A DNA stretch of 64,000 bases from Actinomycetospora soli (GTDB lineage: Bacteria > Actinomycetota > Actinomycetes > Mycobacteriales > Pseudonocardiaceae), in contig NZ_JAJNDA010000023.1 of the NCBI RefSeq assembly GCF_021026295.1, positions 1 to 64,000 of the forward strand, in the 5' to 3' direction. The notes beneath the pieces were generated by a model that was not told where the DNA came from, did no database searches, and saw only the letters and a program-made list of their open reading frames with translations. Both the position numbers and the translations under genes were made by a program. Positions 1 through 64,000 of the stretch are shown here, one piece after another. Each line of letters starts with the position of its first letter. Position 1 is the first letter of the stretch.

Positions 1-1
1 C

Positions 2-124
2 GGCTCGAGGACCCTGCGCGGGCGCACCACCGAGACCACCATCCACGCCCCCACCCGCCTGGCCGGACGCGCCACCCAGCCGTCCTCCAACGGCGACCCC
101 ACACCCGCACACGAACCCGCCTGA
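2..124 (+). CDS. C-terminal end of an unrecognised protein (5' cut by window)
   Basis: An open frame from the first bases ends at a TGA at 122-124 and gives 40 residues rich in Thr, Arg and Pro, with no recognisable motif. GC-rich codon use and the clean stop before a spacer of about 590 bp suggest the true tail of a gene starting upstream of the window. It could be a transposase or other accessory protein, but nothing visible decides this. Confidence 0.4.
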   Translation, partial: GSRTLRGRTTETTIHAPTRLAGRATQPSSNGDPTPAHEPA

Positions 125-233
125 CCCCAGGCGCCGGCCAGGTCGGCGGGCGCACACGCCCCGAGGTGCACACCAGGCAGCCTCCACCGCCCTCGGGCAT
201 GCCTGAGGTGCCACTCGAGGAGACGCCGGCAGC

Positions 234-604
234 CAAGATCCTGTTCCGCCGCGCATAGTGTTCGCTCAGCGACCACATCGCGCGGCCCGGCAAGATCTTG
301 ACCCTGAGACCGACGGGCGCACCCGCCGTCCGGAAGCCCTCCGCCGCGAGGCAGGCTCCGCCGCCGACGGACCCACCGGCACCCAAGATCCTGTTCCGCC
401 CGCATAGTGATCGCCCAGCGACCACATCGCGCGGCCCGACAAGATCTTGACCTCCGGGACCGCCGGGCGCACCCGCCGTCGGGAAGCCCTCCACCCCGAG
501 GTGCACACCAAGCACGTCCCGCGAACGGGTCGGCACCCAAGATCCTGTTCCGCCGCGCATAGTGATCGCCCAGCGACCACATCGCGCGGCCCAACAGGAT
601 CTTG
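234..604. repeat. Tandem array of three ~67-bp long imperfect palindromes
   Basis: Copies lie at 234-300, 384-449 and 538-604 (starts 150 and 154 bp apart). Each begins CAAGATCCTGTT. Copy 3 ends with the exact reverse complement AACAGGATCTTG; copies 1 and 2 end CAAGATCTTG. Inside are a second pair, GCCGCGC/GCGCGGC, and a near pair, GTGATCGC/GCGACCAC, around a CCA tip, so one strand folds into a single long hairpin. The spacers are also related: each of the first two carries an ACCCGCCGTC...GGAAGCCCTCC segment, and GAGGTGCACACCA recurs at 166 and 499. The whole stretch 125-716 holds no credible gene; it may act as a REP-like element, terminator array or recombination site. Confidence 0.8.
471..485 (-). 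repeat. Dispersed 15-mer TTCCCGACGGCGGGT, copy 1
   Basis: Exact copy on the minus strand, lying in the spacer between palindromes 2 and 3 of the upstream array. A variant with one change sits at the same place in the preceding spacer (321-335). Confidence 0.7.
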
Positions 605-716
605 CTCCCGCGCCCACCCACCCGTCCCGAGCGAAGGGGCCCCTCGCTCAATAGATTCGCCGGTGGGCGCCCCTCGCCAGGGCACCGGACCACATCTGCC
701 GTCGCGAAGGAGCGCC

Positions 717-1604
717 ATGACCCAGCTGCCGGAGCCGTTCACCTACCGACGTGTGGACGCCGACGGGGTCGCGATCAACGTGGCGGTCGGCGGCTCCGGC
801 AGCCCGGTGCTGCTGCTGCACGGCTACCCGCAGACGCACCTGATGTGGCGGGACGTGGCGCCGGAGCTCGCCCGGGAGCACACCGTGGTGGTGCCCGACC
901 TGCGCGGCTACGGCGCGTCGGACAAGCCCACGCCCGACGCCGAGGCCCGCACCTACGGCAAGCGCGCCATGGCGGCCGACCAGGTCGCGGTGATGCGGGA
1001 GCTCGGGTTCGACCGGTTCGACCTGGTGGGCCACGACCGCGGCGCCCGGGTGTCGCACCGGCTCACCCTCGACCACCCGCAGGCCGTCGAGCGCCTGGCG
1101 GTGCTCGACATCGTGCCCACCCGGCACGTCTACGCGAACGTCGACCGCGCGCTGGCGTTCGGCTACTTCCACTGGTTCTTCCTGGCCACCGGCGGCGACG
1201 TCCCCGAGACCCTCCTGCGCGGCGCCCCCGAGTTCTGGATCCGCACGATGGTCGAGCGGCTGCTGGCGCCCGGCGTCACGATCGCGCCGGAGGTCATGGA
1301 CCACTACATCGCCGCCTTCTCCGACCCGGCCACCATCGCCGCGACCACCGCCGACTACAAGGCGGGCGCCGGGATCGACCTCACCGACGACGAGGAGACC
1401 TGGAACGCCGGGCACCGCGTCACGTGCCCCACGCTCGTGCTGTGGGGCGAGCACGGCTTCGTCGGGAAGAACTACGACCCGCTCGCCGTGTGGCGCGAGT
1501 ACGCCACCGACGTGAGCGGTCGGGCGATGCCCAGCGGCCACTTCATCCCCGAGGAGGCCCCGGCCGAGACGCTGGCGGAGCTGCGGAGCTGGCTGGCCGG
1601 GTGA
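717..1604 (+). CDS. Alpha/beta hydrolase, haloacetate dehalogenase-like
   Basis: 295-residue single-domain alpha/beta hydrolase, probably cytoplasmic. The nucleophile elbow reads GHDRGAR, with Asp instead of Ser, as in fluoroacetate and haloalkane dehalogenases. The Arg just after the Asp and a second Arg three positions on fit the carboxylate-binding pair of fluoroacetate dehalogenase, the HW in FHWFFLA fits its halide site, and the His of SGHFIPEE is the likely general base. Other family marks are LLLHGYPQTHLMW and DLRGYGASDKP. ATG at 717 was chosen because GAAGGAG lies just upstream; a longer frame would read back into the palindrome array. It ends 7 bp from the convergent rlmB. Substrate is inferred; an epoxide hydrolase is the main alternative. 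Confidence 0.8.
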   Translation: MTQLPEPFTYRRVDADGVAINVAVGGSGSPVLLLHGYPQTHLMWRDVAPELAREHTVVVPDLRGYGASDKPTPDAEARTYGKRAMAADQVAVMRELGFDRFDLVGHDRGARVSHRLTLDHPQAVERLAVLDIVPTRHVYANVDRALAFGYFHWFFLATGGDVPETLLRGAPEFWIRTMVERLLAPGVTIAPEVMDHYIAAFSDPATIAATTADYKAGAGIDLTDDEETWNAGHRVTCPTLVLWGEHGFVGKNYDPLAVWREYATDVSGRAMPSGHFIPEEAPAETLAELRSWLAG

Positions 1605-1611
1605 CCCGGGA

Positions 1612-2673
1612 CTAGCCCACCCGCCGCCGCCGCGCCACCTCGGCCAGCGCCACGCCCGCCGCGACGGACGCGTTGAGCGACTCGACCTCGCCCGCCATCG
1701 GGATCGCGACGGTGCCGGTGCAGGTCTCGCGCACGAGCCGCGACAGGCCCTTGCCCTCCGACCCGACGACGAGCACCAGCGGCCCGCGGGCGGCGTCGGG
1801 ACCGGCGACGGCGTCGAGGTCGTCGATCGTCGCCGACACCTCACCGTCGAGCCCGACCGTCACGAACCCGTCGTCGTTCCAGGCCCCGAGCGTGCGCGAG
1901 AGGTTGGTCGCGCGCCCGATCGGCATCCGCGCCGCGGCACCCGCGGAGGTGCGCCAGGCGACGGGCGTGACCCCGACCGACCGCCGCAGCGGCAGCAGCA
2001 CCCCGTGCGCCCCGAACGCGGCCGCGGAGCGGACCACGGCGCCGAGGTTGCGGGGGTCGGTGACGCCGTCGAGCGCCACGAGCAACGGCTCGGTCCGCGC
2101 GAGGTGGGCGGCCTGTCGGGCCTCCTCGAGCAGGTCGTCGGGGTGCAGGTACTCGAACGCGGGCACCGAGAGCGCGAGCCCCTGGTGCACCGAGCCGTCG
2201 GCCAGCCGCTCGACGTCCGCGCGCGGCACCTCGAGCACGTTGATCCCGCGGTCGCCCGCCGTGCGCAGGGCCTCGCGGACGCGGTCGTCGATGTCGATGC
2301 CCTGCGCCACGTGCAGTGCGGTCGCCGGGATGCCCGCGCGCAGACTCTCGACCACCGGGTTGCGCCCGACCACCACCTGCGGGCCGTCCGGGGCCTCCCG
2401 TTCCCGACGACGGGTGGGGCCGGCCTGGGAGGTCGTCCCGCGGGGGCCGCTCGTGCGCGGCGCCGAGCCGGTCGGTCGCCGCGCGGCGCCCTGACCGGAC
2501 TTCCCGGTCTTGCCGCCGCCCTCGTAGGCCTTGTGGTTGGGACGGTTCTCGGCCTTCGGGGTCGGGCCCTTGCCCTCGAGCCCCTTGGCGCGGTTGCCGC
2601 CGGAGCCCTTCGTGGGGCCCTTCTTCGAGCCGGGGTTGCGCCGCGCACCGGGGCGGCGCGAGTTTCCTGCCAT
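1612..2673 (-). CDS. rlmB: 23S rRNA 2'-O-methyltransferase, RlmB/SpoU family
   Basis: 353-residue SpoU-class (SPOUT) methyltransferase, expected to methylate the ribose of a 23S rRNA guanosine (G2251 in E. coli) with S-adenosylmethionine. The first ~90 residues are a basic, low-complexity Gly/Lys/Pro/Arg linker usual in actinobacterial members. A substrate-binding domain follows (~95-170), then the knot domain with [30 protein letters not shown] and the Leu-Asn-Ala-Ser-Val motif near the C-terminus. It is the last gene of the carD-ispD-ispF-cysS operon, 2 bp after cysS. A copy of the dispersed 15-mer lies in the linker-coding part. The exact target base is inferred from the family. Confidence 0.9.
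2401..2415 (+). repeat. Dispersed 15-mer TTCCCGACGACGGGT, copy 2
   Basis: Exact copy inside the linker-coding part of rlmB, on the opposite strand to the gene; it adds Pro-Thr-Arg-Arg-Arg-Glu to the disordered N-terminal region. It is followed by GGGG, as are the copies at 37391 and 45309. Confidence 0.75.
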
Positions 2674-2675
2674 CG

Positions 2676-4091
2676 CTACTGCTCGTCGTCCTTCAGGGTC
2701 CAGACCGGTCCGTCGGGGGTGTCCTCGATCCCGACGCCGGCGGCGGTCAATTGGTCACGGATCGCGTCGGCGCGCGCGAAGTCGCGGTCCTTGCGGGCCG
2801 CGGTGCGCTGCGCGAGGAGGTCCTCGACGAGCGCGCCGAGCGCGGACCGGGCGGTGGTCCCCCCGGCCGCGTCCGCACCGGCCCAGTGCGGGTCGAGCGG
2901 GTCGAGGCCGAGCACGCCGGTCATCTCACGCACCGCCGTCGCGGCGGCGCGGGCCCCCGCGTGGTCGCCGTCGGCGAGGGCCGTGTTGCCCGCCCGCACC
3001 TGCTCGTGGACGGCGGCGAGCGCGGAGGGGGTGCCGAGGTCGTCGTCCATCGCCGCGGCGAACGCGCTGATGTCCGCCCCGCTCGCCGGCACCGGGCCGA
3101 CGCGCTCGGCGACGCGCGCCACGAACGTCTCGATCCGCCGGTAGGCCGACGCCGCCTCGGCGAGCGCGGCCTCCGAGTACTCGACGGTCGAGCGGTAGTG
3201 CGGCGCCACCAGGTAGTAGCGCAGCTCGACCGCGCGGACCCGCTCGAGCACCGCGGGGATCGTCAGGGTGTTGCCGAGCGACTTCGACATCTTCGCCCCG
3301 GCCATCGTCACCCAGGCGTTGTGCAGCCAGAAGTTCGCGAAGCCGTCGCCCGCGGCGTTCGACTGGGCCCGCTCGTTCTCGTGGTGCGGGAACACCAGGT
3401 CCAGCCCGCCGCCGTGGATGTCGAACGACGGCCCGAGGTAGTGGGTCGCCATGGCCGAGCACTCCAGGTGCCAGCCCGGGCGGCCGCGGCCCCACGGCGT
3501 CGGCCACGAGGGCTCGCCGGGCTTGGCGGCCTTCCAGAGCGTGAAGTCGCGCGGGTCGTGCTTGCCGCGCGAGGCCTGCTCGCCCTGCTCCATCTCGTCG
3601 GGCTTCTGCCCCGACAGCGACCCGTAGGTCGGCCAGGTCCCGACGGCGAAATACACGTCGCCCGAGCCGTTGTCGCACGGGTAGGCGTGCCCCGCGTCGA
3701 TGAGCCGGGAGATCAGCTCGATCATCTCGGTCACGTGCCCGGTGGCGCGCGGCTCGACCGACGGCGGCAGGCAGCCCAGCGCGTCGAAGGCGGACGTGAA
3801 CGCCCGCTCGTGCGTGGCCGCCCACTCCCACCAGGGACGACCCGCCTCGGCCGCCTTCGTGAGGATCTTGTCGTCGATGTCGGTGACGTTGCGCACGAGG
3901 CTGACGTCGAGCCCCTGGTGCATGAGCCACCGGCGCAGGACGTCGAAGTTCACACTGGACCGGACGTGCCCGACGTGCGGTACTCCCTGCACGGTCGCCC
4001 CACACACGTACATCGACGCCCGGCCCTCGTGCTGCGGGTGGAACTCCCGCAGCGCGCGTCTAGCGGTGTCGTACAGGTGCAGGCTCACCAC
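2676..4091 (-). CDS. cysS: Cysteinyl-tRNA synthetase
   Basis: 471-residue class I aminoacyl-tRNA synthetase that charges tRNA-Cys using ATP. Visible marks are the zinc-ligand Cys30 in YVCGATVQG, the HIGH signature as HVGH (39-42), [27 protein letters not shown] and the KMSKSLGN loop; an anticodon-binding DALR-type end follows. Full length and operon position fit CysS rather than its mycothiol paralogue MshC, which is shorter. The start is GTG at 4091, with a second in-frame GTG directly after. It follows the EspG-like gene by 7 bp and precedes rlmB by 2 bp. Confidence 0.95.
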
Positions 4092-4098
4092 GCGGATC

Positions 4099-4875
4099 CT
4101 ACGGACCGCAGGTCACGGCCCGTGCGGGCCCCTGCGCCGGATCGGCCCACAGGGCCAGCTCGCGGGCGATCGCGACCCGGTCCGCCGGGCGGACCCGCAC
4201 CTCGTCGCCGTCCCGCTCGACGATCGTCCGCCCCTCGGCCGCGTCGACGACGGTGACCGGCCCGACCCGCCGTCGGCCCACGTGCGCCCCCACCTGCAGC
4301 CGCCGCCGCGGCGGGGACGCCCGCAGGGCCGCGATCCTCGTCCCGACGGCGGGCGGGAGCCGGTGGGTGGGTGCGCCGCCGAAGAGCACGGCGGCGGGCA
4401 CGGTCAGCGCGCTGCCCCGGGGTCGTTCCTCCGGCGCCCGGGTGAGGACGAGGCGGGCGAGGGCCTCCACGAGTCCGGTCGCGTCGTCGGCCGGTGGGCG
4501 GGAGGTGAGGTCGACGGTCCACGCCTGGTCGGACGAGGTCTCGACCAGGACCGTCAGTTCGCCCGCCACGGCCGCGAACCAACCCCGCGGGTCGGGGTCC
4601 CAGCACCGGAGGTCGACGGCGACCTTTGGACGGTCGAGGACCCGCATCGCCTCAGCGAGGTCGGCGACCGGCACGGGCGCGTCGTCGGAACCCGTGCGCG
4701 CCAGGCCGCGTCCGCGCAGTCCGCAGAGCGCGGCGTGGTCGGCGGCGTCGCGTGCGGAGAGGGTGGCGCCGTGGTCGGGCACGTCGAGCAGCGGCGGGCG
4801 GTCGCCCAGGCGGAGGTGGCGCCACACCGCGACGACCGCGTCGCGCTCCAGGTGGAGCCGGCGGGCCGGCATCAT
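4099..4875 (-). CDS. EspG-like ESX secretion-associated protein
   Basis: 258 residues without signal peptide or membrane segment, so cytoplasmic. EspG proteins are chaperones that bind PPE proteins and keep them soluble until export by an ESX (type VII) system. The assignment rests on size, the N-terminal pattern of an alternating hydrophobic strand followed by a Leu-Pro-Pro-rich stretch, and the ATGA overlap with the preceding PPE-like gene (4872-4875), which implies coupled translation. No ESX core gene (EccB-E, MycP, EsxA/B) is in the window. Sequence divergence is large, so this is probable, not certain. A near copy of the dispersed repeat (4341-4353) lies within it. Confidence 0.6.
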
Positions 4876-6197
4876 CCGCCGATCACCGGCGGGGCGACGC
4901 GCGGCAGTTCGCCTGCCAGAGCGTCGGGATCGTCCTCGACCAGGTAGGGCGCCCGGGACAGCCGCTGCTCGGACGCGCCCGGTGCCCCGACCCCGCCGAT
5001 CGGCGCGAACGGGACGCCCGAGGTGGAGCTCGCCGCGGTGGGTCGGGGGCCGAGGGCCGGTTCGAGGACCGACGCGGTGCGGACCGGCTCGACCGGTGCC
5101 CGGCCGAGGGGCGGCTCCAGCAGCCCGGGACGTGGGGCGGAGGTGGGGCCCGGTCCGGTGCCGGTGGGTCCGGGCGAACCGGTGCCGATGGCACCGGTTC
5201 CCGCGCCGGTCGGACCGAAGCCGGTGGAGGCGGTGCCACTCGGCCCGGTCGAACCGGTGCCGACGGAACCGGTGCCGGTGGTCCCGGTTCCGGCGCCGGT
5301 CGGACCGGTGCTGACAGAACCGGATCCGGCGCCACCCGCGTTCGACCCGCGACCGGGGGAGGCGGAGCCACCGGGTCCGGTGGAACCGGATCCGCCGGCA
5401 CCGGTTCCGGCACCGATCGGCCCGGGAGCCGGGGGCGTCGTCGGGAGGCCGGACCGGGGGATCCCCGGACCGGCCGACGCTCCCGCACCCGAGGCTGGTG
5501 GCCCGCCCGGCGAGCGCGGTGGTGTCGACGTCCCTGCGGTGGCCCCGCCGGTCGTGGGGCCCGGTGGTCCGCCCGAGCCGGGAGCGGGCACGGCACCCGC
5601 CGGGCCGGGAACCGCCGCTCCCCCGCCGCCGGTCCCCGGAGCCGGTCCGCCTCCACCCGTGGTGACCAGGTCGATCCGGGGCGCCCCCGGCTGCGAGGGC
5701 GAGGAGAACTGCGGCAGCCCGGACGCCCGGAGCGAGCTGAACTCCTGGTAGCGACCCATCGCGGCGCGGGCCCGTCGTTCGGCGTCGAGCGAGGCGTGCT
5801 CCGCGGAGTCGACGTCGAGCGCGGCCAGCGCACCGACGCCCTCCCAGGTCTGCAGCGTCACCGGCGGTCGCGGCACGGGCGGCCCGACGGCCCCGCGCGT
5901 CGCGGTGAGCGCGCGGTTCTGCTCGTGGGAGGCGGACCCGACGGCGTCGCTGAAGGTCCGCACCTCGGTCGCCCACGGCCCCATCGGTCCGACCGCCGCA
6001 CCGGCCGCCTGCGCCGCCGGCCCCGTCCGCGTGGCCGCGATCCCCGACGTCGCCCGCTCCACCGAGCCCGCGACGTCCCGCAGCCGGCTCGCGAGCGAGT
6101 TCCAGGCGCCCCCGGCGTCGGTGAACCCGCCGCCACGCCCCTGCAGCTGCGCGTGGATGTCCGCGTGCGACCGCGTCTCCCAGTTCACGTCGAACAC
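4872..6197 (-). CDS. PPE-like ESX substrate with Gly/Thr/Pro-rich tail
   Basis: 441 residues. The first ~170 look helical, with Trp-Glu near the start (NWETRSHADIHAQL) and a long amphipathic helix pair like the PPE/WXG fold. From ~195 to ~390 the chain is a low-complexity Gly-Thr-Gly-Ser/Gly-Pro-Thr-Gly run; the DNA at about 5150-5420 is a degenerate tandem repeat of GGTGCCGGT-type units. No classical signal peptide is seen, as expected for type VII export. Start GTG 6197 follows a purine-rich GGGAGGCGGG. It sits 74 bp after ispF and overlaps the EspG-like gene. By context it is the partner of that chaperone; its role outside the cell is unknown. Confidence 0.6.
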   Translation of the reverse strand: MFDVNWETRSHADIHAQLQGRGGGFTDAGGAWNSLASRLRDVAGSVERATSGIAATRTGPAAQAAGAAVGPMGPWATEVRTFSDAVGSASHEQNRALTATRGAVGPPVPRPPVTLQTWEGVGALAALDVDSAEHASLDAERRARAAMGRYQEFSSLRASGLPQFSSPSQPGAPRIDLVTTGGGGPAPGTGGGGAAVPGPAGAVPAPGSGGPPGPTTGGATAGTSTPPRSPGGPPASGAGASAGPGIPRSGLPTTPPAPGPIGAGTGAGGSGSTGPGGSASPGRGSNAGGAGSGSVSTGPTGAGTGTTGTGSVGTGSTGPSGTASTGFGPTGAGTGAIGTGSPGPTGTGPGPTSAPRPGLLEPPLGRAPVEPVRTASVLEPALGPRPTAASSTSGVPFAPIGGVGAPGASEQRLSRAPYLVEDDPDALAGELPRVAPPVIGG

Positions 6198-6271
6198 GCC
6201 CGCCTCCCCTCGCCGGGATCAGGCAAGCACGCCGCTCCGGCCCGTGGGGGCGCTTCCGGGAAAGTGCCGGG

Positions 6272-6736
6272 TCAGCGCGGCAGCAGCAACGCCGTCGCGA
6301 CGGCGGCCAACCCCTCACCGCGGCCGGTCAGCCCGAGGCCGTCGGAGGTCGTGCCCGACACCGACACCGGCGCGCCGACCGCCTCGGAGAGCACCTGCTC
6401 CGCCTCCCGACGACGGGTCCCGATCTTCGGGCGGTTCCCGATGACCTGCACCGCCGCGTTGCCGACGGTCCACCCGTCGTCGTGCACGAGCCGACGCACC
6501 TCGCCGAGCAGGCGGACGCCCGGGGCGCCGGCCCATTCGGGCCGCCCCGTGCCGAAGACCGCGCCAACGTCGCCGAGGCCGGCGGCCGAGAGGAGCGCGT
6601 CACACAGCGCGTGCGCGGCCACGTCGCCGTCGGAGTGCCCGGCGCAGCCCGCTTCGCCCTCCCACAGCAGGCCCGCCACCCAGCACGGCGCGTCCGCGGA
6701 CAGCGGATGCACGTCCGTCCCGATGCCGACCCTCAC
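6272..6736 (-). CDS. ispF: 2-C-methyl-D-erythritol 2,4-cyclodiphosphate synthase
   Basis: 154-residue enzyme of the MEP isoprenoid pathway, converting CDP-methylerythritol phosphate to the cyclodiphosphate with loss of CMP. The zinc ligands are in place as Asp8, His10 (GTDVH) and His42 (GDVAAH), matching E. coli numbering. It works as a trimer. It overlaps ispD by 4 bp, as in mycobacteria. A near copy of the dispersed repeat (6405-6418) codes for Thr-Arg-Arg-Arg-Glu in a surface segment. Confidence 0.95.
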
Positions 6737-7392
6737 AGCGCCGTCACCAGGGCCTCCGCCATCGCCAGGTCCAATGGAGTCGTGATCTTGAACGCACGCG
6801 GATCCCCCGGAACGGTGACGACCTCGCCGCCGATCGCCTCGACGAGGCCCGCGTCGTCCGTCGCGCGATGGTCCCCCGCCGCGGCGTGGGCCCGGCGCAG
6901 GACGTCGACGTCGAACCCCTGTGGGGTCTGCACGGCGAGCAGGCCGGTGCGGTCGACGAGCTCGACGCGCCCGTCGTCCCCGGCCCGGCGCACCGTGTCC
7001 GCCACCGGGATCGCCGGCACCACGGCCGCGTGGCCGGCACGGACGGCCGCCACCACGGCCGCGACGACCGGCCCCGGACAGAGGCAGCGCGCCGCGTCGT
7101 GCACCAGCACGACGTCGGCACGCGGCACCTCGGCCAGACCGAGCGCGACCGACGCGACACGGTCGTGCCCACCGGGCACGACCCGACCCGCCGTCGGGAC
7201 CGCCTTCGCCATCTCCTCGAGATGCTGCGGCGGAGCGACGACGATCACCTCGTCGACGACCCCCGAACCGAGCAGGCCGTCGACCGCGCGTGTGACCATC
7301 GCGACCCCGGCGACCTCGACGAGGGCCTTGGGCCGCCCGGCTCCGAGGCGTTCCCCGGAGCCGGCCGCCGGGACGACGGCCGCGACCACCAC
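6733..7392 (-). CDS. ispD: 2-C-methyl-D-erythritol 4-phosphate cytidylyltransferase
   Basis: 219 residues. It transfers CMP from CTP to methylerythritol phosphate, the step two before IspF. The nucleotide-binding loop [10 protein letters not shown] and the following Lys are at the N-terminus, and [12 protein letters not shown] carries the conserved Asp-Ala-Ala-Arg. Start GTG at 7392 lies 1 bp after the carD stop, so translation is likely coupled. A near copy of the dispersed repeat (7186-7199) falls within it. Confidence 0.95.
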
Positions 7393-7393
7393 G

Positions 7394-7876
7394 TCAGGAG
7401 GCGAGTACCTGGTCCAGCAGGGACTCGGCGGCCACCTCGTCGGTGCCCTCGGCGAGCGCCAGCTCGCTCACGAGGATCTGCCGCGCCTTGGCGAGCATGC
7501 GCTTCTCGCCGGCGGACAGGCCGCGGTCCTTCTCACGGCGCCACAGGTCGCGGACGACCTCGGCCACCTTGTTGACGTCACCCGACGCGAGCTTCTCGAG
7601 GTTCGCCTTGTACCGGCGCGACCAGTTGGTCGGCTCCTCGGTGTGCGGGGCCCGCAACACCTCGAACACCCGGTCCAGACCCTCCTGCCCGACGACGTCC
7701 CGGACACCGACGATCTCGGCGTTGTCCGCGGGGACCCGGACCGTGAGGTCGCCCTGGGCAACCTTGAGGACGAGGTACTTCTTCTCCTCGCCCTTGATCG
7801 TCCGGGTCTCGATCGCCTCGATGAGAGCGGCACCGTGGTGCGGGTAGACGACGGTCTCGCCGACCTTGAAAACCAT
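7394..7876 (-). CDS. carD: CarD family transcriptional regulator
   Basis: 160-residue global RNA-polymerase-binding factor that stabilises open complexes, notably at rRNA promoters in mycobacteria. The N-terminal Tudor-like RNAP-interaction domain begins [15 protein letters not shown]. The C-terminal helical DNA-binding part contains Trp85 in [15 protein letters not shown], the residue known to wedge into the promoter bubble. It opens the minus-strand operon that runs through ispD and ispF to rlmB. A TAACCT -10-like hexamer at 7904-7909 (minus strand) is a possible promoter, without a clear -35. Confidence 0.95.
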
Positions 7877-8138
7877 GTGTCCTCTAGCCCCTTTCGCTGC
7901 CTCCAGGTTAACACGACCGCGACGTGCCGTCGGAGGGGGATTGCGCCGTCTTCGCAGGTCAGGGGGTTGACAAGAGGCGCGGCAGCGTGCTTCCCGAGGT
8001 CGGGAGGGTCATCGGGGGGCGTGACGGGGCCCGTCGGGCGCGCCCACGGACCCGCCCGGGGGCTAGGGTGCACCCGAATCCGACCGGACGCCCGTGCGCG
8101 GGTGCAGCCGGAGAGTCCACCGAGGAGGACCACGCGCC

Positions 8139-8687
8139 ATGACCCGCCGACCGACGGGACGTCCGCGGACCGCGCTGCTCGCCGCCACGCTCCTGGGTGC
8201 GGCCGCGCTCGTCCTCTCGGGCTGCAGCGCCGGCGCCGTGACCCAGACCGACACGACGATCTCGTCGGTGGTCGGCACCGAGGGCTCCGTCGGCCAGGTC
8301 CTGCTGCGCAACATCACGCTCGACCCGGGCGCCACCCCCGTCGTCCCGGCCGGGTCGTCGGTCGTGCTGCGCGGCACGATCATCAACCAGGCGCTGCAGG
8401 ACGACCAGCTCCTCTCGGTGACCACCCCGTACTCGGGTCCGGCGCGCGCCGAGGGCTTCACGACGATCCTCGCGAACTCGACGACCACGCTGGTCGGCGC
8501 GGAGCCGGGCCCCGTCGGCCCGCCCTCCCCGACGAACCCGACCGCCTCCGCGCGGATCACGCTGCCCGGGGTGGCCCAGGTGCTGCACGAGGGCCCGACC
8601 TACCCGGTCACCTTCACCTTCGCCCGCGCCGGGACGATCACGCTGCCGGTGTTCGTCAACACCACCATCCCGGTCCCCGCGAGCTGA
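8139..8687 (+). CDS. LpqE-like lipoprotein
   Basis: 182 residues with a basic start, a hydrophobic stretch and lipobox LSGC, with the lipid-carrying Cys at 29, so exported and membrane-anchored. The remainder is a beta-rich domain (TDTTISSVVG, LLRNITLDPG, PVFVNTTIPVP) typical of the actinobacterial lipoprotein next to radA (LpqE in M. tuberculosis, from memory). ATG 8139 has GAGGAGG about 10 bp upstream. Its biochemical role is unknown; some relatives carry copper-chaperone-like folds, but no Met/His metal motif is obvious here. Confidence 0.8.
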   Translation: MTRRPTGRPRTALLAATLLGAAALVLSGCSAGAVTQTDTTISSVVGTEGSVGQVLLRNITLDPGATPVVPAGSSVVLRGTIINQALQDDQLLSVTTPYSGPARAEGFTTILANSTTTLVGAEPGPVGPPSPTNPTASARITLPGVAQVLHEGPTYPVTFTFARAGTITLPVFVNTTIPVPAS

Positions 8688-8699
8688 TCCCCGTCCCGC

Positions 8700-8723
8700 C
8701 GCCGGGCCGTCCCCGGCCCGGCG
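8700..8723 (+). terminator. Hairpin terminator after the lipoprotein gene
   Basis: A perfect 10-bp stem, CGCCGGGCCG/CGGCCCGGCG, around TCCC, 12 bp after the stop and before the radA promoter. No T-run follows, as is common in actinobacteria. Confidence 0.6.
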
Positions 8724-8732
8724 CGGACGTGA

Positions 8733-8755
8733 CTGTCGGGGGGTCGCCCTACCCT
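8733..8755 (+). promoter_or_regulatory. RecA-NDp/PafBC-type promoter of radA
   Basis: CTGTCGGGG (8733-8741), exactly 8 bases, then TACCCT (8750-8755), followed about 9 bp later by the radA GTG. The mycobacterial DNA-damage promoter consensus is TTGTCRGTG-N8-TANNNT; here 7 of the 9 box positions, the spacing and the -10 agree. It implies damage-inducible, LexA-independent expression. Confidence 0.6.
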
Positions 8756-8763
8756 CCGGCAGC

Positions 8764-10167
8764 GTGAGCACGAAGTCCCGTCCCCGCCCCTTCGAGTGCA
8801 CCGCCTGCGGCTACACCGCGGCGAAGTGGCTCGGCCGCTGCCCGGGGTGCGGCGGCTGGGGGACGATCGAGGAGGGCCTCCCGCCCGCGGCGGCCGTCGG
8901 CGCGCCCGGCGGGGCCCCGAAGGCGGCCGCCCGGCCGACCAGCCCGGTCCGGGCCATCGGGGAGGTCGGGCTGGAGTCGGTGACGTCGCGGCCCACCGGG
9001 GTCGGCGAGCTCGACCGGGTGCTCGGCGGCGGCCTCGTGCCCGGGGCGGTCGTGCTGCTGGCGGGCGAGCCCGGCGTCGGGAAGTCGACGCTGCTGCTCG
9101 AGGTCGCGGCCCGCCGGGCCCGCTCCGGCGGCACGGTCCTCTACGTCACCGGCGAGGAGTCCGCGGGCCAGGTCCGGCTGCGGGCCGAGCGGACGAACGC
9201 CGTGGTGCCGCACCTGTTCCTCTCCGCGACGGCCGACCTGGAGGAGGTCGCCGCCCACGTGGAGGCGGTCGACCCCGGGCTGCTCGTGGTCGACTCGGTG
9301 CAGACCGTGGGGTCGGCCGACGTCGAGGGCACCGCGGGCGGGGTGTCGCAGGTCCGGGCGGTGACCTCGGCGCTCGTGGCCCTGGCGAAGCAGCGGGACC
9401 TCCCGGTGGTGCTGATCGGCCACGTGACGAAGGACGGCGCGGTGGCCGGCCCGCGCACACTCGAGCACCTGGTGGACGTGGTGCTGAGCTTCGAGGGCGA
9501 GCGGCACTCCACGCTGCGCATGGTCCGCGGCCTGAAGAACCGCTTCGGCCCGTCCGACGAGGTCGGCTGCTTCGAGATGTTCGACGGCGGGATCAGCGAG
9601 GTCACCGACCCGACGGGCCTGTTCGTCGGCACGATGACCGGCGGGGTGCCCGGGCAGGCCGTCACGGTGACGATGGAGGGCAAGCGCCCCCTCATGGCCG
9701 AGGTGCAGGGGCTGGTGACGCCGGTCGGCAAGGACGCCCCGGCGCGGCGCACGGTGTCCGACCTGGAGTCGTCGCGCGTGCTCAAGATCCTCGCGGTGCT
9801 GCAGCAGCACGGCCGGCTGTCGTTGTCGCAGATGGACGTGTTCGCCGCGACGGTCGGCGGCATGAAGCTGCGCGAACCCGCGGCCGATCTCGCGATCGCG
9901 CTCGCCGTCGCGTCGGCGGCGCGGACGAAGCCCCTGCCCTACGGCGTCGTCGTCCTCGGCGAGGTGGGGCTGACCGGGGAGGTCCGCCGGGTCACCGCCA
10001 CCGACCGGCGCCTGGCGGAGGCGGCCCGGCTCGGCATCCGGGAGGCGATCGTGCCGTTCGGTCCCGGCACGGTGGCGCCCGCCGGGATGACGCTCACGGA
10101 GGTGGACGACCTCAAGGGGGCGCTCGCCGCCGTCGGACTGGCGGGAGGGTCTACGAAGCGATCGTGA
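8764..10167 (+). CDS. radA: DNA repair protein RadA (Sms)
   Basis: 467-residue RecA-like ATPase that promotes branch migration and processing of recombination intermediates. Domains in order: Cys4 zinc finger (Cys12, 15, 26, 29), RecA core with Walker A GEPGVGKST (101-109), the KNRFG motif specific to RadA, and a C-terminal Lon-protease-like domain. Start GTG 8764. Its last 17 bp overlap the end of the convergent gene at 10151, so no gene follows on this strand; in mycobacteria disA lies here. Confidence 0.95.
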   Translation: MSTKSRPRPFECTACGYTAAKWLGRCPGCGGWGTIEEGLPPAAAVGAPGGAPKAAARPTSPVRAIGEVGLESVTSRPTGVGELDRVLGGGLVPGAVVLLAGEPGVGKSTLLLEVAARRARSGGTVLYVTGEESAGQVRLRAERTNAVVPHLFLSATADLEEVAAHVEAVDPGLLVVDSVQTVGSADVEGTAGGVSQVRAVTSALVALAKQRDLPVVLIGHVTKDGAVAGPRTLEHLVDVVLSFEGERHSTLRMVRGLKNRFGPSDEVGCFEMFDGGISEVTDPTGLFVGTMTGGVPGQAVTVTMEGKRPLMAEVQGLVTPVGKDAPARRTVSDLESSRVLKILAVLQQHGRLSLSQMDVFAATVGGMKLREPAADLAIALAVASAARTKPLPYGVVVLGEVGLTGEVRRVTATDRRLAEAARLGIREAIVPFGPGTVAPAGMTLTEVDDLKGALAAVGLAGGSTKRS

Positions 10168-10996
10168 AGCGGGCGGGGTCGCTGATCGTGTCGTCGAGGC
10201 GCGTGAGCAGCTGGTAGGAGCCGGGCGGCACGGCCTCGCGACCCGACGGGCAGCCCGGTGCCGAGGTCCGGCCCGCCCAGCGGACCGAGAACACCTGCTC
10301 CTGGCCCGGCGCGAGGGTGCGGACGTCCGGGTCGCCGCCGGGGGCGCAGTCGTCGCTCCCCCACAGTCCGTCGCCGGGCTTGATCACCACGGCCATCGCG
10401 GTGCGGGCGGGGCCGAGGTCGCGGGTGCAGGGCTCCTTGCCCGTGTTCGTGACGACGAGGCTGAACAGCGGGCGCTCCGCGGCGGTGTAGCGCTGCTTGT
10501 CGGTACGGGCGGCCACCCTGAGGTCGGAGTCCGCGCACGGCGCGATCGCGCGGGGTGTCGGGCTCGGACCGGCCGGCGGTGCGGCGGGCGCGGGAGCGCC
10601 GGCGGGCGCCGGGACCCCGGCGGGCGCGGGGAGTCCGGCCGGCGGCTGCTGCTGCGGGCCGGTGGACCCGGCCCCGAGCAGCGGCGGCGTGGCGCCACCC
10701 GGCGCCGCGCTGGTGGGCGCGGGTGCCGCGGGCACCGGACCGGCCGGGGCCGCCCCGACCGGCGGCGCGGCGCCCGGCGGCACGGCCAGGGCCCCGCGCG
10801 ACGCGACCGGGGTGGGCGGGGCGGTCGGTCCCGCCGGGGCGGGCGCCGGTGCGGCGACGTCCTCGTTGCCGTCCGCGGAGGCCGCGGCACTGACGGCCCA
10901 GATGAGGAAGGCCAGGACGAGGACGGCCGCGATCGCGGCGACGGCCCGCCGTCGCCAGTACACCGACGGCGGGAGCGGTCCCACCGGCTCCAGCAT
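10151..10996 (-). CDS. Membrane-anchored protein with Pro/Ala/Gly-rich linker (Rv3587c-like)
   Basis: 281 residues from ATG 10996 (a GTG three codons upstream is possible). A short cytoplasmic start (with SVYWRRR) is followed by one membrane helix (~23-43), then a ~100-residue Pro/Ala/Gly-rich linker and a C-terminal extracellular beta domain with Cys pairs (ACADSDLRVAAR-type start, EPCTRDLGPA, DDCAPGGDPDVR). Position between radA and mutY matches the conserved membrane protein Rv3587c of M. tuberculosis. Function is not known; an extracellular binding or envelope role is a guess from topology. Confidence 0.7.
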   Translation of the reverse strand: MLEPVGPLPPSVYWRRRAVAAIAAVLVLAFLIWAVSAAASADGNEDVAAPAPAPAGPTAPPTPVASRGALAVPPGAAPPVGAAPAGPVPAAPAPTSAAPGGATPPLLGAGSTGPQQQPPAGLPAPAGVPAPAGAPAPAAPPAGPSPTPRAIAPCADSDLRVAARTDKQRYTAAERPLFSLVVTNTGKEPCTRDLGPARTAMAVVIKPGDGLWGSDDCAPGGDPDVRTLAPGQEQVFSVRWAGRTSAPGCPSGREAVPPGSYQLLTRLDDTISDPARFTIAS

Positions 10997-11107
10997 GTGA
11001 CGCACGGTAGAAGTGGGGTCGCACGCTGCGACCGCCCCGCGCCGGGCCGTTCCCGGAACTCACCCCGTCGAGGCACGCCGTCGACCGGGCGGCGAGGATC
11101 ACGGTCG

Positions 11108-11995
11108 ATGCCCGCTCTCGCCGACCGCCTGCTGCCCTGGTTCGCCGCGAACGCCCGCGACCTCCCGTGGCGTGCTCCGGACGTCACCGGCTGGGGCGTG
11201 CTGGTCAGCGAGATCATGCTCCAGCAGACCCCGGTCGTCCGCGTCGACCCGGTCTGGCGGGAGTGGATGGCGCGCTGGCCGCGGCCCTCCGACCTGGCGG
11301 CGGCGCCCACGGCGGACGTGCTGCGGGCCTGGGGGAAGCTCGGCTACCCCCGCCGCGCGCTGCGCCTGCAGGCCGCCGCGGCCGCCATCGCGGCGGAGCA
11401 CGACGACGTGGTCCCGAGCGAGGTCGACGTCCTGCTCGCCCTGCCCGGGATCGGCACCTACACCGCCCGCGCCGTCGCCGCGTTCGCCTACGGACGCCGC
11501 TGCCCGGTGGTCGACACGAACGTGCGCCGCGTGGTGGCCCGGGCCGTCCACGGGCGCGCCGAGGCGGGGGACGCCGCGACGCGCGACCTGCCCGACACCG
11601 AGGCGCTGCTGCCCGAGGACGAGGCCGACGCCGCCCGCACCTCGGCGGCGCTGATGGAGCTCGGCGCCTGCATCTGCGTCGCCCGCGGGCCCCGGTGCGC
11701 GGACTGCCCGGTGCTCGACCTCTGTGCCTGGCAGCAGGCCGGGCGCCCGGCGTGGGACGGTCCGGTGAAGAAGGGGCAGCGCTGGGCCGGCACCGACCGC
11801 CAGGTCCGCGGACGCCTCCTCGACGTCCTGCGCGGCGCCACCGGCCCCGTCGACGCCGCGGCCCTCGAGGCCGCGTGGCGCACCGATCCCGCGCAGCGCG
11901 CCCGGTGCCTCGACTCGCTGCTCGTCGACGGCCTCGTCGAGCAGCTCGCAGACGGCCGGTTCGCGCTGCCGGGCGAGTCCGACGGACCGTCGTAG
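11108..11995 (+). CDS. mutY: A/G-specific adenine glycosylase MutY
   Basis: 295 residues. It removes adenine mispaired with 8-oxoguanine in base-excision repair. Visible are the catalytic Glu35 in SEIMLQQT, the helix-hairpin-helix LPGIGTYTARAV, catalytic Asp136 in VVDTNVRRV, and the 4Fe-4S ligands in C-x6-C-x2-C-x5-C near residues 192-208. The C-terminal 8-oxoG-recognition region is shortened compared with E. coli, as in mycobacteria. Start ATG 11108; the longer frame upstream is antisense to the preceding gene's promoter. Its TAG stop forms part of the -10-like hexamer of mhuD. Confidence 0.93.
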   Translation: MPALADRLLPWFAANARDLPWRAPDVTGWGVLVSEIMLQQTPVVRVDPVWREWMARWPRPSDLAAAPTADVLRAWGKLGYPRRALRLQAAAAAIAAEHDDVVPSEVDVLLALPGIGTYTARAVAAFAYGRRCPVVDTNVRRVVARAVHGRAEAGDAATRDLPDTEALLPEDEADAARTSAALMELGACICVARGPRCADCPVLDLCAWQQAGRPAWDGPVKKGQRWAGTDRQVRGRLLDVLRGATGPVDAAALEAAWRTDPAQRARCLDSLLVDGLVEQLADGRFALPGESDGPS

Positions 11996-11998
11996 GCT
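11993..11998 (+). promoter_or_regulatory. -10 box for leaderless mhuD
   Basis: TAGGCT ends 6 bases before the mhuD ATG, the geometry of a leaderless actinobacterial mRNA starting at the A of ATG. The first three bases are the mutY stop codon. No -35 box or ribosome site is visible. Confidence 0.4.
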
Positions 11999-12004
11999 GG
12001 GGTC

Positions 12005-12325
12005 ATGGCCGTCGTGAAGATCAACGCAATCAAGGTCCCCGAGGGCAACGGCGAGGAGCTCGAGCGCCGCTTCGCCGCGCGCGGGGAGTCGATCAAGGAC
12101 ACCCCGGGCTTCCTGGGCTACGAGCTGCTGCGGCCGACGGCGGGCGACGACCGCTACTTCGTCTACACCCGCTGGGAGTCCGAGGAGGCGTTCGCGAACT
12201 GGCGCGACGGTGGTGCCGCCGCCGCGGCCCACGCGGGCGAGCGCAAGCAGCCGGTCTCGTCCGGCGCGGACCTCATGGAGTTCGAGGTCGTCCTGTCGGT
12301 CGGCAAGCCCGGCGGGGAGTCCTGA
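12005..12325 (+). CDS. mhuD: MhuD-type heme-degrading monooxygenase
   Basis: 106-residue ferredoxin-like (ABM) fold enzyme. In M. tuberculosis MhuD opens heme to mycobilin and iron without releasing carbon monoxide. The residues needed are present: Asn7 (VVKINAI), Trp66 (FANWRDGG) and a heme-ligand His at 76 (AAHAGERK); FLGYELLRP and LMEFEVVLSVG are near-identical to the mycobacterial protein from memory. It probably works as a dimer in iron recovery. It lies 9 bp after mutY and shares the CTGA junction with the sirtuin gene. No heme-uptake genes are nearby. Confidence 0.85.
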   Translation: MAVVKINAIKVPEGNGEELERRFAARGESIKDTPGFLGYELLRPTAGDDRYFVYTRWESEEAFANWRDGGAAAAAHAGERKQPVSSGADLMEFEVVLSVGKPGGES

Positions 12326-13152
12326 GCGACCCCGGGCTCGAGCGCGCCGCGGAGCTCCTCCGCGGCGCCTCGGCGCTGGTCGTCGCCGCCGGCGCGGGGA
12401 TGGGCGTCGACTCCGGGCTGCCGGACTTCCGCGGTCCCGAGGGGTTCTGGCGCGCCTACCCGCCCTACCGCCGCCTCGGGCTGCGCTTCGAGGAACTCGC
12501 CGACCCCGAGCACTTCGACGACGACCCGGAGATCGCCTGGGGCTTCTACGGGCACCGCCTGGCGCTCTACCGCGCGACGGTGCCGCACGCGGGCTTCGGC
12601 GTGCTGCGGGGCTGGTCCCGGCGCCTGCCGACGCACGTGTTCACCTCCAACGTCGACGGCGCCTTCCAGGCCGCGGGCTTCCCCGACGAGGCCGTGGTCG
12701 AGTGCCACGGGGCGATCGGCACGCTGCAGTGCACCCGCCCGTGCTCCGAGCTGACCTGGTCGGCCGACGACGTCGAGGTGGCCGTCGACGAGGAGACGAT
12801 GCGGGCGCGCGCGCCGCTGCCGACGTGCCCGCGCTGCGGGGCCGTGGCCCGGCCGAACATCCTCATGTTCGGCGACGGCTCCTGGGTGCCCGGCGACCAC
12901 GCCGGGCGGATGGCCGAGCACCGCGCGTGGCTCCGGCGCCACACCGACGTCGCGGTGATCGAACTCGGTGCCGGGACCGCGGTGCCGACGGTGCGGCGGC
13001 ACGCCGAGCTGGCCTCGGCCGCGTCGGGCCGACTGGTGCGGGTCAACGTGCGCGAGCCGGAGGTCCGGCACGGCCGGGGCATCGGTCTCCCGGCGGGCGC
13101 CCGCGACACCCTCCTCGCCCTGGACGAGCTCCTCGCCGACGCCTGGACCTGA
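12322..13152 (+). CDS. Sir2-family NAD-dependent protein deacylase
   Basis: 276 residues counted from CTG 12322. NAD-binding motif GAGMGVDSGLPDFRG with FW two residues on, SNVDGAF, catalytic His in ECHGAIGTLQC, zinc-site cysteines (CTRPCSEL and CPRCG), and RPNILMFGD. It should remove acyl groups from lysines using NAD. The reading frame has no ATG or GTG near the homologous start; CTG overlapping the mhuD stop (CTGA) is the best position for a translationally coupled start, otherwise an internal start would cut the NAD site. The Gly in place of the usual Ser of GAGxS is a variant seen in some bacterial sirtuins. Confidence 0.8.
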   Translation: MSDPGLERAAELLRGASALVVAAGAGMGVDSGLPDFRGPEGFWRAYPPYRRLGLRFEELADPEHFDDDPEIAWGFYGHRLALYRATVPHAGFGVLRGWSRRLPTHVFTSNVDGAFQAAGFPDEAVVECHGAIGTLQCTRPCSELTWSADDVEVAVDEETMRARAPLPTCPRCGAVARPNILMFGDGSWVPGDHAGRMAEHRAWLRRHTDVAVIELGAGTAVPTVRRHAELASAASGRLVRVNVREPEVRHGRGIGLPAGARDTLLALDELLADAWT

Positions 13153-13170
13153 CCGACCCACCTCGGGGTC

Positions 13171-13193
13171 GTCAGCCGTGGCCCACCGCTGAC
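13171..13193. repeat. GTCAGC-type interspersed palindrome, copy A
   Basis: Arms GTCAGCCGTG and CACCGCTGAC around GCC, one mismatch. It sits between the convergent sirtuin and AlkZ-like genes, so it may act as a bidirectional terminator. The same 23 bp recur exactly at 54168. Confidence 0.7.
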
Positions 13194-13201
13194 ACCCGAC
13201 G

Positions 13202-14284
13202 TCAGGAACGCGCCACGGTCACCGCGCGCAGCCGCAGTCCCCGGGCCGCCGCCACCCGCTCCGCCTCCTCGTCGAGCAGGTCCCGCGGGAGCTCCTCGAA
13301 CGCCGTGACCTCCAGGGTGAGCGCCGACCCCGCGGCCCGGGGACGCCACGTCCCGAGCACCTCGGTGCCCACCAGCACCGCTCCCGGGTGGCCGAGGGCC
13401 GGCCAGAGCGCCCGGCGGCGCTGCGGGTCGGGCACGAGCAGCGCACGGTCGCGGGCCGAGAGCAGGGGGTCGAACGCGGGCAGCAGCCGCAGGTCGGGTG
13501 GTGACGGCGGGTCGGCCAGCACCTCGAGCCGGTCGCGGACCACCCACGCGCGCCGCCCCGCGACCCGCACCGCCGCCAGGTCCGCGACGTCCACGGCCGG
13601 GCGCAGCGCTCCGGCGGAGGTGCCGATCCAGGCGGCGAGGTCCGCGGTCGTCGCCGGCCCGAACACGCGGGCGGCCGCGGTCACGAGCCCGGCCACGTCG
13701 GCCGGCTCCCCCGGCCCCACCGGGCGGCGCCACCCGTCGTCGGGCGGGAGCGCCCGCAGGACCCGGCCGCCGTCGAGCGTCAGCCCGGCGGGCAGGGCGG
13801 CGAGGCGCAGCAGCTGGTCGTACACGTGCCACACCCCGCACGAGGGGCAGTCGCGCTGCAGGGCGCGGGGAATCTCCCGGCTGACGGCCGTCGACAGCTC
13901 GCCCTTCGTCATCGGGCCGGTGACGACGGACGTCAGCACCTCCGCGACCCGGTCGATCGCCTCGAGCGCACCGAACGCCGCGTCCTGCTCGGCGGTCCAC
14001 GTCAGCCGACCCGCCGCGTCGGCCGCGGAGAGCGGCCGGAGCGCGCGCGCCCACCGCGCGAGGTCGGCCAGGTGGTGCCGGTGCGGCGCCGCGCGGTGGG
14101 TCCAGGCGAGGACGTCGTCAGCCGGCGGGCGGTCGGGCAGCCGCGCCGCCAGCGCCACCGCGACCGACGACTCCCGGTGCTGCACCCCGAGGTCGAGCAG
14201 CGCGGCGGCGTCGTCGACCGAGCGGCGGGCGAGGCCCTGCGCGGCAACCCGTAACGCGATGGCCTGCTCCCGCGTCACGTCCAT
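13202..14284 (-). CDS. Winged-helix DNA-binding protein, AlkZ-like
   Basis: 360 residues of the HTH_42/AlkZ superfamily, whose studied members are DNA glycosylases acting on bulky or crosslinked bases. The N-terminal ALRVAAQGLARR segment is the family signature, followed by tandem winged-helix regions (one with GPMTKGELSTAV, one with PATTADLAAWIG) and a C-terminal part with LLPAFDPLLSARDRALLV. Start ATG 14284 was chosen over one 30 bp upstream because the divergent promoter palindrome lies there. Divergent from the YihY gene. The catalytic motif could not be fixed by eye, so glycosylase activity is inferred. Confidence 0.7.
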   Translation of the reverse strand: MDVTREQAIALRVAAQGLARRSVDDAAALLDLGVQHRESSVAVALAARLPDRPPADDVLAWTHRAAPHRHHLADLARWARALRPLSAADAAGRLTWTAEQDAAFGALEAIDRVAEVLTSVVTGPMTKGELSTAVSREIPRALQRDCPSCGVWHVYDQLLRLAALPAGLTLDGGRVLRALPPDDGWRRPVGPGEPADVAGLVTAAARVFGPATTADLAAWIGTSAGALRPAVDVADLAAVRVAGRRAWVVRDRLEVLADPPSPPDLRLLPAFDPLLSARDRALLVPDPQRRRALWPALGHPGAVLVGTEVLGTWRPRAAGSALTLEVTAFEELPRDLLDEEAERVAAARGLRLRAVTVARS

Positions 14285-14306
14285 CGCGCCACTGTGCCGT
14301 GCCGTG

Positions 14307-14337
14307 CCTGACACCTGCTGTCAGGTCGGGCCAGAAT
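14307..14337 (+). promoter_or_regulatory. Palindromic operator and -10 between AlkZ-like and YihY genes
   Basis: CCTGACA-CCTGC-TGTCAGG (14307-14325) is a perfect 7-bp inverted repeat with a 5-bp spacer. CAGAAT (14332-14337) then lies 6 bp before the GTG of the YihY gene, a leaderless layout. The same palindrome core recurs before the WYL regulator (15364-15384). Confidence 0.5.
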
Positions 14338-14343
14338 GGCGCG

Positions 14344-15369
14344 GTGAGCTCCGTGCGCGCCGTGCCCGAGACCACGGACATGCACGGCGAGGACCTCTCC
14401 GCCGACGACGCGTGGCACACCGCGCGCCGCGTCGGGCTCGGGACGTTGCTGCGCACGTCCTTCCTGCGCTTCCGCTACGGCGACGGCTTCAGCCACGCGC
14501 GCGCCTTCGCGCTGCAGCTCGCCCTCGCGACGGTGCCGCTGATCATCGCCGGGAGCGGTCTCGCGACGGCGATCGGCGCGGAGTCGGTGGCCCAGGTGGT
14601 CGCGCGGACGGTGGTCGCGGTGTCGCCGGGCACGGGCGACCAGCTCCTGGCCGACGTCGTCGCCCGGGGCGCGGAGGCACCCGCCGTCGGGAACGACGAT
14701 GACGACGACGGGCCGGGTGAGAACCTCGGCGAGCTGGCGGTCGCGTTCGGACTCGTCACGGCCTTCGTCGCGATGACGAGCGCCTTCGCGCAGCTGGAAC
14801 GGGGCGCCAACCGCGTCTACGGCGTGGAGCGGGACCGGCCGGCGCTGCGGAAGTACTCGCGCGCGGCCCTCCTGACGGCGACGGCGGGTGCCGCGCTCGG
14901 CGTGGGTCTCGTCCTCATCGTGGCGGGCGGGCCGTTCGGCGACGCCATCGAGGAGGTCTACCGCTGGGGCGACGCGGCGGAGACGGTGTGGGACGTGGTG
15001 CGCTGGCCGATCGGGCTCGCGGCGCTCGTGCTCGCCGTGACCACGCTCTTCCGCTTCGCCCCGCGCCGTCACCAGCCGGGACTCTCGTGGCTGGCCCTCG
15101 GGGCGGGCCTGACGGTCGCGGTGTGGCTCGTCGCGTCGGGCGCGATCGCGCTCTACGTCTCGGTCTCCGGGGAGTTCTCGGCGACCTACGGCCCGCTCGC
15201 CGGGATCATGGTGCTGCTGCTCTGGGCCTTCGTCACGGGCGTCGCGCTGCTCGCCGGGATCGCGGTGTCCGCGCAGCTGGAGGCCGTGCGCGCGGGCGTG
15301 ACCGACCCGCTGCTCGTCGACGCCGACGACGACGGGGTCCCCGACGAGCGGGCGGTGACGGGTAGCTGA
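14344..15369 (+). CDS. YihY/BrkB family inner-membrane protein
   Basis: 341 residues with about six membrane helices (for example AFALQLALATVPLIIAG, LLTATAGAALGVGLVLIVAG, IMVLLLWAFVTGVALLAG). YihY/BrkB proteins are polytopic proteins of unsettled function, once mistaken for RNase BN. An acidic loop with five Asp in a row after PAVGN is coded partly by a copy of the dispersed 15-mer (14679-14693) and looks like an insertion. Start GTG 14344. Its stop codon lies inside the operator of the downstream WYL regulator. Confidence 0.8.
   Translation: MSSVRAVPETTDMHGEDLSADDAWHTARRVGLGTLLRTSFLRFRYGDGFSHARAFALQLALATVPLIIAGSGLATAIGAESVAQVVARTVVAVSPGTGDQLLADVVARGAEAPAVGNDDDDDGPGENLGELAVAFGLVTAFVAMTSAFAQLERGANRVYGVERDRPALRKYSRAALLTATAGAALGVGLVLIVAGGPFGDAIEEVYRWGDAAETVWDVVRWPIGLAALVLAVTTLFRFAPRRHQPGLSWLALGAGLTVAVWLVASGAIALYVSVSGEFSATYGPLAGIMVLLLWAFVTGVALLAGIAVSAQLEAVRAGVTDPLLVDADDDGVPDERAVTGS
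14679..14693 (-). repeat. Dispersed 15-mer TTCCCGACGGCGGGT, copy 3
   Basis: Exact copy on the minus strand within the YihY gene, coding Pro-Ala-Val-Gly-Asn at the start of an acidic loop. Confidence 0.7.
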
Positions 15370-15397
15370 CATGGGCTGTCAGCTCATAGGGTAGGAC
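15364..15397 (+). promoter_or_regulatory. Palindromic operator and -10 of the WYL regulator gene
   Basis: AGCTGACA-TGGGC-TGTCAGCT (15364-15384) is a perfect 8-bp inverted repeat with a 5-bp spacer, same core and spacer length as at 14307. TAGGAC (15392-15397) follows 7 bp later and ends 6 bp before the GTG start (leaderless layout). Its position suggests autoregulation by the WYL protein. Confidence 0.5.
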
Positions 15398-15403
15398 TGA
15401 CGC

Positions 15404-16381
15404 GTGCGCGCCAGTCGGTTGCTCTCCGTGCTGCTCCTCCTGCAGACACGCGGACGTATGACGGCGCGCGAGCTCGCCGACGAGCTCGAGGTCTCCATCC
15501 GCACGATCTACCGGGACATGGACTCGCTCGCGGAGTCCGGGGTGCCGGTCTACGCGGACCGCGGTCCCGACGGCGGGTACTCGCTGCTGGAGGGCTGGAC
15601 CACCCGCCTGACCGGCATGTCGGCCGAGGAGGCCGACTCGCTCGCCCTCGCCGGCATGCCGACCGCCGCGGCGGAGCTCGGCCTCGGCCGGGTCCTCGCG
15701 GCGGCGCAGCTCAAGGTCCACGCCGCCCTGCCCGACGAGCTCGCCGAACGCTCCCGGCGCATCGCCGAACGCTTCCACCTCGACGCCCCCGGCTGGTTCC
15801 GGGAGGCCGACCAGGTGCCGACCCTGACGGGCATCGCCGACGCCGTGTGGAACCAGCGCGTGGTGCGGGTGCGCTACCGGCGGTGGGGCGACGAGGAGGT
15901 CGACCGCGACCTCGAGCCGCTGGGCGTCGTCCTCAAGGCCGGGGTCTGGTACCTCGTCGCGCAGCCGGCCGGGGGCGGGTCGCCGCGCACGTACCGGGTG
16001 GCGCGCGTGCTCACCTTCGAGACCCTCGACACGCACTTCGAGCGGCCCGACGACTTCGACCTGTTCCACTACTGGACCGCCGCGGCCGAGTCGCTCACCG
16101 CGGCCCTATACCAGGCGGAGGCCGCGCTCCGGCTGTCCCCGTGCGCGATGGAGCTGGCCCCGGTGGTGCTGCGGCCGCACACGGCGCGGGCCCTCGCGGA
16201 GCGGTCCTGGCCGACCGACGACGACGGCTGGACCTGCGCGGTGATCCCGATGGAGTCGATCGCCGCCACCCGGTCCGAGCTCCTGGCGCTCGGCGCCGAG
16301 GTGGAGGTGGTGTCGCCGTCCACGCTGCGGGACCAGATGGTCGAGGCCGCCAAGGGGCTGGCGGCGCTCTACGGAGCCTGA
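15404..16381 (+). CDS. HTH/WYL-domain transcriptional regulator (YafY type)
   Basis: 325 residues: an N-terminal DeoR-like helix-turn-helix (~1-60; LLQTRGRMTARELADELEVS then RTIYRDMDSLAESG), and a WYL domain (~135-210) with the literal GVWYLVAQPAG motif and a following Arg-rich ligand-sensing strand, then a C-terminal extension. WYL regulators often sense nucleic-acid ligands and control DNA-damage or stress genes; PafB/PafC belong to this class. The palindrome overlapping its start is a candidate site. GTG 15404 is the only start consistent with the HTH. Confidence 0.85.
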   Translation: MRASRLLSVLLLLQTRGRMTARELADELEVSIRTIYRDMDSLAESGVPVYADRGPDGGYSLLEGWTTRLTGMSAEEADSLALAGMPTAAAELGLGRVLAAAQLKVHAALPDELAERSRRIAERFHLDAPGWFREADQVPTLTGIADAVWNQRVVRVRYRRWGDEEVDRDLEPLGVVLKAGVWYLVAQPAGGGSPRTYRVARVLTFETLDTHFERPDDFDLFHYWTAAAESLTAALYQAEAALRLSPCAMELAPVVLRPHTARALAERSWPTDDDGWTCAVIPMESIAATRSELLALGAEVEVVSPSTLRDQMVEAAKGLAALYGA

Positions 16382-16478
16382 ACCCGGGCGCGGGCGATCA
16401 CGACACACGCGCACGAAACACCCGTCCGCTACCGTCGGCGGCGACGGTGGACGGGCCGCCGGGGGAACGGGAGTCGAC

Positions 16479-17267
16479 GTGTCCGAACGGGACGAGACGA
16501 CCGCGCCGGACCAGCCGACGCCGGACGCGGCCGCCCCCAACCGCTCCCGGTGGCGCCGCGAGTACTCCCCCGAGGAGGTCGAGGCCGCCAAGCAGCAGTG
16601 GCGGGACATGCGGCCGTGGGAGAGCCCGATGCCGCGGGCGGACAAGGTGCTGCTGGGCTGCCTCGTCGGCGCCCTCGTCCTCGGCCTGGCCACCCTGCCG
16701 ATCCGGCCGTTCCTCCTCGCCTCGCACCCCACCCTCCTGGCCGCCGTCACCGGCAGCTCCTCGGCGATCGGGGCCGGGAGCGCCTTCGCGCGGATCGGGC
16801 AGGCCGACCTGTGGCTCGTGATCGTCGCGGGCATCGTCGGGAAGGCGAAGTTCGACTGGTTGTGGTGGTGGGGCGGCCGCCGCTGGGGCGCCAAGGGCGT
16901 GAAGCTCTTCGTGCCGACCGACCGGGCGCAGCGCTTCGTGGAGCGGGTGCGGTCGTGGCCGATGTGGGCGATGTTCCTGCTCGTCGTCGCCGCGGCCCTG
17001 CCCGGGGTCCCGTCGGTGCTGGTCTACCTGCTCGCCGGGCTGGCCGGGTTGTCCCTCGTCGGATTCCTCGTCGCCAGCATCCTCGGGGCCGGCCTCATGA
17101 CGGGGCTGGTCGCCGGGCTGGGCTACACGCTCGGCCAGTCCGCGGTCGACGTGGTGCTGCTGATCGACCGGTACGCCCTGTGGATCACGCTCTCGATCGC
17201 CGTGCTCATCGCGTTCCAGGCCGGGCGGGCGCAGAACAAGAAGCAGCGGGCCGCCGCGAAGGGCTGA
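16479..17267 (+). CDS. DedA-like membrane protein
   Basis: 262 residues. A charged ~50-residue cytoplasmic start is followed by about five hydrophobic segments. KAKFDWLWWWGGRRWGAKG resembles the Asp...Tyr..Gly-Arg..Gly signature of DedA/SNARE-associated proteins, which are lipid-scramblase-like undecaprenyl-phosphate or phospholipid transporters. FLLVVAAALPGVPSVLVYL carries the conserved Pro-Gly of the re-entrant loop. Start GTG 16479. Function is inferred from these partial motifs. Confidence 0.6.
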   Translation: MSERDETTAPDQPTPDAAAPNRSRWRREYSPEEVEAAKQQWRDMRPWESPMPRADKVLLGCLVGALVLGLATLPIRPFLLASHPTLLAAVTGSSSAIGAGSAFARIGQADLWLVIVAGIVGKAKFDWLWWWGGRRWGAKGVKLFVPTDRAQRFVERVRSWPMWAMFLLVVAAALPGVPSVLVYLLAGLAGLSLVGFLVASILGAGLMTGLVAGLGYTLGQSAVDVVLLIDRYALWITLSIAVLIAFQAGRAQNKKQRAAAKG

Positions 17268-17273
17268 TCCCGC

Positions 17274-17705
17274 TCAGCGGCGGCGCAGGGTCGACCACAC
17301 GCCGCGGGCCACCCCGACGACCGCGGCACGGGTGACGTCGGCCCAGTCGAAGTAGTCGCGCCACAGCGTGATGCGGCCGTCGTGCACCTCGAAGGTGCCG
17401 CACACCCAGAACGCGATCCGCACGCGTCCGGCGATCGCCACGTCCGTGCGCTCGGTCAGCACCGTCGACCCGTTGGCCGCGAGCCGGTGCGTGTGGATCT
17501 CGAACCCCGTGAGCGGCCGCGCCATCGACCCCAGGACGCGCAGCGTCGCCTCCCGGCCGCGGGCCGGTGGCAGCGAGACGTTCTGGTAGACGACGTCGGG
17601 GGCGAGCAGCTCGCCCACCGCGTCGACGTCGAGGCGGGCGAGGGCGGCGAGGAAGGTCTCGACGACCTGCGCCTCGGAGGTCGCAGGGCTCGTGGCTGTG
17701 CGCAT
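17274..17705 (-). CDS. Limonene-epoxide-hydrolase-like (SnoaL/NTF2 fold) protein
   Basis: 143-residue alpha+beta cone protein. The Arg-x-Asp of LTERTDV and the Asp of LWRDYFDW match the Asp-Arg-Asp catalytic triad of limonene-1,2-epoxide hydrolase, and DVVYQNVSLPPARGRE fits the family's Tyr-x-Asn pair. It would add water to a small epoxide; the substrate is unknown. It lies downstream of clpC on the same strand, separated by a strong hairpin, so it is probably transcribed on its own or by read-through. Confidence 0.75.
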   Translation of the reverse strand: MRTATSPATSEAQVVETFLAALARLDVDAVGELLAPDVVYQNVSLPPARGREATLRVLGSMARPLTGFEIHTHRLAANGSTVLTERTDVAIAGRVRIAFWVCGTFEVHDGRITLWRDYFDWADVTRAAVVGVARGVWSTLRRR

Positions 17706-17738
17706 GCCGTTCCTGTGCCCACGACGCCGGACACACGA

Positions 17739-17771
17739 ACGCCCCGGCCACCACGAGGGTGACCGGGGCGT
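17739..17771 (-). terminator. clpC terminator hairpin
   Basis: A 14-bp stem, ACGCCCCGG.CACC with its complement, closes on a 5-base loop. The single imperfect pair is a G-U wobble in the minus-strand RNA. It lies 19 bp after the clpC stop. Confidence 0.75.
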
Positions 17772-17789
17772 GCCGTGCGCTGTGCCTGA

Positions 17790-20330
17790 CTACTCCGAGG
17801 CGGTCGCGACCTCGGGGGTGTCCGGCACCGGGGTGGGCTTGGCCTCGCCCCGGAACGTGAACTTGGCCGACTCCGGAGCGGGCTTGGTGACGCCCTTGTC
17901 GTCCTGCTCAGGCGTCCAACCCTCGACGTCGACGAGCACGATCTGGCCGGGCTCGATCTCCCCGAACAGGATCTTCTCCGAGAGCTGGTCCTCGATCTCA
18001 CGCTGGATCGTGCGACGCAGCGGACGGGCGCCGAGCACCGGGTCGAAGCCGCGCTGCGCGAGCAGCTTCTTCGCGGCGTCGGTGAGCTCGATCGACATGT
18101 CCTTGTTCTGCAGCTGCTTCTCGGTGCGGCCGATCATCAGGTCGACCATCTGCACGATCTCGTTCTCGCGCAGCTGGTGGAACACGATGATGTCGTCGAT
18201 GCGGTTGAGGAACTCGGGACGGAAGTGCTTCTTCAGCTCGTCCGTGACCTTGTTCTTCATGCGCTCGTAGTTCGACGACGTGTCCGCCCCGGACTGGAAG
18301 CCCAGGCCGACGGCCTTCGAGATGTCCTGCGTGCCGAGGTTCGAGGTGAACACGATGACCGTGTTCTTGAAGTCGACGACCCGACCCTGGCCGTCGGTCA
18401 GACGGCCGTCCTCGAGCACCTGCAGCAGGGTGTTGTAGACCTCGGAGTGGGCCTTCTCGATCTCGTCGAAGAGGACCACCGAGAACGGCTTGCGGCGCAC
18501 CTTCTCGGTGAGCTGGCCGCCCTCCTCGTAGCCGACGTACCCGGGGGGCGCGCCGAAGAGCCGCGAGGCGGTGTAGCGGTCGTGGAACTCGCCCATGTCG
18601 ATCTGGACGAGCGCGTCGTCGTCACCGAACAGGAACTCGGCGAGCGCCTTGGTCAGCTCGGTCTTCCCGACGCCCGAGGGCCCCGCGAAGATGAACGACC
18701 CCGACGGACGCTTCGGGTCCTTGAGGCCGGCCCGCGTGCGGCGCATCGACTGCGAGACCGCCTTGACGGCGTCCTCCTGGCCGATGATCCGCTTGTGGAG
18801 CTCGTCCTCCATGCGGAGCAGACGGGTCGTCTCCTCCTCGGTGAGCTTGAAGACGGGGATGCCGGTCCAGTTGGCCAGCACCTCGGCGATCAGCTCGTCG
18901 TCCACCTCGGCGACGACGTCGAGGTCACCGGACTTCCACTGCTTCTCGCGCTCGGACTTCTGGCCGAGGAGCTGCTTCTCCTCGTCGCGCAGGCGCGCGG
19001 CCTTCTCGAAGTCCTGCGCGTCGATCGCCGACTCCTTCTCACGACGCACGTCGGAGATCTTCTCGTCGAACTCGCGCAGGTCCGGCGGCGCGGTCATGCG
19101 GCGGATGCGCATGCGGGCGCCGGCCTCGTCGATCAGGTCGATCGCCTTGTCCGGGAGGAACCGGTCGTTGATGTAGCGGTCGGCCAGGGTGGCCGCCGCG
19201 ACCAGCGCCGGGTCGGTGATCGAGACACGGTGGTGCGCCTCGTACCGGTCGCGCAGGCCCTTGAGGATCTCGATGGAGTGCGCCACCGAGGGCTCCCCCA
19301 CCTGGATCGGCTGGAAGCGGCGCTCGAGCGCGGCGTCCTTCTCGACGTGCTTGCGGTACTCGTCGAGCGTCGTCGCACCGATGGTCTGCAGCTCACCGCG
19401 GGCCAGCATCGGCTTGAGGATCGAGGCGGCGTCGATCGCGCCCTCGGCGGCACCCGCACCCACGAGGGTGTGGAGCTCGTCGATGAACAGGATGATGTCG
19501 CCGCGGGTGCGGATCTCCTTGAGGACCTTCTTCAGGCGCTCCTCGAAGTCACCACGGTAGCGCGAGCCCGCCACGAGCGACCCGAGGTCGAGCGTGTAGA
19601 GCTGCTTGTCCTTCAGCGTCTCGGGGACCTCGCCCTTGACGATGGCCTGGCCGAGGCCCTCGACGACGGCGGTCTTGCCGACGCCGGGCTCGCCGATGAG
19701 GACCGGGTTGTTCTTGGTCCTCCGGGAGAGGACCTGCATGACCCGCTCGATCTCCTTCTCCCGGCCGATGACCGGGTCCAGCTTGCCCTCGCGGGCCGAC
19801 TGGGTGAGGTTGCGACCGAACTGGTCGAGCACGAGCGACGACGACGGCGTGCCCTCACCGCGCTGGCCGCCGGACTCCGCGGGCTCCTTGCCCTGGTAGC
19901 CGGACAGCAGCTGCAGCACCTGCTGACGCACGCGGTTGAGGTCCGCGCCGAGCTTGACGAGGACCTGGGCGGCGACGCCCTCGCCCTCACGGATCAGCCC
20001 GAGCAGGATGTGCTCGGTGCCGATGTAGTTGTGGCCGAGCTGCAGCGCCTCGCGCAGCGACAGCTCCAGCACCTTCTTGGCGCGCGGGGTGAACGGGATG
20101 TGCCCCGAGGGGGCCTGCTGACCCTGGCCGATGATCTCCTCGACCTGCTGACGCACGCCCTCCAGGGCGATGCCCAGCGACTCGAGGGCCTTGGCGGCGA
20201 CGCCCTCGCCCTCGTGGATCAGTCCGAGCAGGATGTGCTCGGTCCCGATGTAGTTGTGGTTGAGCATCCTGGCCTCTTCCTGGGCCAGGACGACCACCCG
20301 CCTCGCGCGGTCGGTGAACCTCTCGAACAT
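17790..20330 (-). CDS. clpC: ATP-dependent Clp protease ATP-binding subunit ClpC
   Basis: 846-residue class I Clp/Hsp100 unfoldase that feeds ClpP. The two N-domain repeats each carry [13 protein letters not shown]. The first ATPase domain has GEPGVGKT, a UVR/middle coiled coil follows (~420-465), then the second ATPase domain with GPSGVGKT, and the ClpP-contact loop region near [11 protein letters not shown]. Length matches mycobacterial ClpC1. Start ATG 20328-20330 follows AGGAG. Its promoter is of the PafBC type with an overlapping palindrome (20444-20479). Confidence 0.97.
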
Positions 20331-20644
20331 TCGTCACTCCTGACTGCTGCGCCGGCGGACACCCGCGCACTCCCCCGCCGTCAGCGACGACGGGCCCGCG
20401 GACCCTGGCTGATGCTCACACCGTGACCGAGCACCGTACGGCCATCCTAGTCGCCGGGACCGACACCATCCGGTGTCGGCGGTTGCCGCACCGTGACGCC
20501 AGCCACGTCGGACCGGGATGTCCGATCCTGCTCGCCCGGCCACCATCCGCGGCCGTGCTCGGTCCAACGATGCCCGTTCCACCGCTGTTCCGGGAAGGCG
20601 TTCGCTACCGGAGAAACACCGGATCGAGGGATCGGCGCCGGGTT
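20331..20644. other. Spacer between clpC and a mycothiol-type gene
   Basis: 314 bp without a gene. It holds the clpC promoter and palindrome (20444-20479) and a ~110-bp leader to the clpC start. Nothing else was recognised in 20480-20644. Confidence 0.6.
20444..20479 (-). promoter_or_regulatory. PafBC-type promoter and palindrome of clpC
   Basis: Reading the minus strand: GTGTCGGTC, exactly 8 bases (CCGGCGAC), then TAGGAT (20449-20444). The box lies in a perfect palindrome, CCGACACC-ATCC-GGTGTCGG (20460-20479). It matches TTGTCRGTG-N8-TANNNT in 7 of 9 box positions, spacing and -10. Confidence 0.55.
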
Positions 20645-21421
20645 TCAGTAACCCGCGAGCAGATGCTGCACGCGCCGCAGCGTTCCCGACGACAGCCGGC
20701 TCACGCCCGGCCGTGCCGGACGCCGGCCCCACAGCACCAGGAGCCGCGACGCGGCGTCCAGCTCGAGCCCGACCGGCACCGTCTCGCCCTCCCCCGGGCG
20801 GCGCAGCCGCGCACCCGCCCTCCCGGTCGCGCTCCGTCCCGCTGCGTCGTCCGCTGCCGTGACCTCCACGACGACGTCCTCCGCGCCCGGGCTGCGCAGC
20901 GCGACCCGCAGCGGATCGCCGGGGTCGGCGGCCGCCCCGGCCCGCGGCAGGATGGTCCCGAGCTCGGCCAGGCCGTGCGCGGTCAGGTCGGGACCCGCGA
21001 GCAGGGACGCACCGGTCGCGTCGTCACCCACGAGATTCCAGCGGTGCAGCGCGAACTCGCCGCGCAGGTGCGTCCGGAAGGCGGACACCGCCATCCGTGG
21101 CCCGGTCCACGGCACGACGGCCTGCGGCTCGTCGTCGAGCACCGCGCCGATCACGGCCTGCATCCGCTCCTCCTCCGCGACCACAGAGTCGAGCAGGTGG
21201 TCGAACGGCAGCGCGAGGTAGGGCGCCTCCCGCTCGGCGAACGACCGCGTCGCGGGCACGGGCTCCCCCGCCCGGTGGGGCCGGACGTGGCGGACCACCT
21301 CGGCGCAGGCGGCGGCCTGGTGGGCGGCCACCTCGTGGGTGGTCCAGCCGGGGCAGGCCGACACCGCACGGGGTCCGACGGTGCGGCAGGCGTCGAGGAA
21401 GGCGTCGCGTTCTCGGCTCAC
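20645..21421 (-). CDS. Mycothiol-dependent maleylpyruvate isomerase-family protein
   Basis: 258 residues of the DinB-like four-helix bundle family (TIGR03083 type). The N-terminal helix ends CPGWTTHEVAAHQAA, giving the first metal His; a second is in RTHLRGEFALHRWNLVGD. The C-terminal part is a sterol-carrier-like domain (LELDAASRLLVLWGRRP). Such proteins use mycothiol as cofactor in isomerase or transferase reactions; the substrate is not evident. Start GTG 21419-21421. Divergent from the ArsR-like gene by 66 bp. Confidence 0.75.
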   Translation of the reverse strand: MSRERDAFLDACRTVGPRAVSACPGWTTHEVAAHQAAACAEVVRHVRPHRAGEPVPATRSFAEREAPYLALPFDHLLDSVVAEEERMQAVIGAVLDDEPQAVVPWTGPRMAVSAFRTHLRGEFALHRWNLVGDDATGASLLAGPDLTAHGLAELGTILPRAGAAADPGDPLRVALRSPGAEDVVVEVTAADDAAGRSATGRAGARLRRPGEGETVPVGLELDAASRLLVLWGRRPARPGVSRLSSGTLRRVQHLLAGY

Positions 21422-21487
21422 GGCCGCACAGCCTGGGTGCGGGACGCTTCGCTCCCCGGCGAACCGGGACGGTCCTACGGTCGGCCC

Positions 21488-22273
21488 ATGACCGGGGACG
21501 CCGACCTGTCCGTCGTGGCCGCCGCGCTCGCCGACCGCGGGCGGGCGCGGATGGTCCTGGCCGTCACCGACGGGCGGGCGCTGCCCGCGTCCGTCCTCGC
21601 CGCGGAGGCCGGGGTGTCCCCCGCGACCGCGAGCGCGCACCTGCGCCGGCTTCTCGACGCCGGGGTGCTCCGCGTGGAGGAGCGCGGCCGCTTCCGCTAC
21701 TTCCGGCTGGCGGGGCCCGAGATGGCCGACCTGGTCGAGGCGCTCGGGCGGGTGTCGCCGCCGCAGCCCGTGCGCTCGCTGCGGGAGGGCACCCGCGCGC
21801 ACGCCCTGCGGCTCGCCCGCACCTGCTACGACCACGTCGCGGGCCGCCTCGGCGTGGCCGTCACCGACGCCCTCCTCGACCTCGGGCACCTGGAGGGCGA
21901 CCGGTCGTCGGGCGCGGACACCGTCGCCCGGCAGCTCACCCCGGGCGGCCGCGCGGCGCTCACCGCGCTCGGGGTGGCCGTGCCCGCCGCCACGGCGGTC
22001 CGCTGCTGCGTGGACTGGACCGAGCAGCGCCACCACGTGGCCGGGCCGCTCGGGCGCGCACTCCTGCGGACCATGACCGACCGCGCCTGGGTCCGGCCCG
22101 CGCGCGGCAGCCGCGCCCTCACCGTCACCGCGGCGGGCCGGGCCGCCCTGGTGGACGCGCTCGGCGTGGTCTGGCCGCCCCCGCACGGCCCGGACCGGGT
22201 CTCGGCGACCCGGTCCGGGCCCGTCCCTCCCCCCGAGGGTCGCGGGCCCGCGGGTCAGCGGGCGGCCGGGTAG
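21488..22273 (+). CDS. ArsR-family winged-helix regulator
   Basis: 261 residues with an N-terminal winged helix (~10-80; ALPASVLAAEAGVSPATASA, then HLRRLLDAGVLRVEERGRFR and YFRLAG) and a ~150-residue C-terminal domain found in some actinobacterial ArsR proteins. ATG 21488 is favoured; the frame is open far upstream but without homology. Divergent orientation suggests it controls the neighbouring mycothiol-type gene. The last ~25 codons lie over a perfect 15-bp hairpin and overlap the convergent M23 gene by 19 bp. Confidence 0.75.
   Translation: MTGDADLSVVAAALADRGRARMVLAVTDGRALPASVLAAEAGVSPATASAHLRRLLDAGVLRVEERGRFRYFRLAGPEMADLVEALGRVSPPQPVRSLREGTRAHALRLARTCYDHVAGRLGVAVTDALLDLGHLEGDRSSGADTVARQLTPGGRAALTALGVAVPAATAVRCCVDWTEQRHHVAGPLGRALLRTMTDRAWVRPARGSRALTVTAAGRAALVDALGVVWPPPHGPDRVSATRSGPVPPPEGRGPAGQRAAG
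22187..22221 (-). terminator. Terminator of the M23 lipoprotein gene, inside the ArsR-like frame
   Basis: A perfect 15-bp stem (core CCCGGACCGGGTC with its complement) with loop TCGGC, 34 bp after the stop of the minus-strand gene but within the coding frame of the plus-strand gene. Confidence 0.65.
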
Positions 22274-23541
22274 CCCATCACGTCGAGGATCAGCGGCGAC
22301 TGCGCCGTGCGCGGTCCCGCGCCGGCCCGGTCGATCTGGAACGGCACCGGACCGGAGGACCCCTGCACGATCGACTCGTCGGAGACCACGCGGCCCTCGA
22401 CGGTGAAGGAGTCGAACTCGAAGGGCAGACCGTTGGCCGCGAGCGGATCGGTCCGGTCCATCACGTGGAAGTGCAGGTGCGGGGCGCTCGTGTTGCCCGA
22501 GTTCCCCAGCTTCCCGAGCACCTGCCCGCGGCGCAGGGGCTGGCCGACCGCGAGGTTCGTGGGGTTGCCAGGCTGGAGGTGCGCGTAGAAGGCGTAGCGG
22601 CCTCCCCCGATGTCCTGCACCACGTGGTTGCCGCCGTACTCGGCGAGCGAGAGCCCCTCCGGGTTCGCCCCGGGCGGCTGCATCGGCAGGTTGCTCACGA
22701 GGCCCACGACCGGTCCGTCGGCGACGGCCAGGATGTCGGCCCCGACGTACGGGTAGCTCGCGAGGTCGGTCGGCGCCCCCACCATCATCCGGTCCGACGC
22801 GTCGACCCGGACGTAGTCGATGGCGAACCGTTCGGGCGCCCACAGCCGCCCGTCGATGGGGCTGACGGCTCCCCGGTGGGCGCCGAGCCGGCAGCAGCTG
22901 TCGCCGTCGACCCAGCCGGAGCCCGCCAGCGGGGGCGAGATGCGCACCGGCGGGGTCCGGTCGACCTCCACGCCGCCGACCGGCTCGGTGAGCGTGGCCG
23001 GGACCAGCGGCGGGTTCGCCTGGGCGAACGCCACGTCGAGCCGGTGGTCGAGCCGCGACGGGACCGGGTCGGTGGGCGCGAGGGAGACGTCGACCCAGAG
23101 CAGGCCGCCCTGACCGCCCTGCAGCTCGCGCGTCCCCGGCGTCCCCCCGTTCGGCCGCATCCACGCGTTCAGGGCGTCGCCGTCGAGACGCAGCACCGGA
23201 CGACCGTCGGCGAGCACCTCCAGCCCGGTGATCGTCGCCGGGGACGAGAGGATGTTGCCGAGCACGAGTTCGTAGGCCAGGTGGACCCGCCCGTCGGTGG
23301 CGGGGACCGGGATCGGCGCGTCGAGCACCGAGGCGGCGACCGGGGTGAACACCGAGGTGCCCCCGGGGACGACGTCGGGCGACGACGGGCCGCCGAAGGG
23401 CCCGTCCTGCCCGGCGCCGGGCGGCGCGGACGACGGGGGCGGCGCGGACGCGGGGCCGGACCCGCCGCAGGCCGCCAGGAACAGCACCGCCGCGAGCAGG
23501 GCGCCCACGGCGGCCGCCCGTCCTCCTCGTCGCAGGCGCAC
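22255..23541 (-). CDS. M23-family peptidase-like lipoprotein
   Basis: 428 residues with lipobox LAAC (Cys25), so exported and lipid-anchored. A Pro/Ser-rich linker (26-45) leads to a beta-rich middle domain. The C-terminal LytM/M23 core has GNHVVQDIG, RYAFYAHLQPG, LGKLGNSGNTSAPHLHFHV with the HxH zinc motif. The usual first motif (HxxxD) is not clearly present; GNHVVQD or HRGAVSPID may stand in, so peptidase activity is uncertain and a non-catalytic envelope role is possible. Convergent with the ArsR-like gene. Confidence 0.75.
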   Translation of the reverse strand: MRLRRGGRAAAVGALLAAVLFLAACGGSGPASAPPPSSAPPGAGQDGPFGGPSSPDVVPGGTSVFTPVAASVLDAPIPVPATDGRVHLAYELVLGNILSSPATITGLEVLADGRPVLRLDGDALNAWMRPNGGTPGTRELQGGQGGLLWVDVSLAPTDPVPSRLDHRLDVAFAQANPPLVPATLTEPVGGVEVDRTPPVRISPPLAGSGWVDGDSCCRLGAHRGAVSPIDGRLWAPERFAIDYVRVDASDRMMVGAPTDLASYPYVGADILAVADGPVVGLVSNLPMQPPGANPEGLSLAEYGGNHVVQDIGGGRYAFYAHLQPGNPTNLAVGQPLRRGQVLGKLGNSGNTSAPHLHFHVMDRTDPLAANGLPFEFDSFTVEGRVVSDESIVQGSSGPVPFQIDRAGAGPRTAQSPLILDVMGYPAAR

Positions 23542-23624
23542 GACGACCTCCCCCAGAGAACGTCCGGGATGTCGGGATCCCCCGGACCATGGACGTCCGA
23601 CGCTAGGAGTCGCATGATCGACGC

Positions 23625-23644
23625 GCTGTCAGCACGACGACAGC
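23625..23644. promoter_or_regulatory. Crp/Fnr-like palindromic site
   Basis: GCTGTC-N8-GACAGC, which can be read as TGTCA-N6-CGACA, close to the CRP-type TGTNA-N6-TNACA pattern. It lies between the divergent M23 and Crp/Fnr genes. Confidence 0.4.
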
Positions 23645-23699
23645 AGGGTTGAACCAGTCGGGTGAACTAGATCCGGAACCAGTCACGGGGGGTGCCTCG

Positions 23700-24392
23700 G
23701 TGTCGGTCATCGACGAGGTCGGGCGCGAGCGGGTGCAGGACGCGGTGCGACGGTGCCCGCAGCTGCGCCACCTCGACGCGGCGGCGGTCGGGGAGGTCGC
23801 CCGGGCCGCCTTCCTGCGGCACTACCGCGCGGGCGAGGCCGTGTTCCGCGAGGGCGGGCCCGGCGACGCCCTGTTCGTGCTCCTGCGGGGCTCGGTCGTG
23901 GCCCGTCTCGGGTCGGTCGACGGCGACGTCATCGACCTGGGCGCGGCGCTGGAGGGCCACGCCTTCGGGTACTTCGAGGTGCTGTGCCCCGGGCCCCGCA
24001 CCGAGGACGCGGTGGCGGTGCGCGCGTCGACGGTGCTCGTCGTCCCCGCGGCGCCCGCCCTGCGCGCGCTGCGCGGCAGTCCGGACACGCTCCTGGCCCT
24101 CGCACAGGACCTCGTCCGGATCGTCGGCCTGCAGAACCGGGCGCGCAGCGGCCTGCGGCTCCGGGTCGACCAGCGGGTCGCCGCCCTCCTGCTCGAGCTC
24201 GCGGCGGGCGCCGACGTCGTCGACCTCGACGGGCCGCAGGCCCTGCTCGCACAGCGCCTCGGCATCGCCCGCCAGACCCTCAACGCCGCGCTGCGCGACC
24301 TCGCCGGCCGGGACCTCCTCACCGTCCACCCGGGTGGACGCCGGATGTCCCTCGACCGCGACGGTCTGGCGCGGCACGCCTCCGCCCGGTGA
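23700..24392 (+). CDS. Crp/Fnr-family transcriptional regulator
   Basis: 230 residues from GTG 23700, which has a GGGGGG stretch 8 bp upstream; TTG 23649 would add 17 residues. An N-terminal cyclic-nucleotide-binding-like beta barrel (~25-135; AGEAVFREGGPGDALFVLL) is followed by the dimer helix and a C-terminal winged helix (LLAQRLGIARQTLNAALRDL). No Cys cluster for FeS sensing is present, and the phosphate-cassette Arg-Ser of cAMP binders is not clear, so the signal is unknown. Probably co-transcribed with the amidotransferase 10 bp downstream. Confidence 0.85.
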   Translation: MSVIDEVGRERVQDAVRRCPQLRHLDAAAVGEVARAAFLRHYRAGEAVFREGGPGDALFVLLRGSVVARLGSVDGDVIDLGAALEGHAFGYFEVLCPGPRTEDAVAVRASTVLVVPAAPALRALRGSPDTLLALAQDLVRIVGLQNRARSGLRLRVDQRVAALLLELAAGADVVDLDGPQALLAQRLGIARQTLNAALRDLAGRDLLTVHPGGRRMSLDRDGLARHASAR

Positions 24393-24402
24393 TCATGCCG
24401 TC

Positions 24403-25056
24403 GTGACCTCGACGCTCGTGGTCGGCCACGACCACGTGGCCGGACTCGGCTGCCTCGCCGACCGCCCGGAGCTCGGCGCGGTCACCTGGTGCACCGCGCA
24501 CCCCGACGCCGGGTTCCCCGACCCGACGCCCCACGACCTCGTCGTCGTCCTCGGTGCGCCGTGGCCGCGGTCGGCGATGCCCTGGATCGAGCGCGAACGG
24601 GCCTTCCTGACGACCGCCCACGACGCCGGGGCCCGCGTGCTCGGGATCTGCTTCGGCGCCCAGCTCGTCGCCGAGGTGCTCGGTGGCTCCGTGCGGCGGC
24701 TGGACCGGCCACGGATCGGCTGGTTCCCCGTCGGACCGCAGGACGACCGCGTCGCGGCCGGCCCCTGGTTCTCCTGGCACGCCGACCAGCTCGACCCGCC
24801 GTCGGGAAGTCACGTCCTCGCGCACGACGACGCCGGCGTCGCCGCCTTCCGCCACGGCCGCTGGGCCGGCGTGCAGTTCCACCCCGAGATGACCCCGGCG
24901 CTGCTCGAGCGCTGGTTCTCGGCGCCGGGGAGCGATCCCGACGACGGGTTGCGCCGCGACACCGCACGCCACGCGCCCGCCGCGGCGGCCGCCGTGCCGG
25001 GACTGCTGGGCGCCCTCCTCGACGACGAACGGGCCGCCCGTCACCCCGGGAGGTGA
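24403..25056 (+). CDS. Class I glutamine amidotransferase-like protein
   Basis: 217 residues. Nucleophile Cys in LGICFGAQLVAEVLGG and the His-x-Glu in VQFHPEMTP complete the Cys-His-Glu triad of GATase1. Stand-alone members hydrolyse glutamine-like amides or gamma-glutamyl compounds; no synthetase partner is adjacent, so the substrate is unknown. Start GTG 24403. A copy of the dispersed 15-mer (24794-24808) lies in the coding region as Pro-Pro-Ser-Gly-Ser. The stop lies in the right arm of a shared terminator. Confidence 0.85.
   Translation: MTSTLVVGHDHVAGLGCLADRPELGAVTWCTAHPDAGFPDPTPHDLVVVLGAPWPRSAMPWIERERAFLTTAHDAGARVLGICFGAQLVAEVLGGSVRRLDRPRIGWFPVGPQDDRVAAGPWFSWHADQLDPPSGSHVLAHDDAGVAAFRHGRWAGVQFHPEMTPALLERWFSAPGSDPDDGLRRDTARHAPAAAAAVPGLLGALLDDERAARHPGR
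24794..24808 (-). repeat. Dispersed 15-mer TTCCCGACGGCGGGT, copy 4
   Basis: Exact minus-strand copy within the amidotransferase gene. Confidence 0.7.
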
Positions 25057-25068
25057 CGAACGGCCCGT
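25029..25068. terminator. Bidirectional terminator between amidotransferase and lsr2
   Basis: Outer stem ACGGGCCG/CGGCCCGT and inner stem GTCACC/GGTGAC with a small internal loop. It overlaps the amidotransferase stop and lies 17 bp after the lsr2 stop. Confidence 0.65.
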
Positions 25069-25084
25069 GCGTGCGGGACGAGGA

Positions 25085-25462
25085 TCAGCCGTGGGCCTTG
25101 TGGTAGGCCTCGCTGACCTCGGAGGGGATGCGGCCGCGCTCCGACACGTTGTAGTTGGTGTTCTTGCGCGCCCACTCCCGGATCGCCTGGTTCTGCTCGC
25201 GGTCGACCGAGGCGCGGCCGCCGCCCTTGCGGGCCGGGGCGGCCGTCGCCGCCGCGGCCTTCGCGCCACCGCCCGAGCGGCGCCGGCCCGACACCTTGCG
25301 GGCGTGGGCCACGTAGTCGGCGAGCTCGTCGCGGAGTCTCGACGCATTCGCGTCGGACAGGTCGATCTCGTAGGTGGTCCCGTCGATGCCGAACTCGACG
25401 GTCTCGTCGGCCTCGGACTCGTCGAGGTCGTCGACGAGGGTCACGACCACTTTCTGCGCCAC
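25085..25462 (-). CDS. lsr2: Nucleoid-associated protein Lsr2
   Basis: 125 residues. Lsr2 is the actinobacterial H-NS-like xenogeneic silencer that bridges AT-rich DNA. The N-terminal dimerisation domain starts [20 protein letters not shown]; a basic Ala/Gly linker follows; the C-terminal domain has the AT-hook-like RGRIP and [14 protein letters not shown]. Start GTG 25460-25462 behind GGAAGGAA. As the general silencer it may control accessory genes in this window, though none is strikingly AT-rich. lysS, its neighbour in mycobacteria, is absent here. Confidence 0.96.
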
Positions 25463-25511
25463 GCGATGAATTCCTTCCACGACCCCCGAACGGCCGGTCG
25501 CGCGTCGCCGC

Positions 25512-25570
25512 GCGCCGTGAACCGGAATGGTTCGCGGCGCAGCGTAAATGCGCGTCCGTCGTCGTGTCGA
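25512..25570 (-). promoter_or_regulatory. lsr2 promoter with palindrome at the start site
   Basis: On the minus strand TCGACA (25570-25565) and TACGCT (25546-25541) are spaced by 18 bp. Directly after the -10 lies an inverted repeat with 12-bp arms (GCGCCGTGAACC / GGTTCGCGGCGC, one mismatch) around GGAAT (25512-25540). It could be an operator or a 5' leader hairpin. Confidence 0.5.
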
Positions 25571-25617
25571 GGCGGGTCCACCGTGACGGGCGGCGCACAA
25601 AGGAATTGGCAGTGCAC

Positions 25618-26217
25618 CTAGTCGGGAACCGCCGAGGAGTCGGGCACCACCACCGCGAACATGTCGGAGAGCGCGGCGAGGCTCGCGGCCTGCAACGCGG
25701 AGGCCTCGACCACGCCGTTCGGACCCGGCAACGCCCGTGTCGCGGTGGCGCCCGCGACGACGGTCGGGGCGAAGCCGAGGTTGAACGCACTGCGCGCCGT
25801 CGAGTTGACGCACATGTGCGTCATGAAACCGGCGAGAACGAGATTCGTGACGCCGGCGTCACGCAGGTACTGCTCGAGGTCGGTGTTCACGAACGAGCTC
25901 GGGAAGTTCTTCACCACCCGGTGCTCACCCGGTCGCGGCGCGACGGCGTCGACGATCGCGCCGATGTCGTCGTTCGTGTCGTACGGCGTGCCCGCACCCG
26001 CCTCGTGCTGCACGTGCACGATCGTCGAACCCGCGGCGCGGGCCCGCTCGAGCAGCCGGGCCGCCTCGTCGATGGCGGGCCCGACGTTCTCGAGGGCCAT
26101 GACGCCGCGGGTGTAGGTGTTCTGCAGGTCGATCATCACCAGGGCGGAGCCGGTGAGCGACGCCGGATCGCCGGGCATGCCGGTGAGTTCGCGCAGGGTG
26201 GTGCTGGGTTCGGTCAC
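25618..26217 (-). CDS. Isochorismatase-family cysteine hydrolase
   Basis: 199 residues with the Asp-Lys-Cys triad: Asp in [10 protein letters not shown], Lys in VVKNFPSSF, Cys in [11 protein letters not shown] preceded by a cis-peptide-type turn. Relatives hydrolyse isochorismate, nicotinamide or other amides; the substrate is not determined. Start GTG 26217. It follows the DUF779 gene but a good hairpin separates them. Confidence 0.85.
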
Positions 26218-26255
26218 GGTGGTTCTCCTCGTCGGGAACGGTCGGGACGTACGAA

Positions 26256-26285
26256 GGGCACCCCGGCCCGGTGGCCAGGGTGCCC
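26256..26285 (-). terminator. Terminator after the DUF779 gene
   Basis: GGGCACCC/GGGTGCCC outer stem and GGCC/GGCC inner stem around CGGT, 24 bp downstream of the minus-strand DUF779 stop. Confidence 0.6.
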
Positions 26286-26309
26286 CTCGTGCGGTACCGC
26301 GTGGAAGCG

Positions 26310-26747
26310 CTACGCGCCCTCGAGCTCCCGCCACTCGTCGTCGGTGAACAGCCGCGAACGGATGATGAACCGGACGCCCTCGGGCGCCTCGACGCTGAAT
26401 CCGCTGCCGCGTCCCTTCACGACGTCGACGGTCAGGTGGGTGTGCTTCCAGTACTCGTACTGCGACGCCGACATGTGGAATCCGATCGGCTTCTCGAGCC
26501 CCGCCACCTCGAGATCCCCGAGGTGGACGTCCTGCCCGCCGAGCTTGAAGTCGCCGTCCGGGTAGCACATCGGGGCGCTGCCGTCGCAGCACCCGCCGGA
26601 CTGGTGGAACATCAGCGGGCCGTGGAGATCGGTCAGCCTCACCAGGAGTTCGGCCGCCTGCGGGGACAGCGCGACGCGCGCGGTCCCGGAACCGGGCACC
26701 TCCGGCACCTCGTCGGTGACATCGGTGCTGGTGCTGATCTCGGTCAT
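26310..26747 (-). CDS. DUF779 domain protein
   Basis: 145 residues. DUF779 proteins are small soluble proteins commonly coded next to acetaldehyde dehydrogenase. The Cys-rich HQSGGCCDGSAPMCYPDGDF and the FHMSASQYEYWKHTHLTVDV region are the hallmarks. The cysteines hint at metal binding or an accessory redox role, but the function is not established. It is the second gene after the dehydrogenase, with a 37-bp gap. Confidence 0.85.
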   Translation of the reverse strand: MTEISTSTDVTDEVPEVPGSGTARVALSPQAAELLVRLTDLHGPLMFHQSGGCCDGSAPMCYPDGDFKLGGQDVHLGDLEVAGLEKPIGFHMSASQYEYWKHTHLTVDVVKGRGSGFSVEAPEGVRFIIRSRLFTDDEWRELEGA

Positions 26748-26784
26748 CGCAGGCCTCCCTCGGTCGTCGTCGGCGCGGGCCCGA

Positions 26785-28308
<1,524 letters not shown>

Positions 28309-28408
28309 CGTTGGTCCTCCCAAAGTGGTCGGCCGTGCCTGTTCTTCCGGAGAGGCGCGGGCGCACGGCGGGCTCGCCTCTGTGACGCAGGACGCTAGGC
28401 AGCCGGGG

Positions 28409-28425
28409 GTTGCAGCGACGTTGCA
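28409..28425. promoter_or_regulatory. Direct repeat in the ALDH/GAF-regulator divergent spacer
   Basis: Two GTTGCA copies (28409-28414 and 28420-28425) exactly 11 bp apart, on the same helix face, in the 247-bp spacer. A candidate activator site for the adjacent regulator. Confidence 0.35.
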
Positions 28426-28555
28426 CTCAGATGCGCCGTACACGGACGGACAGCTCCGCAGATGAGGAGTGCTGGACCGGTCGAGTAAGGGTTGCCTCAC
28501 CCCGTGATCCGGCGCACGATGGAGACCTGACCCGACGAGGTCCACGGGGTGGTGG

Positions 28556-30028
28556 ATGACGACGCAGGCGGACGCCTGGGGGGACCCGGTCGAGCGGGCG
28601 GCCCTGCTCGCGCGGGTCCGCGACGCCGTGCTGGGCGGCGGCCGCGCGGAGATCGATCCGCGGACCGTCGTCTCCGACTCCTGGCGCCGGTCGCTCGCGG
28701 CGCGCGTCGACCCCGACCACGGCGCACCCGCCCACGTGTTCGACGACGGCGAGCTCGCCGCCGTCCGCGAGCACCACCCGCTGTCCCCCGTGCTGCCGCT
28801 GCTGCGCACCACGCTGCTGGAGATCGCCGACGAGGCGATGCACGTCATGATCGTCACCGACGCGCAGGGCCACATCCTGTGGCGCGAGGGCGCGGCGGGG
28901 ATGCTGCACCTCGCCGACGACCTCGAACTGGCCGAGGGCTTCCGCTGGAGCGAGGACTCCGCCGGCACCAACGCGATGGGCACCTCCCTCGCCTCGGACG
29001 CCGCGGTGCAGATCCACTCCTCCGAGCACCTCGTCGCGCAGTACCACCGGTTCACCTGCGCCGCGGCCCCGATCCACGACCCCGACACCGGCGAGGCGGT
29101 CGGCGCGGTCGACCTCACCGGGCCGGTGCGCACGTTCCACCCGAGCACGCTGGCGCTGGTCACCGCGGCGGCCCGGCTCGCGGAGAACCATCTCGCCACC
29201 CGCCAGGCCATCCGGGACGAGCGGCTGCGCACGCGCAACCTCCCCCACCTCTCCGGCCTCGACGCGCCCGGCGCGCTGCTGAGCCCCGCCGGCCGCGTCC
29301 TCGCCGCGACGCCGCACGGGTGGATCGACGAGCGGATCACGCTGCCCGGGGCCGGCGACCGGGTCTCGCTCGGCGAGCACGGCGAGGGCGTCGTCGAGCC
29401 CCTCGCCGAGGGCTGGCTGCTCCGCCTCGAGCGGCCCTCCGGGATGCGGGCCCGCCCGACGCTCGCGCTGCCGTTCCTCGGCGTCCCCCGCCCGGTCGCC
29501 CGGCTCGACGGACGGCCGGTCCGCCTCGGCGCCCGCCACGCGGAACTGCTCGCCCTGCTCGCGCTGCACCCCGAGGGGCTCTCCGCCGACGCGCTCGCCC
29601 TCGAGATCTACGGCGAGCGCGGCAACCCCGTCACCGTGCGCGCCGAGATGCACCGCCTGCGCCACCTGCTCGAGTCGCTCCCCAACGGCGCGGGGGTGGT
29701 CAAGACGCAGCCCTACCGGATCGAGGCCCGCGTCGACGCCGACTTCCTGACACTGCGCGACGCCCTCCGGTCCGGCGCCGTGCCCGACACCGCCCTGGTC
29801 GGGCGCGGGGAGCTGCTCCCGACCTCCGACGCGCCCGGCATCCGGGCGCTGCGCGACGAGCTCGACGTCGGGGTCCGCCGCGCGGTCCTGCGCGCGGGCG
29901 ACACCGCCGCCCTCTGGGCCCTGTCCCGCACCCCGGCCGGCCGCGAGGATCTCGAGCTGGTCGACCGGCTACGCCACCTGCTGCCGGTGAGCGACCCCCG
30001 GCACGCCGAACTTCCCGACGACGGGTGA
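28556..30028 (+). CDS. GAF-domain regulator of aldehyde dehydrogenase locus (AcoR-like, without sigma-54 ATPase)
   Basis: 490 residues. The N-terminal half resembles the sensor part of AcoR-type activators ([19 protein letters not shown] domain with [11 protein letters not shown] and [19 protein letters not shown]). The central AAA+ sigma-54 domain is missing; after a linker the C-terminus has a winged-helix-like segment ([32 protein letters not shown]). This form is common in actinobacteria beside ALDH/DUF779. It probably activates the divergent operon. The final codons are supplied by a copy of the dispersed 15-mer (Leu-Pro-Asp-Asp-Gly-stop). Confidence 0.8.
30012..30026 (+). repeat. Dispersed 15-mer TTCCCGACGACGGGT, copy 5
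   Basis: Exact copy forming the last codons of the GAF regulator gene; the TGA stop uses its T. Confidence 0.75.
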
Positions 30029-30034
30029 CCCGGC

Positions 30035-31333
30035 TCAAGCGGTTCGGCGGGCGGTGGTCACCGCCCGCGTGATCGCCAGGGACAGCACTGCAGCCACCAG
30101 GCAGAGCGCCCCCGCGCCCCACCAGGCGCCGTCGTAGCTGCCGGTGGTGTCGCGGACCAGGCCCGCTCCGAAGGCGGCCAGCGCCGACCCGACCTGGTGG
30201 GACGCGAAGACCCAGCCGAAGACGATCGGCCCGCGGTCCCCGAACCACTCCCGGCACAGCGCCACCGTCGGCGGCACGGTGGCCACCCAGTCCAGCCCGT
30301 AGAACACGATGAACGCCCACATCGGCGGGATCGCGGTGGGGGCGAGCAGCAGCGGGAGCACGAGCAGCGACGCCCCGCGGAGCACGTAGTAGACGGCGAG
30401 CAGCCGCCGCGGATCCCACCGGTCGGTGAGCCAGCCCGAGAGGATCGTCCCGGCCACGTCGAACACCCCGACGACCGCGAGCAGGCCCGCCGCGGTGGTC
30501 GTCGGCATCCCGTGGTCGTGCGCGGCAGGCACGAAGTGCGTGCCGATGAGCCCGACGGTCGTCGCGCCGCAGATCGCGAACCCGCCGGCGAGCAGCCAGA
30601 ACGTGCGGGTGCGCGCCGCCTCGCCGAGCACGGCGACCGCGCGGCGGGCCGCGCCGCCGCCGGCACCCGTCGTCGGGATCGCCGCCGCCAGGGAGCCGGG
30701 GTCCGCGCCGTGCGCGACGGTGCCGACGTCGGCCGGCGAGTCCCGCAGGAAGAGGATCACCACGGGCACCACGACGAGCGCGCCCCCGGCCACCAGCAGC
30801 GACGCGGCCCGCCACCCGACGCTCTCCGACAGCGCCGCCATGAGCGGCAGGAAGACGAGGCCGCCCGCGGCCTGGGCGGCCGTCAGGACCCCGCTGACGA
30901 GGCCGCGGCGCCGGACGAACCAGCGCCCGGTGACGGTCGCGACGAAGGCGAGCGCCATCGACCCGGTGCCGACCCCGACGAGCACGCCCCAGAGCAGCAT
31001 CAGCTGCCAGACCTGCGTCATCCACACCGTGAGCCCGCTGCCCGCGGCCACGAGGACGAGCGCCACGGCGACCACGCGCCGCATGCCGAAGCGCTCCATC
31101 AGCGCCGCCGCGAACGGGGAGAAGACGCCGTAGAGCACGAGGTTGATCGACACGGCGGTGGAGATCGTGGCGGTCGACCAGCCGAACTCGTCGTGCAGCG
31201 GCGCGATGAGCACGCCGGGCGCGGAGCGGAACCCGGCGGCCCCCATGAGGGCGACGAAGGCGGTCGCGGCGACGGCCCACGGCCACCAGGAGGAGCGGGT
31301 GCGCCGGGTCGACGGCGCGGCCACATCGGTCAC
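30035..31333 (-). CDS. MFS transporter (OFA/monocarboxylate-like)
   Basis: 432 residues with about 12 membrane helices. It has the GWLTDRWDPRRLL loop signature between helices 8 and 9, and FGWSTATISTAVSINLVLYG and RWFVRRRGLVSGVLTAAQA in the N half, a pattern of oxalate/formate or monocarboxylate antiporters. Start GTG 31331-31333. Its end is 6 bp from the convergent GAF regulator, and it is divergent from the GlxA/AraC gene, its likely regulator. Substrate unknown. Confidence 0.85.
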   Translation of the reverse strand: MTDVAAPSTRRTRSSWWPWAVAATAFVALMGAAGFRSAPGVLIAPLHDEFGWSTATISTAVSINLVLYGVFSPFAAALMERFGMRRVVAVALVLVAAGSGLTVWMTQVWQLMLLWGVLVGVGTGSMALAFVATVTGRWFVRRRGLVSGVLTAAQAAGGLVFLPLMAALSESVGWRAASLLVAGGALVVVPVVILFLRDSPADVGTVAHGADPGSLAAAIPTTGAGGGAARRAVAVLGEAARTRTFWLLAGGFAICGATTVGLIGTHFVPAAHDHGMPTTTAAGLLAVVGVFDVAGTILSGWLTDRWDPRRLLAVYYVLRGASLLVLPLLLAPTAIPPMWAFIVFYGLDWVATVPPTVALCREWFGDRGPIVFGWVFASHQVGSALAAFGAGLVRDTTGSYDGAWWGAGALCLVAAVLSLAITRAVTTARRTA

Positions 31334-31405
31334 GAACGGACACGATGCCCCTCCGATCGACGCCGGACCAGTGGCAGGAACGCCATCGGATGCCAGAATC
31401 CGGCC

Positions 31406-32377
31406 ATGGCCCACGTCGTCGCGGTGCTCGCCCTCCCCCCGGTGGTCGGCTTCGACCTCGCGATCCCGCCCCAGGTGTTCGGGACCGCCGAGCGCGACGG
31501 CCGCCCGCTCTACGACGTCCGCGTCTGCGCGCTGGAACCCGGGCCCGTCCCGACGACCGCGGGCTACGCGCTGCACGTCGAGCACGGTCCCGAGGCGCTC
31601 GCCGCGGCCGACACGGTGCTCGTGCCCGGCACGCACCACGTCCCCGCGCGGCGCGACGGTGTCCTGCCGCCCGAGGTCCTGCAGGCCCTCGACACCGTCC
31701 CGGCGGGCGCCCGCTGGATGTCGATCTGCACCGGGGCGTTCGTGCTCGCCGCGGCCGGACGCCTCGCCGGACGACGGGCCACCACGCACTGGGCGCGGGC
31801 CGAGCGCCTGCGCGCCCTGCACCCGGACGTCGAGATCGACGAGGACGTGCTCTTCGTCGACGAGGGCGACCTCGCCACCTCCGCCGGACTCGCCGCCGGG
31901 ATCGACCTCTGTCTGCACGTGGTGCGCCGCGACCACGGCGAGGCGGTGGCCAACGAGGTCGCCCGGCACCTCGTCGTGGCGCCCTGGCGCGACGGCGGGC
32001 AGGCCCAGTTCATCGAGCGGCCGCTGCCCGTCGACGACGGCGGCTCCACCGCGGCGACCCGCGCCTGGGCCCGCGAGCACCTGGCCGAGCCGCTCGACGT
32101 CGCGACCCTCGCCCGGCACGCGACCATGAGCACCCGCACCTTCGCCCGCCGGTTCCGCGCCGAGACCGGGACGTCCCCGCACGCCTGGATCCTCGCGCAG
32201 CGGGTCGCCCACGCCCGGCGGCTGCTCGAGTCGACCGACCTCGCCGTCGAGCGGGTCGCCGCCGAGGCCGGGCTGGGCACCACGTCGTCGTTGCGGGCGC
32301 ACCTCGCCGCGGACGTGGGCCTCTCCCCCGTCGCCTACCGGCGCACCTACCGGGCGACGCCGCGGGTCGGGGCCTGA
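31406..32377 (+). CDS. GlxA/FtrA-type AraC regulator with DJ-1/PfpI domain
   Basis: 323 residues: N-terminal DJ-1/PfpI domain (~1-180) with the Cys elbow in SICTGAFVLAAAG, followed by a C-terminal AraC double helix-turn-helix (~225-320; FARRFRAETGTSPHAWI, VERVAAEAGLGTTSSLRAHL). The amidase-like domain serves as a sensor in this family. CAGAAT (31394-31399) ends 6 bp before the ATG, a leaderless layout. Divergent from the MFS gene with a 72-bp spacer. Confidence 0.88.
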   Translation: MAHVVAVLALPPVVGFDLAIPPQVFGTAERDGRPLYDVRVCALEPGPVPTTAGYALHVEHGPEALAAADTVLVPGTHHVPARRDGVLPPEVLQALDTVPAGARWMSICTGAFVLAAAGRLAGRRATTHWARAERLRALHPDVEIDEDVLFVDEGDLATSAGLAAGIDLCLHVVRRDHGEAVANEVARHLVVAPWRDGGQAQFIERPLPVDDGGSTAATRAWAREHLAEPLDVATLARHATMSTRTFARRFRAETGTSPHAWILAQRVAHARRLLESTDLAVERVAAEAGLGTTSSLRAHLAADVGLSPVAYRRTYRATPRVGA

Positions 32378-32431
32378 TCGCCTGCCGAGCCGGCACCCAT
32401 CTGCCGGCGACCAGCGCGCTGCCCGCCGAAG

Positions 32432-32473
32432 TCAGTGGCATCGGGCGCCCTCCAGGGCGCTCCGTGCCACTGA
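32432..32473. terminator. Nested palindrome between AraC-type gene and coaX
   Basis: Outer arms TCAGTGGCA/TGCCACTGA and inner arms GCGCCCT/AGGGCGC around CC, with partly pairing TCGG/TCCG between. It lies between convergent genes, so it can serve both. Confidence 0.6.
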
Positions 32474-32536
32474 AATCCGACCACGACTCCGCGGACCCCA
32501 CCACCAGGTGCACCCCGCAACGCCCCGGGGCCCGAC

Positions 32537-33379
32537 TCACTGTCGGGCGCGCCGCTCCTCCCGGGCCCGCGCCGCCTCGCGGACCCGCCCGAAGACGAGG
32601 CGCAGGCCCTGGAGGGTGAGGTCGGGAACGTGGTGGGTGATCGTCGTGCACTCCGGCGCGACGACGGGCGCGAGCCCGCCGCACGCGACCACCGCGAGGG
32701 GGCTGCGGCCGGCCGTGTCCTTCGCCGCGATCTCCTCGCCGATCCGCCGGACGAGCCCGTCGACCATGGCGGCCGCGCCGAGCACGAGGCCGGCCTGCAT
32801 GCTCTCCACGGTCGAGCGGCCCAGCACGGTGCGCGGCGCCACCAGCTCCACCGGCCGCAGCCCGGCGGCCCGCACCGCGAGGGCGTCCGCCGACACCGCG
32901 ACGCCGGCCGCGAGCGCCCCGCCGAGGAACTCGCCGTCGGCGGAGACGCCGTCGATCGTGGTCGAGGTCCCGAAGGTCACCACCACGCACGGTCCGCCGA
33001 CGCGCTGGTGCGCCGCGAGGGCCTGCACCACGCGGTCGGCGCCGACCTCCTTGGGGTTGTCGACCAGCAGCGGCACACCGGTGCGCACCCCCGGCTCGAC
33101 GAGCACGCGGGCCACCCCCGCGAAGTGCCGGTCGAGCATGCCGCGCAGCTCGCGGAGCAGGGCGGGGACCGTCGAGAGTGCCGCGACGCCGTCGACCTCC
33201 GCGAGCAGTGGACCGAGCATGCCGCGCACGCTCAGGGCGAGCTCGTCGGCGGTCGCCCGGCGCTCGGTGCGGATCCGGGCGTCCCAGCGGGACGCCACCG
33301 ACCCGTCGTCGGGAACGCCCGACGACGGGTAGAGCGCCAGTGCCGTCTGCGTGTTGCCGACGTCGATGCAGAGCAGCAC
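32537..33379 (-). CDS. coaX: Type III pantothenate kinase
   Basis: 280 residues. It phosphorylates pantothenate in the first step of CoA synthesis and belongs to the ASKHA fold. IDVGNTQTALAL gives the phosphate loop, VVTFGTSTTIDGVS the second Asp-containing motif, and GGALAAGV the Gly-rich segment. The first strand pair is interrupted by PSSGVPDDGS, coded by two inverted copies of the dispersed repeat (33301-33330). It is the last gene of the DUF2520-panC-panD-coaX operon, 16 bp after panD. Confidence 0.93.
   Translation of the reverse strand: MLLCIDVGNTQTALALYPSSGVPDDGSVASRWDARIRTERRATADELALSVRGMLGPLLAEVDGVAALSTVPALLRELRGMLDRHFAGVARVLVEPGVRTGVPLLVDNPKEVGADRVVQALAAHQRVGGPCVVVTFGTSTTIDGVSADGEFLGGALAAGVAVSADALAVRAAGLRPVELVAPRTVLGRSTVESMQAGLVLGAAAMVDGLVRRIGEEIAAKDTAGRSPLAVVACGGLAPVVAPECTTITHHVPDLTLQGLRLVFGRVREAARAREERRARQ
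33301..33330. repeat. Inverted pair of the dispersed repeat inside coaX
   Basis: ACCCGTCGTCGGG (33301-33313) and CCCGACGACGGGT (33318-33330) are perfect inverted arms around AACG. The left copy is the exact 15-mer on the minus strand (33301-33315). Together they code for a short surface insertion near the CoaX N-terminus. Confidence 0.8.
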
Positions 33380-33395
33380 GTGACCCGGCCCGGCC

Positions 33396-33830
33396 TCAGT
33401 TCAGGGCGGCGGCCCGCGTGCCCGACACCAGCAGCGACGCCTCCGGGGCGTCGGCCGGGACGAACGCGGGGTCGGAGCCCTGGTCGAGCACCCGGTTGCG
33501 GTCGTCGACGAACACGACGCGGGGCTGGTAGGCGCGCGCCTCGGCGTCCTCCATCTGCCCGTAGGCGATGAGGATGACGAGGTCGCCGGGGTGCACGAGG
33601 TGCGCGGCCGCGCCGTTGATCCCGATGACGCCGGAGCCGGCCTCGCCCGGGATCACGTAGGTCTCGAGGCGGGCGCCGTTGGTGACGTCGACGATCGCGA
33701 CCTGCTCGCCCTCGAGCAGGTCGGCCGCGGCCATCAGGTCGGTGTCGACGGTGACCGAGCCGACGTAGTGCAGGTCCGCGTCGGTGACCGTCGCCCGGTG
33801 GATCTTGGACTTGAGCATCGTGCGCAGCAT
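33396..33830 (-). CDS. panD: Aspartate 1-decarboxylase proenzyme
   Basis: 144 residues. It makes beta-alanine for pantothenate. Self-cleavage between Gly24 and Ser25 (HYVGSVTVD) gives the pyruvoyl group. Lys9, the Arg and Tyr residues around the site ([14 protein letters not shown]) and GINGAAA are conserved. Its start and the panC stop share one base (TGATG). Confidence 0.95.
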
Positions 33831-34747
33831 CAGACTCTCTCCGTCACCGAGACGTGGGCGTTGTCGATCAGGCGGGTGGTGCCGAGGCGGGCGGCGATCA
33901 GCAGGCGGGCGTCGCCGATGGTCGGGGCGGGACCGAGGTCGGGGCTGCGCAGCTCGACGTAGTCGACCTCGAGCGCGGGCTCCGACGCGAGCACCTCGCG
34001 GGCCGCGGCGACGACCGCCTCCGGCCCCTGCTCGCCGGCGTACTGGCCGGCCGAGAGTGCGGCGGAGATGGTCACGGCCTGCTGCCGCTGGGTCGCGTCG
34101 AGGTAGGCGTTGCGGCTCGAGCGGGCGAGCCCGTCGGTCTCGCGGACGGTGGGGACGCCGACGACGTGGACGTCGATGTCGAGGTCGCGGACCATGCGGC
34201 GGATCAGGGCCAGCTGCTGCCAGTCCTTCTCGCCGAAGAACGCGACGTCGGGGACGCAGACGGCGAAGAGCTTGTTGACCACCGTGAGCATCCCGGCGAA
34301 GTGGCCGGGCCGGGCGGCGCCCTCGAGCTGGTCGCCGAGCGGACCCGGGTCGATGCTCGTGGTGAAGCCCGCGGGGTACATGGTGTCGACCTCGGGGGCG
34401 AACACCAGCTCGACGCCCTCCTCGCGACACATCTCGAGGTCGGCCTCGAAGGCGCGGGGGTAGCGGTCGAAGTCCTCGGTCGGCCCGAACTGGCGCGGGT
34501 TGACGAAGATCGACACGACCGTCGTGGAGCCGGGGATCGAGCGGGCGCGGCGCATCAGCTCGCGGTGGCCGTCGTGCAGGGCGCCCATGGTCGGCACGAG
34601 CGTGACCCGGCGACCGCCGCCGCGCATTGCCTTCGTGACGCGACGAAGCGTGTTCGGGTCGGCGTGGACGGTCAGGCCGTCCTTGACGTACTTCGGCCGG
34701 GAACGCCCGAGCAGGTCGTGCGTGCGCAGGCTGGACGGGCGGGTCAC
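33830..34747 (-). CDS. panC: Pantothenate synthetase
   Basis: 305 residues. It joins pantoate and beta-alanine with ATP. The HIGH-type motif appears in [13 protein letters not shown], then [21 protein letters not shown], and the KMSKS-equivalent RSSRNAYL. An N-terminal extension of ~28 residues from GTG 34747 precedes the usual start; it may be a later start, since [11 protein letters not shown] is where homology begins. Overlaps the DUF2520 gene by 4 bp. Confidence 0.95.
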
Positions 34748-35688
34748 GGGGTGTGCCTCTCGAGGACGGTGGACAGCTCCTGGACGTCGTCGTCGCCGAT
34801 CAACCCGCCCGCGTGCGCCCGCTCCGCCGTGCGGCGGGCGAGAGCGCGGTACAGCTCGGCCGACTCCGGCGCCCGGGCGTCCAGGTGGCGGAGGTGGGTG
34901 GCGACGGTGCCCGCGTCGCCGCGGGCGACCGGCCCGGTCAGGGCGCGGTCGCCGAGACGCAGGGCGTTGTCGAGCGCCGCGGACAGCAACGGCGCGAGGA
35001 CGCGTTCGGCGGGCTCGATCCCGGCGTCGCGCAGCAGGTCGGCGGCCTCGCGGACGAGGGTGACCAGGTGGTTCGCGCCGTGTGCGAGCGCCGCGTGGTA
35101 CAGCGGGCGCATCGCCTCGGGGATGCGCACCGGCTCGGCGCCGATCTCGACGACGAGCGCCTCGCCGACCAGCCAGGCCGCTTCGGCGTCCTCGGTCGGG
35201 GTGTCGCTCGCGGTGACCCCGATGCACGCGCCGGCCAGCCGGGTCACGTCCTCGGGGCGGCCGGTGATCGTCATGGCCGGGTGCAGGGCGATGGGCAGCA
35301 CGTCGTGCTCGGCGGCCGGACCCAGGACGCCGACGCCGTGGGAGCCGCAGGTGTGCACGAGGATCTGCCCGGGCCGCAGGCAGCCGGCGGCGGCGAGGCC
35401 GCGGACCAGCCCGGGCAGGACGTCGTCGGGCACGGCGAGCACGGCCAGGTCCGCGTTCCGGACGACCTCGTCGGGCGGGAGGATCTCGGCGCCGGGCAGC
35501 AGGGCCTCGGCGCGGGCACGGGAGGCGCGGGAGACGGCCGAGGCGGCGACGACCGTGTGACCGGCGGCCGCGAGCGCGGCCCCCATCACGGAACCCACCC
35601 GCCCGGCGGAGACCACGCCGACGTCGAGACGCGCGGGCCTGGGCCCACCGACCGGCCCGGCGTCGCTGCCGGAGGCGCTCACGAGCAC
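34744..35688 (-). CDS. Rossmann/DUF2520 oxidoreductase-like protein
   Basis: 314 residues. N-terminal NAD(P)-binding Rossmann domain starts [20 protein letters not shown], with [13 protein letters not shown] and [13 protein letters not shown]; the C-terminal DUF2520 helical domain holds the conserved HPAMTITGR and [13 protein letters not shown]. It is always near panC in actinobacteria; relatives elsewhere have been reported as PanG-type ketopantoate reductases (from memory). Since panE is not in the window, it may supply pantoate. First gene of the pantothenate operon. Start GTG 35688. Confidence 0.85.
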
Positions 35689-35714
35689 ACCCCTTCACCA
35701 CTCGTCGTTCCCGT

Positions 35715-35732
35715 CCCGCTCAGCGGAGCGGG
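35715..35732 (-). promoter_or_regulatory. Leader hairpin of the DUF2520-panC-panD-coaX operon
   Basis: CCCGCTC-AGCG-GAGCGGG, 27 bp upstream of the first start codon. On the minus strand TACCCT about 25 bp further upstream could be the -10, placing the hairpin in the 5' leader. Confidence 0.35.
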
Positions 35733-35825
35733 TACCGGACGATGCGCAGGCGAGGGTAGACGTGCGACGACGTCCGGGTGGCCGCGCGTGATCGGGATGA
35801 CATCGGGGACCGCGGACGACTCCCG

Positions 35826-35854
35826 GACGTCAGCGGTGGCACACCGCTGACGTC
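35826..35854. repeat. GTCAGC-type interspersed palindrome, copy B
   Basis: Perfect 13-bp arms, GACGTCAGCGGTG/CACCGCTGACGTC, around GCA, 41 bp downstream of the PrsW-like gene. The best-formed member of the family. Confidence 0.8.
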
Positions 35855-35894
35855 GAACGTGCGCAGGGCGCCACGCACGCCTCCGCGGCGCCGA

Positions 35895-37202
35895 CTACCG
35901 CGGCGGCCCCTGCCAGGGTTGCGACGGCGGGTACGGCCGGCCCTGGTACGGCGGCTGCGGACCCGACCACCCGGGCCCGGGAGGACCCGACGTCGGGAAG
36001 GGACCGGAGGGCGGGGGCCCCGAGGGCGGGGGGCCGGACGGCGGGCCGGGCGGGGGCTGGTGGCCCTGCGGCACGCCGGGCGCCGTGACGGCGGCCATGC
36101 GGGTGCGGACGACGTTGTCGAGCAGTTCGGCGTGCCAGCGCGGGTCGGGCGGGATCGCGCCGCGTTCCGCGCGGGCGCGCAGGAAGGCGAGCTCGGACAC
36201 CGCGTGCTGGTAGTGCACGACGGCGTCCGCGGCCGGCTTGCCGGCGGTCCGCTTCACCGCCGCGAGCCAACGACGACGGCCGGACATGCTCCCCAGCAGC
36301 GGGACCTCGCTCTCGGCGATCCAGCCCGCGGCGGCGAAGCCGGGCATCTGGCGGGCGAGCACCTCGCGCTCCCGCCGTCGCTGCCAGACCACCAGGCCGA
36401 TGAGCGCGAGGAACAGCGGCACCATGATCAGCAGGTAGACCCCGAAGAACCCCGGCCCGAGCTGCGTGGCCGAGTTCCACAGCGCGTGCAGGACGACCGC
36501 GAGCACGTAGCCGCCGAGGATCGCCAGGGCGCCCACCGCCCGCGACCGCACGCTCGCCGCGATCCCGACCCCGATCCCCGTCATCGCGGTGAACAGCGGG
36601 TGGGCGAAGGGCGAGAGGAGGCCGCGGAGGATGAAGGTCGCGACGACGCCGGCGACCGGTGCGCTGCCGTCGTCGGTGAAGGCCCGCCCGAAGTAGATGA
36701 TGTTCTCGGTGAAGGCGAACCCCGCGCCGACGAAGCCGGCGTAGACGATGCCGTCGACGATCCCGTCGAACTCGCGGCGCCGGAACAGCAGCAGCCCCAC
36801 CACGAACGCGCCCTTGACGAACTCCTCGACCAGCGGCGCGGAGATCACCGCGCCGACGAAGTCGCCCTGTCCCTGCCCGAGCAGCAGCTCGGCGGCGAGC
36901 ACTGCGCTCGAGTTGATGATCAGCGCGACGAGCGCCGCGAACCCGGCGCCCCAGAGGAAGGCGGTGAACAGCAGGCGCGGCGGCTCCGGCTCCCAGCGGT
37001 CCACCCAGGCGAACGCGAGCAGCACCGGACCGACCGGCAGCAGAGCGCAGATCGCGCCGACGATCACGCCCGCGGTCCCGATCTCGGTGCTGGCGAAGCC
37101 CACGGCGACGAGCGCGCAGATGCCGAGCACGATGAGCCCGACGACGGGCCAGACGAGGGTGCGGCGCTGCTGCGGGGCGAGCCGCACCGGGGAGGCGATC
37201 AC
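35895..37202 (-). CDS. PrsW-family intramembrane metalloprotease
   Basis: 435 residues with about eight membrane helices, then a Pro/Gly-rich cytoplasmic tail (GPPSGPPPSGPP-type). PrsW signatures are present: Glu-Glu in APLVEEFVKGA, FAFTENIIYFG, SPFAHPLFTAMTGIG and VLHALWNSA, giving the Glu/His zinc site. In Bacillus, PrsW cuts an anti-sigma factor; no anti-sigma gene is adjacent. Last gene of the ftsH-folate group, 46 bp after the DUF6779 gene. Start GTG 37202. Confidence 0.85.
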   Translation of the reverse strand: MIASPVRLAPQQRRTLVWPVVGLIVLGICALVAVGFASTEIGTAGVIVGAICALLPVGPVLLAFAWVDRWEPEPPRLLFTAFLWGAGFAALVALIINSSAVLAAELLLGQGQGDFVGAVISAPLVEEFVKGAFVVGLLLFRRREFDGIVDGIVYAGFVGAGFAFTENIIYFGRAFTDDGSAPVAGVVATFILRGLLSPFAHPLFTAMTGIGVGIAASVRSRAVGALAILGGYVLAVVLHALWNSATQLGPGFFGVYLLIMVPLFLALIGLVVWQRRREREVLARQMPGFAAAGWIAESEVPLLGSMSGRRRWLAAVKRTAGKPAADAVVHYQHAVSELAFLRARAERGAIPPDPRWHAELLDNVVRTRMAAVTAPGVPQGHQPPPGPPSGPPPSGPPPSGPFPTSGPPGPGWSGPQPPYQGRPYPPSQPWQGPPR

Positions 37203-37248
37203 CCTGCCGCAGGGTAGTGGTTCACGGCGCGCGGGGCGGGACGGGCGA

Positions 37249-37917
37249 TCAGCGCGGCGGGCGGCGGCGGTCCTGCGCGTGCGCCGCGAGCAGCTCGGCG
37301 ACCGTGCGCCCTCCCGTGGTGCGGCCGGGCAGCGACGGCTGCGACGGGTGCGAGACCTCGTTGACGTGCTGGCGCGGCAGGCGCGGACCGTTCCCGACGG
37401 CGGGTGGGGCGGACCGGGCGCGGGGCCCCTCGCCCGCGACGACGTGCAGCTGCGGCGGCAGCGGCGCCGCCCGGGTCTCCGCGTTCTCCAGGTGCGAGCG
37501 CAGCCGCTCGACCTCGGCGCGCAGCCCCGCGAGCTCCTGCCCGGCCTCGGCGGCGACCTCGCGGCGCACCGTCTGCTCGACGGTCAGCTCGTGCTCGCGA
37601 CGGGCGTCGACCTCGGCGGCGAGCTCGAGCTCGTAGGTCCGGCGCATCGACTCCAGCTCGCGCTCCGGGTCGCTCCCGCCGGCCCCGCTGCGGCGGGCGA
37701 GGGCCGCGACGGCGAGCAGCGCCGCCCAGAGCCCGGCGATCACGCCGAGACGCAGCATCCGGTCGTCGTCGGCGAAGACCACCGTGGCCGCGGCGACCGC
37801 GGCGCACAGCGCGGTGACGACGAGCAGGACACGCACCACGGGGTCACCGGGCCGTCCACCACCCGAGGCGGGGGACGGGCGCGACCCGCGACGCCGGTCG
37901 GCCCCGGGGTTGGCCAT
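37249..37917 (-). CDS. DUF6779-type membrane/coiled-coil protein (Rv3604c-like)
   Basis: 222 residues. Two short membrane helices (~28-48 and ~55-72) precede a coiled coil (ERELESMRRTYELELAAEVD..., about 85-140) and a disordered C-terminus. Conserved position between folK/DUF3180 and the PrsW-like gene. Function unknown; a scaffold role at the membrane is conceivable from the topology. A copy of the dispersed 15-mer lies in the disordered tail region (Pro-Pro-Ala-Val-Gly-Asn). Confidence 0.75.
   Translation of the reverse strand: MANPGADRRRGSRPSPASGGGRPGDPVVRVLLVVTALCAAVAAATVVFADDDRMLRLGVIAGLWAALLAVAALARRSGAGGSDPERELESMRRTYELELAAEVDARREHELTVEQTVRREVAAEAGQELAGLRAEVERLRSHLENAETRAAPLPPQLHVVAGEGPRARSAPPAVGNGPRLPRQHVNEVSHPSQPSLPGRTTGGRTVAELLAAHAQDRRRPPR
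37391..37405 (+). repeat. Dispersed 15-mer TTCCCGACGGCGGGT, copy 7
   Basis: Exact copy in the tail-coding part of the DUF6779-type gene, followed by GGGG. Confidence 0.75.
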
Positions 37918-38017
37918 GTCCGAACTGTACCGACCGCGACCGTGTGACCACGGTGCGGTCCGGTCGCCCGGTCGGGCGGGACCGGGCGACGGGCCCCGAA
38001 CGGGTCCGGGACGGGCG

Positions 38018-38488
38018 TCAGCGACGGTCGTCGGGGACGGGGTGTTCGGGGTCGTCCGGGGTGCGGCAGCACCACTCCAGCGCCAGGGCCGCACCGACGA
38101 GGACCGCCGCCCCCACGATCCCGACGATCGCCGCGGTGGTGTCCTGGGCGGCCGCGGCCACCTCGGCGCGCCGGGGCAGCACGTGGGCCAGCACGCCGCA
38201 CCAGGCGCCCCCGACGAGCGCGCCGGCCAGGGCCGAGGCCTTCGCCAGCGCCACCGCCCGCGCCGCGGCGAGCGCGTCGACCGGTCGTGCCCCGGGCCGG
38301 CGCTGGATCCGGCGGTACAACACGACCGCGATCCCGGCCTCCACCAGCCCGAGCACGAGGAAGGTCAGGCCCGCCGGCGCGGGCAGCGGCGGGATCGAGC
38401 CGTAGAGCAGTCCGAGCGCGAACTTGGTGGCGAGGCCGGCGGCCACCGCGAGGACGAGCAGGACCGACGGGCTGGTGCGGGTGGTCAT
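38018..38488 (-). CDS. DUF3180 membrane protein (Rv3605c-like)
   Basis: 156 residues with four predicted membrane helices (VLLVLAVAAGLATKFAL, LTFLVLGLVEAGIAVVLY, ALAKASALAGALVGGAWCGV, IVGIVGAAVLVGAALAL). DUF3180 proteins always sit next to folK in mycobacteria and relatives; no function is established. Starts 7 bp after folK. Confidence 0.85.
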   Translation of the reverse strand: MTTRTSPSVLLVLAVAAGLATKFALGLLYGSIPPLPAPAGLTFLVLGLVEAGIAVVLYRRIQRRPGARPVDALAAARAVALAKASALAGALVGGAWCGVLAHVLPRRAEVAAAAQDTTAAIVGIVGAAVLVGAALALEWCCRTPDDPEHPVPDDRR

Positions 38489-38495
38489 CGGGTGG

Positions 38496-39020
38496 TCATC
38501 CCTGCTCCCCCGACGGCCCGACCTCCGCCCGGACCCCCGCCCGCTCGTCCTCGGGCAGCGCCGCGAGCAGCTCGGCGACCCGGCCGCGGCCGGGCACCTC
38601 GTCGTCCGGCGCGATCTCCGCCCACGGCACCAGGACGAACGCGCGCTCCTGGAGGCGCGGGTGCGGCAGGAGCAGTTCGGGGTCGGCGCTGTGCACCGGG
38701 CTGCCGTCGGCGGCCGTGACGGTGAGGACGTCGACGTCGAGCGTCCGCGGGCCCCAGCGGACCGCGCCCGCGCCGCGGTCGCGGTCGCGGTCCTGTTCCG
38801 CGCGCTGTGCGCGGGCGAGCCAGTCCCGGGCGTCGGCCGCGTCGTCGTCGACGAGCACGACGAGGTTGAGGAAGTCGTCCTGGTCCACCCCGCCCCAGGG
38901 CGCGGTGCGGTAGATCGACGACACCGCCCGCGTCCACGGGGCGAGCGCGGCGAGGCCGGCCGCGAGGTGGGCCCGCCGGTCGCCGAGGTTCGACCCCAGC
39001 GAGAGCACCGCCCGCGTCAC
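38496..39020 (-). CDS. folK: 6-hydroxymethyl-7,8-dihydropterin pyrophosphokinase
   Basis: 174 residues. It transfers pyrophosphate from ATP to hydroxymethyl-dihydropterin in folate synthesis. SLGSNLGDRRAHL opens the fold; RWGPRTLDVDVLT carries the two Mg-binding Asp; LPHPRLQERAFVLVPWAEIAPD is the signature region. Overlaps folB by 4 bp. Confidence 0.95.
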   Translation of the reverse strand: MTRAVLSLGSNLGDRRAHLAAGLAALAPWTRAVSSIYRTAPWGGVDQDDFLNLVVLVDDDAADARDWLARAQRAEQDRDRDRGAGAVRWGPRTLDVDVLTVTAADGSPVHSADPELLLPHPRLQERAFVLVPWAEIAPDDEVPGRGRVAELLAALPEDERAGVRAEVGPSGEQG

Positions 39021-39421
39021 GTGTCCTCCGGCCGCCGACCGGAGCGCACGGGCGCCGCGCCGGGGCGGCGGCGCCGGATCCGGACCGCGACGTCGTCGAA
39101 CGGCCGCTGGATCGGCGCCTGCGGCTTGTGGAGGGTGACCTCGACCTCGGCCACCCGCGAATCGTCGAGGACCACGGCCGCGACGTCGGCGGCCACGGCC
39201 TCGATCAGCGCCCGCGGGGCCCCTTCGACGACGACCGCGGCCGCCTCGGCGAGCGCGCCGTAGTCGACCGTGTCGTCCAGGTCGTCGCTGCGGCCCGCCG
39301 CGGTGAGGTCGACGTGCAGGACGAGGTCGAGGACGAAGTCCTGCCCGTCGCGGCGCTCGTGCTCGAACACGCCGTGGTGGCCGCGGACCCGCAGGCCGCG
39401 CAGCTCGATGGTGTCGGTCAC
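39017..39421 (-). CDS. folB: Dihydroneopterin aldolase
   Basis: 134 residues. It cleaves dihydroneopterin to hydroxymethyl-dihydropterin, the FolK substrate. LRVRGHHGVFEHERRDGQDF is the N-terminal signature with active-site Glu; VDYGALAEA and the Lys of VTLHKPQAPI are present. The Arg-rich C-terminal extension (~18 residues) is not needed for the fold. Start GTG 39421; 4-bp overlaps on both sides. Confidence 0.95.
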   Translation of the reverse strand: MTDTIELRGLRVRGHHGVFEHERRDGQDFVLDLVLHVDLTAAGRSDDLDDTVDYGALAEAAAVVVEGAPRALIEAVAADVAAVVLDDSRVAEVEVTLHKPQAPIQRPFDDVAVRIRRRRPGAAPVRSGRRPEDT

Positions 39422-40281
39422 GGGTCGGTCCTCGCGACCCGGGAGGTGCCCCAGTGCCAGGCCGCGGCCACCGCGACGGCGTCGAGCGAGGCCCCGACCT
39501 CGTGCACCCGCACCCCCCAGGCGCCCGCGTTGGCGGCGAGGGCGGAGACCGCGGCGGTCGCGTGCTCGCGCCCGTCGGGCGGACGGGGAGCGCCGTCGTC
39601 GTCGGCGAGCAGCGCCCCGAGGAACCGCTTGCGGGACGCGCCGACGAGCACCGGGAAGTCGAGGGAGGTGAAGACGTCGAGCTTGCGCAGCAGCTGCCAG
39701 TTGTGGGCGGCGGTCTTGGCGAACCCGAGCCCCGGGTCGAGGACGAGCCGGGCGGGGTCGACCCCGGCGAGGACGGCCCGGTCGATCTGCTCGATCAGCT
39801 CGGCGAGGACCTCCCCGACCACGTCCTCGTAGCTGGCGAGGTTCGCCATCCGGTCCGAGGGCCCGCGCCAGTGCATGAGCACCCAGCCGCAGCCGGCGTC
39901 GGCCACGACGCGGGCCATCGTCGGGTCGGCGAGGCCGCCGGAGACGTCGTTGACGAGTTCGGCGCCCGCCTCCAGCGCCTTCACCGCGACCTCGGCGCGC
40001 GTGGTGTCCACGCTGACGCGGACCCCCTGCGCCACCAGCTCGGCGACGACGGGGACCACCCGCTCGATCTCGGTGGCGGCGTCGACCCGCTCGGCGCCCG
40101 GCCGGGTCGACTCCCCGCCGACGTCGACGTAGGTCGCGCCCCGCCGGGCCATCGCCACGCCGTGGGCGACGGCGTCGTCCCGGTCGATCCACCGACCGCC
40201 GTCCGAGAACGAGTCGGGCGTGACGTTGAGGACGCCCATCACCAGGCAGTGGTTGGGGCGGAGGAGCGCGACGGAGGCCAC
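39418..40281 (-). CDS. folP: Dihydropteroate synthase
   Basis: 287-residue TIM barrel that condenses hydroxymethyl-dihydropterin pyrophosphate with p-aminobenzoate; the target of sulfonamides. MGVLNVTPDSFSDGG, DVGGESTRPGA, VSVDTTRAEVA, LVNDVSGG, ILDPGLGF-like VLDPGLGFAKT and LVGASRKRFLG are all present. Start GTG 40281, 8 bp after folE. Confidence 0.96.
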   Translation of the reverse strand: MASVALLRPNHCLVMGVLNVTPDSFSDGGRWIDRDDAVAHGVAMARRGATYVDVGGESTRPGAERVDAATEIERVVPVVAELVAQGVRVSVDTTRAEVAVKALEAGAELVNDVSGGLADPTMARVVADAGCGWVLMHWRGPSDRMANLASYEDVVGEVLAELIEQIDRAVLAGVDPARLVLDPGLGFAKTAAHNWQLLRKLDVFTSLDFPVLVGASRKRFLGALLADDDGAPRPPDGREHATAAVSALAANAGAWGVRVHEVGASLDAVAVAAAWHWGTSRVARTDP

Positions 40282-40289
40282 GGAGCGGG

Positions 40290-40940
40290 TCAGTGCCGGA
40301 TCAGCCCGAGCGCCTCGGCCCGGGTGCTGGCGGACGACTTGAGGACGCCACGCACGGCCGACGTGGTGGTGCGCGACCCGGGCTTGCGGACCCCGCGCGC
40401 CGACATGCACTGGTGCTCGGCGTCGATCACGACGAGGACGCCGCGCGCCCCGAGCGTGCGGTCCAGCGCGTCGGCGACCTGCGTGGTCAGGCGCTCCTGC
40501 ACCTGCGGGCGCCGGGCGTAGAGGTCGACCAGGCGGGCGAGCTTCGACAGGCCCGTCACCCGGCCGTCGGAGCCGGGCAGGTAGGCGACGTGGGCGACCC
40601 CGTGGAACGGCAGGAGGTGGTGCTCGCACATCGAGAACAGCGGGATGTCCCGGACGAGCACGAGCTCGTCGTGGTCCTCGGAGAACGTGCGCTCGAGCAC
40701 CGCCGACGGATCGGTCCACAGTCCGGCGAACAACTCCCGGTAGGACCGCGCCACCCGGGCGGGGGTGTCGCGCAGACCTTCCCGGTCGGGGTCCTCCCCG
40801 ATGCCGATGAGCAGTTCGCGGACCGCGGCCTCCACCCGCGCCGCGTCGAAGGCCTCGAGCCGAGCGGACTCGACGGATCGGACTCCGTTCCGCTCGTTGT
40901 CGTCCTCGACGGGTCGCTCCGTCTCCTGGCTGGTGGTCAC
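40290..40940 (-). CDS. folE: GTP cyclohydrolase I
   Basis: 216 residues. First step of folate synthesis, GTP to dihydroneopterin triphosphate. Zinc ligands Cys-x2-His in [13 protein letters not shown] and the later Cys in [32 protein letters not shown] is conserved. Start GTG 40940, 73 bp after ftsH on the same strand, so probably transcribed with it. Confidence 0.96.
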
Positions 40941-41013
40941 GTCTCCCTCGCCCGTTTCTCGGGTGCGCGGGCCGGCCCGTGCCTCCGTCTCGGGGAGGAG
41001 TGGCCGCCGCTGG

Positions 41014-43614
41014 TCAGCTCTCCGTGCGACCGTCGGGACGACGGCCGTCCGGATCACCGTACGGGTTCGCGCCGGTCTCGCCCGGCGATGTGAACGACGT
41101 CCCGGTCTGCTGGTCGTGGTCCGGCGCACTGCGACGACCGCCCGAGGACGTGCCGTCCTCCGGAGCAGCGTGCTGGCCACCCGCACTGCCCCAGCCCGAC
41201 GGCGCGGTGCCCGAGCCGTGCTGGCCGTAGGGACGCGTGTTCGGGTCCCAGGACGTGCCGCGGGGCGTGGTGCCGGGCGTCCACCCGGGGGGCGCCCCGT
41301 AGTTCGGCGGCACCGACGACGGCGGCTGCAAGGAGCCCCCGGTGCGGTAGACGTCGGGGATGCCCCAGCCCGAGGTGCCGGGCCCGGTCTGCCGGTCGCC
41401 CCCGACCGCGGGGGTGCCCACCGGCGGGGTGCTCGGGGCGCCCCAGCCGTGGCCGTTCTGGCCGGTGCGGTCGGCGGCCTGGCCCTGGCCGTTCATGCCC
41501 TGGCCGTTGACGCCCTGACCGTTCGCGCCCTGCCCGTTCGGGCCGTGACCGTTGCCGTTGCTCCCGGCTCCGACGCGGGCCGGCTCACGGCGCTCGTCCT
41601 CCGGCGGCCACGGCTCGCCCCGCTCGGCGGCGATCTCGCGCCGCGTCTTGATCGGGGGCCGGTCGGACGGGGTGCGCTCGCCGAAGTCGTTGAACATCGT
41701 GATGCGCGGACGCTTCGTGACCGACGCGAAGACGCGCTCGAGGTCCTTGCGCTGCAGCGTCTCGTGCTCGATCAGCTCACCGGTCAGCGCGTCGAGCGCG
41801 TCGCGGTGGGTGTTCAGGATCTCCCACGCCTCGGTGTGCGCCGCCTCGATGAGCTTGCGCACCTCCTCGTCGATCTCGTGGGCGACCTCGAGCGAGTAGT
41901 CCGACTGCTTGCCCGCGGTGCGGCCGAGGAAGGGCTCGCCCTGCTCCTGGCCGTACTTCACGGCGCCGAGCTTGGCGCTCATGCCGTACTCGGTGACCAT
42001 GGCGCGCGCGATCTTGGTCGCCTGCTCGATGTCGGAGGAGGCGCCCGTCGTCGGCTCGTGGAACACGAGCTCCTCGGCCGAGCGGCCGCCCATGGCGAAC
42101 ACGAGCCGGGCGATCATCTCCGAGCGGGTCATCAACTCCTTGTCGTCCTCCGGGACGACGAGGGCGTGCCCGCCGGTGCGTCCGCGCGGCAGGATCGTCA
42201 CCTTGTAGACCGGTTCGATGTCCGGCATCGCCCACGCGGCGAGCGCGTGCCCGGCCTCGTGGTACGCCGCGACCTTCTTCTCCTGGTCGGAGATGATCCG
42301 GCTCTTGCGGGCCGGACCGCCGATCACGCGGTCGACCGACTCCTCGAGCGAGGCGCCGGTGATCTGCTGCTGGTTGAGGCGCGCGGTGAGCAGCGCGGCC
42401 TCGTTGATGACGTTCGCGAGGTCGGCGCCGGAGAACCCGACGGTGCGCTTGGCCAGCCCGTCGAGGTCGGCGTCGGGCGCGAGCGGCTTGCCCTTGGAGT
42501 GCACGGCCAGGATCTGGCGACGACCCGCGAGGTCGGGTGCGGCGACCGGGATCTGCCGGTCGAACCGGCCGGGGCGCAGCAGCGCGGGGTCGAGGATGTC
42601 GGGCCGGTTGGTGGCCGCGATGAGGATGATCCCGCCGCGGGCGTCGAAGCCGTCCATCTCGACGAGCAGCTGGTTCAGCGTCTGCTCCCGCTCGTCGTGG
42701 CCGCCGCCCATGCCGGCGCCGCGGTGGCGGCCGACGGCGTCGATCTCGTCGACGAACACGATGCAGGGGGAGTTCTGCTTCGCCTGCTCGAACAGGTCGC
42801 GCACGCGGGAGGCGCCGACGCCCACGAACATCTCCACGAAGTCCGAGCCGGAGATCGTGTAGAAGGGCACGCCCGCCTCGCCGGCCACCGCGCGGGCCAG
42901 CAGCGTCTTGCCGGTGCCGGGCGGGCCGTAGAGCAGCACGCCCTTCGGGATCTTCGCGCCCAGCGCCTGGTAGCGCGTCGGGTTCTGCAGGAAGTCCTTG
43001 ATCTCGTAGAGCTCCTCGACGGCCTCGTTGGCGCCGGCGACGTCGGCGAAGGTCGTCTTGGGCATGTCCTTGTTGAGCTGCTTGGCCTTGGACTTGCCGA
43101 ACGACAGGACGCGGTTGCCGCCGCCCTGCGCGTTCATCATCCAGAACAGCAGCACCAGGACGAGGCCCAGCGGGATGAGGTAGATCAGCATCTGGCCGAG
43201 CAGGGATTCCTGCGTGACCTGGGTGTCGAACCCGTTCCGGGCCGGGTTCTCGCGCAGCTCGGTGAAGATCTGGTTCCCGGCGGCGGCCGGGTACTGCGCG
43301 TAGATCTGCGTGGTGCGCGTGGGCGCGCCCGAGGTGCCGTCCGCGGGCGGGACGTCGACGGGGTTCACCAGCGTCATCCGCAGCCGCTGTTCCTTGTCCT
43401 CCAGCGTGACCTCGGCGACGTTGCGCTGGTCGATCTGCTGGAGGGCGAGGGACGTCGAGGCCTGGGTGTAACCACGCGTGTCGCTGAAGAACGACGACAC
43501 GACCAGGTAGACGACGAAGAGCACCACGATCCAGATCAGTGGATTGCGGAGCAGGCGCTTGCGGTCCATGCGGTGGCGGCCGGTCCGGCCTCGACCCTCC
43601 CCGGGTTGACTCAC
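41014..43614 (-). CDS. ftsH: ATP-dependent zinc metalloprotease FtsH
   Basis: 866 residues, longer than usual (~640-760). Two membrane helices ([18 protein letters not shown] and [18 protein letters not shown]) flank a periplasmic domain. The AAA domain has [19 protein letters not shown] and the SRH arginines; the protease site is HEAGHA. After ~residue 640 a long disordered Asn/Gly/Gln/Pro-rich tail begins, with tandem Asn-Gly-Gln-Gly repeats (DNA 41480-41545). It degrades misfolded membrane proteins. Start GTG 43614; an internal ATG at 43569 is possible. Confidence 0.95.
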
Positions 43615-43650
43615 TGCCGTCTCTCATGCCAGGGAAGCCCTGATGAGGCC

Positions 43651-43673
43651 AATGTACCCCGGCCCACCGACAC
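43651..43673 (-). promoter_or_regulatory. RecA-NDp/PafBC-type promoter of ftsH
   Basis: On the minus strand GTGTCGGTG (43673-43665), exactly 8 bases (GGCCGGGG), then TACATT (43656-43651). Eight of nine box positions of TTGTCRGTG match, with exact spacing and -10. Start codon is 36 bp downstream of the -10. Confidence 0.65.
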
Positions 43674-43703
43674 CGACTCTCGCGCGGCGTGACGTGCACG
43701 ACC

Positions 43704-45272
43704 TCAGCGGCGGCGCTTCGCCGTCCCGAACAGGCCGCGGCTGATCTCCCGGCCCGCCGCGCTCGCGGCGGACCGCAGGAACGAGCGCACCATGGGGTTC
43801 GCCATCGCCTTCTCGAAGAAGCCGGGGCCGTCGTCGGCCTCGGGCGGCGGGGCCTGCGGGGGCGCGGGCTGCGGCGGCTGGTCGGCGGGGACCGGCTCGG
43901 CCCGCCCCTCCGGCGCGTGCGTCGCCCCGGTCCGCGCCGAGAGGCGCTCGTAGGCCGACTCGCGGTCGATCGTCTCGCCGTAGCGGGCCCACAGCGGCGA
44001 GGCCTTCGCCGCCTCGGTCACCGCCGGGCCGCCGATCGCCGCCATGAGCGAGCGCGGCGCCCGCAGGCGCGTCCACGCCACGGGCGTCGGGGCGCCCCGC
44101 TCGGAGAGCACGGTGACGATCGCCTCGCCGATGCCGAGCGAGGTCAGCGCCGTCTCGATGTCGTAGACGGCCGACTTCGGGTACGTCCGCGCGGTGCGCG
44201 TCAGCGCCTTCTGGTCGTCCGGGGTGAAGGCGCGCAGCGCGTGCTGCACGCGGGCGCCCAGCTGGGAGAGGACGTCGTTGGGGATGTCGGTGGGCAGCTG
44301 CGTGCAGAAGAAGACGCCGACGCCCTTCGAGCGGATCAGCTTCACCGTCTGCTCGATCCGCTCCAGGAACGCCTTCGAGGCGTCGGCGAAGAGCAGGTGC
44401 GCCTCGTCGAAGAAGAAGACGAGCTTGGGCTTGTCAAGGTCGCCGGCCTCGGGGAGGTCCTCGAACAGCTCGGCGAGCAGCCACATGAGGAAGGTGGAGA
44501 ACAGCGTCGGGTCGGCCTGCTGGTCGGCGAGCTCGAGGAGCGTCACCACGCCCCGGCCGTCCTCGACGGCGAGCAGGTCGGCCGGGTCGAACTCGGGCTC
44601 GCCGAAGAACTGGTCCCCGCCGCGGGCCTCGAGGTTGACCAGGGCGCGCAAGATGACGCCTGCCGTGGCCGTCGAGACGCCGCCGATGCCCTTGAGCTCG
44701 GTCTTGCCCTCGTCGGAGAGCAGGTGCTGGATGACCGCGCGCAGGTCCTTGGTGTCCAGCAGGGCGAGACCCTCCTGGTCCGCCCAGTGGAAGATCAGAC
44801 CGAGGGTCGACTCCTGCGTGGCGTTCAGGCCGAGGACCTTCGACAGCAGGATCGGGCCGAACGCGGTGATCGTCGCGCGGACCGGGACCCCGACGCCGGA
44901 GGCACCGAGCGAGAGGAAGCGCACCGGGTAGGCGGTGGGCGCCCAGTCGTCGCCGGTCTCCTCCGCCCGCTTCGTCACCCGGTCGCCCGGCTCGCCGGCG
45001 CGGGCCAGCCCGGACAGGTCGCCCTTGACGTCGGCGAGCATCACCGGGACGCCCGCCGCGGAGCACTGCTCGGCGAGGTTCTGCAGCGTCTTCGTCTTGC
45101 CCGTGCCCGTGGCGCCCGCGACGAGACCGTGGCGGTTGAGCGTCGCGAACGGGATGCGGACCCGCGCCGCGGGGTCCGTCGCGCCGTCGATCACCACCGC
45201 CCCGAGCTCGAGGGCGGCCCCGTCCGTGGCGTACCCGGCGGCGATCTCGGTCGCGGCCTCGTTCCCGGTCAC
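43704..45272 (-). CDS. HerA-like/DUF853 helicase-type ATPase
   Basis: 522 residues. P-loop ATPase of the HerA/FtsK group: Walker A in VAGATGTGKTKTLQNLAEQ, Walker B in LVFFFDEAHLLF, sensor segment VGVFFCTQLPTDIPNDVLSQ. The C-terminal ~70 residues are Pro/Ala-rich and end in a basic helix. DUF853 proteins are widespread and of unclear function; a role in DNA processing is suggested by the HerA kinship. Start GTG 45272, probably leaderless from TACTCT (45285-45280). Confidence 0.85.
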   Translation of the reverse strand: MTGNEAATEIAAGYATDGAALELGAVVIDGATDPAARVRIPFATLNRHGLVAGATGTGKTKTLQNLAEQCSAAGVPVMLADVKGDLSGLARAGEPGDRVTKRAEETGDDWAPTAYPVRFLSLGASGVGVPVRATITAFGPILLSKVLGLNATQESTLGLIFHWADQEGLALLDTKDLRAVIQHLLSDEGKTELKGIGGVSTATAGVILRALVNLEARGGDQFFGEPEFDPADLLAVEDGRGVVTLLELADQQADPTLFSTFLMWLLAELFEDLPEAGDLDKPKLVFFFDEAHLLFADASKAFLERIEQTVKLIRSKGVGVFFCTQLPTDIPNDVLSQLGARVQHALRAFTPDDQKALTRTARTYPKSAVYDIETALTSLGIGEAIVTVLSERGAPTPVAWTRLRAPRSLMAAIGGPAVTEAAKASPLWARYGETIDRESAYERLSARTGATHAPEGRAEPVPADQPPQPAPPQAPPPEADDGPGFFEKAMANPMVRSFLRSAASAAGREISRGLFGTAKRRR

Positions 45273-45571
45273 GGCGGGCAGAGTAGCGGGTTCGGAGGCG
45301 CTCTCCCGTTCCCGACGACGGGTGGGGAGCGGTCGGTCCGACCGCAACCCAGACACGCCGCGCGACGACCGAAGACCGACCGATCGGGGGACGCGATCCG
45401 TCCGCGCCCGGAGCGACGACGACCGGAGGGACCCGCCGTCCCCCACTCGTCCCCCGCGCACCGGCCGGGCAGCCCGGTCGGGCACCCCGCACCGTGACGC
45501 TCGGTCCTCCTGCTCACCCACCCGGCCGAGCAGGACTGGGCGCCGCGCCCGCGACCTGCCACGCTGCGGAC
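45273..45571. other. Spacer between HerA-like gene and Clp N-domain gene
   Basis: 299 bp without a gene, between divergent genes. It holds TACTCT (minus strand, 45285-45280), which ends 7 bp before the GTG of the HerA-like gene, and an exact dispersed 15-mer at 45309-45323. Nothing else was recognised. Confidence 0.6.
45309..45323 (+). repeat. Dispersed 15-mer TTCCCGACGACGGGT, copy 8
   Basis: Exact copy in a spacer, 24 bp upstream of the -10 of the HerA-like gene, preceded by CTCCCG and followed by GGGG; rlmB copy 2 has the same flanks. Confidence 0.75.
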
Positions 45572-46165
45572 ATGGCGCTCCCCACCGCCCAGCACCGGGT
45601 CCCCGACCCCGGCGCGACCCCCCGTCGTCAGGTCTCGGCCGAGGTCGCCCGGGTGCTGGACATCGCAGCTGGAGAGGCCGCCGAGCGCGGCCACCACTGG
45701 ATCGGCACCGCACACCTGCTGCGTGCCCTCATCCGGGCCGACGGCCCGGAGGCCGGTCTGCTCGCCGCGGCCGGCGTGACCGACCGCGGCAGCGACACGG
45801 CCCTCACGCTCGCCGTGTGGTCCGCGGCCGGCGAACCCGACCCGTCCGGGCCGCCCGGGCCCCCGCTCGCCAACGACGCGGTCCGGGAGGTCCTCGCCGC
45901 CGCCCACGTGCGCGCGGCCGGGCTCGACCACGACGTCTCCGTGTCCGACCTGCTCGCGGTGCTCCTGCGCCGCGGCGAGGGTCAGGCCGCGGACATGCTC
46001 GCGACGCTGGGCGCGGACGCCGAGCGGCTGCTCGACGCCCTCGCCGGGCTCGACGCGCTCACCGGCCCGGTGCCGCCGGAGGTCGCCGTGCGGCGCCCGT
46101 CCCCGGTGCGCCGGATCGCCCCGCGCGACCCGGGCACGCTGCTGGGGTGGCGCTCGGCGTCGTGA
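45572..46165 (+). CDS. Stand-alone Clp N-domain protein (ClpC2-like)
   Basis: 197 residues with two Clp R repeats (AAGEAAERGHHWIGTAHLL; AAHVRAAGLDHDVSVSDLLA) and no ATPase domain. In mycobacteria the comparable ClpC2 protects ClpC1 by binding toxic ligands at the same N-domain surface. The ORF is open upstream but homology and an ATG at 45572 support this start. It could modulate the ClpC coded at 17790-20330. Its end and the convergent glycosyltransferase share a small hairpin (46171-46185). Confidence 0.8.
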   Translation: MALPTAQHRVPDPGATPRRQVSAEVARVLDIAAGEAAERGHHWIGTAHLLRALIRADGPEAGLLAAAGVTDRGSDTALTLAVWSAAGEPDPSGPPGPPLANDAVREVLAAAHVRAAGLDHDVSVSDLLAVLLRRGEGQAADMLATLGADAERLLDALAGLDALTGPVPPEVAVRRPSPVRRIAPRDPGTLLGWRSAS

Positions 46166-46170
46166 GCCCC

Positions 46171-46185
46171 GGGGCCTACGGCCCC
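46171..46185. terminator. Small hairpin at the Clp-N/glycosyltransferase junction
   Basis: GGGGCC-TAC-GGCCCC; the loop carries part of the glycosyltransferase stop codon. Weak as a terminator. Confidence 0.35.
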
Positions 46186-47270
46186 ACCAGGCGACCGGCG
46201 GCGCGCACGAGATCCGCGGCGGTGCGGGCGGGCGACCCGGCGTCGTCGGGCACGCCCTCCCGCCACCCGGTCCACGCACGTCGGGCGGCCTCGAGCCCGT
46301 CCCGCACACCCGCCACGTCGGGCCGGACCGTCCACACGCCCCCGGCCCCGGCCAGCGACGCCGCGACCCCGGCGACGTCGGACACCACGACCTGCAGGCC
46401 CGCGGTCCGCGCCTCGATCGCGGTGAAGCCGTAGACCTCCTCGGTCGAGGGCAGCACCAGGGTGTGCGTCTCGGCGAGCACCGCGGCGACCTGCTGCTCG
46501 TCGAGGAACCCGTGGAACGTCACGCGGTCCGCCACGCCGAGCGCGGCGGCGTGCGCCCGCAGCCGTCCCGCCTCCGCACCGTCCCCGACGACGTCGAGCC
46601 GCGGTGCGCCGTCCAGCGCGGCGAACGCGGTGAGGAGCGCCTCGACGTTCTTGCGCGGGATCAGCTGGCCGACGACGACGAAGCGGTGCGGGCCGCCCGG
46701 GTCCCGCCCGGCCCGCAGCTCGCGCGGGCGGCGGGCGAACACCGCGTGGTCGACCGCGTTGACCGTCTCGACGATCCGCTCCGGGGCCACCCCGTCGGCC
46801 AGCACCGCGGCCCGCGCGGCCGGTCCGGGCACGACGACCGCGCCCGCACCACCGAGGAACCAGCGCCGAACCCGGTCGGCGGGCCCGGCCGCGATCCGGC
46901 GGCTGTCGAGCGTGCTCTCGGAGAACACGACGTAGGGCACCCCACGACGCCGCGCCGCGAGGGCCACGGTGACCGAGGCCAGCTGCGCCCAGGTGAGCAT
47001 CACGACGACGTCGGCGTCGAGCACGCGGCGCAGCGACCCGGGCCGCAGGACGCCCTGGTAGGAGTCCAGCGCGCGCAACGGGCCGACCCGCGGCAGACGC
47101 CACGCGCGGACCACCTCGGCGGCGTAGCCGGGGTGCGGCCGGAAGGCCATCCGGCGCTCGGGCTCGTCGTCGTAGAGGAAGACCGCCCGGAACGTGCACC
47201 GCTGCGCGAGCTCGCAGAGCACCGGCTCGCGGTAGGGGGCCTGGACGTCGTCGAACCAGACGAGGCGCAC
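46176..47270 (-). CDS. Glycosyltransferase family 4-type protein
   Basis: 364 residues, GT-B fold. N-terminal acceptor domain begins VWFDDVQAPYREPVLCELA; the donor domain has FVVVGQLIPRKNVEALLTAF, RLDVVGDGAEAGRLRAHA, VTFHGFL and the E-x7-E segment LPSTEEVYGFTAIEA. It should transfer a sugar from an NDP-sugar; acceptor unknown. It is last in the MacAB-like operon, 1 bp after the small membrane protein, which suggests a secreted glycosylated product or envelope role. Confidence 0.85.
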   Translation of the reverse strand: MRLVWFDDVQAPYREPVLCELAQRCTFRAVFLYDDEPERRMAFRPHPGYAAEVVRAWRLPRVGPLRALDSYQGVLRPGSLRRVLDADVVVMLTWAQLASVTVALAARRRGVPYVVFSESTLDSRRIAAGPADRVRRWFLGGAGAVVVPGPAARAAVLADGVAPERIVETVNAVDHAVFARRPRELRAGRDPGGPHRFVVVGQLIPRKNVEALLTAFAALDGAPRLDVVGDGAEAGRLRAHAAALGVADRVTFHGFLDEQQVAAVLAETHTLVLPSTEEVYGFTAIEARTAGLQVVVSDVAGVAASLAGAGGVWTVRPDVAGVRDGLEAARRAWTGWREGVPDDAGSPARTAADLVRAAGRLVGP

Positions 47271-47271
47271 C

Positions 47272-47832
47272 TCAGCGTCCGGGCAGGTCGACCCGGGTGG
47301 CGATGATCTGCCCGCGCTGGTCGCGCTCGCCGGTGATCGTGACCTGCTGGCCGGTGCGCACCGCGGCGACCCCGGTGGTCACCGGCGTGGCGACGACCGT
47401 GCCCGGCGTGGTCTGCAGCGGGGTGAGCGTGCCGTCGGCCCCCCGGACGGTCAGCACCGGGAAGCCGCTCGGGGTGATGTCCACCGACTCCACGGTGCCG
47501 AGCAGGGGCGGCACCGAACCCGGACCCGTGGCGGGTGCGGTGGCGCGCCCGACGAACAGCCCGATCGCGAGGAAGACGACCGCGCCGAGCACCAGCAGCA
47601 GGATGCGGGTCGAGCGCGCCATGCCGGGCCGGGAGAGCCGGTCGCGCAGGGGCACGTCGTCGACCGGACGGTCCAGCACCCCGACCTGCGTGGGCTGCTC
47701 GGACTCCCAGCCCGCGGCGGGCCCGCCGTCGCGGCGCTCCGGATCGGCGCCGAACGCCGGCTGCGGGCTCGGCGACATGATCGGGCCGGTCTCCCCCGCG
47801 TCGCGGGACTCCGGCTCCTTCGGCTCGGTCAA
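47272..47832 (-). CDS. Single-pass membrane protein with C-terminal OB-like domain
   Basis: 186 residues. A disordered acidic N-terminus (~75 residues) precedes one membrane helix (ILLLVLGAVVFLAIGLFVG). The extracellular part resembles DUF5666-type beta domains (LGTVESVDITPSGFPVLTVRG, VRTGQQVTITGERDQRGQI). Often paired with MacAB-like exporters, so perhaps an accessory subunit. No enzyme motif. Confidence 0.65.
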   Translation of the reverse strand: MTEPKEPESRDAGETGPIMSPSPQPAFGADPERRDGGPAAGWESEQPTQVGVLDRPVDDVPLRDRLSRPGMARSTRILLLVLGAVVFLAIGLFVGRATAPATGPGSVPPLLGTVESVDITPSGFPVLTVRGADGTLTPLQTTPGTVVATPVTTGVAAVRTGQQVTITGERDQRGQIIATRVDLPGR

Positions 47833-47844
47833 GACGACACTCCT

Positions 47845-49065
47845 CTACTCACGGCGCAGGGCCTCGATCGGGCGCAGACGCGCCGCGCGGCGGGCCGGGT
47901 AGCCGCCGAAGAACACCCCGATGGCGACGGACACCCCGACCGCGAGCACCACGGCCGAGGGCACGACGACGGGCCGGAAGTCTCCCAGCGGGATCAGCGT
48001 GCCCGCCGTCCCCACCGCCACGCCGATGAGACCACCGAGCACCGACAGGATCACCGACTCCACCAGGAACTGGCCCAGGATGGCCGACGGCGGGGCGCCG
48101 AGGGCCTTGCGGATCCCGATCTCGCGGGTCCGCTCGGTGACCGACACCAGCATGATGTTCGTGATCCCGATGCCGCCGACCACCAGCGAGATCGCGGCGA
48201 TCGCGGCGAGCAGCAGCGAGAACGCCGACAGCGTCTGGTCCAGCACCTGGGCCAGCTGGCGGGAGCTGATCACCTGGTAGTCGCGGTCGTCGGGGGCGGC
48301 GATCCCGTGCCGGCGGTCGAGAATCGAGTTGATCTCCGACTCCGCGGCGGCCTGGGCGTCGGTGGACCGCGCGCCGACGACGATCTGGGACAGGTTCCCG
48401 TAGCCGGTCAGCGAGCTCTGCACGGCGGTCAGCGGGGCGAGCACGTTCTGGTCGGGGTTCGCGAGGCCGCCGCCCTGCCCGCGCGCCTCCAGCACGCCGA
48501 CGACCTGGAAGGGCACGTTGTCGAGCAGGATCTCCTGCCCGAGCGGCGTGGAGCCCGGCCCGAACACGTCGTCGGCCACGGTCCGGCCGACGAGCGCGAC
48601 CTTGCGCGCGGCGGCGAGGTCGGCGGCGTCGTAGGCGCGTCCGGCCGCGATCCTCGTGTTGGAGCCGGGGAAGTAGTCCGGCGTCGAGCCGACCACCGTC
48701 GCCGTCGTCGAGCTCCGGCCCGACGCGGCGTCGACCGAGGTCTGCACCACCGGCGCCACGAACGCGACGTCGGGCGCGCCCTGCGGGTCGGCGATCGCGG
48801 CCGCGTCCTCTGTTGTCAGCGGCCGCGCCGAGGCCCCGGACGTGGAGCCCGCGGACCCGCCGGCCGCGCGCGGGATGATCGTGATGCTGTTGGCGCCGAG
48901 CCCGGTGATCTGGCCCTGGATGTACTGCGCGGCGCCGTTGCCCAGCGCGGTCAGCAGGATCACCGCGGCGATCCCGATGATGATCCCGAGCATCGTCAGC
49001 AGCGAGCGCAGCCGGTTGGCCAGCAGCCCGGCGACCGCGAAGCGCACGACCTCGACGACGTTCAC
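47845..49065 (-). CDS. MacB-type ABC transporter permease
   Basis: 406 residues. FtsX/MacB topology: one N-terminal helix (LLTMLGIIIGIAAVILLTALG), a ~230-residue extracytoplasmic domain, then three C-terminal helices. ERTREIGIRKALGAPPSAIL is the coupling-helix signature. Start GTG 49065; overlaps the ATPase gene by 4 bp. Forms the membrane unit with the ATPase and adaptor. In Gram-positive bacteria such systems export peptides or lipoproteins or confer antibiotic resistance. Confidence 0.9.
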   Translation of the reverse strand: MNVVEVVRFAVAGLLANRLRSLLTMLGIIIGIAAVILLTALGNGAAQYIQGQITGLGANSITIIPRAAGGSAGSTSGASARPLTTEDAAAIADPQGAPDVAFVAPVVQTSVDAASGRSSTTATVVGSTPDYFPGSNTRIAAGRAYDAADLAAARKVALVGRTVADDVFGPGSTPLGQEILLDNVPFQVVGVLEARGQGGGLANPDQNVLAPLTAVQSSLTGYGNLSQIVVGARSTDAQAAAESEINSILDRRHGIAAPDDRDYQVISSRQLAQVLDQTLSAFSLLLAAIAAISLVVGGIGITNIMLVSVTERTREIGIRKALGAPPSAILGQFLVESVILSVLGGLIGVAVGTAGTLIPLGDFRPVVVPSAVVLAVGVSVAIGVFFGGYPARRAARLRPIEALRRE

Positions 49066-49784
49066 CGCGTCACCCGGCCCACGGCCTCGGCCCGGGTGGC
49101 CGGGGTCGCCTCGCGGAGGACCCCGTCGGTCACGACGACGATGCGGTCGGCCCGGGCCGCGACCTCGTCGTCGTGCGTGATCAGCACGATCGTCCGGCCG
49201 GCGCGGTGCAGGGAGTCGAAGAGGCCGAGGACGTCGGCGGTACTCGCGGAGTCCAGGTTGCCGGTGGGCTCGTCGGCGAGCAGCAGGGCCGGGGTGGTGA
49301 CGAGCGCCCGCGCCACCGCGACGCGCTGCTGCTGGCCGCCGGAGAGCTCGTTGGGCCGGTGGTCCTCCCGCGTGCCGAGCCCGACGAGATCCAGCGCGGC
49401 GCGCGCCCGCTCCCGCCGCACCCGGCGGGACACCCCGGCGTAGACCAGCGGCAGCTCGACGTTGGCCAGTGCGGTCGTGCGCGGGATGAGGTTGAACGAC
49501 TGGAAGATGAAGCCGATCTGCCGGTTGCGCAGGATCGACTGCTGACGTTCGTCGAGGTCGGCGACGTCGAGGCCCTCGAGCAGGTAGTGCCCCGACGTCG
49601 GGGCGTCGAGGCAGCCCAGGATGTTCAGCAGCGTCGACTTGCCGGAGCCGGACTGGCCGATCACCGCGACGTACTCGCCGCGCCGCACGACGAGGTCCAC
49701 GTCGCGCAACGCGTGCACGGCGGTCTCCCCCGCGCCGTAGACCTTCGACATGGCCCGCACGTCGAGCACGGGCACGTCGGTCAC
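49062..49784 (-). CDS. MacB/LolD-type ABC transporter ATPase
   Basis: 240 residues. Walker A GQSGSGKST, Q-loop FIFQSFNLIPRTTA, ABC signature LSGGQQQRVAVARAL, Walker B LLLADEPTGNLD, switch His in LITHDDEVA. Overlaps both neighbours by 4 bp (adaptor, permease), a tightly coupled operon. Confidence 0.95.
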   Translation of the reverse strand: MTDVPVLDVRAMSKVYGAGETAVHALRDVDLVVRRGEYVAVIGQSGSGKSTLLNILGCLDAPTSGHYLLEGLDVADLDERQQSILRNRQIGFIFQSFNLIPRTTALANVELPLVYAGVSRRVRRERARAALDLVGLGTREDHRPNELSGGQQQRVAVARALVTTPALLLADEPTGNLDSASTADVLGLFDSLHRAGRTIVLITHDDEVAARADRIVVVTDGVLREATPATRAEAVGRVTR

Positions 49785-51430
49785 CCGCCGCTCCCCTGGC
49801 CACCCGAGTTCTCCGTGCGCGGCGGCGGCCCGCCCTGGCCGAACACGTTCGGCGTGTTCGGGTCGGGCAGCACGACGAGCTCGCCCATCGACAGGCCCGA
49901 GGTCACCTGGGTGACGGTGTCCGAGGACAGCCCGATCCCGATCTGGCGCTGATGCGTCGTCCCGTCCGCGGCGAGCACGTTCACCGTCGCCGCGCCGGAG
50001 TCCGGCCCGCCGATCGGCGTCACCGCCACCGACGGCAGGAAGGTCACGTTGTTCGCCTGCCGGACGGTGATCGCGACGCTCGCCGACATCCCCGGGCGCA
50101 GGCCCAGCGGCGGCGGGGTCATCGCCACCGCGGTGCCGTACTGCACCGTCGAGCCCGAGCCCGGCAGGACGTTGACCGTCGACACGGAGCCCGGGATCCG
50201 GTCGCCCGGCAGCGCGTTCACCGAGACCGTGACCGGCTGGCCGCCGGTCACGCGCCCGACGTCGAGCTCGGGGATCTGGGCGAGGATCTGCATGGACGCG
50301 AGGTCCGCGATCGTCATGACGGCGGGTGCGGCCGGCGCGGCGGTCACGCTCGACCCGCCGGTGGCACCACCGCCCGCGGCCGCGGCCCCGGCGGCGGCCG
50401 CGCCGGACGCGGCGCCCGACGACGCCGACTGCCCGGACCCGGCGCCGCTGGAGATGGCCGATCCGTCGGGCAGGCGCCCGCCGGCGGGGTTGCCGGTGGC
50501 GGTCGAGCTCACGACGATGCCCTGCGGCCCGGCGAGCTGCCCCGCGACGCCGTCCAGGCTCACGACGGTGCCGTCCTGCGGCGCGACGAGGTCGAGGTTC
50601 TCTGTGGACTGGAAGGCCTGGATGCGGTTCGCCCTCGCCTGCGCCAGCGAGGTCTCCGCGTTCCGGACGGCGAGCTCGCCCGGGTCCTCGGAGGTCTGCG
50701 CGGTCGCCCCTGACTGGCCCGAGGTGGAGCCACCGGGTGCGGGCGTCGGGGTCGCGCCGCCGCCCTGCGCCGGGAAGGACTCGATCCCGCCGGAGGAACC
50801 GGAGAAGTTCATACCGCCGTTCAGGAGGCCGTTCGAGCGCTCCGGCTGCTGGCCCTGCTGGAGCTGGCCCTGACCCTGCTGAGGCCGGCCCTGCTGGACC
50901 TGACCCTGCTGCTGGCTCTGCGGCTGGGGTTGTCCCTGCTGCTGGACCTGACCCTGCGGGAGCTGACCCGCCTGCTGACCGGTCTGTCCACCGGCCGTCG
51001 CGCCTGCATTCGGCTGCTGGGCCTGCGTCGTGGGCGGCGGGTTGTCCTTCGCGTACCGGGCGTCGTCGAGCTGCTGCTCGGCGGCGGACACCTGCGCGTC
51101 GGCGGCGTCCAGATTGGCCCGCGCGTACTCGCCGTCGAGCACGGCGACGGTCTGTCCCTTGGTGACCCGGTCGCCCAGGCGCACCCGGACCTCGGCGATC
51201 TTGCCGCTGGTGGAGAAGTTGAGGGTCGCGCTGGTGGAGCTGGTGACCGTCCCCGAGGCGGTCACGGTCTCCGCGACCGTGCCCCGGCCCAGCGGGGTCG
51301 TGCGCAGCGAGGTGTCCTCGCTCGACGACGTCCGGGTCAACCCGTAGACCGTCCCGCCGGCGGCCAGGAGAACGGCCAGGACGACCAGGCCGTTCACGAT
51401 CCAGAGTCGCCGGGATCCTCCAGCCGCCAT
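49781..51430 (-). CDS. HlyD/MacA-type periplasmic adaptor with Gln-rich insert
   Basis: 549 residues with one N-terminal membrane helix (LWIVNGLVVLAVLLAAGG). The lipoyl and hairpin domain starts TLNFSTSGKIAEVRVRLGD; between the two helical arms lies a ~130-residue Gln/Gly/Pro-rich low-complexity insert (DNA about 50815-51000), followed by NRIQAFQSTENLDLVAPQ and the beta-barrel/MP domains (GRVTGGQPVTVSVNALPG; GLRPGMSASVAITV). The insert replaces or interrupts the coiled-coil tip. First gene of the exporter operon. Confidence 0.85.
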   Translation of the reverse strand: MAAGGSRRLWIVNGLVVLAVLLAAGGTVYGLTRTSSSEDTSLRTTPLGRGTVAETVTASGTVTSSTSATLNFSTSGKIAEVRVRLGDRVTKGQTVAVLDGEYARANLDAADAQVSAAEQQLDDARYAKDNPPPTTQAQQPNAGATAGGQTGQQAGQLPQGQVQQQGQPQPQSQQQGQVQQGRPQQGQGQLQQGQQPERSNGLLNGGMNFSGSSGGIESFPAQGGGATPTPAPGGSTSGQSGATAQTSEDPGELAVRNAETSLAQARANRIQAFQSTENLDLVAPQDGTVVSLDGVAGQLAGPQGIVVSSTATGNPAGGRLPDGSAISSGAGSGQSASSGAASGAAAAGAAAAGGGATGGSSVTAAPAAPAVMTIADLASMQILAQIPELDVGRVTGGQPVTVSVNALPGDRIPGSVSTVNVLPGSGSTVQYGTAVAMTPPPLGLRPGMSASVAITVRQANNVTFLPSVAVTPIGGPDSGAATVNVLAADGTTHQRQIGIGLSSDTVTQVTSGLSMGELVVLPDPNTPNVFGQGGPPPRTENSGGQGSGG

Positions 51431-51523
51431 GCGGCGCACACTAGGGCCAGCCGCAGGGGGCGTTGCGCCCGGGGGGTGACGATCCGGCAGCGCACTCCCG
51501 GCTGTGTGACGCGAGCGTGACGC

Positions 51524-52078
51524 TCAGGCGTACACCGAGGGGTCCAGGGTGCCGATGTAGGGGAGGTCGCGGTACCGCTCGGCGTAGTCCAGGCCGAACC
51601 CGACCACGAACTCGTTCGGGATGTCGAACCCGACGTAGCTGACGTCCACGTCGAGCTTCGCGGCCTCGGGCTTGCGCAGCAGCGTCACCACGTGCAGCGA
51701 GGCCGGGCCCCGCGACTCGAGGTTCTTGCGCAGCCACGAGAGCGTCAGACCGGAGTCGATGATGTCCTCGACGATCAGGACGTGCCGCCCGGAGATGTCC
51801 CGGTCGAGGTCCTTGAGGATGCGTACGACACCGGACGACGACGTCGCCGACCCGTACGAGCTGATCGCCATGAACTCCAGCTGCGTGGGCACCGGGAGCC
51901 GACGGGCGAGGTCGGTCATGAACATGACCGCGCCCTTGAGGACCCCGACCAGCAGCAGGTCCGGCTCGCCCGGCCCGGGTGAGCCGTAGTCGGCGGCGAT
52001 CTGGTCCGCGAGTTCTCCGATCTTGCCCTGGATCTCCTCGGAGCTGATGAGCACGGACGCGATGTCGCCGTCGTACAC
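51524..52078 (-). CDS. hpt: Hypoxanthine phosphoribosyltransferase
   Basis: 184 residues. It salvages hypoxanthine and guanine using PRPP. The PRPP loop [14 protein letters not shown], the Ser-Tyr flexible loop AISSYGS, and [25 protein letters not shown] are conserved. Start GTG 52078, 21 bp after tilS, an order kept across actinobacteria (and coupled to ftsH in many). Confidence 0.95.
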
Positions 52079-52099
52079 CTCGAGCGGACCCCTTCGTCG

Positions 52100-53065
52100 C
52101 TACTTCCCGGTACGCGCTGAACGGACCATCAGCCTGCCACGCGTCCGGATCACCTCCAAGCCGCCGGGGAGTGACGGCGGCCCCTGTCCGCGCCAGCGGG
52201 CGACCAACCCGTCGACCGCCCGCAGCTGCGCCTCGTCCCACCCGCGCGCCCCCTGCCCGGCCAACCACGCCCGCAGCACCCGCCGCCGCACCGCCGCCGG
52301 CTCCTTCCCGACGACGGGTGCGGCGAGGCCGCCGTCGTCGTCCTCCGCCGCGCGCCGGACGTCCTCGGCGAGCGCCGTGAGGGCCGCGTCGTCGTCGGCG
52401 AGCTGGGCGGCCGTGCGGGCCAGTGCGGGCGCGACCCCGCCCGCGAGGACCTCCTCGAGCAGCGGCAGCACCTCGTGGCGCAGGCGCACGCGGGTGTAGC
52501 GCGGGTCGTCGTTGTGCGGGTCCTCCCAGGGCTCCAGGCCGGTCTCGGCGCACGCCTGGCGGGTGGTCGCCCGCCGCACCCCGAGCAGCGGTCGGCACCA
52601 CGGCGGGTCCCAGGTCCGCATCCCGGCCAACGACCGCGCGCCCGACCCCCGCCCCAGCCCGAGCAGCACCGTCTCCGCCTGGTCGTCGAGGGTGTGGCCG
52701 AGCAGCACGGGCGCCCCGCCGAGCGCGTCGGACGCCGCCCGGAGCGCCGCGTACCGGGCGCGGCGCGCCTCCCCCTCGGGGCCGTCCGGACCGTTCCCGA
52801 CGACGACCGCCCGCACCTCCGCCGTCGCGCCCAGCCCGGCGAGCTGCACGCGGGCACGCTCGGCGACCTCCCCCGACCCCTCCTGCAGCCCGTGGTCGAC
52901 GACCACCGCGTGCACCTCACCGCACACCGCGACCGCCGCCGTGGCGAGCGCCAGCGAGTCGGCCCCACCGGAACACGCGACGAGAACCGGCCCCGACCCG
53001 ACGTCGTGAAGGGCCTGCCGCACCGCGCGCCGGACCTCGGCGACGGCGGCGGGCACCCTGCTCAT
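52100..53065 (-). CDS. tilS: tRNA(Ile)-lysidine synthase
   Basis: 321 residues. It converts C34 of the CAU anticodon to lysidine so that tRNA-Ile reads AUA. PP-loop LVACSGGADSLALA, VVDHGLQEGS, LLGHTLDDQAETVLLGL with GSG, and the HNDDPRYTRVRLRHEVLPLL region are present. ATG 53063-53065 overlaps the upstream stop by one base. Two pieces of the dispersed repeat lie within (52305-52319 exact; a partial one near 52793). Confidence 0.93.
   Translation of the reverse strand: MSRVPAAVAEVRRAVRQALHDVGSGPVLVACSGGADSLALATAAVAVCGEVHAVVVDHGLQEGSGEVAERARVQLAGLGATAEVRAVVVGNGPDGPEGEARRARYAALRAASDALGGAPVLLGHTLDDQAETVLLGLGRGSGARSLAGMRTWDPPWCRPLLGVRRATTRQACAETGLEPWEDPHNDDPRYTRVRLRHEVLPLLEEVLAGGVAPALARTAAQLADDDAALTALAEDVRRAAEDDDGGLAAPVVGKEPAAVRRRVLRAWLAGQGARGWDEAQLRAVDGLVARWRGQGPPSLPGGLEVIRTRGRLMVRSARTGK
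52305..52319 (+). repeat. Dispersed 15-mer TTCCCGACGACGGGT, copy 9
   Basis: Exact copy inside tilS, coding Pro-Val-Val-Gly-Lys on the minus strand. Confidence 0.75.
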
Positions 53066-54132
53066 CACCCGTGGACGCGATCCATCCACGCCGACGGATC
53101 GGTGATCTCCGAGCGGCGGGGCAGGGTGTCGGGCGAGGTCCAGACGGCGTTGAAGCCCTCCATGCCGATCGTGCCGACCACCTCGTCGACGAACACCCGG
53201 CCCTGCTCGTACTGCTTGACCTTGGCCTGCACGCCGAGCAGCACCCGCAGGAGCCGGTCGACCGGGCCGCCGCCGCGGCGGCGGGCGGAGAAGCGTCCGC
53301 GGATCGTCGCGACCGACGGGATGACGGCGGGTCCGACCTCGTCCATGACGTGCTCGGCGTGGCCCTCGAGCAGGGTGGTCAGCGCGAGCAGCCGGTCGAG
53401 GATCGCGCCCTGCTCCGGGCCCTGCAGCAGCTCCAGCATCGAGACGTCGCTGCGCGAGCGGATCGCGCGCGTGATCTCGGGCAGCCGGTCGAGCGCCGCG
53501 GTCACGCCGCTCTCCATGCCGGAGGCGAAGGTGGTGACCTCGTCGCGGAAGTGGTCGCGCAGCCACGGGACGGCGGTGAACTGCAGGCGGTGGGTCGCCT
53601 CGTGCACGCACACCCACAGCGCGAAGTCCTCGGCGTCGACCTCGAGCGCCTGGCGCGCGGCGGTGACGTTGGGGGCGACCAGCAGCAGGTGGCCGGCGTT
53701 CTGCGGGCCGGCGAAGGGGTCGTACTGGCCGAGGACCTTGGTCGACAGGAACGCGAGCAGGGTGCCCATCTGGGCGCCCGCGACGGTCGAGGTGACACCG
53801 GCCGCGGCCCGGGTCAGGAGGCTCGGCGACGTGCGGGTGGCGGTGGGCAGCCGGACCTCGGAGGTGAGCGTGCGGATGCCCTCGACGCCCGAGGCGATCC
53901 AGCCGGGGCGGTCGACCACGGCGGCGTCGGGGATGTCGTGGCCCGCGCCGAGCCCGGTCAGCTCGCGGACGTGTCCCTCGCCCACGCGCGCCCCGGTGGC
54001 GAGGCGGGCCACCTCGGCGGCCGCCTCCTCCCGGTCGACGGCGGGTCCGGGCGGGACGAGCCGCGAGCCGGTGGCGACGGCGAGGTCCCAGCGCACGGGC
54101 AGTCCGGTCGCGGGGCGCTCGGTGACGGTCAC
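53065..54132 (-). CDS. Zinc-dependent metalloprotease (DUF2342/TIGR03624 type)
   Basis: 355 residues from GTG 54132 (GTG 54162 would add 10). The metal motif is HEATH in VCVHEATHRLQF, with a downstream Glu/His helix in LLEGHAEHVMDEVG. The family is fixed between tilS and dacB in mycobacteria (Rv3626c) and once was labelled F420-biosynthesis-associated. No signal peptide, so likely cytoplasmic; the substrate is unknown. Confidence 0.88.
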   Translation of the reverse strand: MTVTERPATGLPVRWDLAVATGSRLVPPGPAVDREEAAAEVARLATGARVGEGHVRELTGLGAGHDIPDAAVVDRPGWIASGVEGIRTLTSEVRLPTATRTSPSLLTRAAAGVTSTVAGAQMGTLLAFLSTKVLGQYDPFAGPQNAGHLLLVAPNVTAARQALEVDAEDFALWVCVHEATHRLQFTAVPWLRDHFRDEVTTFASGMESGVTAALDRLPEITRAIRSRSDVSMLELLQGPEQGAILDRLLALTTLLEGHAEHVMDEVGPAVIPSVATIRGRFSARRRGGGPVDRLLRVLLGVQAKVKQYEQGRVFVDEVVGTIGMEGFNAVWTSPDTLPRRSEITDPSAWMDRVHG

Positions 54133-54167
54133 GTCGTCCACCGTACGGATCCGGGCGGGCACCGGGC

Positions 54168-54190
54168 GTCAGCCGTGGCCCACCGCTGAC
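54168..54190. repeat. GTCAGC-type interspersed palindrome, copy C
   Basis: Identical over 23 bp to the copy at 13171: arms GTCAGCCGTG and CACCGCTGAC around GCC. Located between the zinc protease and dacB. Confidence 0.75.
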
Positions 54191-54197
54191 GTCCAGC

Positions 54198-54220
54198 GAC
54201 AGCCGTGTGCCACCGCTGAC
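54198..54220. repeat. GTCAGC-type interspersed palindrome, copy D
   Basis: GACAGCCGTG and CACCGCTGAC around TGC, 30 bp from copy C in tandem, ending 2 bp from the dacB stop. Confidence 0.65.
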
Positions 54221-54222
54221 GG

Positions 54223-55734
54223 TCAGCGGCAGCCGCAGCCCCGCAACGCCGTCGCGAGCGCGTCGAGGCGTGGACGCGCGCCGACCGGGTCGGGCCCGTT
54301 GGACATGAAGGCGAAGACCAGCAGGCGCCCGTCGGTGTCGGGCACGACCCCGGCGAGCGCGTTCGTGCCGGTCAGGGTGCCGGTCTTGGCCCGGACCCAG
54401 CCCCGCCCCGCGGCGTTCGTGGAGCCCGCGGTGTAGCGGTCGACCAGGGTGCCGGTGCCCGCCGCGACCGGGAGGCCGTCGAGCAGGGGCCGCAGGGTCG
54501 CGGTGCGCGGGTCGGCCGTGGTCGGCGCGGCGGCGGGGGTGAGGACCGCCGCCAGCACCGAGGCGGGGATGCGGTTCTCGGTGGAGAGCCCGGAGGCGTC
54601 GGAGGTGGTGACGCCCGTCGTCGCGATGCCGTTCGCGTCGAGCACCTTCCGGATCGCCGTGGTCGCGCCCGCGAAGGACGCGGGGGCGCCCTCGCGGATC
54701 GCCACCTCGCGACCGAGGGCCTCGGCCAGCAGGTTGTCCGAGTTGGTCATCGCGGTGTGCACCAACTCGGTGAGCGGCGGCGACTCCACCCGACCGAGCA
54801 CCGGCGCCCCGGGGGCCGCCGTGCCGTCGCGCACCGTGACCCGGCCGCCGAGGCGCTCACCGAGCGCGGCGCCGGCGTCCTGGGCGGGCGTGGCGGTGCG
54901 GGCGCCGTCGAGCGCGGTCGGGTCGAGCCGGCCGCCGTCGAGCATGAGCGGGCCCATCGGCGCGAGGTTGCCGCCGGCGATGTCGACCGGGTCCCAGCCC
55001 GGCGCGAGCAGCGGGCCGGAGTAGCGCGAGGTGTCGACGTAGACCGTGCCCACGGGTTGCCCGCCGCGGGCCGCGCGGACCTGGGCCACGAGGTCGTCGA
55101 GGTGGGCGGCCCCGGGGTAGACCGACTCGCGTCCGTCGGGCAGCGAGGAGAGGGAGACGTCGCCGCCGCCGACCAGCACCACCGAGTCGGGCGTCGGACC
55201 CGCCGTCACCGTCGTGGCGAGGCGGGTCTCCGGGTCGAGCGCGAGCAGCGCGGCGGCCGCCGTCAGCAGCTTCGTCGACGACGCCGGGACCTGCGGCTCG
55301 CCGGGGTTGCGGCTCCACAGGGGGGCCTGGGGCGACGCCGGGTCGAGCACGACCCCGGTCAGGTCGCCGAGGCCCGCGGTCCGGCCGTCGAGCGCGGCGG
55401 CCACGCCCTCGGGCGTCGGCGACGGGGCCGACGGGGGCAGCGCGTCGAGCTGCGGGCGGAAGGCGACCGGGGTCGGCGGGTCGACCGACGCCGAGACCGG
55501 CAGGCCCAGGGACCGCGCGAGGCCGGGCGCGGTGAGCACGGCCGCCGTCCCGAGACCCCCGAGCAGCCCGAGGACCACCAGGACGACGAGCGCCCGCGTG
55601 AGCAGTCGCCGCGAGCGCGGCACCTCCGCGCGGTGACTGTGGGGTCGCTCGTCCGCCTGACCCTCGGAGCGGTGATCCACCTCGCTCGCCGTCAGGACTG
55701 CCTCCCCCGTCGCCGCCGGTGCGACCTGCCCCAC
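54223..55734 (-). CDS. dacB: D-alanyl-D-alanine carboxypeptidase (PBP4 family)
   Basis: 503 residues from GTG 55734; other GTG/CTG starts nearby cannot be excluded, and one at 55773 is unlikely because it lies in the TAGTGT -10 (55775-55770). One membrane helix (LVVLVVLGLLGGLGTAAVL) anchors it outside. Penicillin-binding motifs SxxK (ASSTKLLTA), SxN (TNSDNLLAE) and KTG (RAKTGTLTG) are in order. It trims peptidoglycan peptides. The C-terminus ends in an unusual Cys-Gly-Cys. Confidence 0.9.
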   Translation of the reverse strand: MGQVAPAATGEAVLTASEVDHRSEGQADERPHSHRAEVPRSRRLLTRALVVLVVLGLLGGLGTAAVLTAPGLARSLGLPVSASVDPPTPVAFRPQLDALPPSAPSPTPEGVAAALDGRTAGLGDLTGVVLDPASPQAPLWSRNPGEPQVPASSTKLLTAAAALLALDPETRLATTVTAGPTPDSVVLVGGGDVSLSSLPDGRESVYPGAAHLDDLVAQVRAARGGQPVGTVYVDTSRYSGPLLAPGWDPVDIAGGNLAPMGPLMLDGGRLDPTALDGARTATPAQDAGAALGERLGGRVTVRDGTAAPGAPVLGRVESPPLTELVHTAMTNSDNLLAEALGREVAIREGAPASFAGATTAIRKVLDANGIATTGVTTSDASGLSTENRIPASVLAAVLTPAAAPTTADPRTATLRPLLDGLPVAAGTGTLVDRYTAGSTNAAGRGWVRAKTGTLTGTNALAGVVPDTDGRLLVFAFMSNGPDPVGARPRLDALATALRGCGCR

Positions 55735-55847
55735 GCCCGTCCGTGGTCGCGGGGTGCGGCCGGTACGACACACTAGAGGCGACCGACGACGGGTTCACCG
55801 ACCCCGGTCGGGTGACGGGCCCCAGACGACCGCAGTGAGGACGCGCC

Positions 55848-56339
55848 GTGGAGTTCGACGTTCTGATCGAGATTCCCAAGGGGAACCGGAACAAGTACGA
55901 GATGGACCACGAGTCCGGGCGGATGCGTCTCGACCGGACGCTGTTCACGGCCACGCAGTACCCCGCGGACTACGGGTACGTGGAGAACACGCTCGGCCTC
56001 GACGGGGACCCGCTCGACGCCCTGGTCCTGGTCCAGGAGCCGACCTTCCCGGGCTGCCTGATCCTCGCCCGCACCATCGGCATGTTCCGCATGACCGACG
56101 AGAAGGGCGGCGACGACAAGCTGCTCTGCGTCCCGGCGGGCGACCCGCGCCAGGAGCACCTGCGCGACATCCACCACCTCTCGGAGTACGACCGCCTCGA
56201 GATCCAGCACTTCTTCGAGGTCTACAAGGACCTCGAGCCGGGCAAGAGCGTCGAGGGCGCCTCGTGGGTCGGCCGCGCCGACGCCGAGCAGGAGATCCGC
56301 GACTCCTACAAGCGGGCCGAGGAGCAGGGCGCGCACTAG
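55848..56339 (+). CDS. ppa: Inorganic pyrophosphatase (class A)
   Basis: 163 residues. [17 protein letters not shown], the Asp cluster [18 protein letters not shown], and [16 protein letters not shown] are the family I signatures; Mg-binding Asp residues are intact. Start GTG 55848 with GTGAGGA upstream. Divergent from dacB, as in M. tuberculosis. Confidence 0.96.
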
Positions 56340-56344
56340 ACCCC

Positions 56345-56359
56345 TTCCCGACGGCGGGT
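56345..56359 (+). repeat. Dispersed 15-mer TTCCCGACGGCGGGT, copy 10
   Basis: Exact copy 5 bp after the ppa stop, in the 70-bp spacer before the next gene. Confidence 0.75.
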
Positions 56360-56409
56360 CCGCTCGCGCGGCGCCGTCGTCCGCGGATCGATCGAAGGAC
56401 GGTGTCGGG

Positions 56410-56817
56410 ATGCGCAGACCGTCGGTGCGCGACGCGCGGAACGTGTGGATCGCGGGGTTCTCGCTGGCAGCGGTGCTGCAGGGGGTGTTCCGACGGCCGT
56501 TCGCCCGGGGCAGCGCCTGGGGCGACAACGGCGGGTGGCAGCGCGAGATCGCGGTGTGGAACGTCGGGACTCTCGTCACCGCGGCCGGGCTGGCCGGTCT
56601 GGGTCCGGAGGCGGACCGGGCCCAGGTCCGGGGCTTCGCGGTGCTGTCGACCCTGTTCGGGCTCAACCATCTCGTCGCGGCCTGGCGCTCTCCGCGCAGC
56701 GGGAGCAACTGGTTCGGCGCCGGACTGAACGCGGTCGGGCTCGCCGTCGGGTTCGCCGCCCTCACCGGCCCACGGTCCGCTGCCCGGCCCGATGCCCGGC
56801 CCGATGGGCAGGGCTGA
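56410..56817 (+). CDS. Small membrane protein of unknown function
   Basis: 135 residues with three or four hydrophobic segments (WIAGFSLAAVLQGVF, VGTLVTAAGLAGLG, FAVLSTLFGLNHLVAAW, AGLNAVGLAVGFAALTG). The HLVAAW and N-terminal Trp-Ile pattern resemble small actinobacterial membrane proteins of unknown role. Followed 24 bp later by the MBL-fold gene, so possibly co-transcribed. Confidence 0.65.
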   Translation: MRRPSVRDARNVWIAGFSLAAVLQGVFRRPFARGSAWGDNGGWQREIAVWNVGTLVTAAGLAGLGPEADRAQVRGFAVLSTLFGLNHLVAAWRSPRSGSNWFGAGLNAVGLAVGFAALTGPRSAARPDARPDGQG

Positions 56818-56841
56818 TCGACCGGTCCGGGGAGTCGTCCC

Positions 56842-57591
56842 GTGACGGGACCGGCGGTGGAACGGCTCGGGCGCGACGTCTTCCTGGTCACGGGCACCGA
56901 CGTCAACTGGATCCTGCTGCGCGAGGTCGACGACCTGACCCTGATCGACGGCGGCTACCCCGGGGACCTGCCGGCCGTCGAGTCCTCCGTCCGGACCCTC
57001 GGACACCGCCCGCAGGACGTGGTCGCGACCCTCGTGACACACGCTCACGTCGACCATCTGGGGGCGGTCAACGCCTTCCGCGCCCGCTACGGCACCCCGG
57101 TCCACCTCCATCCGCTCGAGGTCGCGCACGCACGTCGTGAGCACCTCGAGCAGCTGGCGCCCCGACAGGTGGTCGCCAACCTCTGGCGTCCGAGGGTCCT
57201 GCCGTGGGCGCTGCGGGTCGCCCGGGCGGGGGCCGGCCGGGACGTCGCCGCGCCGCACGCGGAAGCCTTCCCCACCTCCGGCCCGCTCGACCTGCCGGGG
57301 TCACCGGTGCCGGTGTGGACGGGCGGCCACACGTCCGGCCACACCGCGTTCCACGTCCCGGGGGCGGGCGCCGTGGTCAGCGGCGACAGCCTCGTCACCG
57401 GTCACGCCCTCTCCCCGACCACCGGCCCGCAGCTGATCGCGCCCTGGTTCAACCACGGCACCGACGCCGAGATGCGGGAGGCGCTGGACGTCCTCGCGAC
57501 GCTCGACGCCGATCTCCTGCTGCCGGGACACGGACCCGCGCACCGGGGGCCGGTCCGGGCGGCCGTGGAGGCCGTGCGCGACGGTCGGTGA
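56842..57591 (+). CDS. MBL-fold metallo-hydrolase
   Basis: 249 residues. Zinc motif HxHxDH in THAHVDHLGAV, further ligands in GGHTSGHTAF, VVSGDSLVTGH and LLPGHGPAH. The order matches glyoxalase-II-like or lactonase-like hydrolases; the substrate is unknown. Start GTG 56842. Confidence 0.85.
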   Translation: MTGPAVERLGRDVFLVTGTDVNWILLREVDDLTLIDGGYPGDLPAVESSVRTLGHRPQDVVATLVTHAHVDHLGAVNAFRARYGTPVHLHPLEVAHARREHLEQLAPRQVVANLWRPRVLPWALRVARAGAGRDVAAPHAEAFPTSGPLDLPGSPVPVWTGGHTSGHTAFHVPGAGAVVSGDSLVTGHALSPTTGPQLIAPWFNHGTDAEMREALDVLATLDADLLLPGHGPAHRGPVRAAVEAVRDGR

Positions 57592-57650
57592 CGCCGGACG
57601 TCGGGCGTCGATGACCCGCCGGGTCATCGACCGGGCGACCCGACCGCGCC

Positions 57651-58115
57651 ATGATCGACCGGGTGAGCCTGTACGCCGACGACCTCGAGCCCGGCCGGTC
57701 CTTCGGCTTCGGCCACCACACGGTCTCCGAGGCCGAGATCGTGGACTACGCCCGACGGTGGGATCCGATCTTCATCCACGTCGATCCGGAGGCGGCGACC
57801 CGCGCCGGTCTCGGAGGTGTCATCGCCAGCGGTCTGCACACCCTGGCGATCTACCAGCGATTCGTGGTCGAGGCGATCTGGTCACGCGCCGCCGGGGGTG
57901 TGGGCCGCACGATGGACGTCGGCTTCCGACGGCCCGTCCGCGCCGGCGCGACGCTCACCGGGCGGGCCGTCGTCCACGGCGTGGAACCGCGCCCGGAGCG
58001 CGGCGACGCCGTCGTGACGATCCACGGTGAACTCGTCGACGACGACGCCGTGGTCCTCACCGTCGTCAACGAGTCCGTCCTGCCGCTGCGACCGACCGCG
58101 GACGACGCCTCCTGA
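57651..58115 (+). CDS. MaoC-like hot-dog dehydratase
   Basis: 154 residues. SEAEIVDYARRWDPIFIHVDPEAA and GGVIASGLHTLAIYQRF form the hydratase-2 motif with the catalytic Asp and His. Such proteins hydrate enoyl-CoA or related thioesters. ATG 57651; 59 bp after the MBL-fold gene on the same strand. Confidence 0.85.
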   Translation: MIDRVSLYADDLEPGRSFGFGHHTVSEAEIVDYARRWDPIFIHVDPEAATRAGLGGVIASGLHTLAIYQRFVVEAIWSRAAGGVGRTMDVGFRRPVRAGATLTGRAVVHGVEPRPERGDAVVTIHGELVDDDAVVLTVVNESVLPLRPTADDAS

Positions 58116-58145
58116 CCGCACGCACGACCGGCCCGGAGGGACTCC

Positions 58146-58301
58146 TCAGTGCACGCCCCGGCCGACCTCGCGCGGAGCGCCCTTCCGGTCGAGCCCGTTC
58201 TCGACCGCGCCCCACGCGAGGACCGCCGCGACCGGGGCGAGGACGCACGTCGCGGCCCGCAGGACGGGACCGACTGCTCGCAGGGCCAGACCGAGAATCA
58301 T
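58146..58301 (-). CDS. 51-residue small membrane protein
   Basis: ATG 58299-58301 with AAGGAG seven bases upstream, stop TGA at 58146-58148. The first ~30 residues are hydrophobic (MILGLALRAVGPVLRAATCV, then LAPVAAVLAWGAVENG), the rest polar and basic. The good ribosome site and coding-like third-position GC support a real gene. No homologue is recognised. It stands alone between the MaoC-like gene (convergent) and the response regulator. Confidence 0.6.
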   Translation of the reverse strand: MILGLALRAVGPVLRAATCVLAPVAAVLAWGAVENGLDRKGAPREVGRGVH

Positions 58302-58454
58302 CGGAGCACTCCTTCGGGTCGCGGGAGGAGGAAGGTACCGCTCCGCGGGCCCTCCGGCCTCTCGATGACCGGCTCCGCGGCATCGTCGAGCGCTGCGGAC
58401 CTCGGGTGACGAACGGGCCGCGGCGGCGCGGGCACTCGCATCGGCCGCCGGCGC

Positions 58455-59051
58455 TCACAGCAGCCCGTGCGCCCGCGCGTTCGTGATCACCTGGGCACGG
58501 TTGCGGGCGTCGAGCTTGCGCATCACGTTGTGGAGGTAGGTCTTCACCGTGTTCGGGGAGAGCCGCAGCTCCTGGCCGATCTCACCGTTGGTGTGGCCGG
58601 AGGCGACGAGCCGGAGCACGTCGTACTCCCGCGGGGTCAGCGGCGCGTCGGCCGTCGGCACGTCGCCGCGGAAGGTCCCGGTGCGGGCGACGTCGCGGAT
58701 GGCCGCGCCCAGCTCGCTGCCCGACGCGTCCTTGACCAGCAGGCCGACCGCGCCCGCCGACAGCGAGGGCGCCACGGCCGAGTGCTCCGGGAACGCGGTG
58801 AACAGGAGCACGCGGGTGGCCGGGGAGACCCGCCGCAGCCGCGGCACCACGTCCGCGGCGAGCGCGTCGGGCAGGCGCACGTCGAGCAGCACGACGTCGG
58901 GCCGCTCCCGCCCGCACGCCACGGTCGCCTCCGTCGCGTCGGCGGCGTGCCCGACGACCTCGATGTCGCTGTGCCGCGCGAGCTGGGAGGCCACGCCGTC
59001 CCGCACCACCGGGTGGTCGTCGACGATGAGCACCCGCACCGTGTTCAGCAC
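58455..59051 (-). CDS. LuxR/NarL-family response regulator
   Basis: 198 residues. Receiver domain with Asp-Asp in VLIVDDHPVVRDG, phospho-acceptor Asp in VVLLDVRLPDA, and Lys in LLVKDASGSE; C-terminal LuxR helix-turn-helix (LTPREYDVLRLVASGHTNGE, then LRLSPNTVKTYLHNVMRKL). GTG 59051 overlaps the histidine kinase end by 7 bp. It forms a two-component pair with that kinase; targets unknown. Confidence 0.92.
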   Translation of the reverse strand: MLNTVRVLIVDDHPVVRDGVASQLARHSDIEVVGHAADATEATVACGRERPDVVLLDVRLPDALAADVVPRLRRVSPATRVLLFTAFPEHSAVAPSLSAGAVGLLVKDASGSELGAAIRDVARTGTFRGDVPTADAPLTPREYDVLRLVASGHTNGEIGQELRLSPNTVKTYLHNVMRKLDARNRAQVITNARAHGLL

Positions 59052-60202
59052 GGCAGCTCGAGCCGCCAGGTCGTGCCGCCGTGCGGGTCGGGCAGGACGC
59101 GCAGGCTGCCGCCGAGCCGGCGGACGGCGTCCGACGTGGCCGTCAACCCGATCCCGGGTTCCACGACGGGCGGCACGCCCGCACCGTCGTCGGTCACGGC
59201 GACGACGAGCGCTCCCCCACGGCGCGCCACGCTGACCACCACCGCCGAGGCCCCGGCGTGCTTCTCGACGTTGAGCAGTGCCTCCCGCACCCCGGCCACG
59301 ACCACGTCCGTCCGCGACGGCGCGAGCGCGGGCGGATCGTCGAGCACCACCAGTTCGGCCGGGGTCCCGGTGCGGTCGCTGAACGCGGAGCAGTCCTGCT
59401 GCAGCACGACCGAGAGCTCCAGTGCCGCCGGGGACGCGCGCAGCGTCCGCAACGAGTCGCGCAGGGCGGCCGAGGCCTCGTTCGCCTGGTCGCGCAGGTG
59501 CGCCAGTCGCGCGGCGAGTTCCGGGTCCGTCCCCACCGCGTCGCGCAGCCCCGCCATCCCCGAGCCGATCGCGAAGAGCAGCGCCCCGACGCTGTCGTGC
59601 AGGTCGGCCGCGATCCGGCTGCGCTCCTCGTGCACCGCGACCTCGCGGGCCAGCCGCGCGCGCTCGGCCACGGCCACGGCGAGGGCCACCTCTCCGGCGA
59701 CCGCCTCGGCGCGCTCGGCGGCCCGCCCGCCGAAGGTCCCGGCGGACCGGGCCCCGACGGCGAGCACCCCGAGCAGCCGGTCGTCGCGCCGCACCGGGAC
59801 GGCCAGCAGGCGCTGGACGCCCTCGAGGTCGATGACGCGGTCGAAGGTGTGGGTGATCTCGGCCGAGCCGAGGTAGTCGTCCACCCACGATGGCGTCGCG
59901 GACGCGTGCACCTTGCCCGTCAGCCCGTGACCGCGGGCGACCGTGAGCCCGCGCAGCAGACCGGTGCGGTCCCCCGCGAGCTGCGCCAGGACGAGGTCCT
60001 CGGACGAGTCGACCGGCTCCGCCACCCACGCGACCTCACCCTCGGCGCGCAGCAGGTCCAACGCCGCACGGATCGCGGCCCGCCGATCGAGCAGCCCCAC
60101 CAGCTCGGCGTGCTCGGCGCTCAGCGGCGACGTCGGGTCCACCGGCCCATCGAACGCCGGTGGAGCGGCGATGTCACGGGGTGAACTGCTTGATGAGTTC
60201 AC
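59045..60202 (-). CDS. Sensor histidine kinase, GAF plus HisKA_3 (NarL-type)
   Basis: 385 residues without membrane segments, so a cytoplasmic sensor. A GAF domain (~40-185; GLTGKVHASATPSWVDDYLG) precedes the HisKA_3 dimerisation helix with phospho-His in AADLHDSVGALL, then an HATPase domain (REALLNVEKHAGA, VTDDGAGVPP, GIGLTATSDAVRRLGG). The start (GTG 60202) overlaps the end of the decayed ligase by 29 bp, so it was once in that operon and may now rely on a promoter within the remnant. Confidence 0.9.
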   Translation of the reverse strand: MNSSSSSPRDIAAPPAFDGPVDPTSPLSAEHAELVGLLDRRAAIRAALDLLRAEGEVAWVAEPVDSSEDLVLAQLAGDRTGLLRGLTVARGHGLTGKVHASATPSWVDDYLGSAEITHTFDRVIDLEGVQRLLAVPVRRDDRLLGVLAVGARSAGTFGGRAAERAEAVAGEVALAVAVAERARLAREVAVHEERSRIAADLHDSVGALLFAIGSGMAGLRDAVGTDPELAARLAHLRDQANEASAALRDSLRTLRASPAALELSVVLQQDCSAFSDRTGTPAELVVLDDPPALAPSRTDVVVAGVREALLNVEKHAGASAVVVSVARRGGALVVAVTDDGAGVPPVVEPGIGLTATSDAVRRLGGSLRVLPDPHGGTTWRLELPC

Positions 60203-61370
60203 GGCGCATGATCTTCCCGGTCGACGTGGCCGGGAGCGTCTCGACGAACCGCACGAGCCTCGGCCGCTTGTAGGCCGCGAGGTGCTCGCGGGCGTACGCG
60301 AGGAGCTGCTCCTCGGTCGGGGCGCGGCCGGCCACGGGTACGACGTAGGCGCAGGCGATCTCGCCCCGGACCTCGTCGGGAACCGGCCCGGCCGCGACCA
60401 GCGCGACGTCGGGGTGCGCGGCGAGCACGCGCTCGACCTCGGCGGGGTAGACGTTGTAGCCGCCGGTGATGATCATGTCCTTGCGGCGGTCGACCACGAA
60501 CACGTGGCCGGTCGCGTCCATCGTCGCGACGTCGCCGGTGTGCAGCCAGCCGTCGGGCTCGATCGTCTCGGCGGTCGCCCCGGGATTGCCGTGATAGCCG
60601 GACATGACGATCGGGCCGCGCACCATGAGCTCTCCCGGCTCGCCGGTCGGCGCGTCGCGGTGCACGTCGTCGAGATCGGCGATCCGCAGCTCGATCCCGG
60701 GCAGCGCCACCCCGATCGAGCCCGGCACCGGCGGCGCGTAGAGGGCGTGGGTCGTGCCCAGCCCCGCCACCTCGGTCATCCCCCACAGCTCGATCAACGG
60801 CGCGCCCGACCGCGTCTGCCAGCGCTCGATCGTCGAGAGCGGGATCGTCTGGCCGCCGACCGTGCACCGGGTCAGCGACGACAGGTCCGCCTCCGCGAGC
60901 TCCGGCGCGGCCAGCAGCATCGCGTACATCGCCGGCACGCCCTCGAACAGCGTCGCGCGGTGCTCGGCGATCAGGCGCAGCGCCTCCCCGGGCGCGAAGC
61001 GCTCCATGAGCACGACGGTGCCGCCCGCCAGCAGCGTCCCGTTGATCACGACGTTGCCGTAGACGTGCGGCGCGGGCAGTGCGGTCACGACGACGTCGTC
61101 CGAGCGCCGCCCGTGCATCGTCGCGGTCAGGGCGCAGTTCAGCAGCACCGCCCGATGGCTCTGCACCGCACCCTTGGGGTGGCCGGTGGTGCCCGAGGTG
61201 TACCCGATCGTCGACGGGGCGTCGGGGTCGACGACCACCGTCGGCGTCGGGTCCTCGCACGCGAGGAGCTCGTCGAAGGCCACCGCGCCGGCACAGTCCC
61301 CGAACGCCACCACCGTCAGCGGTTCCGGCAGGTCGCGCGTGAGCTCGAGGACCGTCGGAGCCTGCTCGGC
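60174..61370 (-). pseudogene. 5'-truncated acyl-CoA synthetase (AMP-binding)
   Basis: About 398 codons remain. ATP-binding motif TIGYTSGTTGHPKGAVQSHR, WGMTEVAGLG, GWLHTGDVATMD, RRKDMIITGGYNVYPAEVE and the C-terminal Lys in TSTGKIMRREL are intact, but the first ~110 residues of the family and any start codon are missing. Reading outward past ~61370, homology stops and a remnant of another gene begins on the opposite strand. Substrate unknown. Probably non-functional unless an internal start makes a partial protein. Confidence 0.75.
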
Positions 61371-61371
61371 G

Positions 61372-61578
61372 CTGCCCCGCCACCTCGCCGTGCTGCTGCG
61401 CGACGACGCCGCCTCCGTCCGGCGGAGGGCGGCGGCACTGGCGTGGTCCGGCGGGGTGGAGGCCGTGGAGGCCGTCGTCGCCGTGCTGCGCGAGGAACCG
61501 GCCGCGGACGCCGACCGCGCGCACGCCGAGCTCGTCGCGCACGCCCCCGAGGGGCGCGAGGCCCCCGCCCTGCGCTGA
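61372..61578 (+). pseudogene. 3' fragment of a HEAT-like repeat protein
   Basis: The frame HLAVLLRDDAASVRRRAAAL then AWSGGVEAVEAVVAVLREEP, ending at TGA 61576-61578, has helical-repeat character and gene-like codon use. It has no start: upstream bases belong to the antisense ligase remnant. Head-to-head with that remnant, it suggests one deletion removed both 5' ends. Confidence 0.5.
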
Positions 61579-61585
61579 CCGGAGG

Positions 61586-61957
61586 TCAGTCCCGGACCAG
61601 CCACGGCATGTCGTCGGGCTCGCGCCGGCCGGGCAGGTAGACGTTCAGGACGGCGGGGATCCACACCCGCCAGGGCTCCTGCAGCTGCGCGCTGAGCCGG
61701 TCGAGCACCCGCGCCGCGGCCGCGCCGGGCCGCAGGACGACCCGCACCGGCCCCACCCCGAGCTGCCGCTCCCCCGTCGCCGGCGGCGCGAGGGGGACCC
61801 GGGAGGCCCGCACGACCGCGTCCAGCTCCGGGCCGAGGTGCTCGATCGCCGCGAGCGTCACCTCGGTGGCGGTCCGTCCGGTCGCGCCGCAGTGGTCGTC
61901 GAGACGGGCCTGCAGCGCGTCCGACACCACGATCGTCCGGGGCTCCACGGGAGTCAC
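61586..61957 (-). CDS. Hypothetical protein, possible RHH-type N-terminus
   Basis: 123 residues from GTG 61957. RTIVVSDALQARLDDHCGAT then GRTATEVTLAAIEHLGPELD resembles a ribbon-helix-helix-like start; the C-terminal half is unassigned (WRVWIPAVLNVYLPGRREPD). Not recognised further. It lies after a strong terminator of the upstream MFS gene and 7 bp from the convergent HEAT-like remnant. Confidence 0.55.
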   Translation of the reverse strand: MTPVEPRTIVVSDALQARLDDHCGATGRTATEVTLAAIEHLGPELDAVVRASRVPLAPPATGERQLGVGPVRVVLRPGAAAARVLDRLSAQLQEPWRVWIPAVLNVYLPGRREPDDMPWLVRD

Positions 61958-61966
61958 CCTGACGAA

Positions 61967-62003
61967 CGGACGGCACTCCCGCAGCGCGCGGGAGTGCCGT
62001 CCG
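61967..62003 (-). terminator. Strong terminator of the MFS exporter gene
   Basis: A perfect 16-bp stem (CGGACGGCACTCCCGC with its complement) around AGCGC, 13 bp downstream of the stop. The best terminator in the window; it lies just before the next gene's start. Confidence 0.85.
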
Positions 62004-62016
62004 GTCGTGCCCGAGG

Positions 62017-64000
62017 TCAGCGCGTGACCGGCAGCGGGGTCGTCTCGGCGTCGACCGGGCTCGGCGTGCGCACCGGCTGCGGCGGGTCGACGGTGAGCTC
62101 CACCGCCGGCGCGTGCGCCCCGGACCCGACCGTCACCTGCTCGGAGACCGGCGCGAAGCCGCTCGCCGTCAGCAGGTAGCGGCCCTCGGCGAGGTCCTCC
62201 ACGGCGAACCGCCCGGCGGTGTCGGTGACCGTCGACGCGACGACCCGGCCGTCGGCGCCCATGAGCACCACGAGGGACTCGGGGACCACCGCGCCGGAGG
62301 TCGAGCGGACCTGCCCGCGCACCGCGTGCCGGGCGACCGGCACCCGGACGTCGTGGCGAGTGCTGCGCCGCCCGGCGGGCGTGGCCTCGGCGACGTCGAG
62401 GCGCTCGGCGACCGGCTCCCGCCCGGGGGCGAGGACGGCGACGGTGTAGCTGCCGGGCTCGAGCTCCGGGCACTCCCACGAGCCGTCGGCGCCGGTGCGG
62501 CGGACGGCGCGCACGCCGCCGCTCGCGTCGGTGACCGTGACGGTCGCGCCCACCACCGGGGTGTCGGCGGTGTCGCGGACCGACCCGCCGACCGGGGTGG
62601 CGCGGCGCAGCGCCAGCGGCCGGTGCACCGGCACCCCGTCCAGCGAGACCAGCTCGGCGTGCGGCTTGAACGTGCTCGGGTTCGCGACCACGACGTAGTT
62701 GCCGGGCAGCGGGGCGTGCAGTCGGTACGAGCCGTCGGCGGCCGAGAAGGTCCGGTCGACGACGGTGCCGTCGAGGGCGTGCAGGGCCATCGGCACCCCG
62801 GCGACGTCGTCGGCGAAACGCACCGACTCCTCGTCCGGGAGAACACCGTCGGAGAGCCGCCCGAGGACCACCGAGTCGCCCCCGCGCGTCGGCGCCTCGT
62901 GGCGTCCGTGCGGGCGCGGCACCGGCGAGGGCCGCAGCACCCGCTCGCCGCCGGCGGCGCCGGCCGCCCCGACGGCCGGGGCGGAGGCGGGGACGTCGAG
63001 CGCGCCGCGGGCGGGGCCGTCGACCTCGGCGGCCGAGTCGACGCTGCCCGGGCCTGCGCCCTGACCGGCCTGCTCGGCCTGGCGGGCCTGGATGCCCGAC
63101 GTCGTGCGCAGCGGGACCTCCTTGAGGAACCAGATCAGGACGAAGCCGACGGCGATGACGCAGGCGGCGACGAGGAAGACCAGGTCCATCGAGGCGGCGA
63201 AGCCCTCGAAGAACGGCCGCGCGAGGCGCGGGTCCATCTGCTGCAGGATCGACGAGTCCTGGGTGACCTGCGCGGCTCCCGACGCCGGGTCCAGACCCGC
63301 GGCGTTGACCGGGTTCGCCGTGACGGCCGGGTCGGCCAGGGCCGCCCGGTAGTCCGGCGAGGACGCCGCGCCGCGGAAGGCCGAGGTGATGTTCCCGCCG
63401 AGCGTGGAGAACAGGATCGACAGGAAGACCGAGACGCCGAGCGTGCCGCCCATCTGCCGGAAGAACGTGGCCGACGCGGTCGCGACGCCCATGTCGCTCG
63501 CCGGGACCGCGTTCTGCACCGCGAGCACCAGGGTCTGCATGCAGTTCCCGAGCCCGAGGCCGAAGACGACCATGAGGACGGCGACCTGCCAGTACGGGGT
63601 GTCCGCGTGGAGCAGGAAGTGGAACAGGAACATGCCGAGGGTCATCAGCCCGAGGCCGATCACCGGGAACACCTTGTAGCGCCCGGTGCGGCTGGTCAGC
63701 TGACCGGAGATGATCGAGGCCACCATGATGCCGCCGACCAGCGGGATCATCTCGAGTCCCGCCTGCGTGGGGCTCGAGCCGCCGACGATCTGCAGGTACT
63801 GCGGGACGATCGCGATGCCGCCGAACATGCCGATGCCGGTGATGACGGCGATGACCGTGGTCAGGCTGAACACGCCGTTGCGGAACAGGCGCAGCGGCAG
63901 CAGCGCGTCGTCGCCGTAGGCCCGTTCGGACAGGACGAAGGCGATGATCCCGACGACGCCGACGACGTAGCAGACGATCGCCCACGTGGAGTCCCAGCCC
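62017..64000 (-). CDS. MFS (DHA2/EmrB-like) exporter with C-terminal carboxypeptidase-regulatory-like repeats (5' cut by window)
   Basis: 660 residues visible; the N-terminus lies beyond the window. The membrane part contains about eight visible helices typical of the second half of a 14-helix DHA2 drug exporter (YVVGVVGIIAFVLSERAYG, TAVIAVITGIGMFGG-like helices, AACVIAVGFVLIWFL). After a ~100-residue Ala/Gly/Pro linker follow three beta-sandwich repeats: GVPMALHALDGTVVDR with SYRLHAPLPGNYVVVANP; VVGATVTVTDASGG with PELEPGSYTVAVLAPG; ESLVVLMGADGRVV with AEGRYLLTASGFAPVSEQ. These are carboxypeptidase-D-regulatory/prealbumin-like domains. Fusion to a drug exporter is unusual. Confidence 0.85.
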   Translation of the reverse strand, partial: GWDSTWAIVCYVVGVVGIIAFVLSERAYGDDALLPLRLFRNGVFSLTTVIAVITGIGMFGGIAIVPQYLQIVGGSSPTQAGLEMIPLVGGIMVASIISGQLTSRTGRYKVFPVIGLGLMTLGMFLFHFLLHADTPYWQVAVLMVVFGLGLGNCMQTLVLAVQNAVPASDMGVATASATFFRQMGGTLGVSVFLSILFSTLGGNITSAFRGAASSPDYRAALADPAVTANPVNAAGLDPASGAAQVTQDSSILQQMDPRLARPFFEGFAASMDLVFLVAACVIAVGFVLIWFLKEVPLRTTSGIQARQAEQAGQGAGPGSVDSAAEVDGPARGALDVPASAPAVGAAGAAGGERVLRPSPVPRPHGRHEAPTRGGDSVVLGRLSDGVLPDEESVRFADDVAGVPMALHALDGTVVDRTFSAADGSYRLHAPLPGNYVVVANPSTFKPHAELVSLDGVPVHRPLALRRATPVGGSVRDTADTPVVGATVTVTDASGGVRAVRRTGADGSWECPELEPGSYTVAVLAPGREPVAERLDVAEATPAGRRSTRHDVRVPVARHAVRGQVRSTSGAVVPESLVVLMGADGRVVASTVTDTAGRFAVEDLAEGRYLLTASGFAPVSEQVTVGSGAHAPAVELTVDPPQPVRTPSPVDAETTPLPVTR

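Follow-up and report, generated by a model that had tools for sequence, protein, structure and literature searches.

A palindrome array in Actinomycetospora soli and a candidate mobile unit pairing its palindrome with an AbiEi-DUF559 gene

The window, a 64,000-nucleotide stretch of Actinomycetospora soli DNA (contig NZ_JAJNDA010000023.1, positions 1 to 64,000), carries near its left end three palindromes of about 67 bp in tandem. We consider it probable, at roughly 0.6, that this array consists of the tandem solo ends of a unit of ~1.1 kb, in which a single AbiEi-DUF559 gene lies between two such palindromes. The unit would be IS-like or "REPtron-like", with an enzyme unrelated to RAYT. The genome comparisons described below point to the palindrome-bracketed AbiEi-DUF559 gene as a previously undescribed kind of bacterial mobile element, for which a mechanism is proposed further on.

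The array and its dispersed palindrome family

The array lies between the end of a cyclase gene and a hydrolase gene, and is laid out as follows.

2..124, + strand: 3' end of a HAMP-adenylate/guanylate cyclase gene, 40 codons plus stop, cut by the contig end; outside the element
234..300, no strand assigned: palindrome unit 1, 67 nt
301..383, no strand assigned: spacer 1, resembling spacer 2, with a 15-mer at 321-335 (one mismatch)
384..449, no strand assigned: palindrome unit 2, 66 nt, with a one-base deletion
450..537, no strand assigned: spacer 2, with the 15-mer exact at 471-485
538..604, no strand assigned: palindrome unit 3, 67 nt, with perfect 12-bp outer arms
717..1604, + strand: alpha/beta hydrolase gene (PF00561, E 1.5e-28); outside the element

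The sequence-only reading of this DNA had described three copies of about 67 bp that fold end to end, perfect 12-bp outer arms in the third and a window-wide 15-mer in the spacers, and each of these descriptions is confirmed. The units start 150 and 154 bp apart. As RNA, the plus strands of units 1, 2 and 3 fold at -34.9, -29.1 and -41.6 kcal/mol (z scores of -6.4, -5.8 and -10.1), and the minus strands likewise have negative z scores (-5.4, -6.3 and -8.1). Ungapped complementarity amounts to 24/33, 15/33 and 26/33 pairs, the low value of unit 2 resulting from its one-base deletion. From left to right, the palindrome consists of CAAGATC, seven bases of lower conservation, an inner stem of 18 bp whose loop has 3 nt, another seven bases and GATCTTG. 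Unit 3 has a palindrome score of 18.8, compared with best scores of 13.8 to 19.4 in five block-shuffled windows; at this high GC content a lone palindrome with such a score is not unusual, and significance rests on the palindrome family rather than on any one hairpin. No Rfam family matched window positions 1-720 at E values up to 1. A classical rho-independent terminator is unlikely because the longest T run is only 2 in the 10 nt past either end of the 59 copies in this genome.

The spacer 15-mer, ACCCGCCGTCGGGAA, has 14 matches in the window with at most one mismatch, against 0.02 expected; its places include 471-485, 14679-14693, 24794-24808, 37391-37405 and 56345-56359. At another locus (L134:2182-2217) a short palindrome has this 15-mer as its arm, and the 15-mer may therefore be part of the ordinary intergenic terminators of the genus.

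The contig (G000:C15, G000 being the genome under study) starts at window base 1, so that the assembly truncates the gene at 2-124. It had been suggested that this gene might be a transposase serving the array, which we reject. The 40 residues that remain of its product exactly match the C-terminus of a protein (P0002; Pfam PF00211 and PF00672) encoded on contig C44, in a near-copy of the locus (L024) where the cyclase gene is followed by two palindromes 99% and 96% identical to unit 3. At the orthologous locus of a relative, G001, the cyclase is found at L081:341-667 with 73% identity. Judged from this near-copy and this orthologue, the cut gene is a cyclase. C15 and C44 are paralogous cyclase loci, each with an array. 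Window positions 1-470 align with L024:3888-4321 at ~86% identity over the cyclase tail and the palindromes.

The sequence-only reading had also called for a search with the unit in the genome and its relatives, and other copies are present in both. A search of its own genome with unit 3 returned 68 matches, both strands counted. A covariance model built from 38 copies gave 118 matches, which are the two strands of 59 places in G000, and a profile search of the retrieved regions likewise found 59 places. Copy length is strikingly uniform, with 54 of the 59 exactly 67 nt long and the others 66-72. Among the 100 genomes searched, 16 have a match, the genome under study included: 13 of the 18 from the genus Actinomycetospora, one from another genus of the family and two from the order. 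One of the order-level matches (L054) resembles an unrelated palindrome.

The copies are intergenic; across four genomes, 100 of 101 overlap a predicted gene by no more than half, in regions with a coding fraction of 86%. Their clusters lie in tandem gaps in 43 of 76 cases, in convergent gaps in 28 and in divergent gaps in 5, compared with 51, 13 and 38 of 102 control gaps from one relative (Fisher p 3e-4 for the convergent excess and 1e-6 for the divergent deficit, orthologous clusters entering these counts more than once).

Differences between the window copies had earlier been read as partly compensated, in keeping with selection on structure. This does not hold within the genome, where the covariation among 38 copies was matched by 61 of 500 shuffles and the arms vary almost independently; it does hold across the genus. 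In an alignment of 60 copies from 12 genomes (A3), 152 cells covary compared with 84.7 ± 7.2 in shuffles, a value reached by 0 of 500, although copies found by a structure model lean toward pairing and relatedness alone can beat shuffles. Slid controls gave 33-55 cells. The alignment contains 22 of the 59 copies of G000, 17 of 28 from G001, 6 of 8 from G003, 4 of 6 from G015 and 11 from eight other genomes. Covariation that is evident across the genus and not within the genome indicates that palindromy is maintained across species time but not, as far as is visible, during the lifetime of the copies in a single genome.

Paired repeats around AbiEi-DUF559 genes

On contig C12 (L027), a lone gene of 303 codons and a stop stands between a group of four palindromes and a group of two. 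The nearest window-type palindromes lie ~50 bp away on the upstream side of this AbiEi-DUF559 gene and no more than 10 bp away on its downstream side. Its product, P0001, shows similarity to AbiEi_1 and AbiEi_4 in the N-terminal half and has DUF559 at the C-terminus. AbiEi_1 and/or AbiEi_4 are likewise found in the unit proteins, some of the matches lying below the curated cut-off, and the PADLOC AbiEi model matches with E 1.3e-22. The DUF559 match of P0001 scores 28.4 bits against a curated cut-off of 20.6, and those of seven other unit proteins score 20.7-33.8. Similarity to REase_MTES_1575 is also seen at the C-terminus, with all matches below the curated cut-off of that model.

The C-terminal domain resembles DUF559 endonucleases in its conserved D, E-x-D, H and R positions. 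In an alignment of 68 of the 71 proteins (L121, L122 and L173 left out), E246 is present in 68/68, D235 in 66, D248 and R265 in 65 each and H253 in 61. Such conserved residues are expected of an active metal-dependent nuclease of the DUF559-type group. A profile search found one solved relative, 3hrl, an 'Endonuclease-Like Protein' (E 1.9e-5). An AlphaFold model computed from three sequences has a mean pLDDT of 83 and a pTM of 0.65; the predicted succession of helices and strands is consistent with a winged-helix N-terminus followed by an alpha/beta C-terminal domain, the latter modeled less confidently. The C-terminal domain is thus best described as a putative endonuclease, with nuclease action presumed from its conserved residues and relatives.

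Of 197 genomes sampled from the class, 140 have relatives of the protein, the genome under study included, and a scan of genome contigs with P0001 gave five loci. The same query had no match on plasmids (E 1e-15) or in phages (E 1e-8). A viral scan with another protein of the window, which we take to be CarD-like, also returned no match.

Bracketing was measured by aligning the 200 bp upstream of each gene with the 200 bp downstream, at a threshold score of at least 20. In the genus, 18 of 22 AbiEi-DUF559 genes reach this score compared with 2 of 313 control genes, neither of which is AbiEi-DUF559 by translation. When the four loci from which the idea came (L027, L085, L127 and L128) are set aside, the count is 14 of 18. 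The genus genes below the threshold are L126 (17), L123 (12.5), L130 (9) and L137 (8.5). Palindromes scoring at least 15 are present on both sides of 5 of the 22 genus genes and 1 of the 313 controls. The 22 genes were drawn from 50 DUF559 matches in the genus and comprise all 6 of G000, all 4 of G001 and hand-picked ones from G003 (3 of 8), G004 (1 of 4), G006 (3 of 4), G007 (4 of 5) and G011 (1 of 4); the controls are predicted ORFs of at least 100 aa from 20 stretches of 20 kb of one complete relative, called with a home-made gene finder.

Outside the genus, 15 of 29 and then 12 of 20 loci of the class score at least 20 (27/49), compared with 0/812 and 0/380 pairs of mismatched upstream and downstream flanks (0/1192), pairs that are not independent, so that Fisher values are rough. 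The remaining 22 of the 49 loci have no paired flank at this score. This sample is non-random: the 29 loci are the best matches of 29 genomes, with the locus from the genome under study (L164) left out, and the 20 further loci were picked from later rows of the same match list, G103 being skipped for an internal stop. L173, which has an internal TGA, was counted as a bracketing miss, and start codons were partly set by expected length. The scan called a palindrome beside only 16 of the 27 bracketed loci. The repeats at L181 and L219 resemble plain repeats.

The repeats hold similar positions relative to the genes. In the genus, 36-60 bp separate the end of the upstream palindrome from the start codon, and in the clear cases the downstream palindrome ranges from overlapping the stop codon to starting 16 bp after it. 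The flank repeats differ between gene lineages (67, 78, 48 bp and others), several having GATC near their ends, and palindromes of the other families measure about 44-78 nt. Some of these types are also dispersed as solo copies: with the two copies beside the gene counted in each case, a 78-bp palindrome occupies 10 places in G000 and a 68-bp palindrome 8 places in a genome from a different family. Among 222 non-orthologous pairs of loci, flank repeats are common to 7/7 pairs with at least 65% protein identity versus 12/215 of the others. By this comparison, palindrome type follows protein type, even at unrelated loci.

Unit boundaries and differences between relatives

The limits of homology between units coincide closely with the palindromes. 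The limits of homology between L027 and L085 (-117/-116 and +72/+77) agree to within one base with the outer edges of the palindromes; L027 and L134 are homologous over both palindromes, and where measured this homology ends no more than a base from the outer edges. For the seven pairs at unrelated loci, homology never passes the upstream palindrome (7/7) and stops at or inside the downstream palindrome in 5/7; it continues for 9-44 bp past the downstream palindrome when L119 is compared with L124 and L131.

Units also differ in place and orientation. A palindrome-gene-palindrome stretch 80% identical to the C12 unit is located at a different locus in G001. G007 also has the gene at that locus, and G000 has in its place two palindromes separated by 106 bp; the G000 gene itself sits inside another palindrome array, on C12. 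The right flank of L027 gave only short scattered matches when its orthologue was sought in eight relatives. One locus, lying directly downstream of the stop codon of a conserved gene, varies between relatives: a unit with the window palindrome type is present there in G004 and G017, one of a second type in G001, and the second type again in G000, where it is inverted between colinear flanks. The inversion between G000 and G001 has its breakpoints inside palindromes or at most 8 bp from them; in G004 and in G017, the orthologous flank ends one base short of the palindrome.

The solo palindromes give a less simple picture. Aligned stretches of G001 and G000 are ~83-95% identical and include ten palindrome loci common to both with both flanks aligned. 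At the window locus, G001 has a single unit (L081:787-853) versus three in G000, and DNA homology to G001 starts at 536, i.e. at unit 3. None of the five presence/absence sites (L111, L108, L043, L032 and L069) is a clean 67-bp solo insertion: L111 and L108 differ by ~194 and 455 bp, the whole intergenic stretch differs between relatives at L043 and L032, and at L069 a three-palindrome array within ~514 bp in G000 stands against ~30 bp without a palindrome in G001 (L090), a difference of ~480 bp. Target-site duplications were not seen by eye at the unit ends. In the orthologues of L043 (L243, L244 and L246), the gap where G000 has a solo 67-bp palindrome holds an unrelated palindrome-like sequence, GTGAGGGGA...TCCCCTCAC.

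Proposed mechanism and alternatives

The unit, present elsewhere in the genome, consists of a palindrome of 67 bp, ~50 bp of DNA, one gene of ~300 codons, a few bp and a second palindrome. The AbiEi-DUF559 protein would bind its own palindrome and nick or cut it, and the break would be repaired from another palindrome-bearing site. Repair between the two ends of a unit could delete the gene and leave a palindrome, or could invert the gene; repair with another palindrome-bearing locus could copy the unit there. Solo palindromes would be left behind or multiplied as a result. Insertion, inversion and loss would all be possible because the two ends repeat each other in direct as well as in inverted orientation, and the three outcomes have counterparts in the data: solo palindromes, an inverted unit and a relocated unit. 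We infer both the break at the palindrome and the transposition from these sequence comparisons. In work on AbiEi antitoxins (PMC7319586), these proteins reportedly bound paired 23-bp inverted repeats in the promoters of their own genes, and neither of two antitoxins bound the other's repeats. The 67-bp palindrome is a site of this kind, and the attached nuclease could break DNA at or near it.

An extension of this reading to the whole group is more tentative, and we place it slightly below even odds. AbiEi-DUF559 proteins would then be nuclease-transposases or homing enzymes acting on cognate palindromes of ~44-78 bp at the ends of their own genes, forming a mobile class widespread in Actinomycetes, with the dispersed families as non-autonomous offspring or scars. 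The bracketing by cognate repeats does suggest that many AbiEi-DUF559 proteins are enzymes of mobile units. If true, a large family whose members are at present annotated as AbiEi or DUF559 protein would gain a role, and palindrome families in Actinomycetes would gain an origin. It would also provide a second, independently evolved counterpart of REP/RAYT, REP-like systems having then arisen at least twice with unrelated enzymes. The protein and its palindrome would form a compact pair that is directly testable.

Several known systems share features with the proposed unit. Vsr-type and homing endonucleases offer a comparison for the DUF559 domain; the gene here differs in being flanked by palindromes, and no intron, intein or mismatch context was seen. 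In MITEs and solo-LTR-like remnants, short non-coding copies outnumber the gene-bearing form, as the short non-coding palindromes do here. The present family differs from MITEs and insertion sequences in the lack of target-site duplications and clean empty sites noted above and in copies that are nearly fully palindromic. The type IV toxin-antitoxin system AbiE is similar in the AbiEi-like N-terminal region, its AbiEi reportedly binding upstream inverted repeats in a cognate manner (PMC7319586), but a single gene was called between the palindromes of L027, with no AbiEii nucleotidyltransferase toxin inside the unit; the endonuclease-like domain is an addition, and downstream and dispersed palindromes are present here.

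The closest resemblance is to REPtrons, in which, as described (PMC2817692, PMC3733652), a REP stands on either side of the RAYT gene, cognate REPs are dispersed elsewhere and mutations in the arms are complementary. One gene between two palindromes, a cognate palindrome for each gene, intergenic solo copies, tandem clusters and complementary arm mutations are all found here. The sequence-only reading had proposed a REP/BIME-like element; the likeness stands for the dispersed, intergenic, tandem-clustered palindromes and the flanked gene and fails for the enzyme, which is AbiEi plus DUF559 and unrelated to the Y1 tyrosine transposase. No Y1 transposase (PF01797) was matched in the G000 assembly, which is 98% complete, whereas the model detected one in 10 of 14 control genomes; a Y1 gene could lie only in the missing ~2%. 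The palindromes of about 44-78 bp exceed the 20-40 of REPs and number in the tens of copies, REPs usually exceeding 100. Each end of a unit is itself nearly symmetric, and the palindromes of the window type end in CAAGATC...GATCTTG. By eye, the 10-bp flanks of 40 copies have no GTAG-type head in common beyond local array repeats. The units thus depart from REP/RAYT proper in enzyme, palindrome length and head sequence. The titles and abstract openings of the open-access papers searched gave no link between DUF559 or AbiEi fusions and palindromic repeats, and stated no function for AbiEi-DUF559 relatives. The system appears to be new because of these departures and the absence of such a link.

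Of the explanations that differ from the proposed unit, a passive origin survives best, though we regard it as rather unlikely. The palindromes would multiply by slippage or recombination, perhaps being kept as terminators or mRNA-stability hairpins, and the gene would move only by homologous recombination between them, with its protein playing no part. The growth of the window array in place, the deficit in divergent gaps and the lack of a clean solo insertion at the sites compared all agree with this, and arrays and relocation are accounted for without enzyme action. Such a process leaves unexplained, however, the bracketing of a single gene family, across several genera, by paired repeats that match its own protein type and lie at similar distances from start and stop codons.

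We also judge it unlikely that the protein is an autoregulator of the AbiEi type, with the upstream palindrome as its operator, the downstream one as a terminator or second operator and the solo copies as sites of a regulon. The cognate binding of AbiEi antitoxins to inverted repeats in their own promoters (PMC7319586) is a precedent for this, and an upstream palindrome ending 36-60 bp before the start codon is explained equally well. Against it, the solo copies avoid the promoter-bearing divergent gaps and favour convergent ones, the units of homology end at or near the palindromes, and nuclease-type residues are conserved.

A selfish defence or restriction-like module, in which the palindromes protect or mark the host genome, could draw on the PADLOC AbiEi match and the sub-threshold REase_MTES_1575 similarity, but with a single gene called between the palindromes at L027 and no partner toxin or methylase inside the unit, we hold it to be very improbable. 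REPs or BIMEs served by a RAYT or IS200/IS605 transposase, suggested by the clustered intergenic palindromes and by a flanked gene with cognate palindromes as described for RAYTs (PMC2817692), can practically be dismissed, given the lack of a PF01797 match and of a GTAG-type head, palindromes of 67 nt against the 20-40 nt given for REPs (PMC3733652) and a flanked gene that is AbiEi-DUF559.

Two further observations concern related genes and palindromes. At G005:C56:117504-118410, in a genome with no match to the window palindrome model, an AbiEi-DUF559 gene appears as two overlapping matches and is probably a broken copy. A palindrome that begins CAGGAAAGCGTCGTTGCTGTC... is present at unrelated intergenic sites in two species (L120:1767-1815; L108 near 3990-4180) and may constitute a separate dispersed family.
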